Part shown: positions 1 to 64,000 of the stretch, piece after piece
Layout of the letters: every line of letters begins with the position of its first letter
Position numbering within the stretch: position 1 is the stretch's first letter
Assembly (NCBI GenBank): GCA_964036195.1
Contig: OZ038460.1
Span: 12,155,504 to 12,219,503, forward strand
Length of the DNA: 64,000 bases
DNA from: Sphaerolaimus hirsutus
Lineage: Eukaryota; Nematoda; Chromadorea; Monhysterida; Sphaerolaimidae
Reading direction: 5' to 3'
Translations under genes and position numbers: made by a program
The notes under the pieces: generated by a model
The model's database searches: none
What the model was told of the DNA's origin: nothing
Seen by the model: the letters and a program-made list of their open reading frames with translations, nothing else

Positions 1-929
1 ATCATTTACCCATATGACTACTCTGCTAGACAGACAAGCATGGTTAAGATTACGAGACCTGTGTTTTTCGAATTTGCTAGCAATTTTTAAAAAACTGTTA
101 AGAATTTTTTTAAATAGATGTATCCCACATTTGTTTAAGTCGAGACAGCGATTTAAGGATTGACCCCAAAGTGTAAAGAAAGCCATGAATAATGTGCTTG
201 TCAGAGTTGTCATACGGGTCTTCCATACGCCGAGATAGAAAAAATGAAATATTCAAACAAATGATGTGATACCGTTTTTTAGACAAAAATCACCACATAA
301 TGATGTGATGGCTGCTATACCCTTATCGCATGCGCGCGTTAGAGAAGACGATAAGAAATAGAAAAATAAAATCAACCGAAGCATAGTGTGAGGTACATAC
401 ATGTATCTGGAGGTTATGTATCTCTGTTCAACATACTGCAGTAGCCGACATCTAGTGTTTTTTTCACAGTGGTTGTTTTTGAAAGAAATTTTTTCAGAGT
501 GATCAGATAGTGTATTAGCAGACAATCCATTTGTTGATGATCGGTTGATTTTATTTGTGGTAATCGTAAACATTCCATATATGAGACCTGCAGTCTCCAT
601 ACACATACATAGACACAGCCGAAACCCCGTTGATGTACTAGCACACTTAAGACTGACCAGTAGGAATAGAATCAACCATAGCGTTTTGAGCCGGCTCACT
701 AGACTGCAGTGTTTTTCGCCCAGTCTAGTATACGTGTTTTTTTCAAAAAAAGTTTTTTCAAAAATGTTTTTAGAAAATGTTTTTTCAAGAGATTTTTTTT
801 CAAAAGATTTTTTTTCAAGATTTGTTTCAACTTTTCCATATATTCTATCCCAGCTGGTTGGATTTTTACGCCAGCCTGATGTATGGTTGATTTTATTCAT
901 TACATCATTGTTCACTGTGGGCAGCGATC
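1..929. other. No recognised gene; AT-rich tail of the next gene
   Basis: The SGNH reading frame of the neighbouring minus-strand gene stays open as far as about 253, but after about 930 it becomes low-complexity (Phe/Glu/Lys repeats) and does not look like protein. I see no other gene, RNA gene or clear transposon end here. Confidence 0.4.
722..835. repeat. Short inverted T5-A5 motif cluster (copy 1)
   Basis: Repeated blocks of T5-8 followed by C or A and A3-6. Similar clusters occur in two introns of the adjacent SGNH-like gene (1848-2005 and 2600-2775). Confidence 0.5.
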
Positions 930-1847
930 TCCCATAAACGAGGTTATGGATCTTTGGTTTGCTGGTGGGACACGGCGTCGTTCCTTTTGGCATTTCCGCG
1001 TTGCGGCCGCCTGAGTTTTTGGGTGATGAGTTTAATAGATAAATCAATGGTGATGTGATATGACACAGGGGAGATATGAAAACCAACATCGAGCGTAAAA
1101 TTTGCAGCGTCAGATGTGCAATAACTTTCTCGCCCGATTTAGATGTGTGAAGACCATCTCTTGCAATAAGATGAACCATTGCTTGTACCGGTGACGCTAC
1201 ATCCATTCTCTCATACTGGGTCAAGCAATAGTTCATTAGTGGAAGAACCATCACTCTATTCGATCTGACTTTGAGAAATTCTGTCAAATTTTGTTCGACA
1301 TCCAGTAGAAAGTAAAAAATCTCCACGGCCAGCTTCTCACTCCAAACTGAAGCGTTATAGTCTGGCAAAGTTGGTCCAATCAGACTCAGCACAATTCTCC
1401 CGTGGGGTTGCAGGTTCAATTTCCCGTTTTTTAGAATTTCTAGCACTATTTCAAACACGGGGTGTAACAAGTTGTTGCGAATTGAAACACCATCCTTTTT
1501 GAGTGCTAGGGAATGTTCCAGATCGGTAACATCTAGAACTGCTCGTATCAGCACCAAATCAAGGGTCTTCAAAAATTCGACGCTTCTTAATAAAGTTCCA
1601 ATGCATGCTAGGCGCTGCCCTGAGAAGACTGTCGAGGTGGTATGCATCTGGATATTCAATGACTGCGCCGCCCCTTGTTTTTCGAATTCACAGGGCAAAT
1701 TCACGCTAGTGCTGTCACCGGTAATGAGGATAGTGTAAAAGTAGTCACTAGCCTTATAGGGTTCAATTTGAATGCACTTTTCTGATAGATGCCAAATACC
1801 AGCACGAGATACAGCTGTGTCGTTTGAGATGTGATTTGAAATAAAGT

Positions 1848-2005
1848 TTAAATTTGAAAAACTTTTTGAGATATGTTTTGTGTTAAAATTTGTAAGAAAG
1901 TATGTATTAAAATGGTTTTTGAGATATATGTTTGAAAACAGTGTTGAAATACAATTGTTGAAAAACATGTTGAAAAACAATGTTGAAAAACACATCTGTT
2001 TGTCC
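1848..2005. repeat. Short inverted T5-A5 motif cluster (copy 2, intronic)
   Basis: Repeated GTTGAAAAACA units fill the probable intron between the SGNH-like exon and the exon before it. The donor GTAAAG lies near 2022. Confidence 0.5.
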
Positions 2006-2599
2006 CATCCTTTACTGAAGTTCTGCTTGCTAGTAAAGTCGTGAAATCGGATGTATGATCGAGAGTTACATTGAACCCTATAACCGGGGCTTTCTCCACT
2101 TCCAAATCGGGTATTTCTTTGTACATGGGTTTGCCGTTGGAGGATCTGTACCCCGTCATTGGCCCCAGTGCCGGGCACATGCGTAATTTTCTGATGATTG
2201 AAATTGGTGCTAATAAAACATTGCCAAAAGCTGGATCCCTTATCAGCTTTTGTTCCGGGACTTTACTTTTTTCCAGCAAAGCCCGGTAAAATTTTGCAAT
2301 TTTTGTTTGTGTTTTCTGGGTCAAATCTTCAAACTCCACATATGAGGGCGGGGCCATCACAATGCCCCCACGATTGCAGCTTCTGTAGTTGCACAGACTT
2401 TCACGCACCTGTGAAATGGGTGGAGCCTTTTTGTCGGTGATTTCGGACAAACCAATCGTAAATGGCACTGCAGCCGTACTTGCCTGAAGCGGTGCAGCTG
2501 TTGTAACGCGAGGATCGCTTGTCGGGATTGTCGGAGAGTCTGCGCGAGTATCATTAGTTTTTATTCCAATCGTAGATGTCAAGCGTGTTACCGATAACC

Positions 2600-2775
2600 A
2601 TATTTTTTTTAAAAACATCCGGTTTTTAGAAAACATCATGTTTTTAAAAAATAGTAGATGCGTAGGACCTATCTTTGTTACAACCCTTTTTACCGATGTC
2701 AAGTATATTTTGTGATAATCCAGTGTTTTTTTTAGAATGCCCCGTTTTTTAAAAAACGACCTTAATATTTTAAAT
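2600..2775. repeat. Short inverted T5-A5 motif cluster (copy 3, intronic)
   Basis: Repeats of the type GTTTTTTAAAAAAC fill the intron between the acidic exon (donor near 2880) and the Pro/Thr-rich exon (acceptor CGCGCAG near 2537). Confidence 0.5.
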
Positions 2776-4307
2776 AATGATTTATTTCTACTTATACATG
2801 TTGTTTGTATCATCATTTGTAACTTCTGTGCACATACATAGGCAGTACGTACCCCTAACATTTCTAGAAAGGACTCACCGAAATCCGAGTCATTTTCTTC
2901 AAATATCGTGCCTTCGTTCAAATCTTCATTTTCATTTTCTCTAATCGCGGGCGTAACAAGATTGTCAGCTTCCTCCCCATCTGATTCACCATCGTCCAGC
3001 AGGCAAGGGGGGGGCGTTGCTTTTGTGGAACTTGTGCAGGGACGGCATCAGCCACAGGTCCGACACCCATAGCGCCCACATTGTTTCTGCCTTCGATGTA
3101 TTTTAGAAGCTGGTCCACGCGCGATTTCAGCGCCGTCACCTCGCAATTTTCTGCGAAATGTTTAGATGATTTAGTGGTGTTGTACCGTAATACTACCATT
3201 TTTGATACATCTCTGACGTATTTTCGGATAAATTTTGATTTTTTACAGTTTTTATTTATTGAGAAATTTGTAAAGAGATTTGGCGCCCCTAAGCAATGCT
3301 CTCTATGTACATAATTGATAATAAAGTCAATATAAAAAGTCAATTCAGTAAATGTCGTGAACTCGGGCTTTTGTGAAGGCCGAAACCGGTGTGGCAGAGA
3401 TGCTGGCCCGCCCGCGATAGTTCCCCCGGCCGAAATTTGACCCCCTCTGGGGAGCATGTCCGCGATAATTGTCATTTTGGGCGGGGAAAAAGCTTTGGTT
3501 CGGCTGCGCATTTGCCAGGGCAGCACCTCTTCCAACCATACCGCCACCCCTCGGTTGGTATGCCGGGCCGCCACCTCTCCCCCTACGTGTCTGAGTGGGG
3601 GGTGAAAGATATATTAATTTATGTTGTGTTTGAAAATCTGTGACGAAATCTGTATCTAGATAATGATGTGTGATAATGGTCTGATATTTTGTTTGCATTT
3701 TCATTTTTATACCCACTGAATTTATCTTTACCGCCGGGTTTCCCATAAAGTTCAAGTTCTTAACCCCAACCCGGACGTAAATAAAAAATTGGCATTTTTC
3801 CAAATTTTTAAATTTAGAGGTATATACCTTATTAGGATCCCTGAGCATGTTGAAAACAGTTTGCATGCTGTTGGATGGGTCGTTTAACTTCCAGTGACCC
3901 TTTCAATCGTATTCATCAAATATGCCGTACTCGGGCGCCGTCACCCAATTACCGCCCGCATCACGCATGCGATACGCATACTCTTGCGGTATGCAGGCTC
4001 GTAGCTCCATCAGGCATTCTCCCCACAGATTCATAAAGGGGGCAGTGAAGTGCGGCCCTACCATTGTTCCAAGAGCGGCCTGTAAAATGAGAATTATAGG
4101 TAATATACCAGAAAATGATTTCGTAATTTTGCGTAGGTTACAACACCCTTTGTTGGCATGTGTGCGTTTAGCTTCCGATTTTTGTGAATGATCAATGTAG
4201 AAGTACTCGTGGCAATTGTTGTTAGCGCAACGGTCTGTGCTACGTTTCTCCCAAAAAGGGCACATCTGTCGTATGAAAATGCCTACGTGTAATTTAACAT
4301 CTCCCAT

Positions 4308-4693
4308 ACGAAAAATTTTTCATTCTCATTTGAGTATTGAACATTAATTTTCAATAAAAAAACTTGAAAACATGAAAATAATGGATTTATCGGTGACGTT
4401 TTATTTGTCGTATTTATCACCTTCTATTTATCGTTGTGCTGGAACTCCCGCTTAATACAGTGTTTACCTACTTGAAATCGTCTCATTCTTTTTTCCAAAA
4501 AGGACAGTGATTCGGAAGATTATCTGTGCACGTTCTATACGTACATATTGGTTAACATTTACGTATTTACGTTTACTCGAGAAATGTTTTCGTTAAGCAG
4601 AGATGGATGTGGAGTAAACTGAAAGATTGAATATTGGTTTGGAATAAAGTAGTTGTTTCACGCGGTATCTATATAGCACGTGCAGTCAATGGA
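4308..4693. other. Spacer between the SGNH-like gene and LAPTM-like gene A
   Basis: AT-rich, without an ORF or transposon end that I can recognise. It should hold the 3' UTR of the minus-strand LAPTM-like gene A and the 5' region of the degraded gene. Confidence 0.4.
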
Positions 4694-7600
4694 TCATTTT
4701 GGGTACGGCTGCTGGGCGGTCTGGGGGTTGCCGTAGGCGGGCGGGGGGTTGGCGTAGGCGGTCGGCTGCGGCGCGGGCACGGTGGCCTGCCCGCCGTAAT
4801 GCACTCCGTAGGTCGCGCCAGCAGCTGCGACAAATTGCGCATGAAAAAGGTGTGATGAAAAGTTCAATTATATACGGATATGACGCCGAAATGTATCATG
4901 AACTAAGTGGCGACCCATACTTTCATTGTGTATAAAAATCAGCACAGACAGTCCACTTTTCGCAGAAATATACATGCAGAACTGTGGGGGTTACAATTTC
5001 GGTCATTTTGTACTGATGTACACATGGTGCTCTAGCTCAACGCTGCTTTAAGTTGTGATCATGAAACTATGGCTACTGTAAGCCAGTGTGTTGGCAATGT
5101 GCTGATAGTATTCAACACTTTCATCAACATAAGTGCTATTAAGGTAAAAATTAATATGCAGATCAGGGTGATGTGATCACAACGTGAAGCAGCATTGAGC
5201 TAGAGCACCATGTGTGCATCAGTACAAAATGACCGAAATTGTAACCCCACAGTTCCGCAGTGGGTGGAGCTAGAGGGGTGAAAGTTTGGGTGAAAACTCA
5301 AGACACCTGATATATTAACGTGTTTAAATTTTATGACCGTAGTTTACCCCTAGCGCGAATGGCGAGCACTGTCCACGGACTTTTCAGCTTGACCATGTAA
5401 ACACCTTCCCGGACAAGTTCACCACCCATTTTTTTAATTCACTTCGAATGCAATATCTCCGTCCATGGGGGCGTTATAAAGCTGAAACTTTGTATATATA
5501 AAGTTGTAAGACCCCTCTTCTCCCCAACAATGGGGGAGGTGCGGCGACTCACTACAGTGTGGGTCGCCCTATATGCAACAATTTTTTTTGGCGTTTTTGG
5601 TGTCCCAAACAAGTTCACCACCCACTTGATTGGCTACACTACGAGAGCCATATCTCCAGCTGTGATGGCGGTATAAAGCTGAAATTTGGGGGATGTCTTG
5701 CCAACAACCCCCTTCATGATCCACCAGTGGGGCGGCTGCCAATGACCCACTGAAGCATGGGTCACTGCGTATAAAGTTGATCATTTTCTAAAAACAGCCC
5801 AAGTGTCCCAAAACAAGTTCATCACCCAACTGCATTAAAAAAATGTTGCAACAACATACCTAATATAAAAATGAATCGGGTTGGAACACTATTTCAGGCA
5901 AAAAAATTTTTTTTCAGTAGGGCACCCACCCTGTCCCATAAACAGCCGACTGAAAATTTCACTTTAAACCAATTTTTTGTATCACACTTAAAAAGTTGGT
6001 TTACAAAGTTCACTAGGGGAGGGTCTAAGGTTCAAAGTTATGTAAACAACAAAACCTCTAAAATGCTTCCATAAGGAAATTTACTTGGGGTGAATTCTAT
6101 GATGTTTAAATGAGGTCATTTCAGGAAGAAAATTTGACAAAATTTTCACTTTTTCATTCACCCCAAATAAATTACCTTATGGAAGCATTTTAGAGGTTAT
6201 GTTGTTTACATAACTTTGAACCTTAGACCCTCCCCTAGTGAACTTTGTAAACCAACTTTTTAAGTGATACAAAAAATTGGTTTAAAGTGAAATATTCAAT
6301 CTGCTGTTTATGGGACAGGGTGGGTGCCCTACTGAAAAAATTTTAATGAGCAGAACTAGTGTTCATATCTGATTCAATTTTATATCAGGTATGTTCTCAC
6401 AACATTTTTTTATAATGCAGTTGGGTGGCGAACTTTTTTTGGACACTTGGGTTGTTCTTAAAAAAATTATCAAATTTATATGCAGTGACCCATGCTTTAG
6501 TGGGTTGTCGGCAGTTGCCCCACTGGTGTATTGTGAGGGGAGTTGTTGGCAAGACATCCCTCAAATTTCAGATTTCTACCGCTCTCACAGCTTTAGATAT
6601 AGCCTTCAAAGTGTAGCTTATCAAGTGGGTGGTGAACTTGCTTGGGACACCAAAAACGCCACAATCAATTTTTGCATATAGGGCGACCCACCCTGTAGTG
6701 AGTCGCCGCACCTCCCCCCATTGTTGGGGAGTAAGGGGGTCTTACAACTTTATATATACAAAGTTTCAGCCTTATAACACCCCCATGGACAGAGATATTG
6801 CATTCGAAGTGAAATAAAAAATGGGTGGTGAACTTGTCCGGGAAGGTGTTTACATTGAACATCTGTTTTCAAATACTTATCACGATAAAAAAACACCAAT
6901 GGTGAATCAAGCATGTTTTACATAGTGTAGTATTTGATTGAATTACTACAATATTAATATTGTAGTTATTCAATCAAATACTACAATAGGCATTTCACAA
7001 ACTGACCATCGGCGTCTCGCATGAAGTGATAACAGCCCTTGATGACCAAGAACATCCACACCTCGATCATGAAGAAGATTAGCACGACGATCAACATCAC
7101 GATGCCTGCGCAGGGGTCAATTGTAATGACGTCATTGCGCTGTATGTAACCATTGAGAGGCCAATCTCACACACTATAATGATAGCCACTGGTATACTCG
7201 GCGGACCGCATGCTATGCATTTTTCTGAAGGAAACACTCCATCATGACGTCATCATTAATTAAATAATAATTCCAGCAAAAAAAAAGAAAAACATGACGG
7301 GGAAAAAACATCCCTCGTTTGTACGCGACTCCACCTTTTCTTTTTTTAAATATTTTTCTTTTTGTGAAAGTGCATACATAAGTATCCAGCTCGCGCGTTA
7401 TCGACCAAGACATAAATAATTTTGGGCGCATAGGTACTTTGCGCTTCGTCGAGTATACCAAGGGCCAAAACATTCTATCGTTTCATGTCCGCCGAGTTTG
7501 TGTGGATGGTATAAACCCTGTTCTGACATAACGCTACTATTGTTTTTTTACGTGTTCTGCATTGCCCAGATCACAAACCGCAGCTTTTGTCATTTAGAAT

Positions 7601-9902
7601 ACCCAGAAAAACACTTGCTATAAGTACCAAAAATACTCGATTTTACGCTCCGATGCTGGAAAAATAATTTTACGCAAGTTTAAACCAAGTACTGGGTAAA
7701 AAGTATTATACGCAGCAATTTTTGAGCATGGGTAAAAATGAAAGATTTTACCCTATACGTGTACTTTTGAAAAGTACTTACCGTATTTCTTCTAATAGAA
7801 TGGCATACCTCCAAAAGAACGGCACCGCCAATAGAACGGCAGATTTTGGCACATTTTCGCACTCGTGAGAACAATAGAGCGGCAGCCTCCAATAGAACGG
7901 CACCTCCAACAGAACGGCATGTAGAAATGATGTTGGACAAACAGAAATATTTGAATAATATGTGGTAAGAACATTGAAGGTGTTCAGAACTATGATTCAG
8001 GAGGGGTTGTTTTCACATTTGGTGTTGTTTGAATTGATGCTTTGATATTAAAATGTTCCTTATGTTTCATCAAAAGCACTATGTTCAGGTGAAAAATGTG
8101 TGAAAAATATTGGTGAAAAAATAAAACGGTAGCCGCCAATAGAACATCACCTCCAATAGAATGGCAGGTAGAAAGTTGACGAAAAAATAGAACGGCGCTC
8201 TTCTATTAGAAGAAATATGGTATAACATCTCTGCACTAGGCGCAACTGGGTCCCCCCCAATCAACTCACAGGTAGCTACAGCAGCCGCTTTAATGTCTTT
8301 CCCATCATTAGAAACAATGGTCAGCGATGAAATCACTATTATTCCAATAACGAGGAGAATAATAGCGATGACTACCAGCACCAAGTAAATAATCTGAAAT
8401 GAAGTGTTATCCAGGTGCCAGTTCCGCAAAATGAGAAGTGAAATGGCAAAGGCGAAGTGAATTGGCAGGTGAAATAGCAAAAGCGAAGAGAAATTAGTTT
8501 TTATTTTTTACTTAGCTTTTGCCAATTCACTTGCCGTTTCTCTTTGCCATTTCACTTCTCACTTCTCATTTTGCGGAACTGGCCCCAGATTGGGTACCAT
8601 AAATAATTTAAGAACTTCAAAGTTTTACAGAGAAAACTTACCCATCATTGATTATGGTCACCCACTGACCCACTCTCGCACTCACGTGTATGATGTAGTC
8701 GAGGAGCATGAGCGTAGTATTGTTCTTCTTGATGCCCACGATGCCGAGCGTGCCGGCCACTATGAGCGCGATGGTGGCGGGCACGTTGCCCCCCGCGTAG
8801 CTGTTCGACCCGAGCGAGCCTAGGATGGCGAACAGGTTCAGCACGCCAACCACCACTTCGTAGACGCTGACCGCGAAGCCGCCTTGCTGCACGATTGAGT
8901 GGGGGTTGGAGTTTGAACTAGGCGCTTGAACATATCGATTGGTGCTTTCATCATGTCAATTTGGGGATTGATATGTTTAAGCCCTCTTCTGTATTTATTT
9001 GTAATTTGTCGATGCTGAATTTGTCACTTCACCTCTAATTTTTTTTTTGTCAAGCTGAAAATGCCCCTTGAGGTCAATTGCAGCTCGGCGTAAAAAACAG
9101 CGCTATGAAAATGTAAAATTTCACTGCAAGATAAACTATGCATTTCCTCAAAATAAACCATGAATTAACACCCCCTCGAAATACCTCTCCCCCAATTGAA
9201 TTTTTTTATGCCTGAGTATCTATACAAACAATGAATAAAAAATGGTATTTCATAAAAATCATTTAATAAAATAATTTATATTTATATGAAATTTTGAATA
9301 TTTAAAATGGAAAATTTATATTTCCAGAAGCAGAGGACCGTTTACGCTGAATTTTTTACACGATATAGTTTATTCCATGACAAATTGGAGACCTTTATCG
9401 TCATCCTCATCTATGTAATTAATAATGCGGTGAAATTTTACGTTTTCATGACACTTCTTTTTACACCAAGCTGTAACTTCAGCTTTATAAATCTTGTGCA
9501 TTTAATACCGATATCTGTTCTAGCTCTATCAACGTCAATGCGTTAGTGATGGAAAAACACCAGGACACCGGTGCTCCGGTGCTGGGCACCTAAGGGCACC
9601 AGCACCGGTGCTGGTGCGGTGCGATGCGTTGCGGTGCCCTTTTTCGAGGGTGCCCTGACGGTGCCGGTGCTATTTTTGTTTAGAATAGCACCGGTGTTGG
9701 TGCGGTGCGGTGCCATTTTTTGCCGGTGCCCAAGGTGTCAGGTGCACTTTCTGAGGACTGGTAGAGGTGCCGGTGCAGTGCGGTACCGTTTTTCCCAGTG
9801 CCTTTTCCATCACTACAATGCGCCTGATAAGCTCACCTTGGCTTCGCATCGCCCACAGCAACACTTGTATTTCGGGTCATCTGGGTTAAATGTAGATGTC
9901 AT
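4694..9902 (-). CDS. LAPTM4/5-like four-span membrane protein, copy A
   Basis: Exons read leftward: 9902-9837, 8886-8686, 8393-8270, about 7139-7007, 4824-4694. Exon 1 starts MTSTFNPDDPKYKCCCG. Exon 2 carries two hydrophobic spans around NSYAGGNVP, exon 3 a third, and exon 4 a fourth (VLIFFMIEVW) followed by GCYHFMRD. Exon 5 encodes a Pro/Tyr-rich tail with PPPAY and ends YPK-stop. The CCC-x-C opening, four spans and C-terminal PY motif match the lysosomal LAPTM4/5 (Mtp) family, whose PY motifs bind Nedd4-type ubiquitin ligases; this is a family-level inference, not an orthologue call. Donors are GTGAGC, GTGAGT, GTGAGT and GTCAGT. Exon 3 ends in phase 1 while exon 4 opens in phase 0, so a small exon is probably missing from my model between 8270 and 7139, or exon 4 starts upstream near 7170. 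Introns hold at least six miniature transposons. Confidence 0.72.
4976..5260. repeat. Palindromic miniature transposon (foldback)
   Basis: The left arm (GCAGAACTGTGGGGGTTAC, then CATGGTGCTCTAGCTCAA) is repeated in inverse complement at the right end (GTAACCCCACAGTTCCGC). It lies in the last intron of LAPTM-like gene A. Confidence 0.7.
5398..6852. mobile_element. Long foldback element, about 1.45 kb, family TAAACACCTTCCCGG
   Basis: Two arms of roughly 690 bases are inverted complements meeting near 6100-6160. The ends are TAAACACCTTCCCGGACAAG and its complement, and no transposase ORF is seen. It lies in the last intron of LAPTM-like gene A. A short relative with the same end is at 10551-10833. 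Confidence 0.8.
7192..7502. mobile_element. MITE, TATACTCGGCGGACC family (copy 1)
   Basis: Left end GTATACTCGGCGGACCGCA, right end near TGTCCGCCGAGT. Relatives with the same ends are at 30473-30666 and 41829-42013. It lies in an intron of LAPTM-like gene A. Confidence 0.55.
7781..8220. mobile_element. TA-flanked MITE with CCGTATTTC ends (AGAACGGC interior)
   Basis: Left TA|CCGTATTTCTTCTAATAG and right CTATTAGAAGAAATATGG|TA. The interior repeats (A/G)AACGGCA units. A TA target with these ends suggests a Tc1/mariner-type mobilising enzyme. It is intronic in LAPTM-like gene A. Confidence 0.75.
8412..8588. mobile_element. Foldback MITE, GGGGCCAGTTCCGC family
   Basis: Ends are GTGCCAGTTCCGCAAAATG and CATTTTGCGGAACTGGCCCC, with interior repeats of GAAGTGAAATGGCAAA. 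It lies only 19 bases upstream of exon 3 of LAPTM-like gene A. Other copies: 15110-15330, 33707-33933 and 57821-58822. Confidence 0.8.
9544..9815. mobile_element. hAT-like MITE with GGTGCCGGTGC repeats
   Basis: Ends are TAGTGATGGAAAA and TTTTCCATCACTA, flanked by CAATGCGT and CAATGCGC (8-bp target duplication with one mismatch). The interior is made of GGTGCCGGTGC-type units. It lies in intron 1 of LAPTM-like gene A. Confidence 0.8.
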
Positions 9903-10072
9903 AATTTCCACTTGGTACCGGTCAATAAATTTTTAGTTTGTGTTTTTGTTGCAACTGAAAATCGTAGGTAGGTTGAAAATGTAGGTTAATCAGAAAATAA
10001 TTTATTTTGATGCATTATTCAATTGTTATATGGTATCAGTAGACTGTAACAGTTCTATTTGGATGACAAATA

Positions 10073-10469
10073 CCCTAAATCCTCGAATAAGACCCCAGGG
10101 GAGTTATTTTTTCGCCAGACGTTTTGGAGGGGGGAGTTATTCAAGGGGGGGATGGGTTTCGAGGGGGGAGTTATTATTTCCTCAGGAAACGTGGACTTAT
10201 CTCATTGTATGGATGCAGTACGTAAACTCGTTTAATTAAGGTATTTCACTGTCCAATAACAACATAACAATGTGTATACACTGCATACACATGATGTATC
10301 TGCTGTCGCTGTCATAGGCTACTATTCTTTTATAGTTTTGCATTGTATCCTTTTCATCATAGAGAGGAGTTTTTGAGAGGGGGAGTTATTCAAGGGGTGA
10401 GTTATTTGTTCCTCACCCCGCCAGCAGGGGGGACTTATTCGAGGGGGGGTCGTATTCGAGGATTTGCGG
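10073..10469. mobile_element. TA-flanked MITE with CCGTAAATCCTCGAA ends (G-rich interior)
   Basis: Left TA|CCCTAAATCCTCGAATAAG and right TTCGAGGATTTGCGG|TA. The interior has GGGGGGAGTTATT units. Confidence 0.75.
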
Positions 10470-10550
10470 TATATAATGGTAGGTACATACGTATTTTCCT
10501 GAACTTAGTCAACACGTAAATAAACAACGCTGATTGGATATAAACACCTT

Positions 10551-10833
10551 CCCGGTCACGTCCGGCACCCTATTTTTGATCGTACTTGTGACACCCTATC
10601 TCCAGTTCTAGGGCGCGCCAGAAGTTGAAACTTGGGGGAGATATTGGCGCAACCCCCCTCTACCTCGCATGAATTAGGGGGGTCGCCGCGACCCCCCTAA
10701 TTCATGCGAGGTAGAGGGGGGTTGCGCCAATATCTCCCCCAAGTTTCAGCCTCTGCGGCACCCTAGAACTGGGTATAGGATGTGAGAAGTAAAATCAAAA
10801 AATGGGTGCCGGACGTGACCGGGAAGGTGTTTA
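10551..10833. mobile_element. Short foldback MITE, TAAACACCTTCCCGG family
   Basis: It is an almost perfect palindrome with ends TAAACACCTTCCCGGTCACG and its complement. It shares only the terminal bases with the 1.45-kb element at 5398-6852. Confidence 0.8.
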
Positions 10834-11836
10834 TTTAGATATAAAGAACGCGGCAAACCGCTTTCAGTGGCGTTGAATGAAAGTGAGGTTTCCTAAATTC
10901 ATTCTGCCTGTGAAAATTCACTAAAATTTTTTTCATAAAAATTGAATTTAACTTTTTTCTGTTGGAAAAAAGTAAAACGGAAAAGGAACATTTACTGAGC
11001 TTAAAGTCAGCATATTATACCAATTTTAGCTGAAAAAGCTAACAGGCAGGTGTAAAAGCAGACAGGTCTATTTACATAAGCGGATCACGCACTGTGTACA
11101 AGCAACATATGCAACCTTCTGGAAAAATTCCTAGGAACCTCTGGGGCCAAATCCTATTGGCCTGACAGATTTTTCGAGAGAATGCTCATTTACATTTGTG
11201 GCTTTTTACCCTGTTAATCAATTTACCTTTTGAAGTTGTCCATTTACCAAACATATCAATCTACCATACAGAGATAGGATTCACTGGACCCTACACAGTA
11301 TAATATTCACCTGCAATGGGGTATCAATTATCCTTCACACAGAGTATGCACTCTGGATAAAATTGATATTTGCTATTGTATGTTCAATCCCTATCCAATG
11401 GGTTATCAACCTTACTAACAATGGCAAACAAAAATTCAAAAATATGAGAATTTTTTGAGCCACTTGTATCATTTGTGCCACTTGAAACTCACCATTAGGG
11501 TAAAGTTATACCATGCGATAGGGAATCATACACAGTCATGTTAAAAAGTTGTTTTGTTAAATCGGCCAGAGATAAAGGTACTTCAAATGGGAAATAGGCA
11601 AAAATGGTAAATACACAGTGTCGGACAGTGCAAAATTCAACACGCCCATTCAACAATGGGTAAATTGTATATAACACGACAAATTCGGAAGTTGTAATGC
11701 AGAAATTTTTTCCCTGCAAATGAGGTAAAATGTTTCAAGATTTCGGTTTCACAATATAGGTTTTCCAGAGAAATCAGATAATATACATGGAAATCGATCA
11801 TAATATGGGAAAATTTGTGTGAATCCTGAATACCTA
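10834..11836. other. Unassigned spacer
   Basis: I see no gene, RNA gene or transposon end in this kilobase. The longest ORF has no recognisable domain. Confidence 0.4.
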
Positions 11837-12306
11837 CCGTAAATTCTCTAATAATACGACAGTCTTATTATTATTTTCAGCACATTTTTAGGTGTTGTAC
11901 TATTGGAGATGTCGCATTAATAGAGAGTGTCGTATATTTTTCATCAAATCAACAACGTCACTGTCCACATAACTCATACGTGAGCATGACATAAATAGTA
12001 TAGCAATAAACATGGTAAATAGCCTAGGTAAAAGCGGTTGTGACGCGGCTGGCGCTCTTGCGAACTGCACAGCGACTCTTGTGAACCGACAGCCACCGCG
12101 TTGTCCAAAAGCGCCGAATCCGCGGCTTCCGCAGATTGCGACATCGTTAAGTTGTTTTTCATTTTTTTCTCATGTGTCGCACTATTGAAGAGTGTCATAC
12201 TATTGGAGAGTGTCGCGTTATTCTCACACAACGTGCCCAAACCTGTCGCACTATTGGAGATGTCGTATTATTGGAGGAACACTGTCGCCGAATAAAAAAT
12301 TTACGG
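11837..12306. mobile_element. TA-flanked MITE with CCGTAAATTCTCTAATA ends
   Basis: Left TA|CCGTAAATTCTCTAATAAT and right AAATTTACGG|TA. The interior repeats ATTGGAGATGTCGTATTA-type units. A 2.2-kb relative is at 22917-25105. Confidence 0.75.
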
Positions 12307-13444
12307 TATATAGTGTTGATCAGCAAAAAAGTGTTGAAATCTCGCCTTAAATGAGCCGTAAGATGTAATGAGCAAGAAGAAAAGCAAAACTTATAGAATG
12401 GCCGTTATTTTTATCGTGCACTAAACGCAGGTGATCTATTCACCGCGTGTACTGCCGTCATATTTATCGATCGCTGGGCGGAGCTGAGCGGTTAACGAAC
12501 ACCTGACAACCGCATGACTGATTGTTTACGTATACATATTTATTTCGTGTATTTGTGTACTCACTTACGCGAAATAAGTGTACCAGTGCTCGACAGTGCA
12601 AGTCACCGCTCCCAGACGTTTGAACCTTTGAACGGGTGGGAGGAGGCATGTCATTATGTTTTTCTTGTAATTTGTACAACACTACCTTGGGACATAGGTA
12701 TTGACATTCAACCCCCGCTGTAGTACGCGAAAAGTTATTATGTACACTAATTATTGGATAAATAGCGTTTTTTATTTTTTATTTAATTTGAGATAACCAG
12801 AGGTTGTAATTAGATGTGTACAAAAATACACAAGTGGGATAGGTTGTATTTATGTAACAATTCAAGTTCTATGTACATTTATACTAGTACACTGATACGT
12901 ACGTTTTCACAACATGTTTTCACCATGTGATGTATTTTTCTTCTAAACACATTAAACGTATGTAAACATGTGCATGACGAGATACACGCATGTGCGTATT
13001 GACGCTGCGCACACTAGCACACTTTGAATGTATTTGAGTTTACTTAATGGGGTGTCTGTCAACTGAAGCTGATGAGCATTAAGTAAAACTCATTCCAGTA
13101 AACTCAAATGCGTTCAAAGCCAATTTATGAGTTGCCAAAATCTGGTAGTAAAGTAGTGTGCGCACACGCATTCTGTTCTCCCTTCATGAGCTTAGGTATG
13201 CTGTGATTTAGTGGCTTTGGTCCATTGATTGTGTGCTATTGAAACATAAAATGTTGAATGAACTCTATGTATCGTCATTCTATGCACTGTCTGTGACGTA
13301 ACACTTTGAAAAACCTTGACAGAACTTGAAAAAGATTGGCTGAAAAGTGACCGGAAAAAATTAGAAGGGTGGTCTCCAATTGAAGGGCAGCTCCAATAGA
13401 AAGGCAGGTAAAAAAGTTGACGAAAAAGATAGAAGGGCGCCTTC
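12307..13444. other. Unassigned spacer with a small inverted repeat
   Basis: No gene is recognised. An inverted repeat of about 25 bases (TTTGAATGTATTTGAGTTTAC against its complement) lies at about 13022-13120. From about 13360 a worn TA-type MITE (AGAACGGC relatives) begins and resumes after 13955. Confidence 0.4.
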
Positions 13445-13955
13445 CAGGGGTCTCCAAGATTTTGGCCCTCGCGGGGGCTGGATAGATGGCAAATCACTCC
13501 TCCGGAGGGATAGAAAGCTGAAAAAATTTCTGGGGGGGCTTGGGGGGGGGGGGCTCGCGCAGGCAAAATATATAGGCTTTTTCAGTCCATAGAAGGCCAA
13601 AAGGGGAAAAAATCGCTAATAATCTGTTAAAAGTGGCCAAAAGTAGGTTTAAAATGGCTAAAAACAGGCATCTAACCATGCATTTAGCTGGAGAGCACAA
13701 TTCTGAAGGTGAAAAACTATAAAAAAGGTGTGAAAATAGTGATTTTTAGCGAAAATTGGGGCAAAATTTCTACAAAAACCACTCCAGATAGATAGATAGC
13801 TGAGCGATTTGGGGGGGGGTCTTTGGGGGTAGTAGCCAAAAAATTTGCCTCGGGATAGATAGATAGCTGAGCGGCCTCTGGGATAGAAAGATAGCTGGCG
13901 GATTTGGGGGGGGCAGCCCCCCCCCCCAGCCCCCCCCCCCCCTAGGAGACCCCTG
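13445..13955. mobile_element. hAT-like MITE, CAGGGGTCTCC family
   Basis: Ends CAGGGGTCTCC and GGAGACCCCTG are flanked by a perfect 8-bp duplication GCGCCTTC. The interior holds GATAGATAGCTGAGCG units and long G or C runs. It is inserted in an older TA-type MITE that ends at about 13980. Confidence 0.85.
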
Positions 13956-14296
13956 GCGCCTTCTATTAGAAGAAATACTGTATCAAGTGTTTGAGGGTGC
14001 TACAAATATACCTAAGCAACACTTAAAGAAAGTTTATTTCGATGTGTCCAACTTTTGGCTACTAACTCATATACCTATTTAAATAATTTAAATACAAAAC
14101 TGTTTACGTATACAAATCTAACACCTAAACAAATTTGTCGCTAATCTAGGTTGTATACATTGTTTTTTTTAACTACAAATTTAAAAAAGACAGTGATCCG
14201 TTGCTATTAGATCCGGCGCCTGGATACCTGTGCAGATTCTATACAGTGCTGTGTTCACTTACATATGTACGTAAATACCACGTGTTCGAGGGTGTA

Positions 14297-14473
14297 GCGG
14301 CCGTAATGAAAACCCGGCCGTAATGAAAGCCTGGCCGTAATGTATGCCCACCCGGCCGTAATGAAAGCCTGGCCGTAATGTAGGGGATGCTACATTCCGG
14401 CCGGGCTTTCATTACAACCGGGTAGGCATACATTACAGCCAGGCTTTCATTACGGCCGGGTTTTCATTACGGC
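14297..14473. repeat. Foldback made of GGCCGTAATGAAAGCC units
   Basis: Several direct copies of GGCCGTAATGAAAGCCTGG are followed by their inverse complements around a centre near 14386. No target duplication could be assigned. Confidence 0.75.
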
Positions 14474-14654
14474 GAAGCCCCCCATTACACGTGTTCCATG
14501 TTATAGCTTATAAATCGGCAAAATAAAAATTTGTTTGATTACGTACATTACTAAGATGGATGTGCGCATTTCTGTGCACGGGTGGATTCTGTAAACTAAA
14601 GGATTGGAATATTTGTTTGGAATAAATTAGGTAGTTATCGCGGTTATCAATGGA

Positions 14655-17600
14655 TCATTTTGGGTACGGCTGCTGGGCGGTCTGGGGGTTGCCGTAGGCG
14701 GGCGGGGGGTTGGCGTAGGCGGTCGGCTGCGGCGCGGGCACGGTGGCCTGCCCGCCGTAATGCACTCCGTAGGTCGCGCCAGCCGCTGCGACAAATTGGG
14801 GCGTTGATCAAGTTTGTCTGATGAAAAGTTTAATTTGTATTTTAGGAACGCCGAAAAGTCGTGATGGGCACCACGGTACCGAACAGAAAACTCCAATAAA
14901 GTCACTACTGATCGAAATTGCGACGAGTAGTGTAACCGATAACTCCCGCTATTTTTTTGTCACTTTTACCTTTTCCTGGGAACAAAATTGAAAAATACTC
15001 ATTTTTACGTTTACTCACGTTTCACGCAGTGTAAAAGTAAAAAATTTACTTTACGTTTGCTGTATTCAGTGGTTAGTAAAGGTTAGTAAAGTGGTTGCCG
15101 AAGTCAAACCAGGTGCCAGGTCCGGAAATTGAGAAGTGTGAAGTAAAATGGCAAATGCGAAGTGAATTGAGAAACGAAGTGAAATGGCAAGTAAATTGGC
15201 AAAAGTGAAGTAAAAATAAAGTAATTACCCTTCGCTTTTGCCAATTGCCTTCTCAATTCACTTCTCACTTCATTTCACTTCGCATTTGCCATTTTACTTC
15301 TCACTTCTCAATTTGCGGAACTGGCCCCAGTTGTCTTTGCAGCCGGCCATTGAATTTCCATGGATTTTGTCCTTTTTACAAAATTAAATGGTAAATATGT
15401 GTGGAAGTGTAAATGTCACTAATCCAGACCAAAGGTTGGAATGAATCCCCTGATCCTACATATTATGATGAATTATGCATGTTTCACATATATTTAGGTA
15501 AGCTAACCATCAGCGTCTCGCATGAAGTGATAACAGCCCCTGATGACCAAGAACAGCCACACCTCGATCATGAAGAAGATTAGCACGACGACCAACGCCC
15601 CGACGCCTGCACCGTTGGGGTCAATTGTAATGACGTCATGGCACTGTGTCTGTGACTATTAAAATGCCAATCCCGCACCCTGTAAAACATCACGTAAAGC
15701 TAAAAAATGTCAGAGTCTGGTGGCATCAGTTTGGAAAGGAAAATTTACTATTTATTTACAATTTACATGTCAATTGACTGACACACAGCAAAAAATGGAT
15801 CCGTAAAGCGTGTGGAAGCGGGCTGGATGCGCGTGAAGCGGCGCGCTTCCACACGCTTCCACACGCTTCCACCAACATCACGAAAATCCCGGTGAAGTGT
15901 CTTCCACACGCTTCACCTAGCTTCACCGCGCGCTTCACGCGCATCCAAAATGCGGAAGACACTTCACCGCGCTAGCGCTTCCACACGCTTATGCACACAT
16001 TTGCGTGGGAGCGCCATATTAAGAGGCGTGAAGTGCCTTCACGCAGATTTTCGTGATGCGTGTGGAAGCGCAGCATGCTTGGTGAAGCGTCGGGAAGCGA
16101 CTGCGTGAAGACACTTCCCGACGCTTCACCGCGCATCCACACACCCATTTTTTGCTGTGACACTGCACTGACATTGCACTGTCACATTAAAATTTTACAT
16201 AATATTCCACAGATTACGGGAACAGTCCTACTAGGACTATTGATGGAAGAACGTCAAAGATCACCGGTATGTGGGCTTTAGTTGCAGCTAAAAAACCTCA
16301 CCCTATTTATAATGCACTGGTGTAGTGATGTACAAAACGCCATGACTTTATTGAGCTTTTCCAACCTCTAGCAACAAGCGTCAAAAGCGCCATGGCACTT
16401 TTCATGGAAATGGCGCCAATAACACCACATCAGCATGTCGCCAAGCGCCAAATGACTATGGCGCTTTTTACTTTTGCGCTAGCGCCATGATGCTTTTACA
16501 CCCCAACATTGGTGCATTATCCATCTTACTCCACTTTTTGGTACACTGGTATATTACCGCTGGGTGCTAGTGTCTTTTCCACCACTGAACGCAACTGTCA
16601 CCGACTCAGGTTTATTACGTATGTAAACCCATCACGCATGTAGGCCCGCCAGGCATGTAGTACCTGCTTTTTTACAAGCGTGATGGCAGGGATGTATCCA
16701 TGATTTTTGAGCGGGGGGGGGGCTGTTTACGGATACCCCCCCTAAAATTTTATGTATACAGTAACGGAATGGCGCCATGGTGCCGGTGCCATTCGTAGGC
16801 GCCACGTCATGGCGTCATTGGCACTGGCACCAGGAACCGCTGTTTATGTATACAAATAGGTATACATAAAATACAGTGAAATGAACATGATAGAGTGAAT
16901 TTTTGAGGATTAGTGTCTATGGAGGCCAATCTGCTGACAATACCGAGTGCACGGTGGGAATTTGTTCTTGAACCTTGAAAAACGATCTTGAACCTACCTA
17001 CCTTCTTACCTTGAAGAAATTACAGGAAAAGTTGCATTTCCCAGGATTTTTCAGGTCTCACCCTGGTAACGATTGGGGGCTGCAGCATCCCCCTGGATAT
17101 GCCCCCTGTGTGATTTGTCTACATGTGTGATCGGTAAAATAACATAAATACATAACATGCATAGCTAACATGCGAGATGGGTTTTCATGCGTAATGGCAC
17201 AGGGTCACTGTCGCCCAATTAACGCACCGACACCTATAACTTCGCCTGTAATGTCTTTGCCACCGGATGTGTAGGTCGTTGATGACGCCACTATTACGGC
17301 AATAATGTAGAGAATAATGGCGATGATTGCTAGCACCAAGTAAACTATCTGAAATGAAATGTTAAGGGGCATTTAAATAGAGCATAACGAAAAAAAGTGA
17401 GGCAGGGAATTGAACTTCGGCGTAAAATTGATAACATTAGAACGGATAAGTAAATCATTATCATCAACGGATTGATCATTGTCAATTGACGAAACTCGTT
17501 GTGTAAACAGTTGTCACGCAAAGTTCAGTAATAAAATCTTTTCTTTTTTGTTTTGAATGACAGTTTACTTTGCATTTGATTCTACATTTGACACTTTTCT

Positions 17601-20317
17601 TTACACTTTACAGGGATTGGGACTGCCCCCAGGTCTTTTCGAGCTGAGGAAAAAGTACCCCCTTGAGATACCCCCGTCTGGAATAAGGTACATCATGTAT
17701 GCAATGTACATGATGTATGAATTGATGCTTATATGCATCGCAGCTACACATAAGGCTAGTTTGAGTATTTTAGCCATCTACGTTGATAAATATGTCTGAA
17801 TATGTCCTGTTTTACCACGTTTGTTTGTAGAAGCCGATCTTTACTACGATCCGTCTCGTAACTCACTGGCGAAAAAATTGAAAAGCCCTAGAATAAGCCC
17901 CCTTGAAATACCCCCATCAAAATTTGCACCATTTTTCATTAAAAAATTCACTTCACTTGTGTTTAAGTACTGAAATTTTTTTATACGTTTGAAAAGTTTT
18001 CTCTCGTGTGTCTTAGTGAATAGATACAATCCAACACAAAGAGACGAATCTTTGCGTGGTTTTCTGTATTCTTGACATCGTTGATCGTGGTCACTAGCTA
18101 TTGCACTCACGTGTATGATGTAGTCGATGAACACGAGCACAGTCTTGTTCTTCTTGATGCCCACGATGCCGAGCGTGCCGGCCACTATGAGAATGAGGGC
18201 GGAGGGCACGTTGCCCCCCGCGTAGCTGTTCGTGCCGACCGTAGCCAGAGCGATGATGAGGTTCAGCGCGCCAGTCACCACCTCGTAGACGCTCAGAGCG
18301 AAGCCGCCTTGCTGCACCAGTGCGTGTTTGATAGATCTTGTCTATTTACTTGTTATCGTTATACCGTATTACCTCGAATTATCCCTCTCCGCTTTAATTA
18401 CCCCTCTCGAAATACACCAGGTCTTTTCATGCTGAGGAAAAAATACCCCCCCCCTCGAAATACCCCCATCTGAATTGATGTATACTCGGCACCTCGGCAG
18501 ACATGTATACATCATGTATGCAACGTACATGATGTATTTATTTCTGCCGGTTTGCAACCCAAATGGTCTAAACGGCTAAGCGGCCCAGTCGATATATTAT
18601 TATGATAATTAAGTATAATATTATTATTATTATTATTATTAATTATATAATTATAGTATATAATTATTATTATGATGATAATTACACACAAGAATTCGCA
18701 GTTTGTTATTGTATGGAAAATCTGATTGAATATATTGATAAATTGACAATGAAAATTGAATCTTCAGGTTATTCTGATCATTTTAAGCGTTCATTGACGA
18801 AAATCGGCCCAGAAATGATCGAGATATGGACTTTTGAATTTGCGTGCATCGTTCTTCATGCAATGATTTTATGTGGATGGGAGGGAAAAGTTTGATGTGC
18901 TTTAACTTTTGATTGGAACGAGATATTGAACTCATTCTTTTGGTATACGACTTCTCTTGGTCTAAAGTATACGATAGCATGTCCAGAAAAATATATTTTT
19001 CGCGTTTGAATACCAGGTAAAATCAGCATAATGAATTCAGACATATCTAACGCGACTTCAAAAATGGAATGTACAGCTTATGCCGATCATTTTAAGTGTC
19101 AAACAGTCCAAATCGGCCCAGAAATGGCCGAGTTATTAACCTTCAAATTCGATAAACTGGATTGGCCATGTAAAACGACCATCTTTTTATAGAACCCCCT
19201 TATCTCGTGACTGGGGGACTACTCGAGAAAACAAAAAAATTGGGTTGTAGCTCCGACCCCAAACCCCAACATACTCGAAGGGCATCAAAATCGGCCAATG
19301 TATGACAAAATGGGACAACACCAAAGACCGATGACCCCCCCCCCCCTAAAATGCCACCTTCGATTTTTCCTATTGGTGATGGAAGTCACGAAATTACACT
19401 AAAACTATGTGTTCCACAACTCACCCAAAATGTGGCCGTTTGAGTATCAAACTTCAGAATAGGAGTCCTATGGAGTCTACTCTATTGTTAAATTTTCATT
19501 CTGATGGCTCAACCGTAGCTCAAGCTGTCGCGTTTTTCCAGCGTTAACTGAAGATGCCCACCCCTGTATTTACGTAAAAATGCCCAAATATATCCTATTT
19601 CGTCACATTCATTACCGATTTTGGACATATTTGAACCTATTGCTAATTAGTAATTTCACGACAATTTCTGACGAAATAATAAACCCCCTCGAATTAACCT
19701 TCCCTTAAAATTTGCTGGCGAAAAAATTACCCCCATGGGTGTGATTCGAGCTAATACGGTAATGTTCTAAACTAATTCTAAATTTAACTCTAAAAAAATC
19801 TGTGCGCCTGCTAAACTGCAGAGTTGTTAAAAATACTAAAATTTTCTCAAAGTATTTTAGTTTTACTAAATACTGAATACAGAAAACGTAAAGTTAATTT
19901 TTTACTTCTACACTGCGTGAAACGTGAGTAAACGTAAAAACGAGTGTTTTTCAATTTTGTACCCAGGAAAACGTAAAAGTGAATAAAAATAGTGGGAGTT
20001 ATCGGTTACACTACTCGTCGTAATGTTTATCATTTCCGTTGCCATCTTCGTATACGTTTTTTAGGTCATATTATTGAGCCGTTTCTTTCTTTTAAAAACA
20101 CCCAATAAATTTCTGAATTTTCTGCATACCTTCATAAATTACTCGTAAATGTGAGTACTGGTATTTTTCTGCTATAAACGTAAACGTAGTTACTCAGCAC
20201 TCAAGTATACGGATTTTTGAGTAAACTTAAATGTAAGTAAACTAAGCTGACCTTGGCTTCGCAGCTCCCACAGCAACACTTGTATTTCGGGTCATCTGGG
20301 TTGAATGTTGATGCCAT
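14655..20317 (-). CDS. LAPTM4/5-like four-span membrane protein, copy B
   Basis: A tandem paralogue of the gene at 4694-9902 with the same exon plan: 20317-20252, 18311-18111, 17348-17228, about 15643-15508, 14785-14655. Exon 1 reads MASTFNPDDPKYKCCCG. Exon 2 has exactly the same length as in copy A (201 bases), with clear divergence in span 1 and conservation of NSYAGGNVP and VAGTLGIVGIKKN. Exon 4 ends GCYHFMRDAD as in copy A. Exon 5, encoding the PPPAY tail, differs from copy A by one base. Donors: GTCAGC, GTGAGT, GTGCGT, GTTAGC. The same phase gap between exons 3 and 4 occurs, and here no upstream extension of exon 4 stays open, so a hidden exon of length 3n+2 is likely. Inferred role: lysosomal or endosomal membrane protein. 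Confidence 0.72.
15110..15330. mobile_element. Foldback MITE, GGGGCCAGTTCCGC family (copy 2)
   Basis: Ends CAGGTGCCAGGTCCGGAAAT and ATTTGCGGAACTGGCCCCAG, with GAAGTGAAATGGCAA units inside. It lies in the last intron of LAPTM-like gene B. Confidence 0.75.
15779..16160. repeat. Foldback with GCTTCCACACGCTTC repeats
   Basis: The outer inverted ends contain CAGCAAAAAATGG and its complement. The interior alternates GCTTCCACACGCTTC with its complement GAAGCGTGTGGAAGC. It is intronic in LAPTM-like gene B. Confidence 0.7.
16320..16510. repeat. GCGCC-rich remnant of the TAGTGATG element family
   Basis: Begins TAGTGATGTACAAAACGCCA and continues with AAGCGCCA/TGGCGCTTTT units. The matching right end is worn (TTTTCCACCACTG near 16570). 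Confidence 0.5.
17555..17640. mobile_element. Partial MITE, GGGGGCAGTCCC family
   Basis: The right end ATTGGGACTGCCCCCAG is preceded by TTACA-type units. The left end is not found. Confidence 0.45.
18364..18480. mobile_element. Partial TA-flanked MITE (CCGTATTACCTCGAA)
   Basis: The left end TA|CCGTATTACCTCGAATTA is followed by C-rich TACCCCC units; the right end is lost. It lies in intron 1 of LAPTM-like gene B. Confidence 0.5.
18600..18690. repeat. ATT/TAA microsatellite
   Basis: Low-complexity ATT and TAA repeats, intronic in LAPTM-like gene B. Confidence 0.8.
19190..19566. mobile_element. Partial copy of the CAGGGGTGGGCA element
   Basis: It matches the right half of the element at 21736-22292, ending GAAGATGCCCACCCCTG. 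The left end is missing. It lies in intron 1 of LAPTM-like gene B. Confidence 0.65.
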
Positions 20318-21735
20318 GCCTTCCAGTCGCAGCTACCGGACAATAAATTTTTTTTGTTGCAACTGAAGATCGTAAAAATCATGAGGGAACGAGACTGAAT
20401 AGGTAAATCGTGGGATAATATAACGTCACCATTAACTGCAAATGGCCTCTTTTCGGGCCTTAAAATACCAAGAGACAAGGACTTAAGTTGAACTGTAGGG
20501 CCATCTTCAGTGCTGATAGTTAAACACACCACCCCCTACCCCCAAAAAAACTAGACCGTACCCTAGCCACTATCTCCCAACTCGCTGTATCGCTGCTATT
20601 TAGTTTTAGGCCTCAAATTTGACATTTTACGGGGAATTTTACATGACTTTTGACACTTTTGCGTGACATTTTACATTTTACAGTGGCCCCCTTTTGCACA
20701 TGCTGTAGGTAATTCTTAGTAATGCTCCACAATAAATTTGAGGGCTGTATCTTTATCAGTTTCGTGTAATCAATCTTATGACAAAATCTCAATTTTTCGA
20801 GACTATTTGTAATAGGTACTTATTTATAGCGGGAAACGATTTTCCGATTGAAATCCTTATGCAAAGTATGGGATAACCTATAAAATGGCACATTTGCGAT
20901 TTTTATTCTAAGTATCATCACGTACAAAGTGCCAGGAAAGTACATAACTGATTGATAGTTGTTAACAAACGTTCGCACAGAACAAAAATACCAAATGTAC
21001 ACATTGCTGCTAAGGTTCTAAAACTTTTCTACCGCTTGAAGGCTAGGTATAACCAACCGTCACAAAACAAACATCAGGTGCGTGTAGTAAAATGCGCCTA
21101 TCTCAAACGACTGCAATTAGTGTACAGAATGTATGCCATTATGTACTGTATTCACATTCCCTCGAATAATCCCCGCCCCCCCCCCCCCGTCTGAGCGAGC
21201 TGGAGAAAAGCATTTTTCTTTTTTTACACCCACTTATATACCCCTCTAGAATGACTGAAAAGGAAATGTGAACAAAGATAGCTACAATTTGTAACATATC
21301 GACCACGATATTTATAAGCTAGTGTTGGATGGTAACATTGCGCCGGTGCGATTTTATAGCGACAGTGGGTAAAGTGCCATGTCATAGACGTCACAGAAAA
21401 ATGGGCATTTTTTAAGTGCAAATATATAGGTACTTCAAACATGGTGATTCATCGAATACCATCTGTGACTATTATAAGTGTTTTCATAGGATATTTACCA
21501 CTTCGTTTATATCCCCACCCGATTGTACATCCTTATCAGACCTATCTACACTCTGAGTGACACAAACACAGTTTAGGGCACCTCTCCAGAGTTGTGAAAT
21601 GTACTGTATTATTGGATACCGCAACTGTAACACTGCGATCATTACAAGAGTGTAACTCACTATAATCTATTACAGTAACCTCAAAACTGCAGGTTATATA
21701 AAAACTTTTATCTTCACAACAGAGATGGTATTATA
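20318..21735. other. Spacer upstream of LAPTM-like gene B
   Basis: Should contain the promoter of the minus-strand LAPTM-like gene B. A worn MITE with TTTTACATGACTTTTGACAC units is seen at about 20610-20690. No gene is recognised. Confidence 0.4.
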
Positions 21736-22292
21736 CAGGGGTGGGCATCTTCAGTTACCGCTGGAAAAACGCGATAGCTTGAGCTACAGTTGAGCTATCA
21801 CAATGAAATTTTAACACAATATAGTAGACTCCATAGGACACCTATGCTGAAATTTGCAACCCAAACGGCCACAGTTTGGAGGAGTTGTGGAACACACAGT
21901 TTTTAGTGTAATTTTGTGACTTCACCTCCCTTATCTCGGGACTGGGGGACTATTCGAGTAAAAAAAGAATTTGGTAGTAGGCGCGACCACAACATACTCA
22001 AAGGGCATCAAAATCGGCCGATGTACGACAGAATGGGACGACACCAACGACCGATGACCCCCCCCCCCTCAAATGCCACCCTCGATTTATCCTATGGGTG
22101 ACGCCAAGTCACAAAATTACACTAAAAACCGTGTGTTCCACAATTCACCCAAAATGTGGCCGTTTGGGTTGCAAACTTCAGAATAGGTGTCCTATGGAGT
22201 CTACTCCATTGTGTTAAAATTTCATTCCGATAGCTCAACCGTAGCTCAATCTATCGCATTTTCCCAGCGGTAACTGAAGATGCCCACCCCTG
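21736..22292. mobile_element. hAT-like MITE, CAGGGGTGGGCA family
   Basis: Ends CAGGGGTGGGCATCTTCAG and its complement. A short inverted left part meets a longer right part containing CCGATGACCC and a C run. No clean target duplication could be found. Confidence 0.65.
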
Positions 22293-22916
22293 TACATTAG
22301 CATACAAATTAAATTTGGTGCTAAAAGTGAAGAAAGTACCACTGGGAAAAACAGTTTCCTTTTATTATGATTTATCATTATGTATTACTATACCTACTGG
22401 TAGGGTTGGGAACCCGACCCGACCCAACCCGACACCAACCCGATACCCGCACACTTTTTGGAACCGAAACCCGATACCTGAACCCTGACTCTACTACCCG
22501 AACCTGAACCCGATACCCGACCTAAATACCCAAACCCGCGCTCAATACCCAAAAATACCTGCAAATTTTTTTCCCATAGGTCAATCATTTAAGCAGTTTA
22601 GGAATATTGTGAATATCACTTTCAGTTGTTGGTAAAGTTGTAATTTAGACACTTCTAATTGGTTTGGTTCAATAAGTTCAGATATGCTTTTATTATGTAC
22701 TACATGTCTTCATTCACATTTGAAAAAATTTGATTCAATAGAAGGTAATTCAGATAGCAACTTAGAGTGTTGTTTGCTCAACTGCAGAATGTTCACACAG
22801 TTGAGTTTGCAACTGCTTTGTAATCAGGCAATGAGAATCCATATCCTGAATCTGCCAACCAGTTGCACTTAATTTGCATCCTGTGAAGGCCACTGGAATA
22901 CTACCACCATTAACTA

Positions 22917-25105
22917 CCATAAATTGTCTAATTGGGCACCAGGACACCCTTGCGCACATTGTGCGAGTATAATGTGACACTCTCCAATAATGTGCCACTC
23001 TCCAATGGCGCTGCACACGCTAGTTAAATCGATTCCAGCATCAACTCAGAGTCAACTCCATTTAGTTGACACAACCTATTTCTTAGTAGACATTTACGCA
23101 ACTGCGTATGTGTTCACCTGTTTTTTGTTATTTTTTGGGTAGTTAGGTCTGTTTGTTAAACGATATTGTCAACTGAGAAAAATACATTTTCAGAAATGAG
23201 TTGACCCAGCCTTCTTTAATGCTATTTGTGTGATTTAAATGTTCCTATGTTGTTAAGCAAAATCCATTTGATATTGTGACACTCAATTATTCATGTTAAA
23301 GTAAAGTATGATAATTTTAAAATTTATTTTCTTGTTACACATTGAAAATTTTTTAATTTGTGACATGTGTAATTGTGTGAATATTGTTTTGGTGATTCAT
23401 GTAGTATTAATATAGGGCAATTTTTTGATATAACAACATGTTTAAATGATGCCTTAATGATAGATGAAAAAATTATTTTGCATCAAACCAAAATTTATTT
23501 TTTATTGAACACAACAAATGTATATCATATTGCAAACAGTACCAGCAGAAAGATAAGAAAATTTGGCACATAGTGATCACTGAACAAAAAGAAATGCATA
23601 CAGGAAACAAAATATATGATTTTTAGAAAATTCTATGTATAAATATTTCAAAGTTATGTTTTTACTGCAATTTAAATTATGTAATACATGTCATTTGATA
23701 GAGGAAAAATATTCAAACATATATTTTTTAATTGTTAAGAATGGAAACATATTTGACTTTCAAAAATGATTTTTGAAAATGAGTGAAAAATTGCTGAGTT
23801 GAGCATGAATTCATGAATTTGACAAATACAATCATAATGATATGTCAATTGAGCAATTTGGCCATTTTATCCATGACAGTCTGCATTTACCAGTCTTTAT
23901 CCACTTTTTCACCTTTTCCCTCACTACTCCAGCATCAAATTATATTTTTAGTTAGTTTTGTGATAAAATTTTTTTTGAAGTTGACAAAGTTAAAAATTCA
24001 TGGTTGTCAAGTGAGCGTGCGCGTACAATCAGTACAAAAACCTGATGTCAACTCAAGCAAAAAATTTGGACAAAAATGTTTTTCTAAACTTTATTATAAT
24101 TTTTCATGTAAAAAGTTCTTCTATGAAAGATGGAGTAAATTTTTCTCTATCAGAGTCTCAAATTTCATACATTTTCAATAAAAAATGAATTAATAAAGGT
24201 ACTTTTAGAAAGTCGGGGAGTGCAGTGTCAACTAGCAAAAAAAAAACTTTTTCATACTTTTTTGCACTATTTTGGGCAGTTGACAATAAAGAGCAACTAC
24301 TTGTGTCAATTGAATTTCTGTAAAATGAAAATGTCAACTAAAAACGTACACTTGCATGCACTACATACACATTTTTCACTAGTTGACATTTCACTATAAA
24401 AATCAGTTATTTGAGTGCAGCAAAAATGTCAACTAAAGTTGATTTTTGCCTAATAAAATCACCCAATTGACAAAGGTAATCATCAAGAAATGTCAACTGA
24501 ATGAAAAACGTACACTTTTTAGTGCACGCGTGTCATTTTAGTTGACTTGTCACTTTCTCAAAATTGTCAACTGTCCAAAATTTTCAGTTGACACAAAAAA
24601 AGTGCGCACGTTTTCAACTAAATAGGTGCTGGGGTCAACTCAAAAGAAAACAGTTGACTCTGAGTTGACTCAATCGACTTCTAAAAAGTAGCGTCAACCA
24701 CCGTGTGGAGCGCCAATAATGCGACACCCTGAGAAAAAAAAGAAAAAATGATGTAATGATGTTGCAATCTGTGGAAGCCGCGTATTCGGTGCTTTTGGAC
24801 AAGATGGAGGGCAGTTCACAGCTGGGCAGTTCTCAAGAGCCATGTCACTACCACCACTATTCACTGGGGGAAAAGCTGCGGCTGGTTGAAGAAGCTGAAT
24901 GAACATTGAAGCATGCGGTTGCTATTTGGCACAAAATCGCTTTAAAATTTGATGCTCACATTTTAGTTATGTTGACATTGAAGTTTATGATTTGACAAAA
25001 AATGAAATGTGCCACTCTCCAATAATATGACATCTCCAATAGTGCGCCCCCTAAAAATGTGCTGAAAACAATAGAGTGCCTGGTGCCCAATTAGAGAATT
25101 TACAG
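22917..25105. mobile_element. TA-flanked MITE-type element nested in the hAT-like element
   Basis: Left TA|CCATAAATTGTCTAATTGGG and right CCAATTAGAGAATTTACAG|TA. The inner flanks have ACTCTCCAATAATGTG units like those at 11837-12306. It contains a third element. Confidence 0.75.
23040..24680. mobile_element. Innermost nested element with GTTGACTC ends and TGTCAACT units
   Basis: The left border reads CAACTCAGAGTCAACTCC and the right border GTTGACTCTGAGTTGACTC, which are inverted complements. The right 500 bases are dense in TGTCAACT. The AT-rich centre has no convincing ORF. Confidence 0.6.
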
Positions 25106-25811
25106 TAAAATGTTTCAAGCACTGTTGAATTATTTTGGTGGGTTGAGCATTATATATAGGTATTCTAGGTTGCCACTGATTTTTGCCCAAATATACTGAG
25201 GTAAAAACTGTGGGCCAAAATGAAACCTACAAAAACATGTTTCACCATTCTTGGGATGGGGCCTCAGCAGCCAAGGCATGACACTATGCCCAAACAGGTG
25301 CAACCATCACTCACTCACTACTTTTTTCTTGAGCAAGATGATTTTTTTGGAAAAACTGCTGCATCTCCATGTGTATTTGCACTTAGTTATACACCTTGTG
25401 ATAGATACACTACACCAAGCTGTATATGTGTTGTTCAATACAATACCAGATGATTTTATTACCTGATCCGCAACAATTCTATTACCCGATACCCGACAAT
25501 TTTATTACCCGATACCCAACATTTTGACTTGAAAACCTGACCCGATACCCGACCTCAATACCCGAACCCAAACCCGATACCCGACATTTTGACCTGAAAA
25601 CCTGACCCGATACCCGATCTCAATACCCGAACCCGAACCCAATACCCGCAATTTTTTTGGAACCGATACCGGATACCCGACCCGAAATTTTTAGGACCCG
25701 ATACCCGATACCCGAACCCGAAAATTTTGAAATTCCCAACCCTACCTACTGGAACGCTCAATGATTTAATTATGGTTTTTATCTGACTGTGGACTCTGCA
25801 GCAGTTACAAC

Positions 25812-26675
25812 TAGTGATGAAAAACGCCAGACAAAAGGGCGCCATGGCGCCATTCCGAATATCCCAGGGCGCCACGGAAAAACGGCGCCAAGCGCCAAGG
25901 GCGCCATGGCGCCATTCAGAAACAGAGCGCCAGGCACCAGGGGCGCCACGGGAACAGGGCGCCAAGCGCCAATGGTGCCATGGCGCGGCGCCCTTTGGCG
26001 GCTTGAAATGGCGCCAGCGCCACAGAGTGACAAATACCTATGGTAAAATGTACAAAGAAATCTGTGAAAACTTTCAAATCGTGAAGAGCAAAATCAGTCA
26101 ACTTCCGATATGTTAAACTGTTCAGCCATTTTGTGTTTATTTGAGGAGATATGATAGTTTAATTAACGGATTGGTGCATCAGATGCTTCCCTAGAATGCA
26201 TGTATATTTGATAAATGACGTGACATGATGAATAATGTCCTGGCACTCGGCAGCAGAAGGAATGAATTGTGTTAAGAGAAATTGTTTTCTCCTTCGATTT
26301 CACTTGAATGTTCACAGCTGGTGACATCTTAGTAGTAGATATAAATATCCATGTTATCATCCTTCCCCATGTTTAAAAAGGATTACTTTTTATAACATTT
26401 TATGTGTAAAACAGGTTCCAAAATTATCTACAGGATGAAATATCCATACCACTGCTGGCACCCTTTTGGCGCCCCTCAGAGACAGCGCGCCAGGCGCCAA
26501 GGGCGCCAGAGGAAATGGGCGCCAAGCGCCAAGGGCGCCATGGCGCCATCCGAAAGAAGAGCGCCAGGCGCCAAGGGCGCCACAGAAAAAGGGCGCCAAG
26601 CGCCAATGGCGCCATGGCGCGGCGTCCCATGGCGCCCTCAAATGGCGCCAGCGCCATGGCGCCATTCCATCACTA
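25812..26675. mobile_element. hAT-like MITE, TAGTGATG family, with GCGCCAAGGGCGCC arrays
   Basis: Ends TAGTGATGAAAAA and TTCCATCACTA with a perfect 8-bp duplication GTTACAAC. Arrays of GGCGCCAAGCGCCA-type units lie at both ends (25830-26030 and 26460-26665) around an AT-rich centre. Confidence 0.88.
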
Positions 26676-28115
26676 GTTACAACCGTTTCACAACTCTGTA
26701 CTGTACTTCAATGTTCCGTACTGTAGTGCAAATGCACGCATCACAACTTCAATACTTTTTGTGCAAACATAATGCAAAAATTTATAATATGTAAAATAAA
26801 CATACCAAAATACCATTAACGATGGAAAAAAATCGAAAATATAAAAACTCTTTCGAATTCTTGGATATTTTGAATTTTTGTTCCACCATGAGAACAACAC
26901 TTTAACATTTATTCAAAAAACAATCGAAAAATTTTTGTTGTCTTTTTGAATGAGAGTGCATGAAAAACCAAACTTGAATTTCACAAGGATATACTCCAGG
27001 CAAAACGTTTTGCCAATTTGCAAAATTTCAACACTTTTTTCCTGAGGGTTTGCCATCGTACATGAAATTTGCTGATAACAGGTTCCACCAGGTTTTCTAT
27101 GTTAAAAAGTAGGTATGTTTTATCGGTCTTGACGGAGGCGTTCAGTTCAAAAAGAACCTTCAGTTCAGTGTTTCTGTCATAATTCGTTGATTACAAATTT
27201 CACAAATTCATGTTTAAATTTCGCCGTTATAAATAAACATCGATGTTCGAGTTTTCGAAATGCAGCGCCCATGGGTTTTATCGGTTGCTAATATTTTCGA
27301 AATGGGCATGCGTCCAATAAATACCGTATTTCCAGTAATTGTACCTGAATCCGTAGTGAAAAGTCCATCGACTTTGTGCTTTTGATGTCAATCTTCAGAA
27401 AAGCCCATACCGTATTACCTCGAATTATCCCCCCTTGAATTAACCCCGCCCTCGAATTATCCCACCTCAAAATGGGCTGGGGAAATAATAACCCCCATAG
27501 AAATTACAATAAAATGTTGGCAAAATACTATAAAATAAAAAAAACAGAAGGTTGAGCTGAATATTGAGACTGAGTCAAAAAACGGAAAAAAGACATGAAA
27601 AAAGGTAATTAGAGCCGGAAAACGGAAACTGGGCAGAAAAAGAAACGGAAAAATCTTAGCGGCTGGAGAATGAAGATGGAAAGCGAAAAGTTGTGCCTGT
27701 GGAAAATGGAAAGTTGACACCCTAGTTGCTGCAGTGACCAATAAGCGATGACTTGGTTGTCGTCGGGATACCTCACTGCCCTTGAACTGTCTGAATGACT
27801 TTCAACTAATTACTTTTCGACACGCCAAGGTGTAGTTGATTGAATTTACTACGAGTTTTTGTAGCTATTTTTCACGCCTCACCTTGGCGCCGCCGTGCTG
27901 CAAACACACCTTCTCGACTTTATGGATTTGGCGCTTATCCATATACGGAGTCAAACTCTTCAACTGCAGTATACATGATTTCTTTAAGTTATTTTTAGCG
28001 ATTCGTGGTCAAGTGATAGAAAGCAATTTATACTTTTTCTTTGTAAAGCACTTTATAGGTAGATACAGTCGTGTAAACACTGTGAGGATACTCAATGTAC
28101 ATGCGTACTCAAGAT
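26676..28115. other. Unassigned spacer with transposon remnants
   Basis: A worn TA-type MITE end (CCGTATTACCTCGAATTATC) is at about 27410, and a truncated copy of the GGAAAACGG family ends GTTGACACCCTAG near 27725. No gene is recognised. Confidence 0.45.
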
Positions 28116-30160
28116 TAGTGATGGAAAAAGCGCCAGGCTTTCGGCGCCAAGCGCCAAAAGCGCCATGGCGCTTTTCTGACCCCGTCGCCAAGCGCCAATG
28201 GCGCCAGAGCAAAATGGCGCCAAGCGCCAAAAGCGCCATGGCGCTTTTCTGAACCTCAGCGCCAAGCGCCAATGGCGCCAGAGGGTAATGGCGCCAAGCG
28301 CCAATAGCGCCAGCGCCAAAAAAATTGTTCTACAATTTGATGGTAGAAAAATGAGTGCATAACTGTGAGTGACGTACCGCTGAAATCATAGTAGTCTATT
28401 GAACTTTATTGCCTTGAACTAAATCGGGGCAAAATTTTTCAAATAATCACTCTGGAGCAGGGTTGGCAAAATCTCAGAAAAAAATAAAAATAAAATAAAA
28501 ATAAAATGGAATATTCAAGAATAAAATAAAATAAAATAAAATGGAAAATTTAAGAATAAAAATAAAAATTGTATAAAAATTCAAATTTTTGTAAAAATTT
28601 TGTAAAATTGTATAAAAATTCGTATTTTTTGTAAAATTGTATAAAAATTCATATTTTTTGTAAAATTTTATCGTGTTGCTTGAGTTTCTACCTGTTTATT
28701 CATGGATCTGGGAGCAGTCCCAAGTGTAAAGTGTCAAATGTCATGTAAAATGTGATGCAAAGTGTCAATTGTCATGACAAATGTAAGGTAAAGTGTCATG
28801 ACATGTAAAAACTAAAGTATCAATTGTCAAGCAAATTGTGTCCAAATCTTATGTTTTATATCTAAATCTTATGTTTTGTATCCAAATTATGTTGTTGTTG
28901 AATCCAAATCTTATGTGAACATTTGGATACAAAAACATAAGATTTGGGTACAAAACATACTATGGATACAATAACACAAGATTTGGATACACAATTTACA
29001 CTTTGCATGACATTTGTCATGACAATTGCCACTTTGCTTGAAATTTGACATGACACTTGACATTTTGCATGACAATTGACAGTTTACTATACATTTGTCA
29101 TGACAATTGACAAATTGCATTACATTTTACAAATGTGCCCAGCACACTCCACCAGTCCTTCTACTGAAAATGCAAACCATTCTCATCAATAATTGAAACT
29201 TTACACTTGCAGCTAGCTAACAATACATACTGCATGCAACTTTTGAAAAGTAAGGGAAAAATTTGTCACAGGTTTTTCATCTATAGGTCTAATTATAACA
29301 TTTTTCTGGCCTTGCATGCATTATTCTGATTTTTTTGTAAAATTTTTGTACAATTTTTGTAAAATTTTTGTAAAATGTGTCATTTTATTTTATTAATGAC
29401 TTTTGGGAATAAAATAAAATAAAATAAAATGAAATAAGAATAAAATAAAAATAAAATAAAATTTTTATACAATTTTTATACAATTTTACTAAAATGAATT
29501 TTTATAAAACCAACCCTGCTCTGGAGAGATACATATCTGGTCGATTTGGTGTGGGGGGTGGGTGGCTCGAGGGATAGTAGCCTAAAATTTAGCCTCAGGT
29601 TAGATAGATACATAGCTGAACGGCCCGGGAATAGAGAGATAGCTGGAGCATTTGTTGGGGGGTAACCCCCCCCCCCCCCCCTCCAACCCCCGCCAGACTG
29701 AACCCCTGATTAAACCCCGCCAGACTGAACCCCTGAGAAAAAATTAGGAGCAAAGCACAAAAGGGGATTTACCGCGATTTTAACACCTCTGCTTTTATTC
29801 AATGTATGCATCTATTTATATAAAGTCTACCATAATATTAATCAATATTTATTCAGTTGCCTCAAAATTGATCAACTGCGGTGTCGATTTCACCATATTA
29901 TAACAATTTTTTCATTATCATGGTTGGCGCTTTTTTGGCGCCATTTAAAATGCCGGCGCCAGGCGCCAATAGCGCCACCAGAAAATGGCGCCAAGCGCCA
30001 AAAGCGCCATGGCGCTTTCTCAGACCCTAGCGCCAAGCGCCAATGGCGCCAGAGCGTTTTAGCGCCAGAGCGTTTTAGCGCCACGCGCCAAAAGCGCCAT
30101 GGCGCTTTTTGCTTTGGCGCTAGCGCCAGGCGCCAGCGCCATGGCGCTTTTCCATCACTA
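28116..30160. mobile_element. hAT-like element, TAGTGATG family, with AAAAGCGCCATGGCGC arrays
   Basis: Ends TAGTGATGGAAAA and TTTTCCATCACTA with a perfect 8-bp duplication CTCAAGAT. GCGCC arrays lie at 28126-28320 and 29930-30150. Inside are a remnant of the CAGGGGTC/GATAGATAG family and, within that, the 1061-bp element at 28458-29518. Confidence 0.88.
28458..29518 (+). mobile_element. 1061-bp hAT-like non-autonomous element, copy 1
   Basis: Ends CAGGGTTGGCAAAAT and ATAAAACCAACCCTG with a perfect 8-bp duplication CTCTGGAG, which fits the nTnnnnAn pattern of hAT targets. Subterminal AATAAAATAAAA arrays and an inner palindrome of TGTCATGACAAATG units are present. Copy 2 at 37910-38970 has the same length in opposite orientation. 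Confidence 0.92.
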
Positions 30161-30472
30161 CTCAAGATACTCAATGTACACCGCATACGTGCAAATGCCA
30201 TTTCAGGAATATTCGACATTATTCTCAATAGCTCAAATTCAACAAATAAATCGGTGGAAATTCTTGTCTACCTCTAGAAATAAGTGATCATTCAAATGCT
30301 TTACTGACAATAATGTTCTACTGACACTCAAATTCTCTACTGACGAAATCTGACAAAGGAAACATCGTTTTCAATAAGAAATCTGGTAATCACTGCTGCT
30401 CCTCACTTTTCTTTTTCATACACCGCGAAAAGATGGGCCCTGCGTCGGTTCATCACATTCGTCATTAGATAG

Positions 30473-30666
30473 GTATACTCAGCTGACCGCAAAGTATGTG
30501 CTGAATCCTACCACAATTTTACGAATAAAATCTTGTTATAAATGTCGTAATTAGTTATTGCACTTTGAAAACGAAATATTGTGATGAAAAACTGCATAAT
30601 TTTTGGTTCGTTATTCAGATGGGTTATGGTAGGTTTCCACACTAAGTGTGATGTCCGCCGAGTATA
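30473..30666. mobile_element. MITE, TATACTCGGCGGACC family (copy 2)
   Basis: Left end GTATACTCAGCTGACCGCA, right end GATGTCCGCCGAGTATAT. It lies just beyond the 3' end of the SLC22-like gene A. Confidence 0.6.
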
Positions 30667-30690
30667 TGCGATTTAACCCACCGCTTACAT

Positions 30691-33600
30691 TTATGTGAAA
30701 AGCAATGAAAAATAATCGTCTGTCCGACCTGGATCGATCTGGTCCATATCATCAGGCAAATCCTTGCCGCTTGTCTCTGGGAGAAACACGACCAGTGCGC
30801 TGGCGAGCAGCGAGCTGCAGCCGAACACCAACGAGGGCAATGCCGCGTTGTAGGCTGCCTGGGAGGGATAGTTGATGAAGGTGGATTTACTGCATAACGA
30901 CAAATAAAATGTGAAATGACAATAACACGTCACCGAAAAATTCGTTATTTTCATGTTTTCATGTTTTTTATTCAAAATTCATGTTCAATACTCAATTTGT
31001 CACAAAACTTCATTATGCTGAATTGATGATGTTCAATTTGAATTTGAATGAAAAATGTTGGATGAAAAATGTTGGATGAAAAATGCTCCGCCGACAAATC
31101 AATTTCAAGCTTAGGCCCTAAAATAAATGTGTCGATGATCACCACGTTGTTGACCTCGATGGCATTGCATGCAAATGACCGACGACAAATTTATTTTAGG
31201 GCGTCAACGTGAAATTGGTTTGTCGGCGGTGCATTTTTCACCCAACGGTTTTCATTCAAATTCAAATTTAAAATCTCGCACATGATAAATTTCTGTGGAA
31301 AATTGAGTATTGATTAGGGTGTCAAAAAATGGAAACGGAAAACGGAAAGGTAAAATTTTTTCACTTTACGGAAAACGGAAAATGGAAAGGTAAAAAAAAA
31401 ATTTCTGCCGGAAAACGGAAAACGGAAAGGTAAAAAAATTTCACTCAGCGGAAAACGGAAAACGGAAAGGTAAAAAAAAATTGTCAGCCGGAAAACGGAA
31501 AACGGAAAAATGAAATGCCGGAAAACGGAAAACGGAAAGCAAAATTTTCACGGAAACGGAAAAAATAAAGTGAAATTAGCACGGTAATAGACAAATTTGC
31601 AGGAGGAAAACCTGCATGCAGGTTTGCCTGTTTGGCTTTGATTGTGGTAGCTGTACATTCTGCAACTAGGATCATGCCTGTAACTTCACTTGTAGTTCAA
31701 GCTTAACTGAACCAACAAAAAATCATCAAAAAGTAGCCATAGTGGCCATAGGAAAGGAAACACTATGACAATTTCACAGTCTAGAAGCAGTGGGAATCAC
31801 TGATGACCCCTATGCAATTGATGACAACATTGCAGAGGAGATGATAATAAATAGCATAAAATTCAACAACAACAAACGATACTATATTGACTGGCCGTAT
31901 AAAGAGAGTATCAGTGACCTGCAGAAAAGCAGAAACCTTGGTGCGGTTTAATTCACTGATAAGAAGATTCAACAAAGATCCAAACCTATTCTAACAATAC
32001 CGGAAAGTTTCGGACGACCAACTAGAAAAGGGAATAATTGAGATATGTGATGACAAAACAGACAACAAGGGGATTCATTACCTGCCACACCAGCCAGTAA
32101 TCACTCCGGGCAAATCGACATCATGCAGAATTGTGTACGATGGGTCGGCAGGTAAGCCCAGTTTCAACGAGTGCCTTTTTAGAGGACCAATTACAACACC
32201 ATTAGCACTGGGCCTACTCCTGAGGTTCAGGGCAGGCAATCTAGCATTAATTGCCGATATTGAAAAGGAATTGTTGCAAATAGGATTGCATGACCAAGCT
32301 AGAGACTACACACAATTTTTCTGGCTGAAAGATGCCTCAAAACCAGTAACTGAAAATAACTTAATAGTACTTTGTTTTAAACGCGTACTGTTTGGACTTG
32401 TCTGCAGCCCAGCAATTTTGGGAGCAGTCATAAAACACCATTTAAATGTGACAATAAACAACATGAATGAATCTGAAGAAAATGAAGGGGAACGAAACTA
32501 GTTGGCGATGATAATAAACAACATTTATGTTGATAACTTCATCATGAGTGTCACGAATGAAGTTGAAGCTTTAGAACTATATTACAAAGTCAAAGCTTTA
32601 TTTAACCAATGTTCTATGAACATGAGGGAATGGCTGTCAAACTCCAGATCAGTCATGAATGAAATAGCAGAAAACGACAGGAGTCCAAAGGTGAATAAAA
32701 TTGTCGCAGTAATGGGCATGAAATAAAATCACCTGAACAAACATGCTGGCAATATCAACACCAAAATTGCAAATTGACAGCATCACAACACCAACCAGAT
32801 GAAACTTGAATAAATTATTGGTGTCAGCATATGACCCAATTGGGTTCACAGCACCTGTTTCACTGACCCTGAAATCCCAGTTGTCAATGCTGCTCCAAGA
32901 GACAAAAACAACACAATGGGATGAGCCAATTGAAGATAAATACAGATTGGAAAAACAATGGAAAAATGTCAGAAAACTGAAAATTGAGCCAGAAAATGGA
33001 AAAATGGCCTGGTAAAACGGAAACGGAAAGGTAAACATTTTTCAACCGGAAAACGGAAAAATGGGCCGGAAAAACGGAAACGGAAAGGTAAAAAATTTTC
33101 AGCTGCCGGAAAACGGAAAACGGAAAGGTAAAAATTTTTTGGCTGCCGGAAAACGGAAAACGGAAAACGGAAAGGTAAAATTTTTTCGGATGCCGGAAAA
33201 TGGAAAATGGAAAGGTAAAAAATTTTCCTGCGGAAAGGCGGAAACGGAAAACGGAAACGGAAATTTGACACCCTAGTATTTGAACTTTGATTTGACACCC
33301 ATATTGATTGAACATGATTTTTGAAATTTTGAAAACATGAAAATGATGAATTTTCCGGTGACGTGTTTTTTTGTCTTTTCACACTCTATTTAACATTTTG
33401 CTGTAAATCCACCTAATAAATACAAATAGCTGCCAAGAAACACAAACTGCAAGCGGACCATGGTCCTGACGAAGGGCGACAGCACGCCGCCGAGCCTGGC
33501 GACCACGTTGCACGCGCCCACGCCCGCCGACCGCACCACCGTGGGGAACAGCTCGGCGCCGTACAGCCACACCGCGTTGAACGAGCTGATGATGCAGAAT

Positions 33601-36600
33601 TTGCCCAGCAGCCACACGCACGTCGATGCCACTGTGCCCGGCTGCGAGTGCGAGTAGAGAAAGTGTAAAGTGACCAAAAATAAAAACCATTTTATAAACA
33701 ATGAACCGGGGGCCAGTTCCGCGAAATGAGAAGTGAGAAGTGTAATGGCAAAGGCGAAGTAAAAGCGCATAGGCGAAGTGAAATGGCAAGTGAATTGGCA
33801 AAAGCGAAGTAAAAAAATAAAAGTAAAAAGTAATTTCCCTTCGCTTTTGCCAATTTCATCTCTACACACTTGCCATTTCACTTCGCCTTTGCCATTTCAT
33901 ATCTCACTTCTCATTTTGCGGAACTGGCCCCAGGTTGCCAAAAACTGTTGGACAAAAGAAGTTCGCACCTCGATATAAATAAGTGAAAGTAGAGACACGC
34001 CGGCGATGAAATGGAATATTAGGACTACCAAACGGCGCCCAATTCTGCGAGCAGAAAAATTACAGGAATTGAAATTGTTGTCTCATTTCATCGGAAATAC
34101 AACTAAAACAGACACCCTGAGCAGTACAGTCAAAAGCACAGCACTGGGAAGTTCCACTACACCAGACAGCATGTAATTGAGGTATTTGTCTCCTGCTAAT
34201 GAGGTGCTGAACAAGGATAGGCCGTAATAAACAAAGGTGTTGCATCCCCTGAAAAATTATGAATAAATGTGAAATACCAAACAAATGTTGACTGTTTCAT
34301 ACCGTACCGTATTTCCTCGAAATACCCCCCGGGGGGTGATTGTTTCATAGTGGTCCCGAGAGGGGGGGGGTCAAACGAGGGGGGCGGGGAATTTCGAGGG
34401 GGGGGTTATTATTTCACAAGAAAATTTTTGAAAACCAAGTACGAAATTGTCGTCTGAAACGTACTCAGACGTCGAAAAATGCAACAAAAACCGCCATTTA
34501 TAAGGTTCTGTAGACTAATATTAGTATGTAGATGGTATGTACACTGTTCTAACGTGATTCCGACATTGTTTTAACGTGTGTTCTGCTCTACGCAGAACAC
34601 AAACTGCCATATTTGTGATGTACGTTCTCTTTACACTCAATTTGGGGGGGGGGTATTTCGAGGGGGGGGGTGATTGTTTCATAGTGGTCTCGAGAGGGGG
34701 GGGGTCAAACGAGGGGGGGGGGGGGTATTTCGAGGGGGGGGTATTTCGAGGAAATACGGTATTTGCTCGAAATACCTCCCCCCCCCGGGGGTGATATTTT
34801 CGTAGCGTAAATTTTGAGGGGAGGGTGTTAAACGAGGAGCGTATTGTTTCGTCAGAAATTTTCGTGAAGTTCATAGTAAAGAATATGCTTTCAAGTACCC
34901 AAATCTCAAGACAGGTAATAAATTTGTCCGAATATGATATAAATATTTGGACATATCAACGTACATACATCGCTATACAAGCTGGTATATGTGTAGCTGC
35001 GATGCAAACTCCTGTACATTCCATACATGATGTACATCATTCCAGACGGGGGTATTTCGAGGGGGTTTATCAATTCATAGCAGCCATTTTGAGGAGGGTT
35101 TCGAGGGGGGGTATTTCCAGTATTCACGGTAGTTCATGTTCTACATCATCTTCACGTACCAAAGGTAAGCCATGAATATGGTTTGTATTGACAACACAGG
35201 ATTCGTAAATATGTGAAGCACGTTGTAATTCTTTTGAGATTGTTCCTCTGTCTTCTCGCCCTCTGACATGGACTGAAGGCACTCGGTCAAGTTAAATCGT
35301 GTCTGGATGATTGTCAAAGTACTGAATAGTGTAAAACAGTGTAGTGTTTAAATTTTGGCAGTTTTAACAAAATTGCGTGAAAACGAATTTCAAAGTGAGG
35401 GAAAGTAATTTTTTGTTACTTTGTGTTGAGGTAGAGCAGAATTATTTACGCTCAATATTGGGGCGTCACACGCTAAATAGTTGACCATTATAAAATACTC
35501 GACCATTTTGGAAAACTGTTTAATATAACAGCACAAAACACTGATACATAGTAGTACAGTGTTTCGTACTGTTTTGTGCAAACAGTTTATCAAAATAGTA
35601 CAGCATTTTATAATGTTAAACTAGTATGCGCGGGCACAATGTGTACACAATTCGCTGTCGGTAAAACACCTTGTTCACTTTGGCCGCCCGGTCGAACCAC
35701 TGCGTGGCCTGGTCGATCTTGCCCGTAGCGGCCAGCCAGTGCACGCTCTCGGGCAGCAACCAGAAGTAGGGCAGCACGAGCGCAGTCGACGCGGCGCACG
35801 CGAGCATGAACGGCCGCCAGTTGGGCAGCGCCATGGCGATCTGCGGCACGCAAGCGCTGCACGTGATGCTTGTTCGCGGGGACGTAGGCTCCCTAGGCAT
35901 GTACACCCGCTCGGCATGTAAACCCGCTCGGCATGTAGACCCGTTGCAGGGGTCTCCAATTGGGGGGGGGGGCTGCCCCCCTAAATCGGCCAGCTATCTA
36001 TCTATCCCGGAAGCCACCTCAGCTATCTATCTATCCCGAAGCGAATTTTTGGACTATGTTCCCCGAGCCCCCACCCCCGAAATCGTTCAGCAATCTATCT
36101 ATTTATGTAGAGCAACACTTGGAGCTATTTTTCCCAAATTACACTCCAAATTGTGTTTTCCTGTTTCATTTTGTAAATTTTCACTTTAAAATCGATATTT
36201 TGTGATGTACACATGGTTATATACCTATTTTAGCTATATTATCCCTACATGCTGAGCGGGTTTACATGTCTGCAGGCACAGGACCGTTCGCGGGCACCAC
36301 TCAGTGCGCGCTGCTGACCAGCCCGGTGATGCAGTAGCCGGACACCCAGAACAGCGCCATCGCCAACGGCGCGTAGTGGCGCAGCGGCAGCGCGACGCAT
36401 TCGCACGCCAGCACGTAACCGATGACGCCCTGGCCCTGCGACCGAAAAATTCAGCCCGAATATTTACGATGTTTTAAGCACACTAAATGCTCAGCACAAA
36501 GTTCTACCAAAACTCAAAACTGACAGCAATGGCAAATCCGGTGACGATCCGGAACAGAACATAGAGCGGGTAGTTGGGCGCCAGTGCGGCCCCGAACGAT

Positions 36601-37864
36601 GCCGCCAATAGTACTGTCATTAGAAAGCATGTTTTTCAATCAAATGAAAATCATAAACCCAAATTCTAACAGACATAGAATAGAAGCGAGTATGGGCTTC
36701 CTTCTTCCAAATCGGTCTGCAATCGCCGGCACGACTATGGAACCAATCATGAAACCAAAGAACAGTGCCGAACCGGCCACATCGATCAAATACGCCCTAT
36801 CGCAGACTAGTTCGAACTGCGACAGTTATGCTTTCGGGCGCTATTAGGACGCGGAAGCGGAATAGTATTGACTTGTCGACTTTTAGCCCAAAACTAAGTG
36901 AACTTTTCGACTTCTTGTCCAAATTTTTAGCATTTTTCTCAAAAAAGGCAAATGTGACACTATCATTGAGGGGCATGTGAGGTGAAAAAATTTATGGAAA
37001 ATTATGAAAAATCTGCGGGAGCAGCCCCCGATGACGTTTCTGGGCCTAACTCGAAATTTTCATTATTTGGACTTGTCGACTTTTAGAATTGGATGCCTTA
37101 ATTATGATTTTGCGAAGCTGGATTTGCACATACAATGGGCAAGCCAACTGACTTCCGATACAATTGTTTGTCCATTCTCTGTGTCATTGCGAAGCACGTC
37201 GAATATCAACGTGGTGCGGTTGCCCGTCGCACAAGATAATGTTGAGTTATCATCAAACGACAATTCGCAGGCACTATCGAATTCTGTTTCACGTCGCCAA
37301 ACTCCTGCCGCACCCGTATTGTAGCTATCTTTCTGTAGCCGTAAGAAAAATCTGGTAATTTACCTTTTTACCTAACAGCAACTTCAACTTAATTGTCGAA
37401 TGCAAACCGTAACACAAGCGAAAGGCATTTCGATGTGCGAAAACGCGGTGGCCATCATTTGTATCCCGCACGGTATCCACAAGAATGACCCCAAAATCGC
37501 CACAAACACCTGATAGCGTCCCCATACACCTGCGGGTGTTTGTAAAAACTTAAAACTTAAAACAGAATCCACTGGGGGCACTCTTTGATCCTGTAAAAAA
37601 ACCTGTAATATGTCTCATGTCATGCTAAGTGTCAGAGGTCATGGAAAATGCCCTGCAAAATGACAAACGTACGTTTGCCATTTTTGCAGGGCATTTTTCA
37701 TGACTTTTGACACTTTGCATGACATTTGAAATTGTACAGGGCTTTTTACTGGATCTGGGAGTAGCACCAGAAAGTAAACATTGAATTACAAAACAAAATG
37801 ATAATTCGAGTTAAAGAGCCTCACCGAGCTGCGTCAACGCCACATCAGTATTCAAGGTGTGCAT
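30691..37864 (-). CDS. SLC22-family organic ion transporter, complete (gene A)
   Basis: Twelve exons read leftward with continuous phase: 37864-37825, 37529-37408, 37332-37153, 36816-36675, 36613-36525, 36435-36319, 35840-35670, 35302-35160, 34248-34114, 34044-33969, 33641-33459, 30858-30691. They total 1566 bases, giving 521 aa, close to the usual SLC22 length (about 550). Family marks in order: N-terminal GVWGRYQ; a large extracellular loop with Cys pairs and several N-x-S/T sites in exon 3; DRFGRR after span 2 (from D148); WLLPES (P260); the AKVNK end of the central loop; YYGLS; IGRR; ELFPTVVR (from E435); and PETSG near the C-terminus. Members are 12-span major-facilitator carriers for organic cations, anions or carnitine at the plasma membrane; the substrate cannot be told here. 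The end of exon 2 (donor GTTTGC) and the exon 11 donor (GTCCGC) are the weakest junctions. It is paralogous to the plus-strand gene at 61991. Confidence 0.88.
31315..33275. mobile_element. Inverted-repeat element, TAGGGTGTCAA family, with GGAAAACGG arrays around a BEL/Pao fragment
   Basis: Ends TAGGGTGTCAAA and TTTGACACCCTA. GGAAAACGGAAAGGTAAAA arrays lie at both ends (31325-31565 and 33005-33265). The flanks GTATTGAT and GTATTTGA look like a worn 8-bp duplication. It lies in intron 11 of the SLC22-like gene A. The copy at 53374-53887 has the arrays but no BEL/Pao sequence. Confidence 0.75.
31790..33000 (+). mobile_element. BEL/Pao retrotransposon pol fragment (broken)
   Basis: A translated stretch resembles BEL/Pao reverse transcriptase. 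A DGSAGKPSFNECL block (32139 onward) is followed by an ADIEKE block. After a stop near 32500 comes a short frame with YVDN, at the position of the YxDD catalytic box, and then a YDPIGFTAPV block at about 32828. At least two stops and frame changes separate the parts. No LTRs, gag, protease or integrase were seen, so it is a dead fragment. Confidence 0.8.
33707..33933. mobile_element. Foldback MITE, GGGGCCAGTTCCGC family (copy 3)
   Basis: Ends GGGGGCCAGTTCCGCGAAA and CATTTTGCGGAACTGGCCCC. It lies in intron 10 of the SLC22-like gene A. Confidence 0.8.
34317..35132. mobile_element. Cluster of TA-flanked MITEs with CCGTATTTCCTCGAAATACC ends
   Basis: At least three adjoining units in intron 8 of the SLC22-like gene A have ends such as TA|CCGTATTTCCTCGAA (34317) and GAGGAAATACGG|TA (34759). 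Their interiors are G or C runs with GGGGGTATTTCGAGG units. Confidence 0.65.
35946..36120. mobile_element. Remnant of the CAGGGGTCTCC/GATAGATAG family
   Basis: The left end CAGGGGTCTCCAATTGGGG is followed by AGCTATCTATCTATCCCG units. The right end is missing. It lies in intron 6 of the SLC22-like gene A. Confidence 0.6.
37590..37775. mobile_element. MITE remnant, GGGGGCAGTCCC/TGTCATG family
   Basis: An inverted pair of TGCCCTGCAAAATG-type units surrounds an ACGTACGT centre; the right end is GGATCTGGGAGTAGCACCAG. It lies in intron 1 of the SLC22-like gene A. Confidence 0.5.
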
Positions 37865-37909
37865 GCCGTCAAGCCGAGTGCGTGAAGAACAATTGGTAAT
37901 GTTCTGGAG

Positions 37910-38970
37910 CAGGGTTGGTTTTATAAAAATTCATTTTAGTAAAATTGTATAAAAATTGTATAAAAATTTTATTTTATTTTTATTTTATTCTTATTTCATT
38001 TTATTTTATTTTATTTTATTCCCAAAAGTCATTAATAAAATAAAATGACACATTTTACAAAAATTTTACAAAAATTGTACAAAAATTTTACAAAAAAATC
38101 AGAATAATGCATGCAAGGCCAGAAAAATGTTATAATTAGACCTATAGATGAAAAACCTGTGACAAATTTTTCCCTTACTTTTCAAAAGTTGCATGCAGTA
38201 TGTATTGTTAGCTAGCTGCAAGTGTAAAGTTTCAATTATTGATGAGAATGGTTTGCATTTTCAGTAGAAGGACTGGTGGAGTGTGCTGGGCACATTTGTA
38301 AAATGTAATGCAATTTGTCAATTGTCATGACAAATGTATAGTAAACTGTCAATTGTCATGCAAAATGTCAAGTGTCATGTCAAATTTCAAGCAAAGTGGC
38401 AATTGTCATGACAAATGTCATGCAAAGTGTAAATTGTGTATCCAAATCTTGTGTTATTGTATCCATAGTATGTTTTGTACCCAAATCTTATGTTTTTGTA
38501 TCCAAATGTTCACATAAGATTTGGATTCAACAACAACATAATTTGGATACAAAACATAAGATTTAGATATAAAACATAAGATTTGGACACAATTTGCTTG
38601 ACAATTGATACTTTAGTTTTTACATGTCATGACACTTTACCTTACATTTGTCATGACAATTGACACTTTGCATCACATTTTACATGACATTTGACACTTT
38701 ACACTTGGGACTGCTCCCAGATCCATGAATAAACAGGTAGAAACTCAAGCAACACGATAAAATTTTACAAAAAATATGAATTTTTATACAATTTTACAAA
38801 AAATACGAATTTTTATACAATTTTACAAAATTTTTACAAAAATTTGAATTTTTATACAATTTTTATTTTTATTCTTAAATTTTCCATTTTATTTTATTTT
38901 ATTTTATTCTTGAATATTCCATTTTATTTTTATTTTATTTTTATTTTTTTCTGAGATTTTGCCAACCCTG
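37910..38970 (-). mobile_element. 1061-bp hAT-like non-autonomous element, copy 2
   Basis: It looks base-for-base like 28458-29518 in inverse orientation and is flanked by the 8-bp duplication TTCTGGAG. It begins 46 bases upstream of the inferred start codon of the SLC22-like gene A, so it lies in that gene's 5' UTR or promoter. Confidence 0.92.
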
Positions 38971-40273
38971 TTCTGGAGGTAATTTTCTGGAGGGTTTTCC
39001 ACTTTTAATCCCCTGCAGTTTACATGCTCACGGTTTTCCATCCTGTACTGTGTCACTTTACTTGATAGGTATCACTGTTACATCTTTCCACTTTTCCTTC
39101 AATGTATTTCAGTTTATTTGCTGTAGGTATGCTACTCTTAAAGCCCAAGTTGTGTTGAACAGAAATCAGGGCTTTTTCACATGTAGTAAAAGTTATAAAT
39201 ACACCAATACTCTTTTATTTTACACATCATAACATAATTCACTCTTTTTACATCTGTGTGTACAGTGTACAAATGCAGTGCAAATACCTACCTACTATAA
39301 TAATAAATGCATTAGTTAAACACATGTAAATTTAAATTTCATTGACCAATCAAAGGTAAATCAATATGGGTACAATACAATGTTAGCAAAAACTTTTGTA
39401 AAAGTAGGTAATTAAAATTTTGAAGTGCACTTCATGTGGCTTGTAAACTGTGATGCTCTGGTTTTACAAAAAGTTTTCTACTCTGGGACAGTGACATAAA
39501 ATGTGGCGGTGACGCAGTGATTGTCACCGCCTGCTTTTCCGATGTCACCGCCGCAAAATGAGGTGTCATCGCGGTCATTTTGATCCGTAGTTCAGTTTTA
39601 ATTGGTGGCACGATTTTTCAGCGCATTCCATTATATTTAATAAATAGAAGTGTAAAGGAATGGCTGTACATCAGCGCCAAATTTGCATATGAGTACATGA
39701 CACACATAAAAATTATTCACGCGACCCGCTGGGCAGCGGTTCATAGCCGCAGCGGGGGAAGCATTTAAATATTTAGCTTTGTGCACATACCTAATATTTA
39801 CCTAAATCGAATGAAATAAAAACATTTTCCTTACATTTTTAGGATTTCGTTTTCCACATGCTTGCGGTGTTCACACGGTTTCGTGTGAATAGTACCATAA
39901 AAAATAGTGAAAACGGTCCATAATTCTGGAATAAAGTTCCGTATTATATCTGCAAAGAAAGGCAGTAAAATGTGCTCACTAGCGTAAATACACACATGCC
40001 AATTTGCAGATAATTTGAGCCTGTCATTCAAATTTGAAAATGAATTTCTGTTGTCGGTTTGGTTTCAAAACAAAAACCGAACCGACAACTGAAATTAGTT
40101 TCAAAATGCATATAGGTAAATGTTGAATGACAGGCTCAAATTATCTGCAAATTGGCATGTGTGTATTTACGCTAGTGAGCACACTTTACTGCCTTTCTTT
40201 GCAACCAACCCCCCCCCCATTCGAGACCCCTGATGTGCAAAACATTTGGATACCATAGGTGGGTATCCTGGGG
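38971..40273. other. Spacer with a palindrome at 39953-40203
   Basis: No gene is recognised. A roughly 250-base palindrome (arms begin GCAAAGAAAGGCAGTAAA and carry GACAGGCTCAAATTATCTGC) surrounds a CCGACAAC loop region. Confidence 0.45.
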
Positions 40274-40707
40274 CAGGGACGTAGCCAGGATTTTTGAGCG
40301 GGGGGGGATTGTATACGGAGCCAAGCGAACGGAGGGGGCGGCGCCCCCCCCCCTCAAATTTTACAACTGTAGTAGAGGAATGGCGCCATGGCGCTGGCGC
40401 CATTTGTAGGCACCACGCCATGGCGCCACTGGCGTTGCCATTGGCGCCAAAGCAGCAGTATATGTCTGTATTTTACATGGTTCGACATGGATTGTAATTG
40501 AGTCCATTTTCACTGGCTTTGAGGCTGCGGAGAACAGTCAGCCAAAAATATATCTTGTGAAGTGAACATGCGCACTTCCGCGCAAAATTTTTTCAAACTG
40601 TCGACAAAATCGTCCTCTGAAAGTGCCATTTCTGGCACATCTTTTGGTCTGGCCCGGGAATGGTTGGGGTGGCCGCCCCCCCCGCCCCCCCCCTGGCTAC
40701 GTCCTTG
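40274..40707. mobile_element. hAT-like MITE, CAGGGACGTAGCCAGG family
   Basis: Ends CAGGGACGTAGCCAGGATTT and CCTGGCTACGTCCTTG with a perfect 8-bp duplication TCCTGGGG. Elements with this type of end occur in many animals. A fragment of the same family is at about 48770-48845. Confidence 0.88.
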
Positions 40708-40914
40708 TCCTGGGGGGTTGGCTAACCGGGTCAAATGGAGATACGGAATTTATACATCACTGACTCGACCTCAAACATGGAATTTTCAGGTTGTCCTGCT
40801 CATTTTAAGTGTTTAATCGGCCCAGAAAGTGTGGTGGACCACCAGCCTACTGTTTCTCTATAATGAAAAAGTCTCAACTATTCTGCACGGTAGTGTAGAG
40901 CAAACAAGCAAAAA

Positions 40915-41270
40915 GAGCCATGGTGCTACCATGCTATGGCGCTTAGCACCATGTCCATGAAAAGTGCCATGGCGCTTTTGGCGCTTTTCATGGTTGTAAA
41001 AAATTGACAAAACCTGCCATTCTATTGGAGGTATGCCTTTCTATTAGAAGAAATACAGTAAACGTAAATATATACACGTACACAATATGTATATACATAC
41101 ACAAACGTAATATATATACGTACACAAACTAGCATATACTGCGATGCAAAATGGATGCAAATACATCATGTACCTTGAATACATCATGTACCTTATTTCA
41201 GATGGAATATTTCATGGGGGTGTATTCAAGGGGGGGGGGCGAGTATTTCGAGGAAACACAGTATATAATT
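40915..41270. repeat. MITE remnants: GCGCC units and a TA-type end
   Basis: ATGGCGCTTTTGGCGC units at 40930-41000 are followed by a CTATTAGAAGAAATACAG|TA end at about 41063 and a G-run unit at 41215-41265. Confidence 0.5.
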
Positions 41271-41828
41271 ACATAATGGTGTCACTGCGACAAAATAGCC
41301 TGTCACTCACTGTCACCGCTAGAATTTTGGACCATTTTATGTCTATGCTCTGGGATGAAAAGTGTCATATCAATTTCGATTTAAAATATAGTTGTGGTTT
41401 GTAAATTGTTGTTACGTATATCACGTAAAATGGAGTAGTTAAGATGAAAACCATGAACACGTAAAACGTTAGGGATGAAAAGTGGAACCAGATGAAAGCT
41501 TTCTGCGGAAAGTCAGTTAATTTGATCCGCACTCAACTTGAGTCTACTCTTCGCACTTTGAGTGTAGTGAACATCAATGCACTTTGAATTGTCGGCCGAC
41601 CTAAGTTTACTGATAACAAAATGCATTACACCTATTTGTAGTGTGTGTTGTAGCTTTGGCACGGCGGAGCAAACACAAACAAAACAGTGTCGGTTTTCAC
41701 GAGCGGGGACAAGCATGCAACTTCGCAGTAACATCTGCACTCTCTGCCGTGCAATGCTTCGCCGACGGACGCGGAAATGAAGAAACTTCGAGCCAATATA
41801 AAATACACACATAAATATAGCCCGTATA

Positions 41829-42013
41829 GTATACTCGTCGGATCTCACACTCAGTATGGAAACCTACCATAATCCATCTGAATAATTAACCAGAAATTAT
41901 AAAGTTATTATCATAACATTCACAATGTCAACATCATAATTAATCACAAGATTTTATTCATTAAATTATGGTAGGATTCTACACATACTACCTATGCGGT
42001 CCGCCAAGTATAT
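41829..42013. mobile_element. MITE, TATACTCGGCGGACC family (copy 3)
   Basis: Left end GTATACTCGTCGGATC, right end GCGGTCCGCCAAGTATAT. The inner borders share GGAAACCTACCATAATCC with the copy at 30473-30666. Confidence 0.6.
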
Positions 42014-42754
42014 GTAAATACCTAGGTATACAAAATACTGATTTATTTTAAACATAATTTGAAACATTTACCGTTGGGTAACTCGAATGTTGAAAAGTGC
42101 ATTTAAATAAAACTACATCAATAACAACCAACAGAAAAACAGACACCGGCGAAAAATTATTTTATTCTCAAATATATGGGTATCATAAATAAGTGATGTA
42201 TTTATCAGTTTTTATTCGTTCACATTAATAAATTCGTTCAATAGCAATATTTGATCCAACCTCACAGTACGTAGCTGGAAATACTCCTCCCAAACAACTT
42301 CCCCAGATACAATCTAAACGAGTTTTTTCTATAGCACCCCAAATGTGAATAATTGGTCCAACAGAGAATACACGGAGCTAGTTCTAAAACTGGGCAACCC
42401 AGGCCCCTGGGAAAAGAGCCACCTACTGCTGTCTGGAAATTCGAAAGACACTGTTGGGCTTTGGTCGCTGCTAATTACTTCCTTCTCAACCCACTGCCCA
42501 CTGTGACACGCACGCCGTACAACTCCTAACTAGGTAGATACGTAAAATATGCAGCAAATATGCATAAGAACAGTCCACAAAGCTCGAACATTCATTCACG
42601 CTGGCGTGCTAACGTCCGCGTCGAATTACCCCGCTCATTACACAACATTTTCACATAACGACTTCCGCGTGCGCTGCGCTGCACTGCAGTGCACTTCGTG
42701 TGATGACCCCATGCTAAATATCGCTGCTATACAATATTGGCGGCCCACAAACTA
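42014..42754. other. Spacer, nothing recognised
   Basis: No ORF with a known domain and no clear repeat end. Confidence 0.4.
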
Positions 42755-42946
42755 GTTGACACGTGTGTGTGTCAAGTGATCTGTGTCAACTCAGATTTCG
42801 GCTTCAAATCTTCCAATGCACTTGTAGTGATAGTTATTTTTCAACATTACCGCATGTGCATTCGGAGATCGCTCCGCGACACGTGAAGCCGAAACATGAG
42901 TTGACACAGACCAGTTGACTGACACACATGCGTCAACTAGCGTGCG
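42755..42946. mobile_element. MITE, GTTGACA/CACACAC family (copy 1)
   Basis: Ends CTAGTTGACACGTGTGTGTG and CACACATGCGTCAACTAGCG, with an inner inverted repeat around GTGTCAACTCA. It lies upstream of the single-Ig gene. Confidence 0.65.
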
Positions 42947-43321
42947 GGCCGCCATTCACGCTGATGTGTAACAGTTTCTATCACGATCTGAAGTCGGGCA
43001 CGTTCCGTGGCACTTCGCAGGGCGGCCGCGTCGATCATGGTCCCGTTGTATGACGCGCATGCGAATGAGCAATGACAGCGGCGGCGGGCGGGCATCAAGT
43101 GGTTTCGGAAGGCGGCGGGATCGATTACCCTCGACCGTCGCTCGGCTGCGGGCGGCCGTAATTTGGCGGCACCCGCTGCGCATCCAGCGCTCGTCCCCCG
43201 CGCCGCTGAAACCACTCATATTGTTCATGCTTGTCGCTGTCGGGCGCAAAAACTCACTCGGGTCGCCACTGGAGAGCAAACATATTGACATAGATTTATT
43301 TACACTGATGTTACGGCGACC

Positions 43322-44453
43322 ATGAGTATACTTGGAGCAATAGTGATTGTGGGCGTGTTTTTCCGAACCGGTATGTTTTGAACATATCCACGAGATTACG
43401 CGTGGTTGCTGACTAAATCGAACTTCCCCATGGCGATCCACGCAGGCCACGCACAGAAAACGATACCAAAAGATGAAACGCGACACGTGAACGTGCAGTG
43501 GATCGAACCGCACAGCCCCCAGAGTCTTATCAGCGCGGTCTACTTGGCCACGAACAACAGCATCAGTTTGCTGTGTTTGCTGGACGACGCTTACACGAAA
43601 TTGAACCCAGACAACCAGCTGTTACAGTGGTCGCTTTGAACGTGTTTTACACAAGCTCGTACAATTTGCACATGTAAAACTAAATGTGTAAAGTCATATC
43701 TGCGCATCTCATTCTGCCCGACGTCGTCATAAAAGTACGTAAGCAAAATTGGTCATGATGTCAGTGCAGCTGAACGATATGCATTTGTCTCGACTTTGCA
43801 AAATTGGTTTTGCATGAGGTATTGTACTGGCTTACAAATGTACTGCCTTACAATGACTATCATGCTTACACACACTACTGTTCTACCGAAATTTCAAAAA
43901 AGATTGTGAAACTAATGCGTCATGCAGTTTTAATTTCACAGGCACGTGAAGCCGTTCGAAAACAAAAACGAGACATTGCTCGGCAAGGCCGTGCAAAACG
44001 CTATCGGTTTCGGTGAGGCCAAATTGATCAAAGCCAGGGTCAGCTCGAGCTTCGGCGGCATTTACACGTGCGCGGGCGGCGGCGACAAGCTCCGGTGCCA
44101 GTCCCAGACCCTGTAAAATGCCCTGTAAAATGTCAAATGTCATGCAAAGTGTCAAAAGTCATGTAAAATGCCCTGCAAATAAACCGAGTTGACCCATGAC
44201 TTTTGAAACTTTGCATGACATTTGACATTTTACACGGCATTTTACGGGGTCTGGGACTGCCCCCAGGTCGAAACCGGTCCACGTTTATGTCGTCGGTCAG
44301 TGAAGTATGGAAATGTGAGATGTTTGCTCTACTGCAGCTCTATTTTATTGTGTTACATGTAGGGACTGTTATCAGAAAATGAGCGTTTGAGCGGCTTAAC
44401 GACCGTACTTTGCAGTGCATGAGCACTTTCGCCGCGAAACGGGCTCGCGTTGA
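43322..44453 (+). CDS. Small secreted single-Ig-domain protein
   Basis: Exons with continuous phase: 43322-43370, 43446-43629, 43942-44100, 44267-44295, 44416-44453, giving 152 aa. Exon 1 encodes a hydrophobic signal peptide (MSILGAIVIVGVFF). The Ig fold has C60, W78 (codon split by an intron) and the YTC cysteine C121, ending with the G-strand KPVHVYVV. There is no transmembrane segment: the last exon adds a short basic tail and a stop, so the product should be secreted. The 166-bp intron 44101-44266 is a miniature transposon whose ends supply GT and CAG; LRCQ just before the junction comes from its edge. If that intron is not removed, the protein stops after CQSQTL and loses the G strand. 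I cannot name the gene. It lies just upstream of two basigin-type genes and may be a diverged relative. The last exon is the least certain. Confidence 0.65.
44101..44266 (+). mobile_element. MITE acting as an intron (introner-like)
   Basis: Inverted ends AGTCCCAGACCCTGTAAAAT and ATTTTACGGGGTCTGGGACT (44100-44258), with GTCAAATGTCATGCAAAGTG units between. The predicted donor is CA|GTCCCAG and the acceptor TGCCCCCAG|G, the acceptor being the element's own right tip. Removal joins two halves of an Ig domain in frame. Confidence 0.7.
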
Positions 44454-44493
44454 GATGTTTCGAAATATTTAATTTTCGTCCGCGCAAAATAAG

Positions 44494-44991
44494 ATCTGAT
44501 AAAAAATGGCTAAAGCCAACTAAAAGTGGACACTGCACCTAACCATGTGTATGCTTTTGAATGCACAAAAGTAATATATCATATACCATGCCATTTTCTG
44601 ATTGAGCTATCAAAAGATGTATATCAAGGGAAATGTACACAAATGCTAATAATATAGGCCATCAACACAGCAAACTGCATCACAAGAAACAATTTCATCA
44701 AACTTTTGCATGGCAGCGTGAGCTGTGTCAAAGTGCTGCAAACATTAAAGATACAAAAAGCTCACGCTGCCATGCAAAAGTTTGGTGAAATTGTTTCTTG
44801 TGATGCAGTTTGCTGTGTTGATAGCCTATATTATTAGCATTTGTGTACATTTCCCTTGATATACATCTTTTGATAGCTCAATCAGAAAATGGCATGGTAT
44901 ATGATATATTACTTTTGTGCATTCAAAAGCATACACATGGTTAGGTGCAGTGTCCACTTTTAGTTGGCTTTAGCCATTTTTTATCAGATAT
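44494..44991. repeat. Near-perfect 500-bp hairpin
   Basis: Two arms of about 240 bases, starting ATCTGATAAAAAATGGC and ending in its complement, surround a loop of about 20 bases near 44747. No ORF. The RNA would fold into a long duplex. Confidence 0.85.
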
Positions 44992-45117
44992 ACTTCTTTT
45001 TGAGGGCCACAGGCCCAAAAGTTTATAAGTTATTGCAAATCAAGCAAATGCCAAATGTGGCAGTGAGCAATACAATCTATAGTCAAGAAGAAGCCAAATA
45101 CTAAGATTCAAAAGATT

Positions 45118-46362
45118 TTCAACCTGACATTTAGAACCTGAAAGTTATCACTTGACATTTATGACTTGAAATTACCCACTTGACAATAACTTGACATAAA
45201 CCACTTGACATTTATGACTGAATGGCATCACTTGATATTTATGACTTGACATGAACTGCTTGCCATTTTTTCACCTGATAGTTTTCACTTGACATAAACA
45301 ACTTGACAGGTATCACCTGAAAATTGTTACTTGACATATTACTTGACATTTGACATGACATTTATCACTTGACATTAAACTTGACATTTCACCTGAAATT
45401 TATCACTTGACGTTAAACTTGACATTTGACATGACATTTATCACTTGACATTAAGCTTGACATTTAACTTGACATTTGACTTGACATTTCACTTGAAATT
45501 TATTACTTGACATTTCACTTGAAATTTATCACTTGGCATTTGACTTGACATTTCAATTGAAAGTTATCACTGTATATTCACCTTGACATTTATCACTTGA
45601 AATTTATCACTTGGCATTTGACTTGACATTTCAATTGAAAGTTATCACTGTATATTCACCTTGACATTTATCACTTGACATTTGACTTGACTTGACTTTA
45701 GACTTGACATTTATAAGTTGACATTTGACTTGATATTTGATCACTTGACATTAAACTTTACTTTGATTAACTTTGACTTGACATTTCTCACTTGAAATTT
45801 GACTTGACATTTATCACTTGAAATTTGACTTGACATATGACTTGATATTTGACATTTATGAGTTGACATTAAACTTGACATTTCACTTGAAATTTGTCAC
45901 TTGACATTTGACTTGAAATGTGTCACTTGACATTTGACATGACATTTGACATTACATTTCACTTGAAATTTATCACTTTACATTTGACTTGACATTTGAC
46001 ATGACATTTATCACTTGACATTAAACTTGACATTTCAATTGAAATTTATTGGTTGACATTTGACTTGAAAGTTATCACTTGAGATTTGACTTGATACTTT
46101 ATCACTTGATATTTTATAACTATCTATCACTTGACATTTATCAATTGACATTTCACTTGAAATTTATCACTTGACAATTATCACTTGACATTTCACTTGA
46201 AATCTACCACTTGACATTTATCACTTGATATTTGACTTGATATTTTATCACTTAATATTTTATCACTAGACATCTATCACTTGACATTTATCACTTGACA
46301 TTTGACTTGACATTTATAACTTGACATTTGACTTGACATCAACCACCAGACATTTATGACCT
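45118..46362. repeat. TTGACATTTATCAC degenerate array
   Basis: About 1.2 kb of imperfect units alternate ACTTGACATTT, ATCACTTGA and GACTTGACA. The period is not fixed. No protein reading frame runs through it. Confidence 0.85.
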
Positions 46363-47426
46363 GATAGTAATCAGCATGCAAGGTCACATGCTCAGTATCA
46401 CATAAAGCAGTAGTTCAGGCATGTTTGCGCATTTTACACAAAATAAGCAAACTTGAATAACTTTTGTAAATCTGTACCAAAATTGCCAAAAATTGGCTCA
46501 TTTGAAAGCTCTAGTCATGGCACACATCAGCAAATTTTTTTTATTGCCCCATTTGTATTCAAATTTTAAATTTATTGAGGTTTGAAAATTTCAAACAGAT
46601 ACCGTACCAAAGTGGGCGGAGCCTGTGAAAAAAAAATCCCGAAAATAAGAAATGGCATCATATTCTCTTTCAAATGAGCCATCAACCATGAAAATCGGTC
46701 GTGTTTCAAGGAAGTTATTGCAGTTTGAAGATTTTCGGGAGAACAAGAACAACAACAACAACAACAAGAACACTACTTGAAAAAGAAAATGCGTAATAAC
46801 TTCCTCCGAACTCAACCGTTGGATCTGAAAATTTGCATGGTGGTACTTTTCGACACGGGCTTTTTAATGGTGCAGTCGGTTCTGCACTAGCGCATTGCGT
46901 TCCGAAGTTATTGCGATTTTAAATTTGCGATTTCCGCATTTTGGTGTGTCTGACCATATTATGGGTGGGTCGCTTGCGCCCTCCCTCGGCAGCGAGGGAT
47001 GGCGCTGGCGCGCCCACCCGATTAGGATATTTTCGGATTTTTCCGCACGGACACTTTTCATCAAAGTCCATGAGCAATCTGATTCCGAACGTTTTTCGGG
47101 TGAATCAACACCAAAAAAGCTTAAAAAAACCGGACGTGCAAATTGTGAACCACCCCTCACCTCACGCCACTCGCTGCCGCCGCTGCACCAGTCGCTGCTG
47201 CGGCGTGGGCGCGGCACGAAAATCAATAAACTTCCCTCGCTGCTCGGAAGTTTTCTGTGCGAGTGCTTTATAGCGAAGTGCTAGCACACCGATGCTATCT
47301 AGTGTTTTCGGTGGTCGTTCCAATACCGGATGCCGTCGATCAATTTCAGCTTTGATGTTTTCCGATATTTTCGTGCTTTCGATAACCTACGACGATTTCA
47401 CAATCACCCCAGGGCTCTAAACCAAA
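46363..47426. other. Probable 5' region of the basigin gene
   Basis: AT-rich to about 46850, then GC-rich (46950-47230, for example CGGCAGCGAGGGATGGCGC). No coding exon is recognised; a promoter or 5' UTR exon is plausible but unproven. Confidence 0.35.
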
Positions 47427-50400
47427 ATGGAGCTGCAGCCGTGGAGCCAAGCTTCGCTACTAGTCTCCATTATTTTCTGTACAGTTCTGCTGTGTGGCAT
47501 TTCAGCCGAGAACGCCATCGAAACGTACTACCTCTCCAAATTGGGCAGTGAACGCAAAGACCGGGTTTTCTCCATCCCTTGCGGATCGGCGCCGCTTTCC
47601 GAAGACGACACGTTCGCGTGGACGCACGATGGCGAGCCGGTCGATTTGCTGAAAGACACCAGAGTGCGTTTTGGGTTGTGTCGGTCTTGTTTTGCCATGT
47701 TTGGCACTGTGCCAGGAATGTGTTTCGATAGTGGAGATATTCTGAAGTTTTTGTTTTTGACTTTTAGGTAGAAGAATCTTTCGCTCTGGAGACGCTGTCT
47801 TCATCAAGTTAAATTAGACATGTAATAGGGTTGGTAAAATTTTAACCGCTTCAGTATTGGGGTTGGGGGGGAGGTAACCCCTAAAACGCTCCAGCGATCT
47901 ATCTATCCACGGGGCTTCAACAGACAGTCCCGCTCAAAACTCCTGGATCCGCCCGATTGTTTGGATCTGATATATTTTCTATTCTCCCTGTCCTTTCCCC
48001 TGACACCCTTTCTCCACATTTCATTCAGGGGTCTGTAAAGGGGGGGGCTGGGGGCAGCGGTTTTCAGCTATATACATGGTTATATACCTATTTTTAGCCA
48101 TTTTAAACCAATTTTTGGCTTCTTGTCACCTATTATTTACGATCTTTCCCCCTTCTGCATGCTTTTCCATGAAAAAGCATATATATTTTGCCCCCACGAG
48201 CCACCCCCAAGACCCCCAGCCCCCAAAATTTTTTTTCAGCTATCCATCCCTTCGGAGGAGCGATCCATTAACTATCCAGCCCCCGCGAGGGCCAAAATCC
48301 TGGAGGGTGACCCCTGATTTCAATAACCCCCACAGGTGTCGATCGCGGGTCAAGCGGCCGACGGCAGCGGCGAGGGCAGCGCGGAGAGCGCGGAGAGCGC
48401 GGAAGAAAATCCGGAGAGCGACAGCAAGCAGCGCGGCCATTTGACCGTGACGCACGCGGATGAACTTGACGCGGGCTATTGGAAGTGCACCGTGGAGCAC
48501 AAGGGCGGCGCTGAGGATCAGTATATTTACTTGTTGAAGTGTGAGTTTGGTCGTTTTTCAGGGTATTAAAAATGTTGGTTGGTTGGGCCTTCACACACTA
48601 GTTGACATAAAAATTCGTGTCGACTGAATTCGTGTTGACTGTTAATTGGCGCACCGCACACTGAACTTTTGCGTTCAGCGTTCTAATGTTTTTGCACGCT
48701 GAACTACAAACGCTGAAATCAATGTCTATAGAACACAACATTTTTGAAGCGTAAAATTTTTTACACCGCGGCCCCCCCCCCCGTTCGACGGGCTCCGTAT
48801 ACAATCCGCCCCCCCCCCCCGCTCAAAAATCCTGCGTACGTCCCGGCTTTCAGTTTATATCTGTTAAGTATGACGCATTTGAATTTTTTTCGTGTTATTT
48901 AGTTGAGATTCAGTTGACACAAATTTGCGATGTCGACTAGTATCAACTGGTGATATTGTTTTTAGTGATTGAGAAGAATTGGTCGCTGACTGCTCAAGAT
49001 AAATATTCTTTGAAACTTGTACAAAGTGAACTGCGCAAAAAAATTTCACTCCAACACGCAGTGCTTTCCCATGGCCGCCCACACACGATCTCACGTGTTC
49101 ACGATCATACAATCTGTTTGAAATAATATACCTCACTGTGCCCCGCTCTATATGCGACGTGATAGCAACCCGACGGTTTATCAGCCCCAACCAAATTTCA
49201 GCGCCGCCAAAAGTGACACGCGCCGTCAAATCCGTCACGGTGACCGAGGGCGATATCGCGAAACTGTCGTGCAAGGTGTACGGCAACCCGCTGCCCACCG
49301 TCTACTGGACCAAGATGGCAGAGTCCGACTACGACGAGGAGAGCGAGCACCTGGAACAGGCGAAAAAAGGTTGCTTACATTGTTGTTGTTGTTTTTTCGT
49401 GTTTGGAAAGTGTGGCTGGAAATTTTTCGGGATTTTGCGGTCCCGATCCCGAAACATCAAAAAAACGAAACCCGATTCCTGTCCCGAAAATTTTCAAATC
49501 CCAATCCCGATCCCGAAAAGACAATTCCGTTTGAACCCTTGTTGGCTCCCATTTTTTCCAATCGTTGAACAGTGTTTTTGGGAAATGTTAGGGTAAGATG
49601 ATGGTGTTCTAAATGCTGGAAATAAGTGGCACGGCGGCGCTGGTAATTGTCTCCTGGATAACTTCTGTGATCACTTTCATTTTCAGTGTGAGTAAATAAC
49701 ACTGATCAATATGTACATGACAAAAAATATTCACATTTCAAAGGAAACGCACCACACACAGACATTGAGTTTTTCGTTACGTTGACACAGACATTGAGTT
49801 TGCGTTGAGTTTTTCTGTACGCGAGAGCGTAACTCATACATTAAAAAAAAATTGGATGAAAAAATCGGCCCACCAAAAAAAAGTTTGGAGTTCTGATTAC
49901 ATAAATTTCTGTCCAACGGTCAGGTGTCATCCCAATTATTAGGAGCTTGTATCAATTGAACCTGAAACATTCGCACTGCTTTACTTTTCCCGTGCCAAAA
50001 CTGAGTACCTTCATGTGAACTTCAGTAATGTCATCTACCACCTCTCCAGTAAAAATCGTGTCCGGCGATCACCTCACCTTGTCGAAAAACGACCAGAACA
50101 TAGAGGGCGCCGTGCTGCACATCAACGACACTGAGAAAGACGACCGAGCTTACTACTTCTGTCACGCGGAAAATGCCCTCGGCTTTTCCCAGGATGTAGC
50201 GATGCTGCGTGTCAAAGGTGCGGTAATGGTCAAATGACTAGTGTATAGGGTTCAAACGATATGACTTTTCGATATCGATATTCGATATTTTTTTCTGAAA
50301 CTCGATATCGATATTCGATATTTTTTTCTGAAACTCGATATACGATATCGATACGATATGGAACCTCGATATCGATATTAGAAATAAAAAATTGTCGATA

Positions 50401-52336
50401 TTCGATATTCGATATTTTGACATTTTCGATATTCGATATTGCGATTTGCTTTTGGTATAGCAAAGCATATTTCAAGTGACATATTGTATTTTCATGTGGT
50501 TGCACGCATGGTTAATCATCTCTTTAGTTAAATGTGAATGGTACAAGTGATTTTAACAAGGTTTACATCACTCAAAAGTAGAACATGTAGAAAAAAACAT
50601 GATGAATCAATGTGTATCAGACAAATAACAAGTGGTAGATATTACAGTTTATACTGATAACCTGATTGCTAAGGGCATGTTGCAAAAAATAGAATATCAG
50701 CATTTTCTGGCTTCAAATTTAGCACTCCAACAAAAATGACATTATAAGTACTGTACTTTTACTCATCTAATACAATTCTCAGATCAGATCAAGCACATCA
50801 GATCAAGCACATCAGATCAATCATAAATATATCAAAATGAAAATGATAACTTTTTTGGGACACAATATAGGTTTGATGTATCGAAAAAATGGTCGATATT
50901 CGATATCGATATTTTTTCAAAATTTTCGATATCGATATTCGATATTTTTTCAAAATTTTCGATATCGATATTCGATATTAAAAAATTGTCGATATCCGAT
51001 ATTCGATACGATATATCGTTTGAACCCTACTAGTGTACCGTATGTCCTCTAATAAGACCCCGGGGAAGTTATTTTTTCGTCAGATGTTTTTAAGGGGGAG
51101 TTATTTTTTCGTCAGAATATTAATTATTCAGATTATTCATCATCAATATATTGTATGAATCGGCTTACCTACATTAGTTCCAAAAACTTGTAAGTCGGAA
51201 AATAAATTCCATAATTCAAGCAATGAAATCAAAGCTACAGAACATCAGCTGCAAAAGATACAAAGGTGACATATTTAAATACATGAAAAGTGTTGCACAG
51301 TTCTATTTATGTATTTTTCACGTAGTTTCACACCAATTAGAGGTGTTTTTTTCGAGGGGTCTATTTTTTCCTTACTCGCGCAAAGGGGGGGGGTATTCAA
51401 AGGGGTAGTTATTTGACGGGGACTTATTAAGGATGTACGATAGTTCTCAATTCGGATTCCCCCAATTTGAGACTTGAAAATTATTTTGATTCCTTCGCAC
51501 ACAGCAGTATGACAAACCATGTATAATTTGCAGACAAGCTGGCTGCCCTGTGGCCATTTTTGGGCATCGTAGCCGAAGTGATCATCTTGATGGTGATCAT
51601 TTTCATATTCGAGCGGCGGCAGGCGGCCAAGCAGAGGGAAATCGAAGAAGAAAACCCTCACAATGAAGCGTTGGTTTTTTATGTTTCACTATTTACAGCC
51701 ATTTGCTGTGGGGGTTTTTTAGGTTGGGATCCTATGGGCGCCATTTAGACGGTAAACTAATTGCAATTTTCCTTACCTGCACTTTTTGTATGGTGATGGC
51801 GTGCTATATTTACTTACTGTTACACGGTACACTGAATTTTTTATTGCTCATTCGAGCGTTTTCTGCTTAGCAAGTGAGGAAATGATATTTACTTAAAAAA
51901 TCGTGGTTTATGGAATAAACGGGCACCCGTCGCGAAAATTTCAAATTAATCAATAATTCTTCAGACGATTTGCATCCGGGCCCAGTTTTTTACCATTCAG
52001 ACGCATTGCGCTCAGTAGATTTCGCTCCTCATTTCGGCATTTTTGGTCCCGCATACAAAAACGTTGTGTGTTGAACACAAAATTTCAGTTTACGCGCGTT
52101 CACAAGGCCAAAGTTTTTTGAAAAGTGACCACCCGCGAACTAGATACAGAAAATGAAATTTTTGAAATCGTGTCTCACCCGAAAAGCTCTTGGGTACGCC
52201 CAAATTTGCTTTTTTCGAGACCCCTTCTCGCAATTCACGTAATATTTATGGTCAAATTCCTTGCTCGCATCGCAGAAAGGTGCAACTGACAGCGGACGAC
52301 AATGAACTTCGTCAGAGAACGGGCGCCACTGCTTAA
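47427..52336 (+). CDS. BSG: Basigin (CD147)-type Ig membrane protein
   Basis: Six exons with continuous phase: 47427-47663, 48336-48540, 49202-49369, 50050-50217, 51534-51669, 52276-52336, giving 324 aa. A signal peptide covers about residues 1-27. Ig domain 1 has C52, W65 and C130, with an extra Gly/Ser/Glu-rich loop at about 88-110. Ig domain 2 has C171, W183 and C241, with an N-glycosylation site at N229. The span LWPFLGIVAEVIILMV (about 264-286) carries the buried glutamate E274 typical of basigin and neuroplastin, and the tail ends ELRQRTGATA. Basigins escort monocarboxylate transporters and other carriers to the plasma membrane and act in adhesion. Donors are GTGCGT, GTGAGT, GTTGCT, GTGCGG and GTTGGT. 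A 291-bp hAT-like MITE ends 19 bases before exon 2. A second, diverged basigin-like gene follows 785 bases downstream. Confidence 0.9.
47868..47935. mobile_element. Fragment of the GATAGATAG family
   Basis: An AGCGATCTATCTATCCACGG unit with an adjoining G run, in intron 1 of BSG. Confidence 0.4.
48026..48316. mobile_element. hAT-like MITE, CAGGGGTC family, next to BSG exon 2
   Basis: Ends CAGGGGTCTGTAAAG and GGTGACCCCTG, flanked by ATTTCATT and ATTTCAAT (8-bp duplication, one mismatch). It ends 19 bases upstream of BSG exon 2, so the branch-point and pyrimidine region of intron 1 is short or lies in the element. Confidence 0.75.
48594..48955. mobile_element. MITE, GTTGACA/CACACAC family, with inserted fragments
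   Basis: Begins CACACACTAGTTGACAT; the counterpart GTCGACTAGTATCAACTGG lies near 48930. Inside are part of the GGCGCACC element (48651-48735) and a fragment of the ACGTAGCCAGG family (48770-48845). It lies in BSG intron 2. Confidence 0.5.
49420..49525. repeat. CCCGATCCCGAAA array (element remnant)
   Basis: Units such as TCCCGATCCCGAAA resemble the subterminal arrays at 22401-25744. Ends are not found. It lies in BSG intron 3. Confidence 0.5.
50246..51029. mobile_element. hAT-like MITE, TAGGGTTCAAACG family, with CGATATTCGATAT arrays
   Basis: Ends TAGGGTTCAAACGATAT and ATATCGTTTGAACCCTA with a perfect 8-bp duplication CTAGTGTA. Subterminal arrays of GATATTCGATATCG units at both ends surround an AT-rich centre. 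It lies in BSG intron 4. Confidence 0.9.
51038..51440. mobile_element. TA-flanked MITE with CCGTATGTCCTCTAATAAG end
   Basis: Left TA|CCGTATGTCCTCTAATAAG, worn right end GGATGTACGA|TA, and GGGGGAGTTATTT units inside. It lies in BSG intron 4, immediately after the preceding element. Confidence 0.6.
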
Positions 52337-53121
52337 TCTTAACGGTATCTCACTCGCGCTATTCCTTTAGCTCATCGTCTGTTAGCTTTTGGGACACTCA
52401 TTTTTTATTTAAATGATTTTGGAAATGTTTAAAATTAAGAGAACTGTGTATTTTTGGTTATTTCACTCGATTGATGTAGTAGTCTTTTGATGTGTTAATT
52501 AGTATGCAAAGTTGTCGAATTTTTGTATTTTATTTATATCCATTTTTATGTATTTATGAACTCCATAGAGTCGAGGTATAGATGAGATAATTATCCATTG
52601 AAACGTGAAGAAACTGCTTTATGTATTCGTTATACTTTAATTCAATATCGTGTTGATATTCTGTGAAATGAATGTTTTTGATATGACAATTTTTACTAAT
52701 GATATCCTAACAAGTTAATATTCAAGTATTTATTACTGGGTCATTTTCGCAAAGTTTGTGAATATTCCTTAACGAAAATGGCATTGGTAACTAGTCACAG
52801 TTGGTTATGTCACAATTGCCATGCTTCGCAGATGGTGTTATGATTTTGCACGATTCCCGTAACTGTGTGATATCTATAGCCACATTTTATCAAAAAATTA
52901 AACACGAACTTTTTTTGCTGGGTGTATTATGTCTTAAAAGTAATGAAGCAAATAAACATGTGCAACAGTCAAGTATTTTTGATTTAATCAAATAGTATAT
53001 TTGTTAGAAATGCAATGCAGAACACTAAACTGAGCCGTTAGCAATTATCAACTAGAATTCGTTTCACTTGTAATATTCGATACGACATATTTTTTCACAT
53101 TGTCGGATCTCAATTTCAATC
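52337..53121. other. Spacer between BSG and the second Ig gene
   Basis: AT-rich, consistent with the BSG 3' UTR and the promoter of the next gene. No repeat end or ORF is recognised. Confidence 0.4.
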
Positions 53122-56100
53122 ATGCGAATATGTTCGTTTCTCCCGGTGCTTCATTTCGGTGAGTTTTCAAAGGGGCAGTCCCAAGCCCTGCAAAGTGTTA
53201 AGTCGTGTGTCAAATGTCAAGTAAAATGTCAATCAAAACAAAAAGAAAATATTTTATTACTGAACTTTTTGCATGACAAGTGACAAATTTGTATGACATT
53301 ACATTTTACACTTTACATGGCTCGGGATCGGCACCCAGCAGACTTTCTCTTGACTACACCAAACACTCGTATCTAGGGTGTCAATTTTCCGTTTTCCGTT
53401 TCCGCTTTCCGCAGGCAAATTTTTTCTCCGTTTCCGTTTTCTGGCTGCTAAATTTTTTTTTCGTTTTTCCGGCCCATTTTCCGTTTTCCGGCTAAATTTT
53501 CAGTTTTTTCGTCTTTTTTCCATTTTGCCAACTTTTTTTCATTTTCCAGCTCAATTTTCTGTTTTCTGTTTCAGCCAAAATGGTAAACATGCATGCAAGT
53601 TCTCAATTATGTGATTTTTCCTATTTCTAGCAAGATTTCTGCAAATTTTTTTATTTCCGGATAAATTTCTGCAAATTTTTTTCCGTTTCCAGCAAAATTT
53701 CAGTAATTTTTTTCCGTTTCCGGCATAATTTCAGTAAATTTTTCCATTTCCGTTTTCCGGCCTTTCATTTTTCCATTTCCGTTTTCCGGCAAGTGCAAAT
53801 TTTTTTCCGTTTCCGTTTTCCGGCAAGTGCAAAATTTTTTCCGTTTCCGTTTCCGTTTTCCGCCAAAAATTTTTTGTTGACACCCTACTCGTATCTATCC
53901 ATTTGTCACCCGCATCAGCATCGTTGGCGGCGACCGTCGACGTGTCCATCACTCTCACCTACAAACTAGATTATAGTCACAGACTGGATGCGCTGCAAGT
54001 GGACCGGACCAATGGACATCTAGATGTCCGGCAGGACGTTGTCCACGCGCCTATTGATGTCGTGTTTGTTTTAATTGCGTTTTTAGCGGTGTCTTCTTTT
54101 AGCGGGTCTTCGGTGGCGAGGCTTTTTTGATGAGAGATGTGTCGTTTTTTAGGCTGCCTGGAATATTTGATGGATGCGTTCCGCAGATGGTGGTGAAGAA
54201 CAGCGAAGCTTATCTACAGCTTTCCCAGAGCAAAAACGAGGTAAGTGCGTCCGGTGTTCATAAATTTGTTGCATATTCGTGAACTTTCGTGCGACCTCAT
54301 TTGAATGAGGTGGCCTGTGAGCAGGCATAGTGTAGGCACAATAGACTTAATAGAAGTAATGAAACCTATGTAAATTGGACGACGTAGATACCTATATATG
54401 CCTCGAATATTTCGCGAATGAACACTAGGTTATTGATAGTAATTATATCTTTCGTAGTTAGATAAAATTTTAAAATCCCTCGTATAAAATCCCCGTCACA
54501 CTGAAACGAAGAAGTACCAGGGGGACCTAAAAATATATACGAAATTTGTATGATCTTTTTACCCTTCACCCACACCCTCAGACGCACCTGCACTTCGAGT
54601 ACGGCGTTCTATCCATCTGCAACACCTACACCTGCTCCAACAACCAGGACAACATAACCGTGAATCTGCTTTGCCCGCCGCTCTTGGCTGAGAGCTGGCG
54701 CAAGGGGGCGAGACTGCGCAAAGCCGACTATGGCGCACCGCACACTGAAATTTTGCGTTCAGCGTTCGAACGTTTTTGCACGCTGAACTACAAACGCTGA
54801 AATCGATATTTAAACAACCAAACGTTTTTAAGCGATAAAATATTCGGAATTTGCAATATTCAGTGAAATTCGCATGCTAGCCGAATTTATACGCTTCAAA
54901 AACGTTGTGTTTTTCAGATTTTGATTTCAGCGTTTGTAGTTCAGCATGTGAAAACGTTCGAACGCTGAACGCGAAATTTCAGTGTGTGGTGCGCCAATGG
55001 TACATTTGAGGTGCTGGGGCGGGTTTCTGATTACGCCGGCAACCATCCGTTTGCATTGCACTCTGGTTCGTTTTGGATGGGTGTTGTTTGGTTTGAGGTG
55101 ACGCACTAGAAGTTGCCGTGAGAGCCCACACGCACTAGTTGACATTGCAAATTCGTGCCAACTGAATGTCAACTAAATAAGACAAATAATTTTAAAACCA
55201 CCACATTCAAGAAACAATGAAAATTAAGTGTACTATAAAAAATACCAGGCTCTATCACATAAAAAAGTTGAAATCACATAATTAACCAGAATTCAGTTGA
55301 CGTGAATTTTGATGTCAACTAGTGTGTGTGGGCCCTTAGTTATCAAACTGTCTGCTCGCCAGGCGACTCTGTCGAGCTGCACTGCACAGTGTTCGCCTAC
55401 CCGCCGCCCAATATTCGATGGTACTTCGATGGGAAGCCTCTTAGTCTGTTTTTTTTTAGCTGAAATTTTTTTTCTTTTTTTCTCGCTGAAAAAATATTTC
55501 TCAAAACAGCCACCAACATCCGTCGTTCCATTTCAGATGTCTCTGACAAATTTAATGTGACGTGGGGCGACTCGAGCGACGGGCGTATATCCATCTCCAC
55601 GCTGCACATCAGCGATTTCAGCTCTGCCGACCGCGGCAGGTACACCTGTGACGCTTGTCGCGGAGAAAACATTTGCCGCAAAGTGTACACTCTCAGATAT
55701 AGAGGTGAGTTGGTTTTTGGATGAGAATCGTTTGAAATGGATTGTCGGTTGCGTTACAAGAAAGTGTTTTTTGATTTTGATTTTGATCAAAAATCAAATT
55801 TATTTTGATCTCTGAAAAACGCAGAGAAAATATAAATAAATATAGATGAGAATTCCCATAAAATAAATATAATTAAACCGTTTGAAAAAACCTGAATATA
55901 ATCATATATAAGATTTTTCAGATTTTCTTATATGTAAAATATATATAAATCTCCCGAGATATTTAGAACGCTAATTGTCGGAAAAATTCAAGATGTGCGA
56001 ATGAGGTCGATTCGGTGGTGTTTGTTTTGGTGTGCGACATGCAAGGGTTGTGTATTTGATCGTCCTCTGATGGTAGTCCCATCTCCAAGTCCCACTATTG

Positions 56101-56432
56101 CTAGAGCAAGTCGTTACCACAGCCGCTAGCCCTGAACAAGTACTTTTTAATACTTGTTTGGTGCTCTACCAAGGTTCCATTGGTTCCACTCCCAGACCCT
56201 GTAAAATGTCAAATGTATGTAATGCAAAGTGTCAAACGTCATGTAAAATGTCTTGCAAAATTTGTTTCCGTTCATGTTTGACTTTAGCCCCAGGCACCCG
56301 TCAAATTTAACCAGGTTGCTTACAGGCAAATTCGGCTGGGTGTGGCCGGTGCTGGGCATTTTTGTCCTGGTTGTTCTACTCGCAATAATTTATGGGGCTT
56401 TCGAATGGAAACAGAAGCGTAAGCCTAGGTGA
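53122..56432 (+). CDS. Basigin-like Ig membrane protein, diverged paralogue
   Basis: Seven exons: 53122-53158, 53919-54058, 54187-54240, 54582-55065 (interrupted), 55363-55443, 55537-55704, 56326-56432. With 54731-54997 left out, the phases are continuous and give 267 aa. A short signal peptide (MRICSFLPVLHF) is followed by a diverged first domain with C90, C95 and C108 and the Ig-like signature ADYGTFEV. A standard Ig domain follows (C157, Y-T-C214, extra C217 and C223, N-glycosylation sites N177 and N183), then the span WVWPVLGIFVLVVLLAIIYG and a basic tail KRKPR. The WPVLGI opening of the span and the 168-base Ig exon match the neighbouring BSG, but the glutamate of the span is absent. A TGA follows at once (56430); AG|GTGAAA could also be a donor to a further exon. 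A 266-bp MITE inside exon 4 either breaks the gene or is spliced out. Inferred role: cell-surface adhesion or transporter partner. Confidence 0.7.
53172..53338. mobile_element. MITE, GGGGCAGTCCC family
   Basis: Ends GGGGCAGTCCCAAGCCCTG and GGCTCGGGATCGGCACCCAG, with AAATGTCAAGTAAAATGTCA units. It lies in intron 1 of the basigin-like gene and is related to the intron-forming copy at 44101. Confidence 0.7.
53374..53887. mobile_element. hAT-like MITE, TAGGGTGTCAA family, with CGTTTTCCGG arrays
   Basis: Ends TAGGGTGTCAATTTTC and TTGACACCCTA with a perfect 8-bp duplication CTCGTATC. The interior is TTTTCCGTTTCCGTTTTCCG units throughout. It lies in intron 1 of the basigin-like gene. Confidence 0.9.
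54731..54996. mobile_element. 266-bp foldback MITE inside a coding exon
   Basis: Inverted ends of about 75 bases: TGGCGCACCGCACACTGAAA and its near complement TTTCAGTGTGTGGTGCGCCA. It sits inside the TAT codon of an ADYGTFEV motif in exon 4 of the basigin-like gene. Reading straight through gives a stop within the left arm. A GC|GTTCGA donor at 54763/54764 and a TTTCAG|T acceptor at 54982/54983 would remove the core and keep the frame. A partial relative is at 48651-48735. Confidence 0.85.
55124..55336. mobile_element. MITE, GTTGACA/CACACAC family (copy 3)
   Basis: Ends AGCCCACACGCACTAGTTGA and TCAACTAGTGTGTGTGGGCC. It lies in intron 4 of the basigin-like gene. Confidence 0.75.
56186..56296. 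mobile_element. Short MITE, GGGGCAGTCCC family
   Basis: Left CCACTCCCAGACCCTGTAAA; the right end is worn (TTTAGCCCCAGGCACC). It lies in the last intron of the basigin-like gene. Confidence 0.5.
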
Positions 56433-57113
56433 AATCACACATTTTTGTGCTCACTGATTTTGAATTGAGAAAACACTGTGGTGTGTTTAGGTGTTTCGTT
56501 TTGTTTTGTTTTGTTTTGTATTTTTGTTTTCCTCAGCTATGCAATGATCTCTGCTCTGGTGAGGTTTCTTCTTTTGCTTTTGAGATGTTTTTTGTTGGTT
56601 TTTAGTGAATGTTTAGCTTTGTTATGTTTGGTTGTTTATTTATGCATAATTTTCTCCGTGTACGGGTTTACTCGATTTACTGCGGTATTCGTGGGTCTCA
56701 TTATCTCATGGGTTTCTTTCTTATTCATTCATTGCCTTTTTTTATTTTTCTGGTTGACGTTGTTGTAAATATTTTACTGTTCCAGTAACCATCAGTCCTA
56801 TGATAGTTCCAGTAGATCCAGTAGTTAACTACTAGTTCAGTTGGTGTGATTTATTTTAGATGAAAGTGGTCAGTAAATGTCTAGAATTCGCTCAAGTGAA
56901 TTCTGTAGACCGGTGCCATTCCTAAGATCTAATGTAAAATTTAAAAAATGAAACGAAATAAAAAACAGAACATGACATTATATCTTTCAAACTTCACATA
57001 TTTCAGCCTTAAATATCTCACTGGTGAAACGGTTATCTTTCAACCAGTTTCCTATGAACTTCCCCAGTTTCCCATTTCTTTCCCACGAACAAGTCATCAG
57101 TGGAAACACGCAG
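56433..57113. other. Spacer before IBA57
   Basis: T-rich to about 56770. The ORF here is hydrophobic low complexity without a recognisable domain. The IBA57 promoter or 5' UTR should lie near its right end. Confidence 0.4.
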
Positions 57114-60100
57114 ATGCGCTGCAGACTGCGACCGCTGCTGTGTGGTGTGTCGCGGTTCTCGCACAGATTTCACACGGCGCTCACGCAGCACCGGTGCCAT
57201 GGCTTGCCGCTTTGTCAGCAAAGGGGCTGTTCGACTGCTGCAGATAGAACGAAAGTTGTCGCTTTGCATCGACGCGCTGTGCTGAAGATTTCCGGCGTTG
57301 ATCGTGTGGAGTTGCTGCAGGTGCGTCGACATATTCCTGCCGTTTGAACCCGCACGCTAGTTGACATCGTGAATTCGTGTCCAGTGAATGTCAATGAAAT
57401 AATAGAATTTTTTGAAGCACCACAACAGAAACTATTGAAATTAAGTGTCACGGTATAAAATTAAATATGCTCTATCACAGGAAAGTTGAAATCACGATTT
57501 ACCAAAAGCAATTTGAATTTTGTTGAAACGAATTTTGATGTCAACTAGAGTGTGTGGGCCCTTTCCCATCACTGACATAGTGTATTTGAATGCAGGGCCT
57601 AGTAACCAACGACATGCGACACCTGGACTCCATGTGCTGCATGTACGCACTGCTGTTGGACGTGCGCGGCCGCCTTCAGTTTGACCTGATTTTGCACCAA
57701 GTGCAAGCTGTTGCCGGCCACCAGCCGCACCTTCTAGTCGACGTCGATCGCGCGCGCGTACAACAACTCAGAAAAACACTCATGATGTTGGCTTGACATT
57801 GCTGGGTTGATAGTGTTTTACTGGGGCCAGTTCCGCAAATTGAGAAGTGAGGTGTAAAATGCAGAGTTGCGAAAACGTATTTACGTTTACCCGAAATACC
57901 CGGTTATTCGGGTATTTATACTTACGTTTACGTTTACGCTTTCCAAAAATACCGTTACGCTTTGTTACGTTTTCCTGGCACAATTACCCGGGTACCAGAG
58001 AAAACGTAAAAATATGCTACACGGAACTGTATTGTTTGACAAATGTAGTGTATTATGATGAGCTCAACATGTTCTAATGTTGAGGAGTTCTAATTCCGCA
58101 ATTGGAGAACTCAAACACAAATTTGTAAGTGAAAAGTAAAAAGTTGAAGGAAAGTATTTTTTGTGAGGGAGAACTGAAATGCAAATAAAACGTCAAAGAC
58201 ATTTTTTAGTGTTTGCTCATGATGGCCATTTGTCTTTTAACTTGCCATTTCACTTATAAATTTTCTTTTCTTTTAATTTTGACTTGCCATTCAACTTGCC
58301 ATTACTTCTCACTCATAATTTTTTTTAGTTCTCCTGTTACGGAATTGGCACCTTATAGTTGACACCCACTAGTTGACAACGACGCAAAATGTGAACTCGA
58401 ATCCCAATTCAATATCCCAATCCCATCATTCTAAACATATAACAAATACAGGTAAGCAGAAAATGTCAATGGAGATCATATGAACATCAATAATGTTGTT
58501 TAAAAACCCATTATGTTTTTGTATTCTCTGATAGCGTAAGCACTTAATATAATTTATACGTTTACGTTTTATTTTACGCTTTCCCCGGTATTTTAAAAAT
58601 ACCTTACGTTTTAGTATTTATACTTTTGATATCGAAAAGGTATTTACGTTTACGTTTACGTTTTCCAAAAATACCAGTATTTGTACAACTCTGGTAAAAT
58701 GGCAAAAGATAAGTGAATTGAGAAGTAAAATGGCAAATTACTTTTTCTTTTTTTTACTTCTGCCAATTTATCTCGCATTGGCCATGTTACTTCTCACTTC
58801 TCAATTTGCGGAACTGGTACCGGTTCCCAGGTTTTGCACCTTCACCGATCGTTGTTGCGTACAGGTACGGGCTGCGTAAGAAGTTCAGTGTGAGCGTGTG
58901 CGACGACATTCTGCCGGTGACAGTCTTTCAACGGTCAGCCCTTCCTAAGCTTGATGGCGACCATTTGTCATCGCACTGTGTTTTTTGGGCGCCGGACCCA
59001 AGACTCAGCCATTTGGGTTACAGAGCTGCGGTGACCGATGGTGAACGAGGCGTAGAGAAGCTGTCTCAGTGTTGGTTCATGAGATGACCCTGTGCCTGTA
59101 GTCATGTAGACCTACCAGTTGTGTATTTTAGGGGTATTAGCAAGGCACGAGGTATTGGGCCCACACACGCTAGTTGACATCGACACCAAATGTCAACTGG
59201 TGCCAATCCCGAATCAAAGCTTGCTGAGGAGTGTACGAACGACGTTCAAACGCAATTTTTGAATTAGGAACGGAACCAGTTGACATTTGGTGTCGATGTC
59301 AACTAGCGTGTGTGGGGCCATTATCGGCAGCGGGTTTACATGATCAAAAAGTAGAGTAAATAGCCGCGCAGCAGTGCGTGTGCACTCGCATTGTTGTCGT
59401 AATTTAGATGACACCGCTCCAAGAAAAATTGAAAAACTCAGCTCAGTTGTTATGTATTTGAGTTTTTCAATTTTTATTGGTGCGGTGTCATCGAAATAGC
59501 GACAAAAACAATGTGTAATCTACTAGTTATGTAAACCCACTGCTGTTAATTTCCCCGTGCCGTACTAATCCCCTAAAATACATGACTTGCGGGTCTACAT
59601 GACTAGCGGGTCTACATGACTAGTGGGCATACCTCAATGACATCTGTTGCGAGATCATACCGTTGCTTTATTTGCAAAAGCAAAGCTGTGTGGTGAAGTG
59701 TCCACAGTCCAAGTGGTTAAATTTTTTTCGGCACGTAAAATTCACCGTTTTGCATACGAACGCGTGACGTGTCCATGATTTCCATCAGAAGTTGACATTT
59801 TGCATGCAGTTCTGAATGCAACTGCGTGCCACGAAGAATCCTACGAGCGGCACAGATTCGAGCTGGGAGTCGCAGAGGGTCAGGATGAAATGCCAGCTGG
59901 TAAAGCGCTGCCTCTCCAGTTTAACGCCGATTATATGAATGGTGTCAGTTTTCACAAGGTTTGTTTGTTTGTTTTTTTTAATATATATTGAATGACTTTA
60001 ATTCGAAATACCCCCAGGGGGCGGGGTGTTATCAGAGTGCAAATTTTGAGGAGGGGTTAATCGAGGGAGGGGGTATTTCGAGGAAATACGGTGATTGAAT

Positions 60101-60655
60101 CTTTCTGGAAAAAAACGCGGAGAAAATAAAAACATGAAATTTTAAAATTGAAATATATTTTAAACTCTAAATCCCCCGATATTTTCCAATCCTAACAAAG
60201 CAACCACCCACAGGGCTGCTACCTGGGCCAAGAATTGACCGCACGGACGCATCACACCGGGGTGGTGCGCAAGCGGCTCATGCCCATCAAACTAGTTGAC
60301 GGCACCGACATTTTGCTGCCCGCAGTTGACAGCGGTTCCGTACAATACGGCGCCAAACTGCAGCGCGTCCAGAAGCCGCACCGAACCATGGGCAAACTGG
60401 TTGCTGTGAGAAAGTTTGATAATGACGTCATTGGATTGGCTTTGTGCGATGTGGATGGCATCGAGAAGGAGCCTATTATGTTGCTGCACGGCTACGATGT
60501 TGGTTCTTTGGGTCTTTTAATTTTCTTCATATTGCACATTTACATTGAAAGGGGTTGGTTCTCAGGGCGATGTGACATTTAGCGCGAAGGCGCCTGAGTG
60601 GTGGCCGCAAACAGAGATTACTGGTAGAGTGACTGGATTTCAGCCAAAGGGGTGA
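57114..60655 (+). CDS. IBA57: IBA57, mitochondrial iron-sulfur cluster assembly factor
   Basis: Six exons with continuous phase: 57114-57320, 57596-57786, 58865-59040, 59810-59958, 60214-60498, 60566-60655, giving 365 aa (human about 356). The N-terminus is Arg-rich and hydrophobic, fitting a mitochondrial presequence. GcvT-like fold marks follow: GLVTND (from residue 70), VRGRLQFD, the block [16 protein letters not shown], and the family signature KGCYLGQE across the exon 4/5 junction (conserved Cys at 243), then [11 protein letters not shown]. The C-terminus has the APEWWP block. IBA57 works with ISCA1/ISCA2 in the matrix to make 4Fe-4S clusters for lipoate synthase, aconitase and respiratory complexes. 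I chose the ATG at 57114 because the frame upstream is AT-rich and not protein-like. Donors: GTGCGT, GTTGGC, GTGAAC, GTTTGT, GTTGGT. Introns 1 to 4 each contain miniature transposons. Confidence 0.92.
57351..57562. mobile_element. MITE, GTTGACA/CACACAC family (copy 4)
   Basis: Ends CCCGCACGCTAGTTGACATC and GATGTCAACTAGAGTGTGTG, followed by GGCCC. It lies in IBA57 intron 1. Confidence 0.75.
57821..58822. mobile_element. Foldback element, GGGGCCAGTTCCGC family, 1 kb
   Basis: Ends CTGGGGCCAGTTCCGCAAAT and ATTTGCGGAACTGG. The inside holds ACGTTTACGTTTACG and TACCCGGTTATTCGGGTA units of another element (57885-58020, 58550-58690). It lies in IBA57 intron 2. Confidence 0.7.
59160..59321. mobile_element. 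MITE, GTTGACA/CACACAC family (copy 5)
   Basis: Ends CCCACACACGCTAGTTGACA and TGTCAACTAGCGTGTGTGGG; inner GACACCAAATGTCAACTGG. It lies in IBA57 intron 3. Confidence 0.85.
59995..60092. mobile_element. Partial TA-type MITE (CCGTATTTCCTCGAA)
   Basis: The right end TCGAGGAAATACGG is preceded by GAGGGGGTATTTCG units; the left is worn. It lies in IBA57 intron 4. Confidence 0.55.
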
Positions 60656-61990
60656 TCTTGAGTAACTTTTCGAATCGCTTGTGCGGCGTTTGCAGCTAAC
60701 TAGGGTGATAATTGCGTGTGAATTTTTTAATTGCTGTGAATTTTCCTTGCCACTAGGTAATTTTCATGGCAGTTCGCTAACGATCGTGCAATTTTTGTTA
60801 TTATCGAAAAATTGCGCGTTAGATGGTTTAGAGAAAAGGCTTCAGTTCATTTCTGCTTCCCACAAGCTGTCTCTGTGTTTTTCGGGTACAATTTAAATCG
60901 AGATCTATTAATTTAGGTCGCTATTATTTTTGAGTACATTGCGCTACACAGCTAATACTGTCTCCAGTAAATATATGCGCCGTATTTATGTTGCACTGAC
61001 TGCATTTTCTTGATGCCATTTTGAGTACTTAGAAGTAAAAGTGATATTTAGTTATATTGGAGGCCAATTCAGTGGTGGGGCTCAGAATAGGCAAAAAAAT
61101 TCCTTGCGATAGATAGATAGCTGACCGGTCCTGCTATAGATAGAACCCCCCCCCCCTCTACAAAACCCCTGGAGACGCAAAGACGCACCTAACAGTCGAG
61201 CTGTCGAGTGCCATAATGTGCCTACACACACAAGTTGACATCGACACCAAATGTCGTCTGGTTCCGATCCCAATTCAAAACTTGATGACGAGCCAACGAA
61301 CGACTTTCGAATGCAAGCTTGAAATTGGGATTGGTACCAGTTGACATTTGGTGTCGCTGTCAACTAGTGTGTGTGGGGTCATTGGCTCAGTATCCCAACG
61401 GCAGGTAGCTTTTCGGTTTTGTATGCGCTAATATTGCCAGCGCTGAGGCGCGATTCAATCGCTAGGTCAACGAACTTTTGGTTTCATTTTATGCCATCTA
61501 AACTGCAAAAACAATTGTTTCACATCCGGCCGAGTGCGGGTGCTAAGTGCTGTGAGTAATTCAATAGTACTTAAATAATATAAATAGATGGCTTTTTGAC
61601 TGATTGCGCGGAGTTTCACTCGGAGATTTGCATTGCGACTGGCTCTGCATTAGTCAACAGATTTATGTAGGTATTATCTACAGCATTAGACAATTTTGGA
61701 GTAAACATCTTGCGCTATTCAGATTTTGGAGTAAACATCTCAGATTGTGCAGACCGTTTTTGTCGTGCAAACAAATTCGTTTCAGGTCTCCTCAGCGCCA
61801 AATCCAATTTAGGAGCGAGTGTCATAAATATTTAGCTGTGAAAGTGGCCCTCTCTGAATAACTGCCGTCCGTGCCGTTCATTGAAATTCGCTTCAAAAAA
61901 TCACTGATATTTAGACACGAATTTTCCCTAATTAAGTGAAGAAATTATTGTCTTATATTTGTATCGATAACGACAATTTTCTGCCGAAAT
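60656..61990. other. Spacer between IBA57 and the second SLC22 gene
   Basis: A GATAGATAG-family fragment is at 61080-61172 and a GTTGACA MITE at 61209-61378. No other gene is recognised. Confidence 0.45.
61209..61378. mobile_element. MITE, GTTGACA/CACACAC family (copy 6)
   Basis: Ends CTACACACACAAGTTGACAT and GTCAACTAGTGTGTGTGGGG; inner GACACCAAATGTCGTCTGG. Confidence 0.8.
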
Positions 61991-63844
61991 ATGCTGGTCG
62001 ATTTGAATGGCGGACCAGTGGACAGCGACGCGGCACTGCTCAGTTTGGGTTTGTCGACTTTTGGCTCTTCCTGGACCAGTACCGCCAGTTGACAAGTGCT
62101 CGACTCTTGGCTTCGCTCTTGAATTTCAACTTGGCCCTTGACTTTGTCACTTGCCGGTTCCACAAGTGACAAAGTCAATATCAAGTTATAAGTCAAGAGA
62201 AAAGCACTTGTCAAGTTGCGGGACTAGCCCCTGGCCATTTTATGCCGCTGTGAAACAGTGTGCATGCTCATTAAACACTGATCATATATGACGCAGGCAT
62301 ATGGGGCAGGTACCAGCTGTTCGTGTTCATGCTCGGCCACGTGGTGCTCGTTGCCGTGTCCATTCATATCATGAGCCCAGCATTTTCGCATCTCAGCCCC
62401 ACTTTCACCTGTTTCTACAACACCACGACTTTGGTGAATTTATTCTATTTACTTATTTTATGTCACCGTTTGATGATAAATACATGCCTATTATATACAG
62501 TAGACCCACTGTCAGAATCATATATTTACCTAACATGAAAATCGTTCACCGGGTCTTATTCAATAGTATAAAACACGTACCGTATTCTTTCCAATAGAAT
62601 GGCAGGATCTGGGACGTTCTTTCATCCACGAAAAATAGAATGGCAACCTCCGATAAAACGGCCGGGATAAATTATTTTGGAAGAGTACAGAAACACAAAA
62701 ATACGTAAATATATTTGTAAAGGGTGGTGAGAACATCCAAGGTGTTTAGAACTATGATTCACGAGTTGTTTCCACATTTAGTCTTTGTTTGAATGTATTC
62801 TCTTGAATTTATTTACTCACCTCACCTCCAATAAGTTGAAGGTTGAAAAGTTGATGAAAAACTAGAACGGCGCTCTTCTATTAGATGAAATACGGTAAAG
62901 CGGTTTGTGTACCAAAACTTCAGGTGAAAAAATGCGCAGGCGGATGTCAGTAATATCAGCGACGTAATTCAACTGGAGCCGAACACTTGCACCCTGACAC
63001 TGTCTCAAAATGATAGTTTCCAGTGCGCTAGCGATGCAAACTCTCAAATTCATTTCGTCAACAATGATAGTGCGACACTGGGCCAGACGGTTGCTTCTGA
63101 GGTGCATCCATGTTAATTTTTTTCGTTTTAATGCTGAGGTTAGAATGTTTGGCTGCGTGAATGCCTAAAATGTAAAATGAAATAGTTTTAAACTGCTTTT
63201 GCAGCAGTCTCAAGCCCTGTAAAGTGTAAAGCAAAGTGTCAATTGTCATGTAAAATGTCAATCGTAACAAAAAAGATTTTATTACTGGACTTTGCATGAC
63301 AATTGACACTCTATTTTACATTTGTCATGACAATTGACACTTTACATAGGTAACATTTGTCGTGACATTTGACAATTACAGGGCCCACAAGCATCCACAT
63401 TCCCACCTCACTAATTGAAACGCACCATTCATGTACCATCAACCTTAAACACTGCTTCCGATTGTAGTGGGAACTGGTGTGCGACCGGGCCTACCTAGCC
63501 GACTTCGCTGGATCATCGCTTTTCATCGGGTACATGGTTGCCGCCGGTTTGATTACTGGCGTGGCAGATCGCTACGGCCGCCGTCCGGTCTTATTAGCTT
63601 CCATCGTTGGTGCGTCATTTTACTGCGGGTAGACATGTTTTGGAAGTATACCGACACCGGTTCCGGTACCGGCAGATTTTGCTTGGGACCGGTCTTTTAA
63701 CGGGGTGCGCAATTTGTTCCTGTCGCTTTCATTTTCATTCAACTCGCGCGCACAGGCATGCTCATATGCGGGCTGGTGACGGCCGCGACGCCCACCTACG
63801 CGCTGTACGTGGCCATGCGCATGCTGACCGGCGTCATGTGCGCC
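61991..63844 (+). CDS. SLC22-family organic ion transporter, 5' part (gene B, runs off the window)
   Basis: Exons with continuous phase: 61991-62048, 62297-62433, 62940-63101, 63468-63609, 63756-63844, followed by a GTACGT donor, so the gene continues beyond 64000. The start is MLVDLNGGPVDSDAALL, then GIWGRYQLFV (span 1), an extracellular loop with paired Cys and several N-x-S/T sites, WELVCDRAYLADFAGSS, the MFS motif GVADRYGRRP, and GMLICGLVTAATPTYALYV. Exons 4 and 5 have the same lengths (142 and 89 bases) and phases as in the minus-strand gene at 30691-37864, and the loop exon ends in ASE where the other ends VSE, so the two are paralogues. The C-terminal half with PES, ELFPT and PETSG motifs is outside the window. 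Substrate unknown. Confidence 0.85.
62580..62895. mobile_element. TA-flanked MITE with CCGTATTC end (AGAATGGC interior)
   Basis: Left TA|CCGTATTCTTTCCAATAG and right TATTAGATGAAATACGG|TA, with AGAATGGCA units. It is close to 7781-8220. It lies in intron 2 of the second SLC22 gene. Confidence 0.75.
63204..63385. mobile_element. MITE, GGGGCAGTCCC family
   Basis: Left CAGTCTCAAGCCCTGTAAAG, right ATTTGACAATTACAGGGCCC, with ATTGTCATGTAAAATGTCA units. It lies in intron 3 of the second SLC22 gene. Confidence 0.6.
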
Positions 63845-64000
63845 GTACGTTCACACACCAGACTATCGCCATAAGCTAGTTTTCATGGTTCCAATTTGAA
63901 AACTCGTTCAAAAACTGAATGGCGACGAATGAGTCAGCGCACTATTATTAGGGTGCAATTATTTGTTTACAGAAATGATCAGTCCATGAACTACTGTTTA

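Follow-up and report, generated by a model that had tools for sequence, protein, structure and literature searches.

Introners are short repeats that turn into whole introns when they land in exons (Gozashti et al. 2022, PMC9860276). Within its coverage of animals and land plants, that 2022 survey describes them from two groups only, both of them animals. The same survey describes a Chrysochromulina class that brings its own 5' splice site and takes its 3' site from the duplication. In the green alga Micromonas, the introners IE-B and IE-D (25 and 6 members, with a preference for phase 2) are described as GT-TG introns (PMC3879977), and GT-TG splice sites have also been reported in human genes (PMC4176328). 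On the transposon side, the NuwaI group of PHIS (PIF/Harbinger-like) elements is defined by 5'-CWG-3' duplications. In the survey that describes the group it occurs in animals only, and its inverted repeats usually start with GGG (PMC4482050).

In this study, the window is a stretch of 64,000 nucleotides from the nematode Sphaerolaimus hirsutus (OZ038460.1, positions 12,155,504 to 12,219,503 of the forward strand), which lies on contig 16 of a 348 Mb genome of 762 contigs. An inverted-repeat element in the window splits an open frame. We believe that this element is probably a non-autonomous DNA transposon (MITE) acting as an introner, which would be removed exactly, together with one target copy. 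It resembles the introners described in PMC9860276 in its target duplications, its inverted repeats, and the combination of an own 5' site with a borrowed 3' site. It differs from the descriptions given there in its 3-bp CWG duplication, its 16-base conserved tips, which sit on a palindrome spanning the whole element, and its right ends both with and without AG. The likeness to Micromonas IE-B and IE-D is one of description and consists of the 5' GT and, for copies ending in CTG, the 3' TG; phase 2 is preferred there (PMC3879977), whereas phase 0 predominates here. Amoebophrya introner elements are similar in their 3-5 nt direct repeats at exon edges, their intron-folding inverted repeats and their non-canonical borders. 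Their splice dinucleotides are described as highly diverse (PMC7789003), whereas only GT-starting copies were resolved here and orientation matters. CWG duplications like those of NuwaI are present in our family, in which the window copy itself is CCG/CAG, and the 3' tip starts with GGG as in that group; in contrast, the 5' tip is GTG, and intron-making is absent from the NuwaI description in the available text of PMC4482050. In the literature searched, introner and harbinger were paired for fungi only, and introner and GT-TG for Micromonas only. Our verdict is that this would be a new family of a known introner kind, which a non-AG reading would turn into a variant.

The gene model around the element is as follows.

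43382..43629, + strand: open frame with a probable upstream exon (putative gene model), first half of an Ig-like domain; it ends with TG before the GT at 43630.
43630..43941, + strand: probable ordinary GT-AG intron, GT at 43630 and AG at 43940-43941; the preceding TG and G 43942 form a Trp codon.
43942..44094, + strand: exon in open frame, carrying the latter half of the Ig-like domain (YTC...DKLR).
44092..44094, + strand: left target-site copy CCG, probably an altered CAG.
44095..44263, + strand: element GTGCC...CCCC, a 169 bp hairpin with borders taken from comparison with other copies; its first two bases are the putative 5' splice site.
44264..44266, + strand: right target-site copy CAG, whose AG is the putative 3' splice site.
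44267..44295, + strand: putative exon continuation SKPVHVYVVG, possibly ending at the GT at 44296; otherwise the frame stops at 44303.

The inverted-repeat arms (44094-44163 and 44195-44264) are 70 nt each, with a complementarity of 93%. When folded as RNA, 44095-44266 formed a single long hairpin of -105.9 kcal/mol, whereas 200 shuffles averaged -35.7 kcal/mol (sd 3.5; z -19.9). Only the 5'-terminal GUGC and the 3'-terminal CCCCCAG fell outside the stem. The family has GTGCC at its 5' tip and, in inward reading, GGGGC at its 3' tip; because the two tips do not match, the element holds a GT, and GUGC and CCCCCAG stay out of the stem. The family consensus has two acceptor-like TTTTACAG words, and both are altered at 44228-44247 of the window copy (to TTTTACAC and TTTTACGG), by which cryptic 3' splice sites would be lost; the TTTTACAG words are often retained in other coding copies. 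A scan of 43000-45500 against Rfam gave no match at gathering scores. A second, longer inverted repeat lies just downstream and has identical 47-aa frames on both strands (44514-44657 and 44826-44969).

A first-pass annotation of this DNA had described an inverted-repeat element interrupting the frame. The element and the split open frame are real, but its size and borders are 169 bp at 44095-44263 instead of 166 bp. As that annotation had also stated, joining the two sides keeps the frame. SKPVHVYVVG follows in frame on DKLR. The better splice would run from 44094/44095 to 44266/44267 and give an intron of 172 bp (44095-44266). The joined codons are then CTC CG|G TCG AAA (LRSK), with zero element bases remaining. 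The first-pass annotation had placed the donor at CA|GTCCCAG (44100/44101), so that the CQ of its LRCQ would be protein derived from the element. This GT is present and in frame, and the Pfam Ig_2 profile matched only the LRCQ version of the join (E 0.0046, 17.6 bits; cut-off 27 bits). However, six element bases would stay in the transcript, and a better donor lies six bases to the left, where the outer GT gives LR|SKPV. At other sites, use of the outer GT recovers cyclin-Y, Na/K-ATPase and OSCP1 with no residues added. We therefore consider the inner donor, and with it the element-derived residues, very improbable.

The Ig label of the gene is weak, the profile match being below the curated cut-off. 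A C..W..YxC pattern is visible by eye. The region that had been taken for a single-Ig exon from 43942 holds only the second half of the domain, the first half being in 43382-43629. With the exact LRSK join Pfam assigned no family, and a PDB search with the gene product found no Ig match. A genome search for a paralogue or orthologue returned only the gene's own two exons, and none in the window was convincing. Another frame in the window (47421-47771) starts like a signal peptide and looks Ig-like; none of its Pfam matches exceeded the cut-off. Given the weak Ig support, the genome search without a paralogue and the low codon score of the window copy (2.9), the element could instead have broken a dead or fortuitous frame, with the Ig reading due to chance and no intron at all. 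The C..W..YxC pattern, the Trp codon formed across the first intron, and the exact frame continuity at the element speak against this, and we regard it as unlikely. On our main reading, the window gene would be expressed and the element spliced from its RNA.

The left target copy of the window element is CCG and the right one is CAG. The target was probably CAG, with a later A-to-C change on the exon side; this change would have been silent, as CTC AGG and CTC CGG both encode Leu-Arg. CCG as the original target was considered and rejected because it is scarce at both ends in the genome (38 left, 36 right). Of the 38 left-CCG copies, only 1 had an exact right CCG no more than 400 bases away, which together with this scarcity makes a CAG target with a later change the likelier history.

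The ends, duplications and copy number of the family were read directly from the genome. An exact 27-base left end, a pattern that requires only G before GTGCC, occurred 646 times genome-wide, and its reversed control 0 times. Of 1948 first-look candidates in a similarity search with the element, 40 were scored, and these gave at least 80 matches. Exact left ends were preceded by CAG in 686, CTG in 587 and CCG in 38 cases, and right ends were followed by CAG in 989, CTG in 732 and CCG in 36; the left and right totals are not comparable because the right-end pattern is shorter. The share of CAG was larger at right ends (p 0.031 against CTG and CCG together, p 0.053 against CTG alone). Among the relatives that had been named within the window, those at 56186 and 63204 were recovered by blastn, while the one at 53172 was missed at the threshold used and has similar tips by eye. 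Further relatives at 28725-29087 and 38341-38703 mirror each other in their order, which would fit the inverted duplication of a block.

After redundancy was removed, 104 copies were resolved: 54 CAG/CAG, 22 CTG/CTG, 7 CTG/CAG, 4 CAG/CTG, 3 CCG/CAG and 2 TAG/CAG (left/right target word), the remainder being 12 single types, 3 of them identical pairs. They were drawn from 120 of 122 loci, with two further pieces of the window (L009 and L010) omitted, and include only GT-starting copies. The sample of loci was not random: 60 stretches had been chosen for a left CAG, 20 for a left CTG, 30 by the 27-base pattern and 8 by similarity. Behind the 30 pattern-derived loci were 20 resolvable copies, including 9 CTG/CTG and 4 CAG/CAG. 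The target words matched as CAG/CAG or CTG/CTG in 76 of the 104 copies, with a finder that favours matching words. When the borders were fixed, 102 of 143 pairs had identical words, both strands being counted before merging. Exact ends were also paired on contig 1. The 59 left CAG ends had 16 partners with right CAG and 0 with right CTG, and the 71 left CTG ends had 12 with right CTG and 2 with right CAG.

Conserved genes were then read across copies of the element. When the element and one duplication were removed, homology continued across the join at ten sites, with the element in sense orientation at 10/10; these sites had been chosen by eye, and CAG copies were inspected on the sense strand first and on the antisense strand later.

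L016, rc 666, sense: OSCP1, CAG/CAG; Pfam match across the join.
L016, rc 1501-1680, sense: OSCP1, CTG/CTG; Pfam match across the join.
L113, sense: cyclin-Y, CTG/CAG; no gap at the join.
L117, sense: Na/K-ATPase alpha, CTG/CAG; no gap at the join.
L036, sense: BCKDHA-like, CTG/CTG.
L063, sense: STARD10, CAG/CAG; one-residue gap at the join.
L083, sense: COLGALT1, CAG/CAG; weak (E 0.0055).
L034, 195-365, sense: Srx-like receptor, CTG/CTG.
L008, rc 1157-1375, sense: GLUT-like transporter, CTG/CTG; Pfam Sugar_tr spans the join, with a gap near the join in the PDB alignment.
L008, rc 1502-1683, sense: the same GLUT-like gene, CCG/CCG; no gap at the join.

Pfam searches with 20 joined frames gave matches for 9, of which 6 spanned the join, and none for the other 11. 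In PDB searches with 8 joined frames, 6 matches spanned the join, 1 started at it (b4GalT), and 1 frame (SMYD-like) was without a match. The names GPATCH1, ANKZF1, SMYD and TMEM165, applied to some frames, are presumed identities to which we give no weight. The genes found (cyclin-Y, Na/K-ATPase alpha, GLUT-like and Srx-like) by themselves point to an animal host. OSCP1 matched a single locus in the genome and is intact over the stretch examined; the intron between its two elements is an ordinary GT-AG intron. An uninterrupted paralogue of the BCKDHA-like gene, with 43% identity, lies on contig 2. It demonstrates the empty form, yet leaves room for the interrupted gene being a broken copy. Similar sequence reaching both splice boundaries in many introns, one mark of an introner, is seen at these ten sites in a family of hundreds of copies.

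A codon model was trained on 18 sense cases, each held out when scored, and was applied to all 104 copies, with calls made at score 5 and margin 2. For the 86 copies outside training, 22 sense and 4 antisense calls were obtained (p 0.0005), and over 14 choices of threshold p ranged from 0.0002 to 0.039. One of the four antisense calls (L069) has a zinc-finger-like sense frame too, as judged by eye. L055 (CAG/CAG) is a possible antisense coding insertion: its antisense strand has a presumed TMEM165-like stretch beside the copy, and its left side is perhaps not exon. Counting training cases, 23 of 32 sense-scored copies were in phase 0. Since the element almost equals its reverse complement, the tips are the main difference between its two orientations, and the sense bias points to the GT tip. 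Orientation-free excision of the hairpin was rejected because it conflicts with the 22 to 4 bias. An insertion bias toward one orientation is a possible source of the sense excess. The earlier proposal that the element itself had made the intron is thus well supported for the family, by the ten restored sites and the sense bias, but not with the donor and the LRCQ residues proposed at the time.

We propose that the element inserts at CWG and duplicates this word. The 5' tip would supply GT, and the right-hand CAG copy would supply AG. Since the element begins with GT and the duplicated CAG gives a 3' AG, a sense copy in an exonic CAG would be a complete GT-AG intron. This intron would leave together with exactly one target copy, and the coding sequence would be unaltered. 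GT-AG borders made of element and target copy are present in the window and at five of the ten homology sites.

At the other five sites the right end is CTG or CCG, within conserved genes that are open apart from the element, so a copy would seem able to occupy a conserved exon without AG. These sense copies (L016, L008, L036, L034) are candidate GT-TG or GT-CG introns. With training cases counted as sense, the sense-coding share was 25/54 for CAG/CAG and 9/22 for CTG/CTG, a similarity which speaks against AG being decisive. Sense copies may therefore be removed whatever the right word (GT-AG, GT-TG or GT-CG), with the hairpin perhaps uniting the ends. Sense CTG/CTG copies in the OSCP1, BCKDHA-like, Srx-like and GLUT-like genes, and a sense CCG/CCG copy in the same GLUT-like gene, are in line with this, as are the CTG copies outside training (5 sense to 2 antisense at score 5, 8 to 2 at score 3) and the GT-TG precedents in Micromonas introners (PMC3879977) and human genes (PMC4176328). 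However, GT-TG is uncommon elsewhere, and CAG is more frequent at right than at left ends, as if AG were favoured. We hold such removal to be possible, with the balance against it. Cryptic TTTTACAG acceptors inside the CTG copies were rejected, since reasoning from the sequences they would leave 19 or 31 bases and shift the frame whichever of the element's first GTs is used.

Alternatively, the CTG and CCG copies in exons may be recent or heterozygous harmful insertions, and only right ends that are CAG, or have become CAG, act as introns. At the cyclin-Y and Na/K-ATPase sites, the left CTG codes for a Leu that solved relatives also have and CAG stands on the right, as though an AG had arisen there; the shared Leu suggests that the target was probably CTG and that the right copy turned into CAG. 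CTG/CAG pairs also outnumber CAG/CTG pairs (7/29 against 4/58; p 0.037, with at most 6 rows of other pairs dropped). However, the CTG/CAG pairs are not limited to coding copies, 2 being in the training set and 5 unclassified. CTG copies show the sense bias too, and they are not plainly younger: over 88 inner bases, differences from the consensus ranged from 7 to 22 in five CTG sense copies and from 6 to 41 in four more from training, and from 5 to 37 in 25 CAG sense copies. We give the harmful-insertion explanation close to an even chance. A third, more tentative proposal is that the element carries only the 5' GT, and that CAG, CTG or CCG are all usable as the distal border of a hairpin intron. 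Sense insertions would then be tolerated at once, and AG would be gained later by single changes in the right copy, a course suggested by cyclin-Y and Na/K-ATPase.

A PHIS-type DDE transposase that mobilises the element may be among the 163 matches to PF13359 (DDE_Tnp_4) in the genome. Many of these matches cover the same span and have 4 in-frame TGA, as might be expected of a young transposon family in which that stretch holds an intron or a common defect.

Introners have been proposed as drivers of bursts of intron gain and have rarely been seen in animals (PMC9860276). With over a thousand exact left ends in this genome, intron gain would be traceable at many ages. The palindromic body isolates the effect of the GT tip, and the antisense copies serve as a built-in control. 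Should splicing extend to the CTG and CCG copies, the family would also be a test of how strict the AG rule is.
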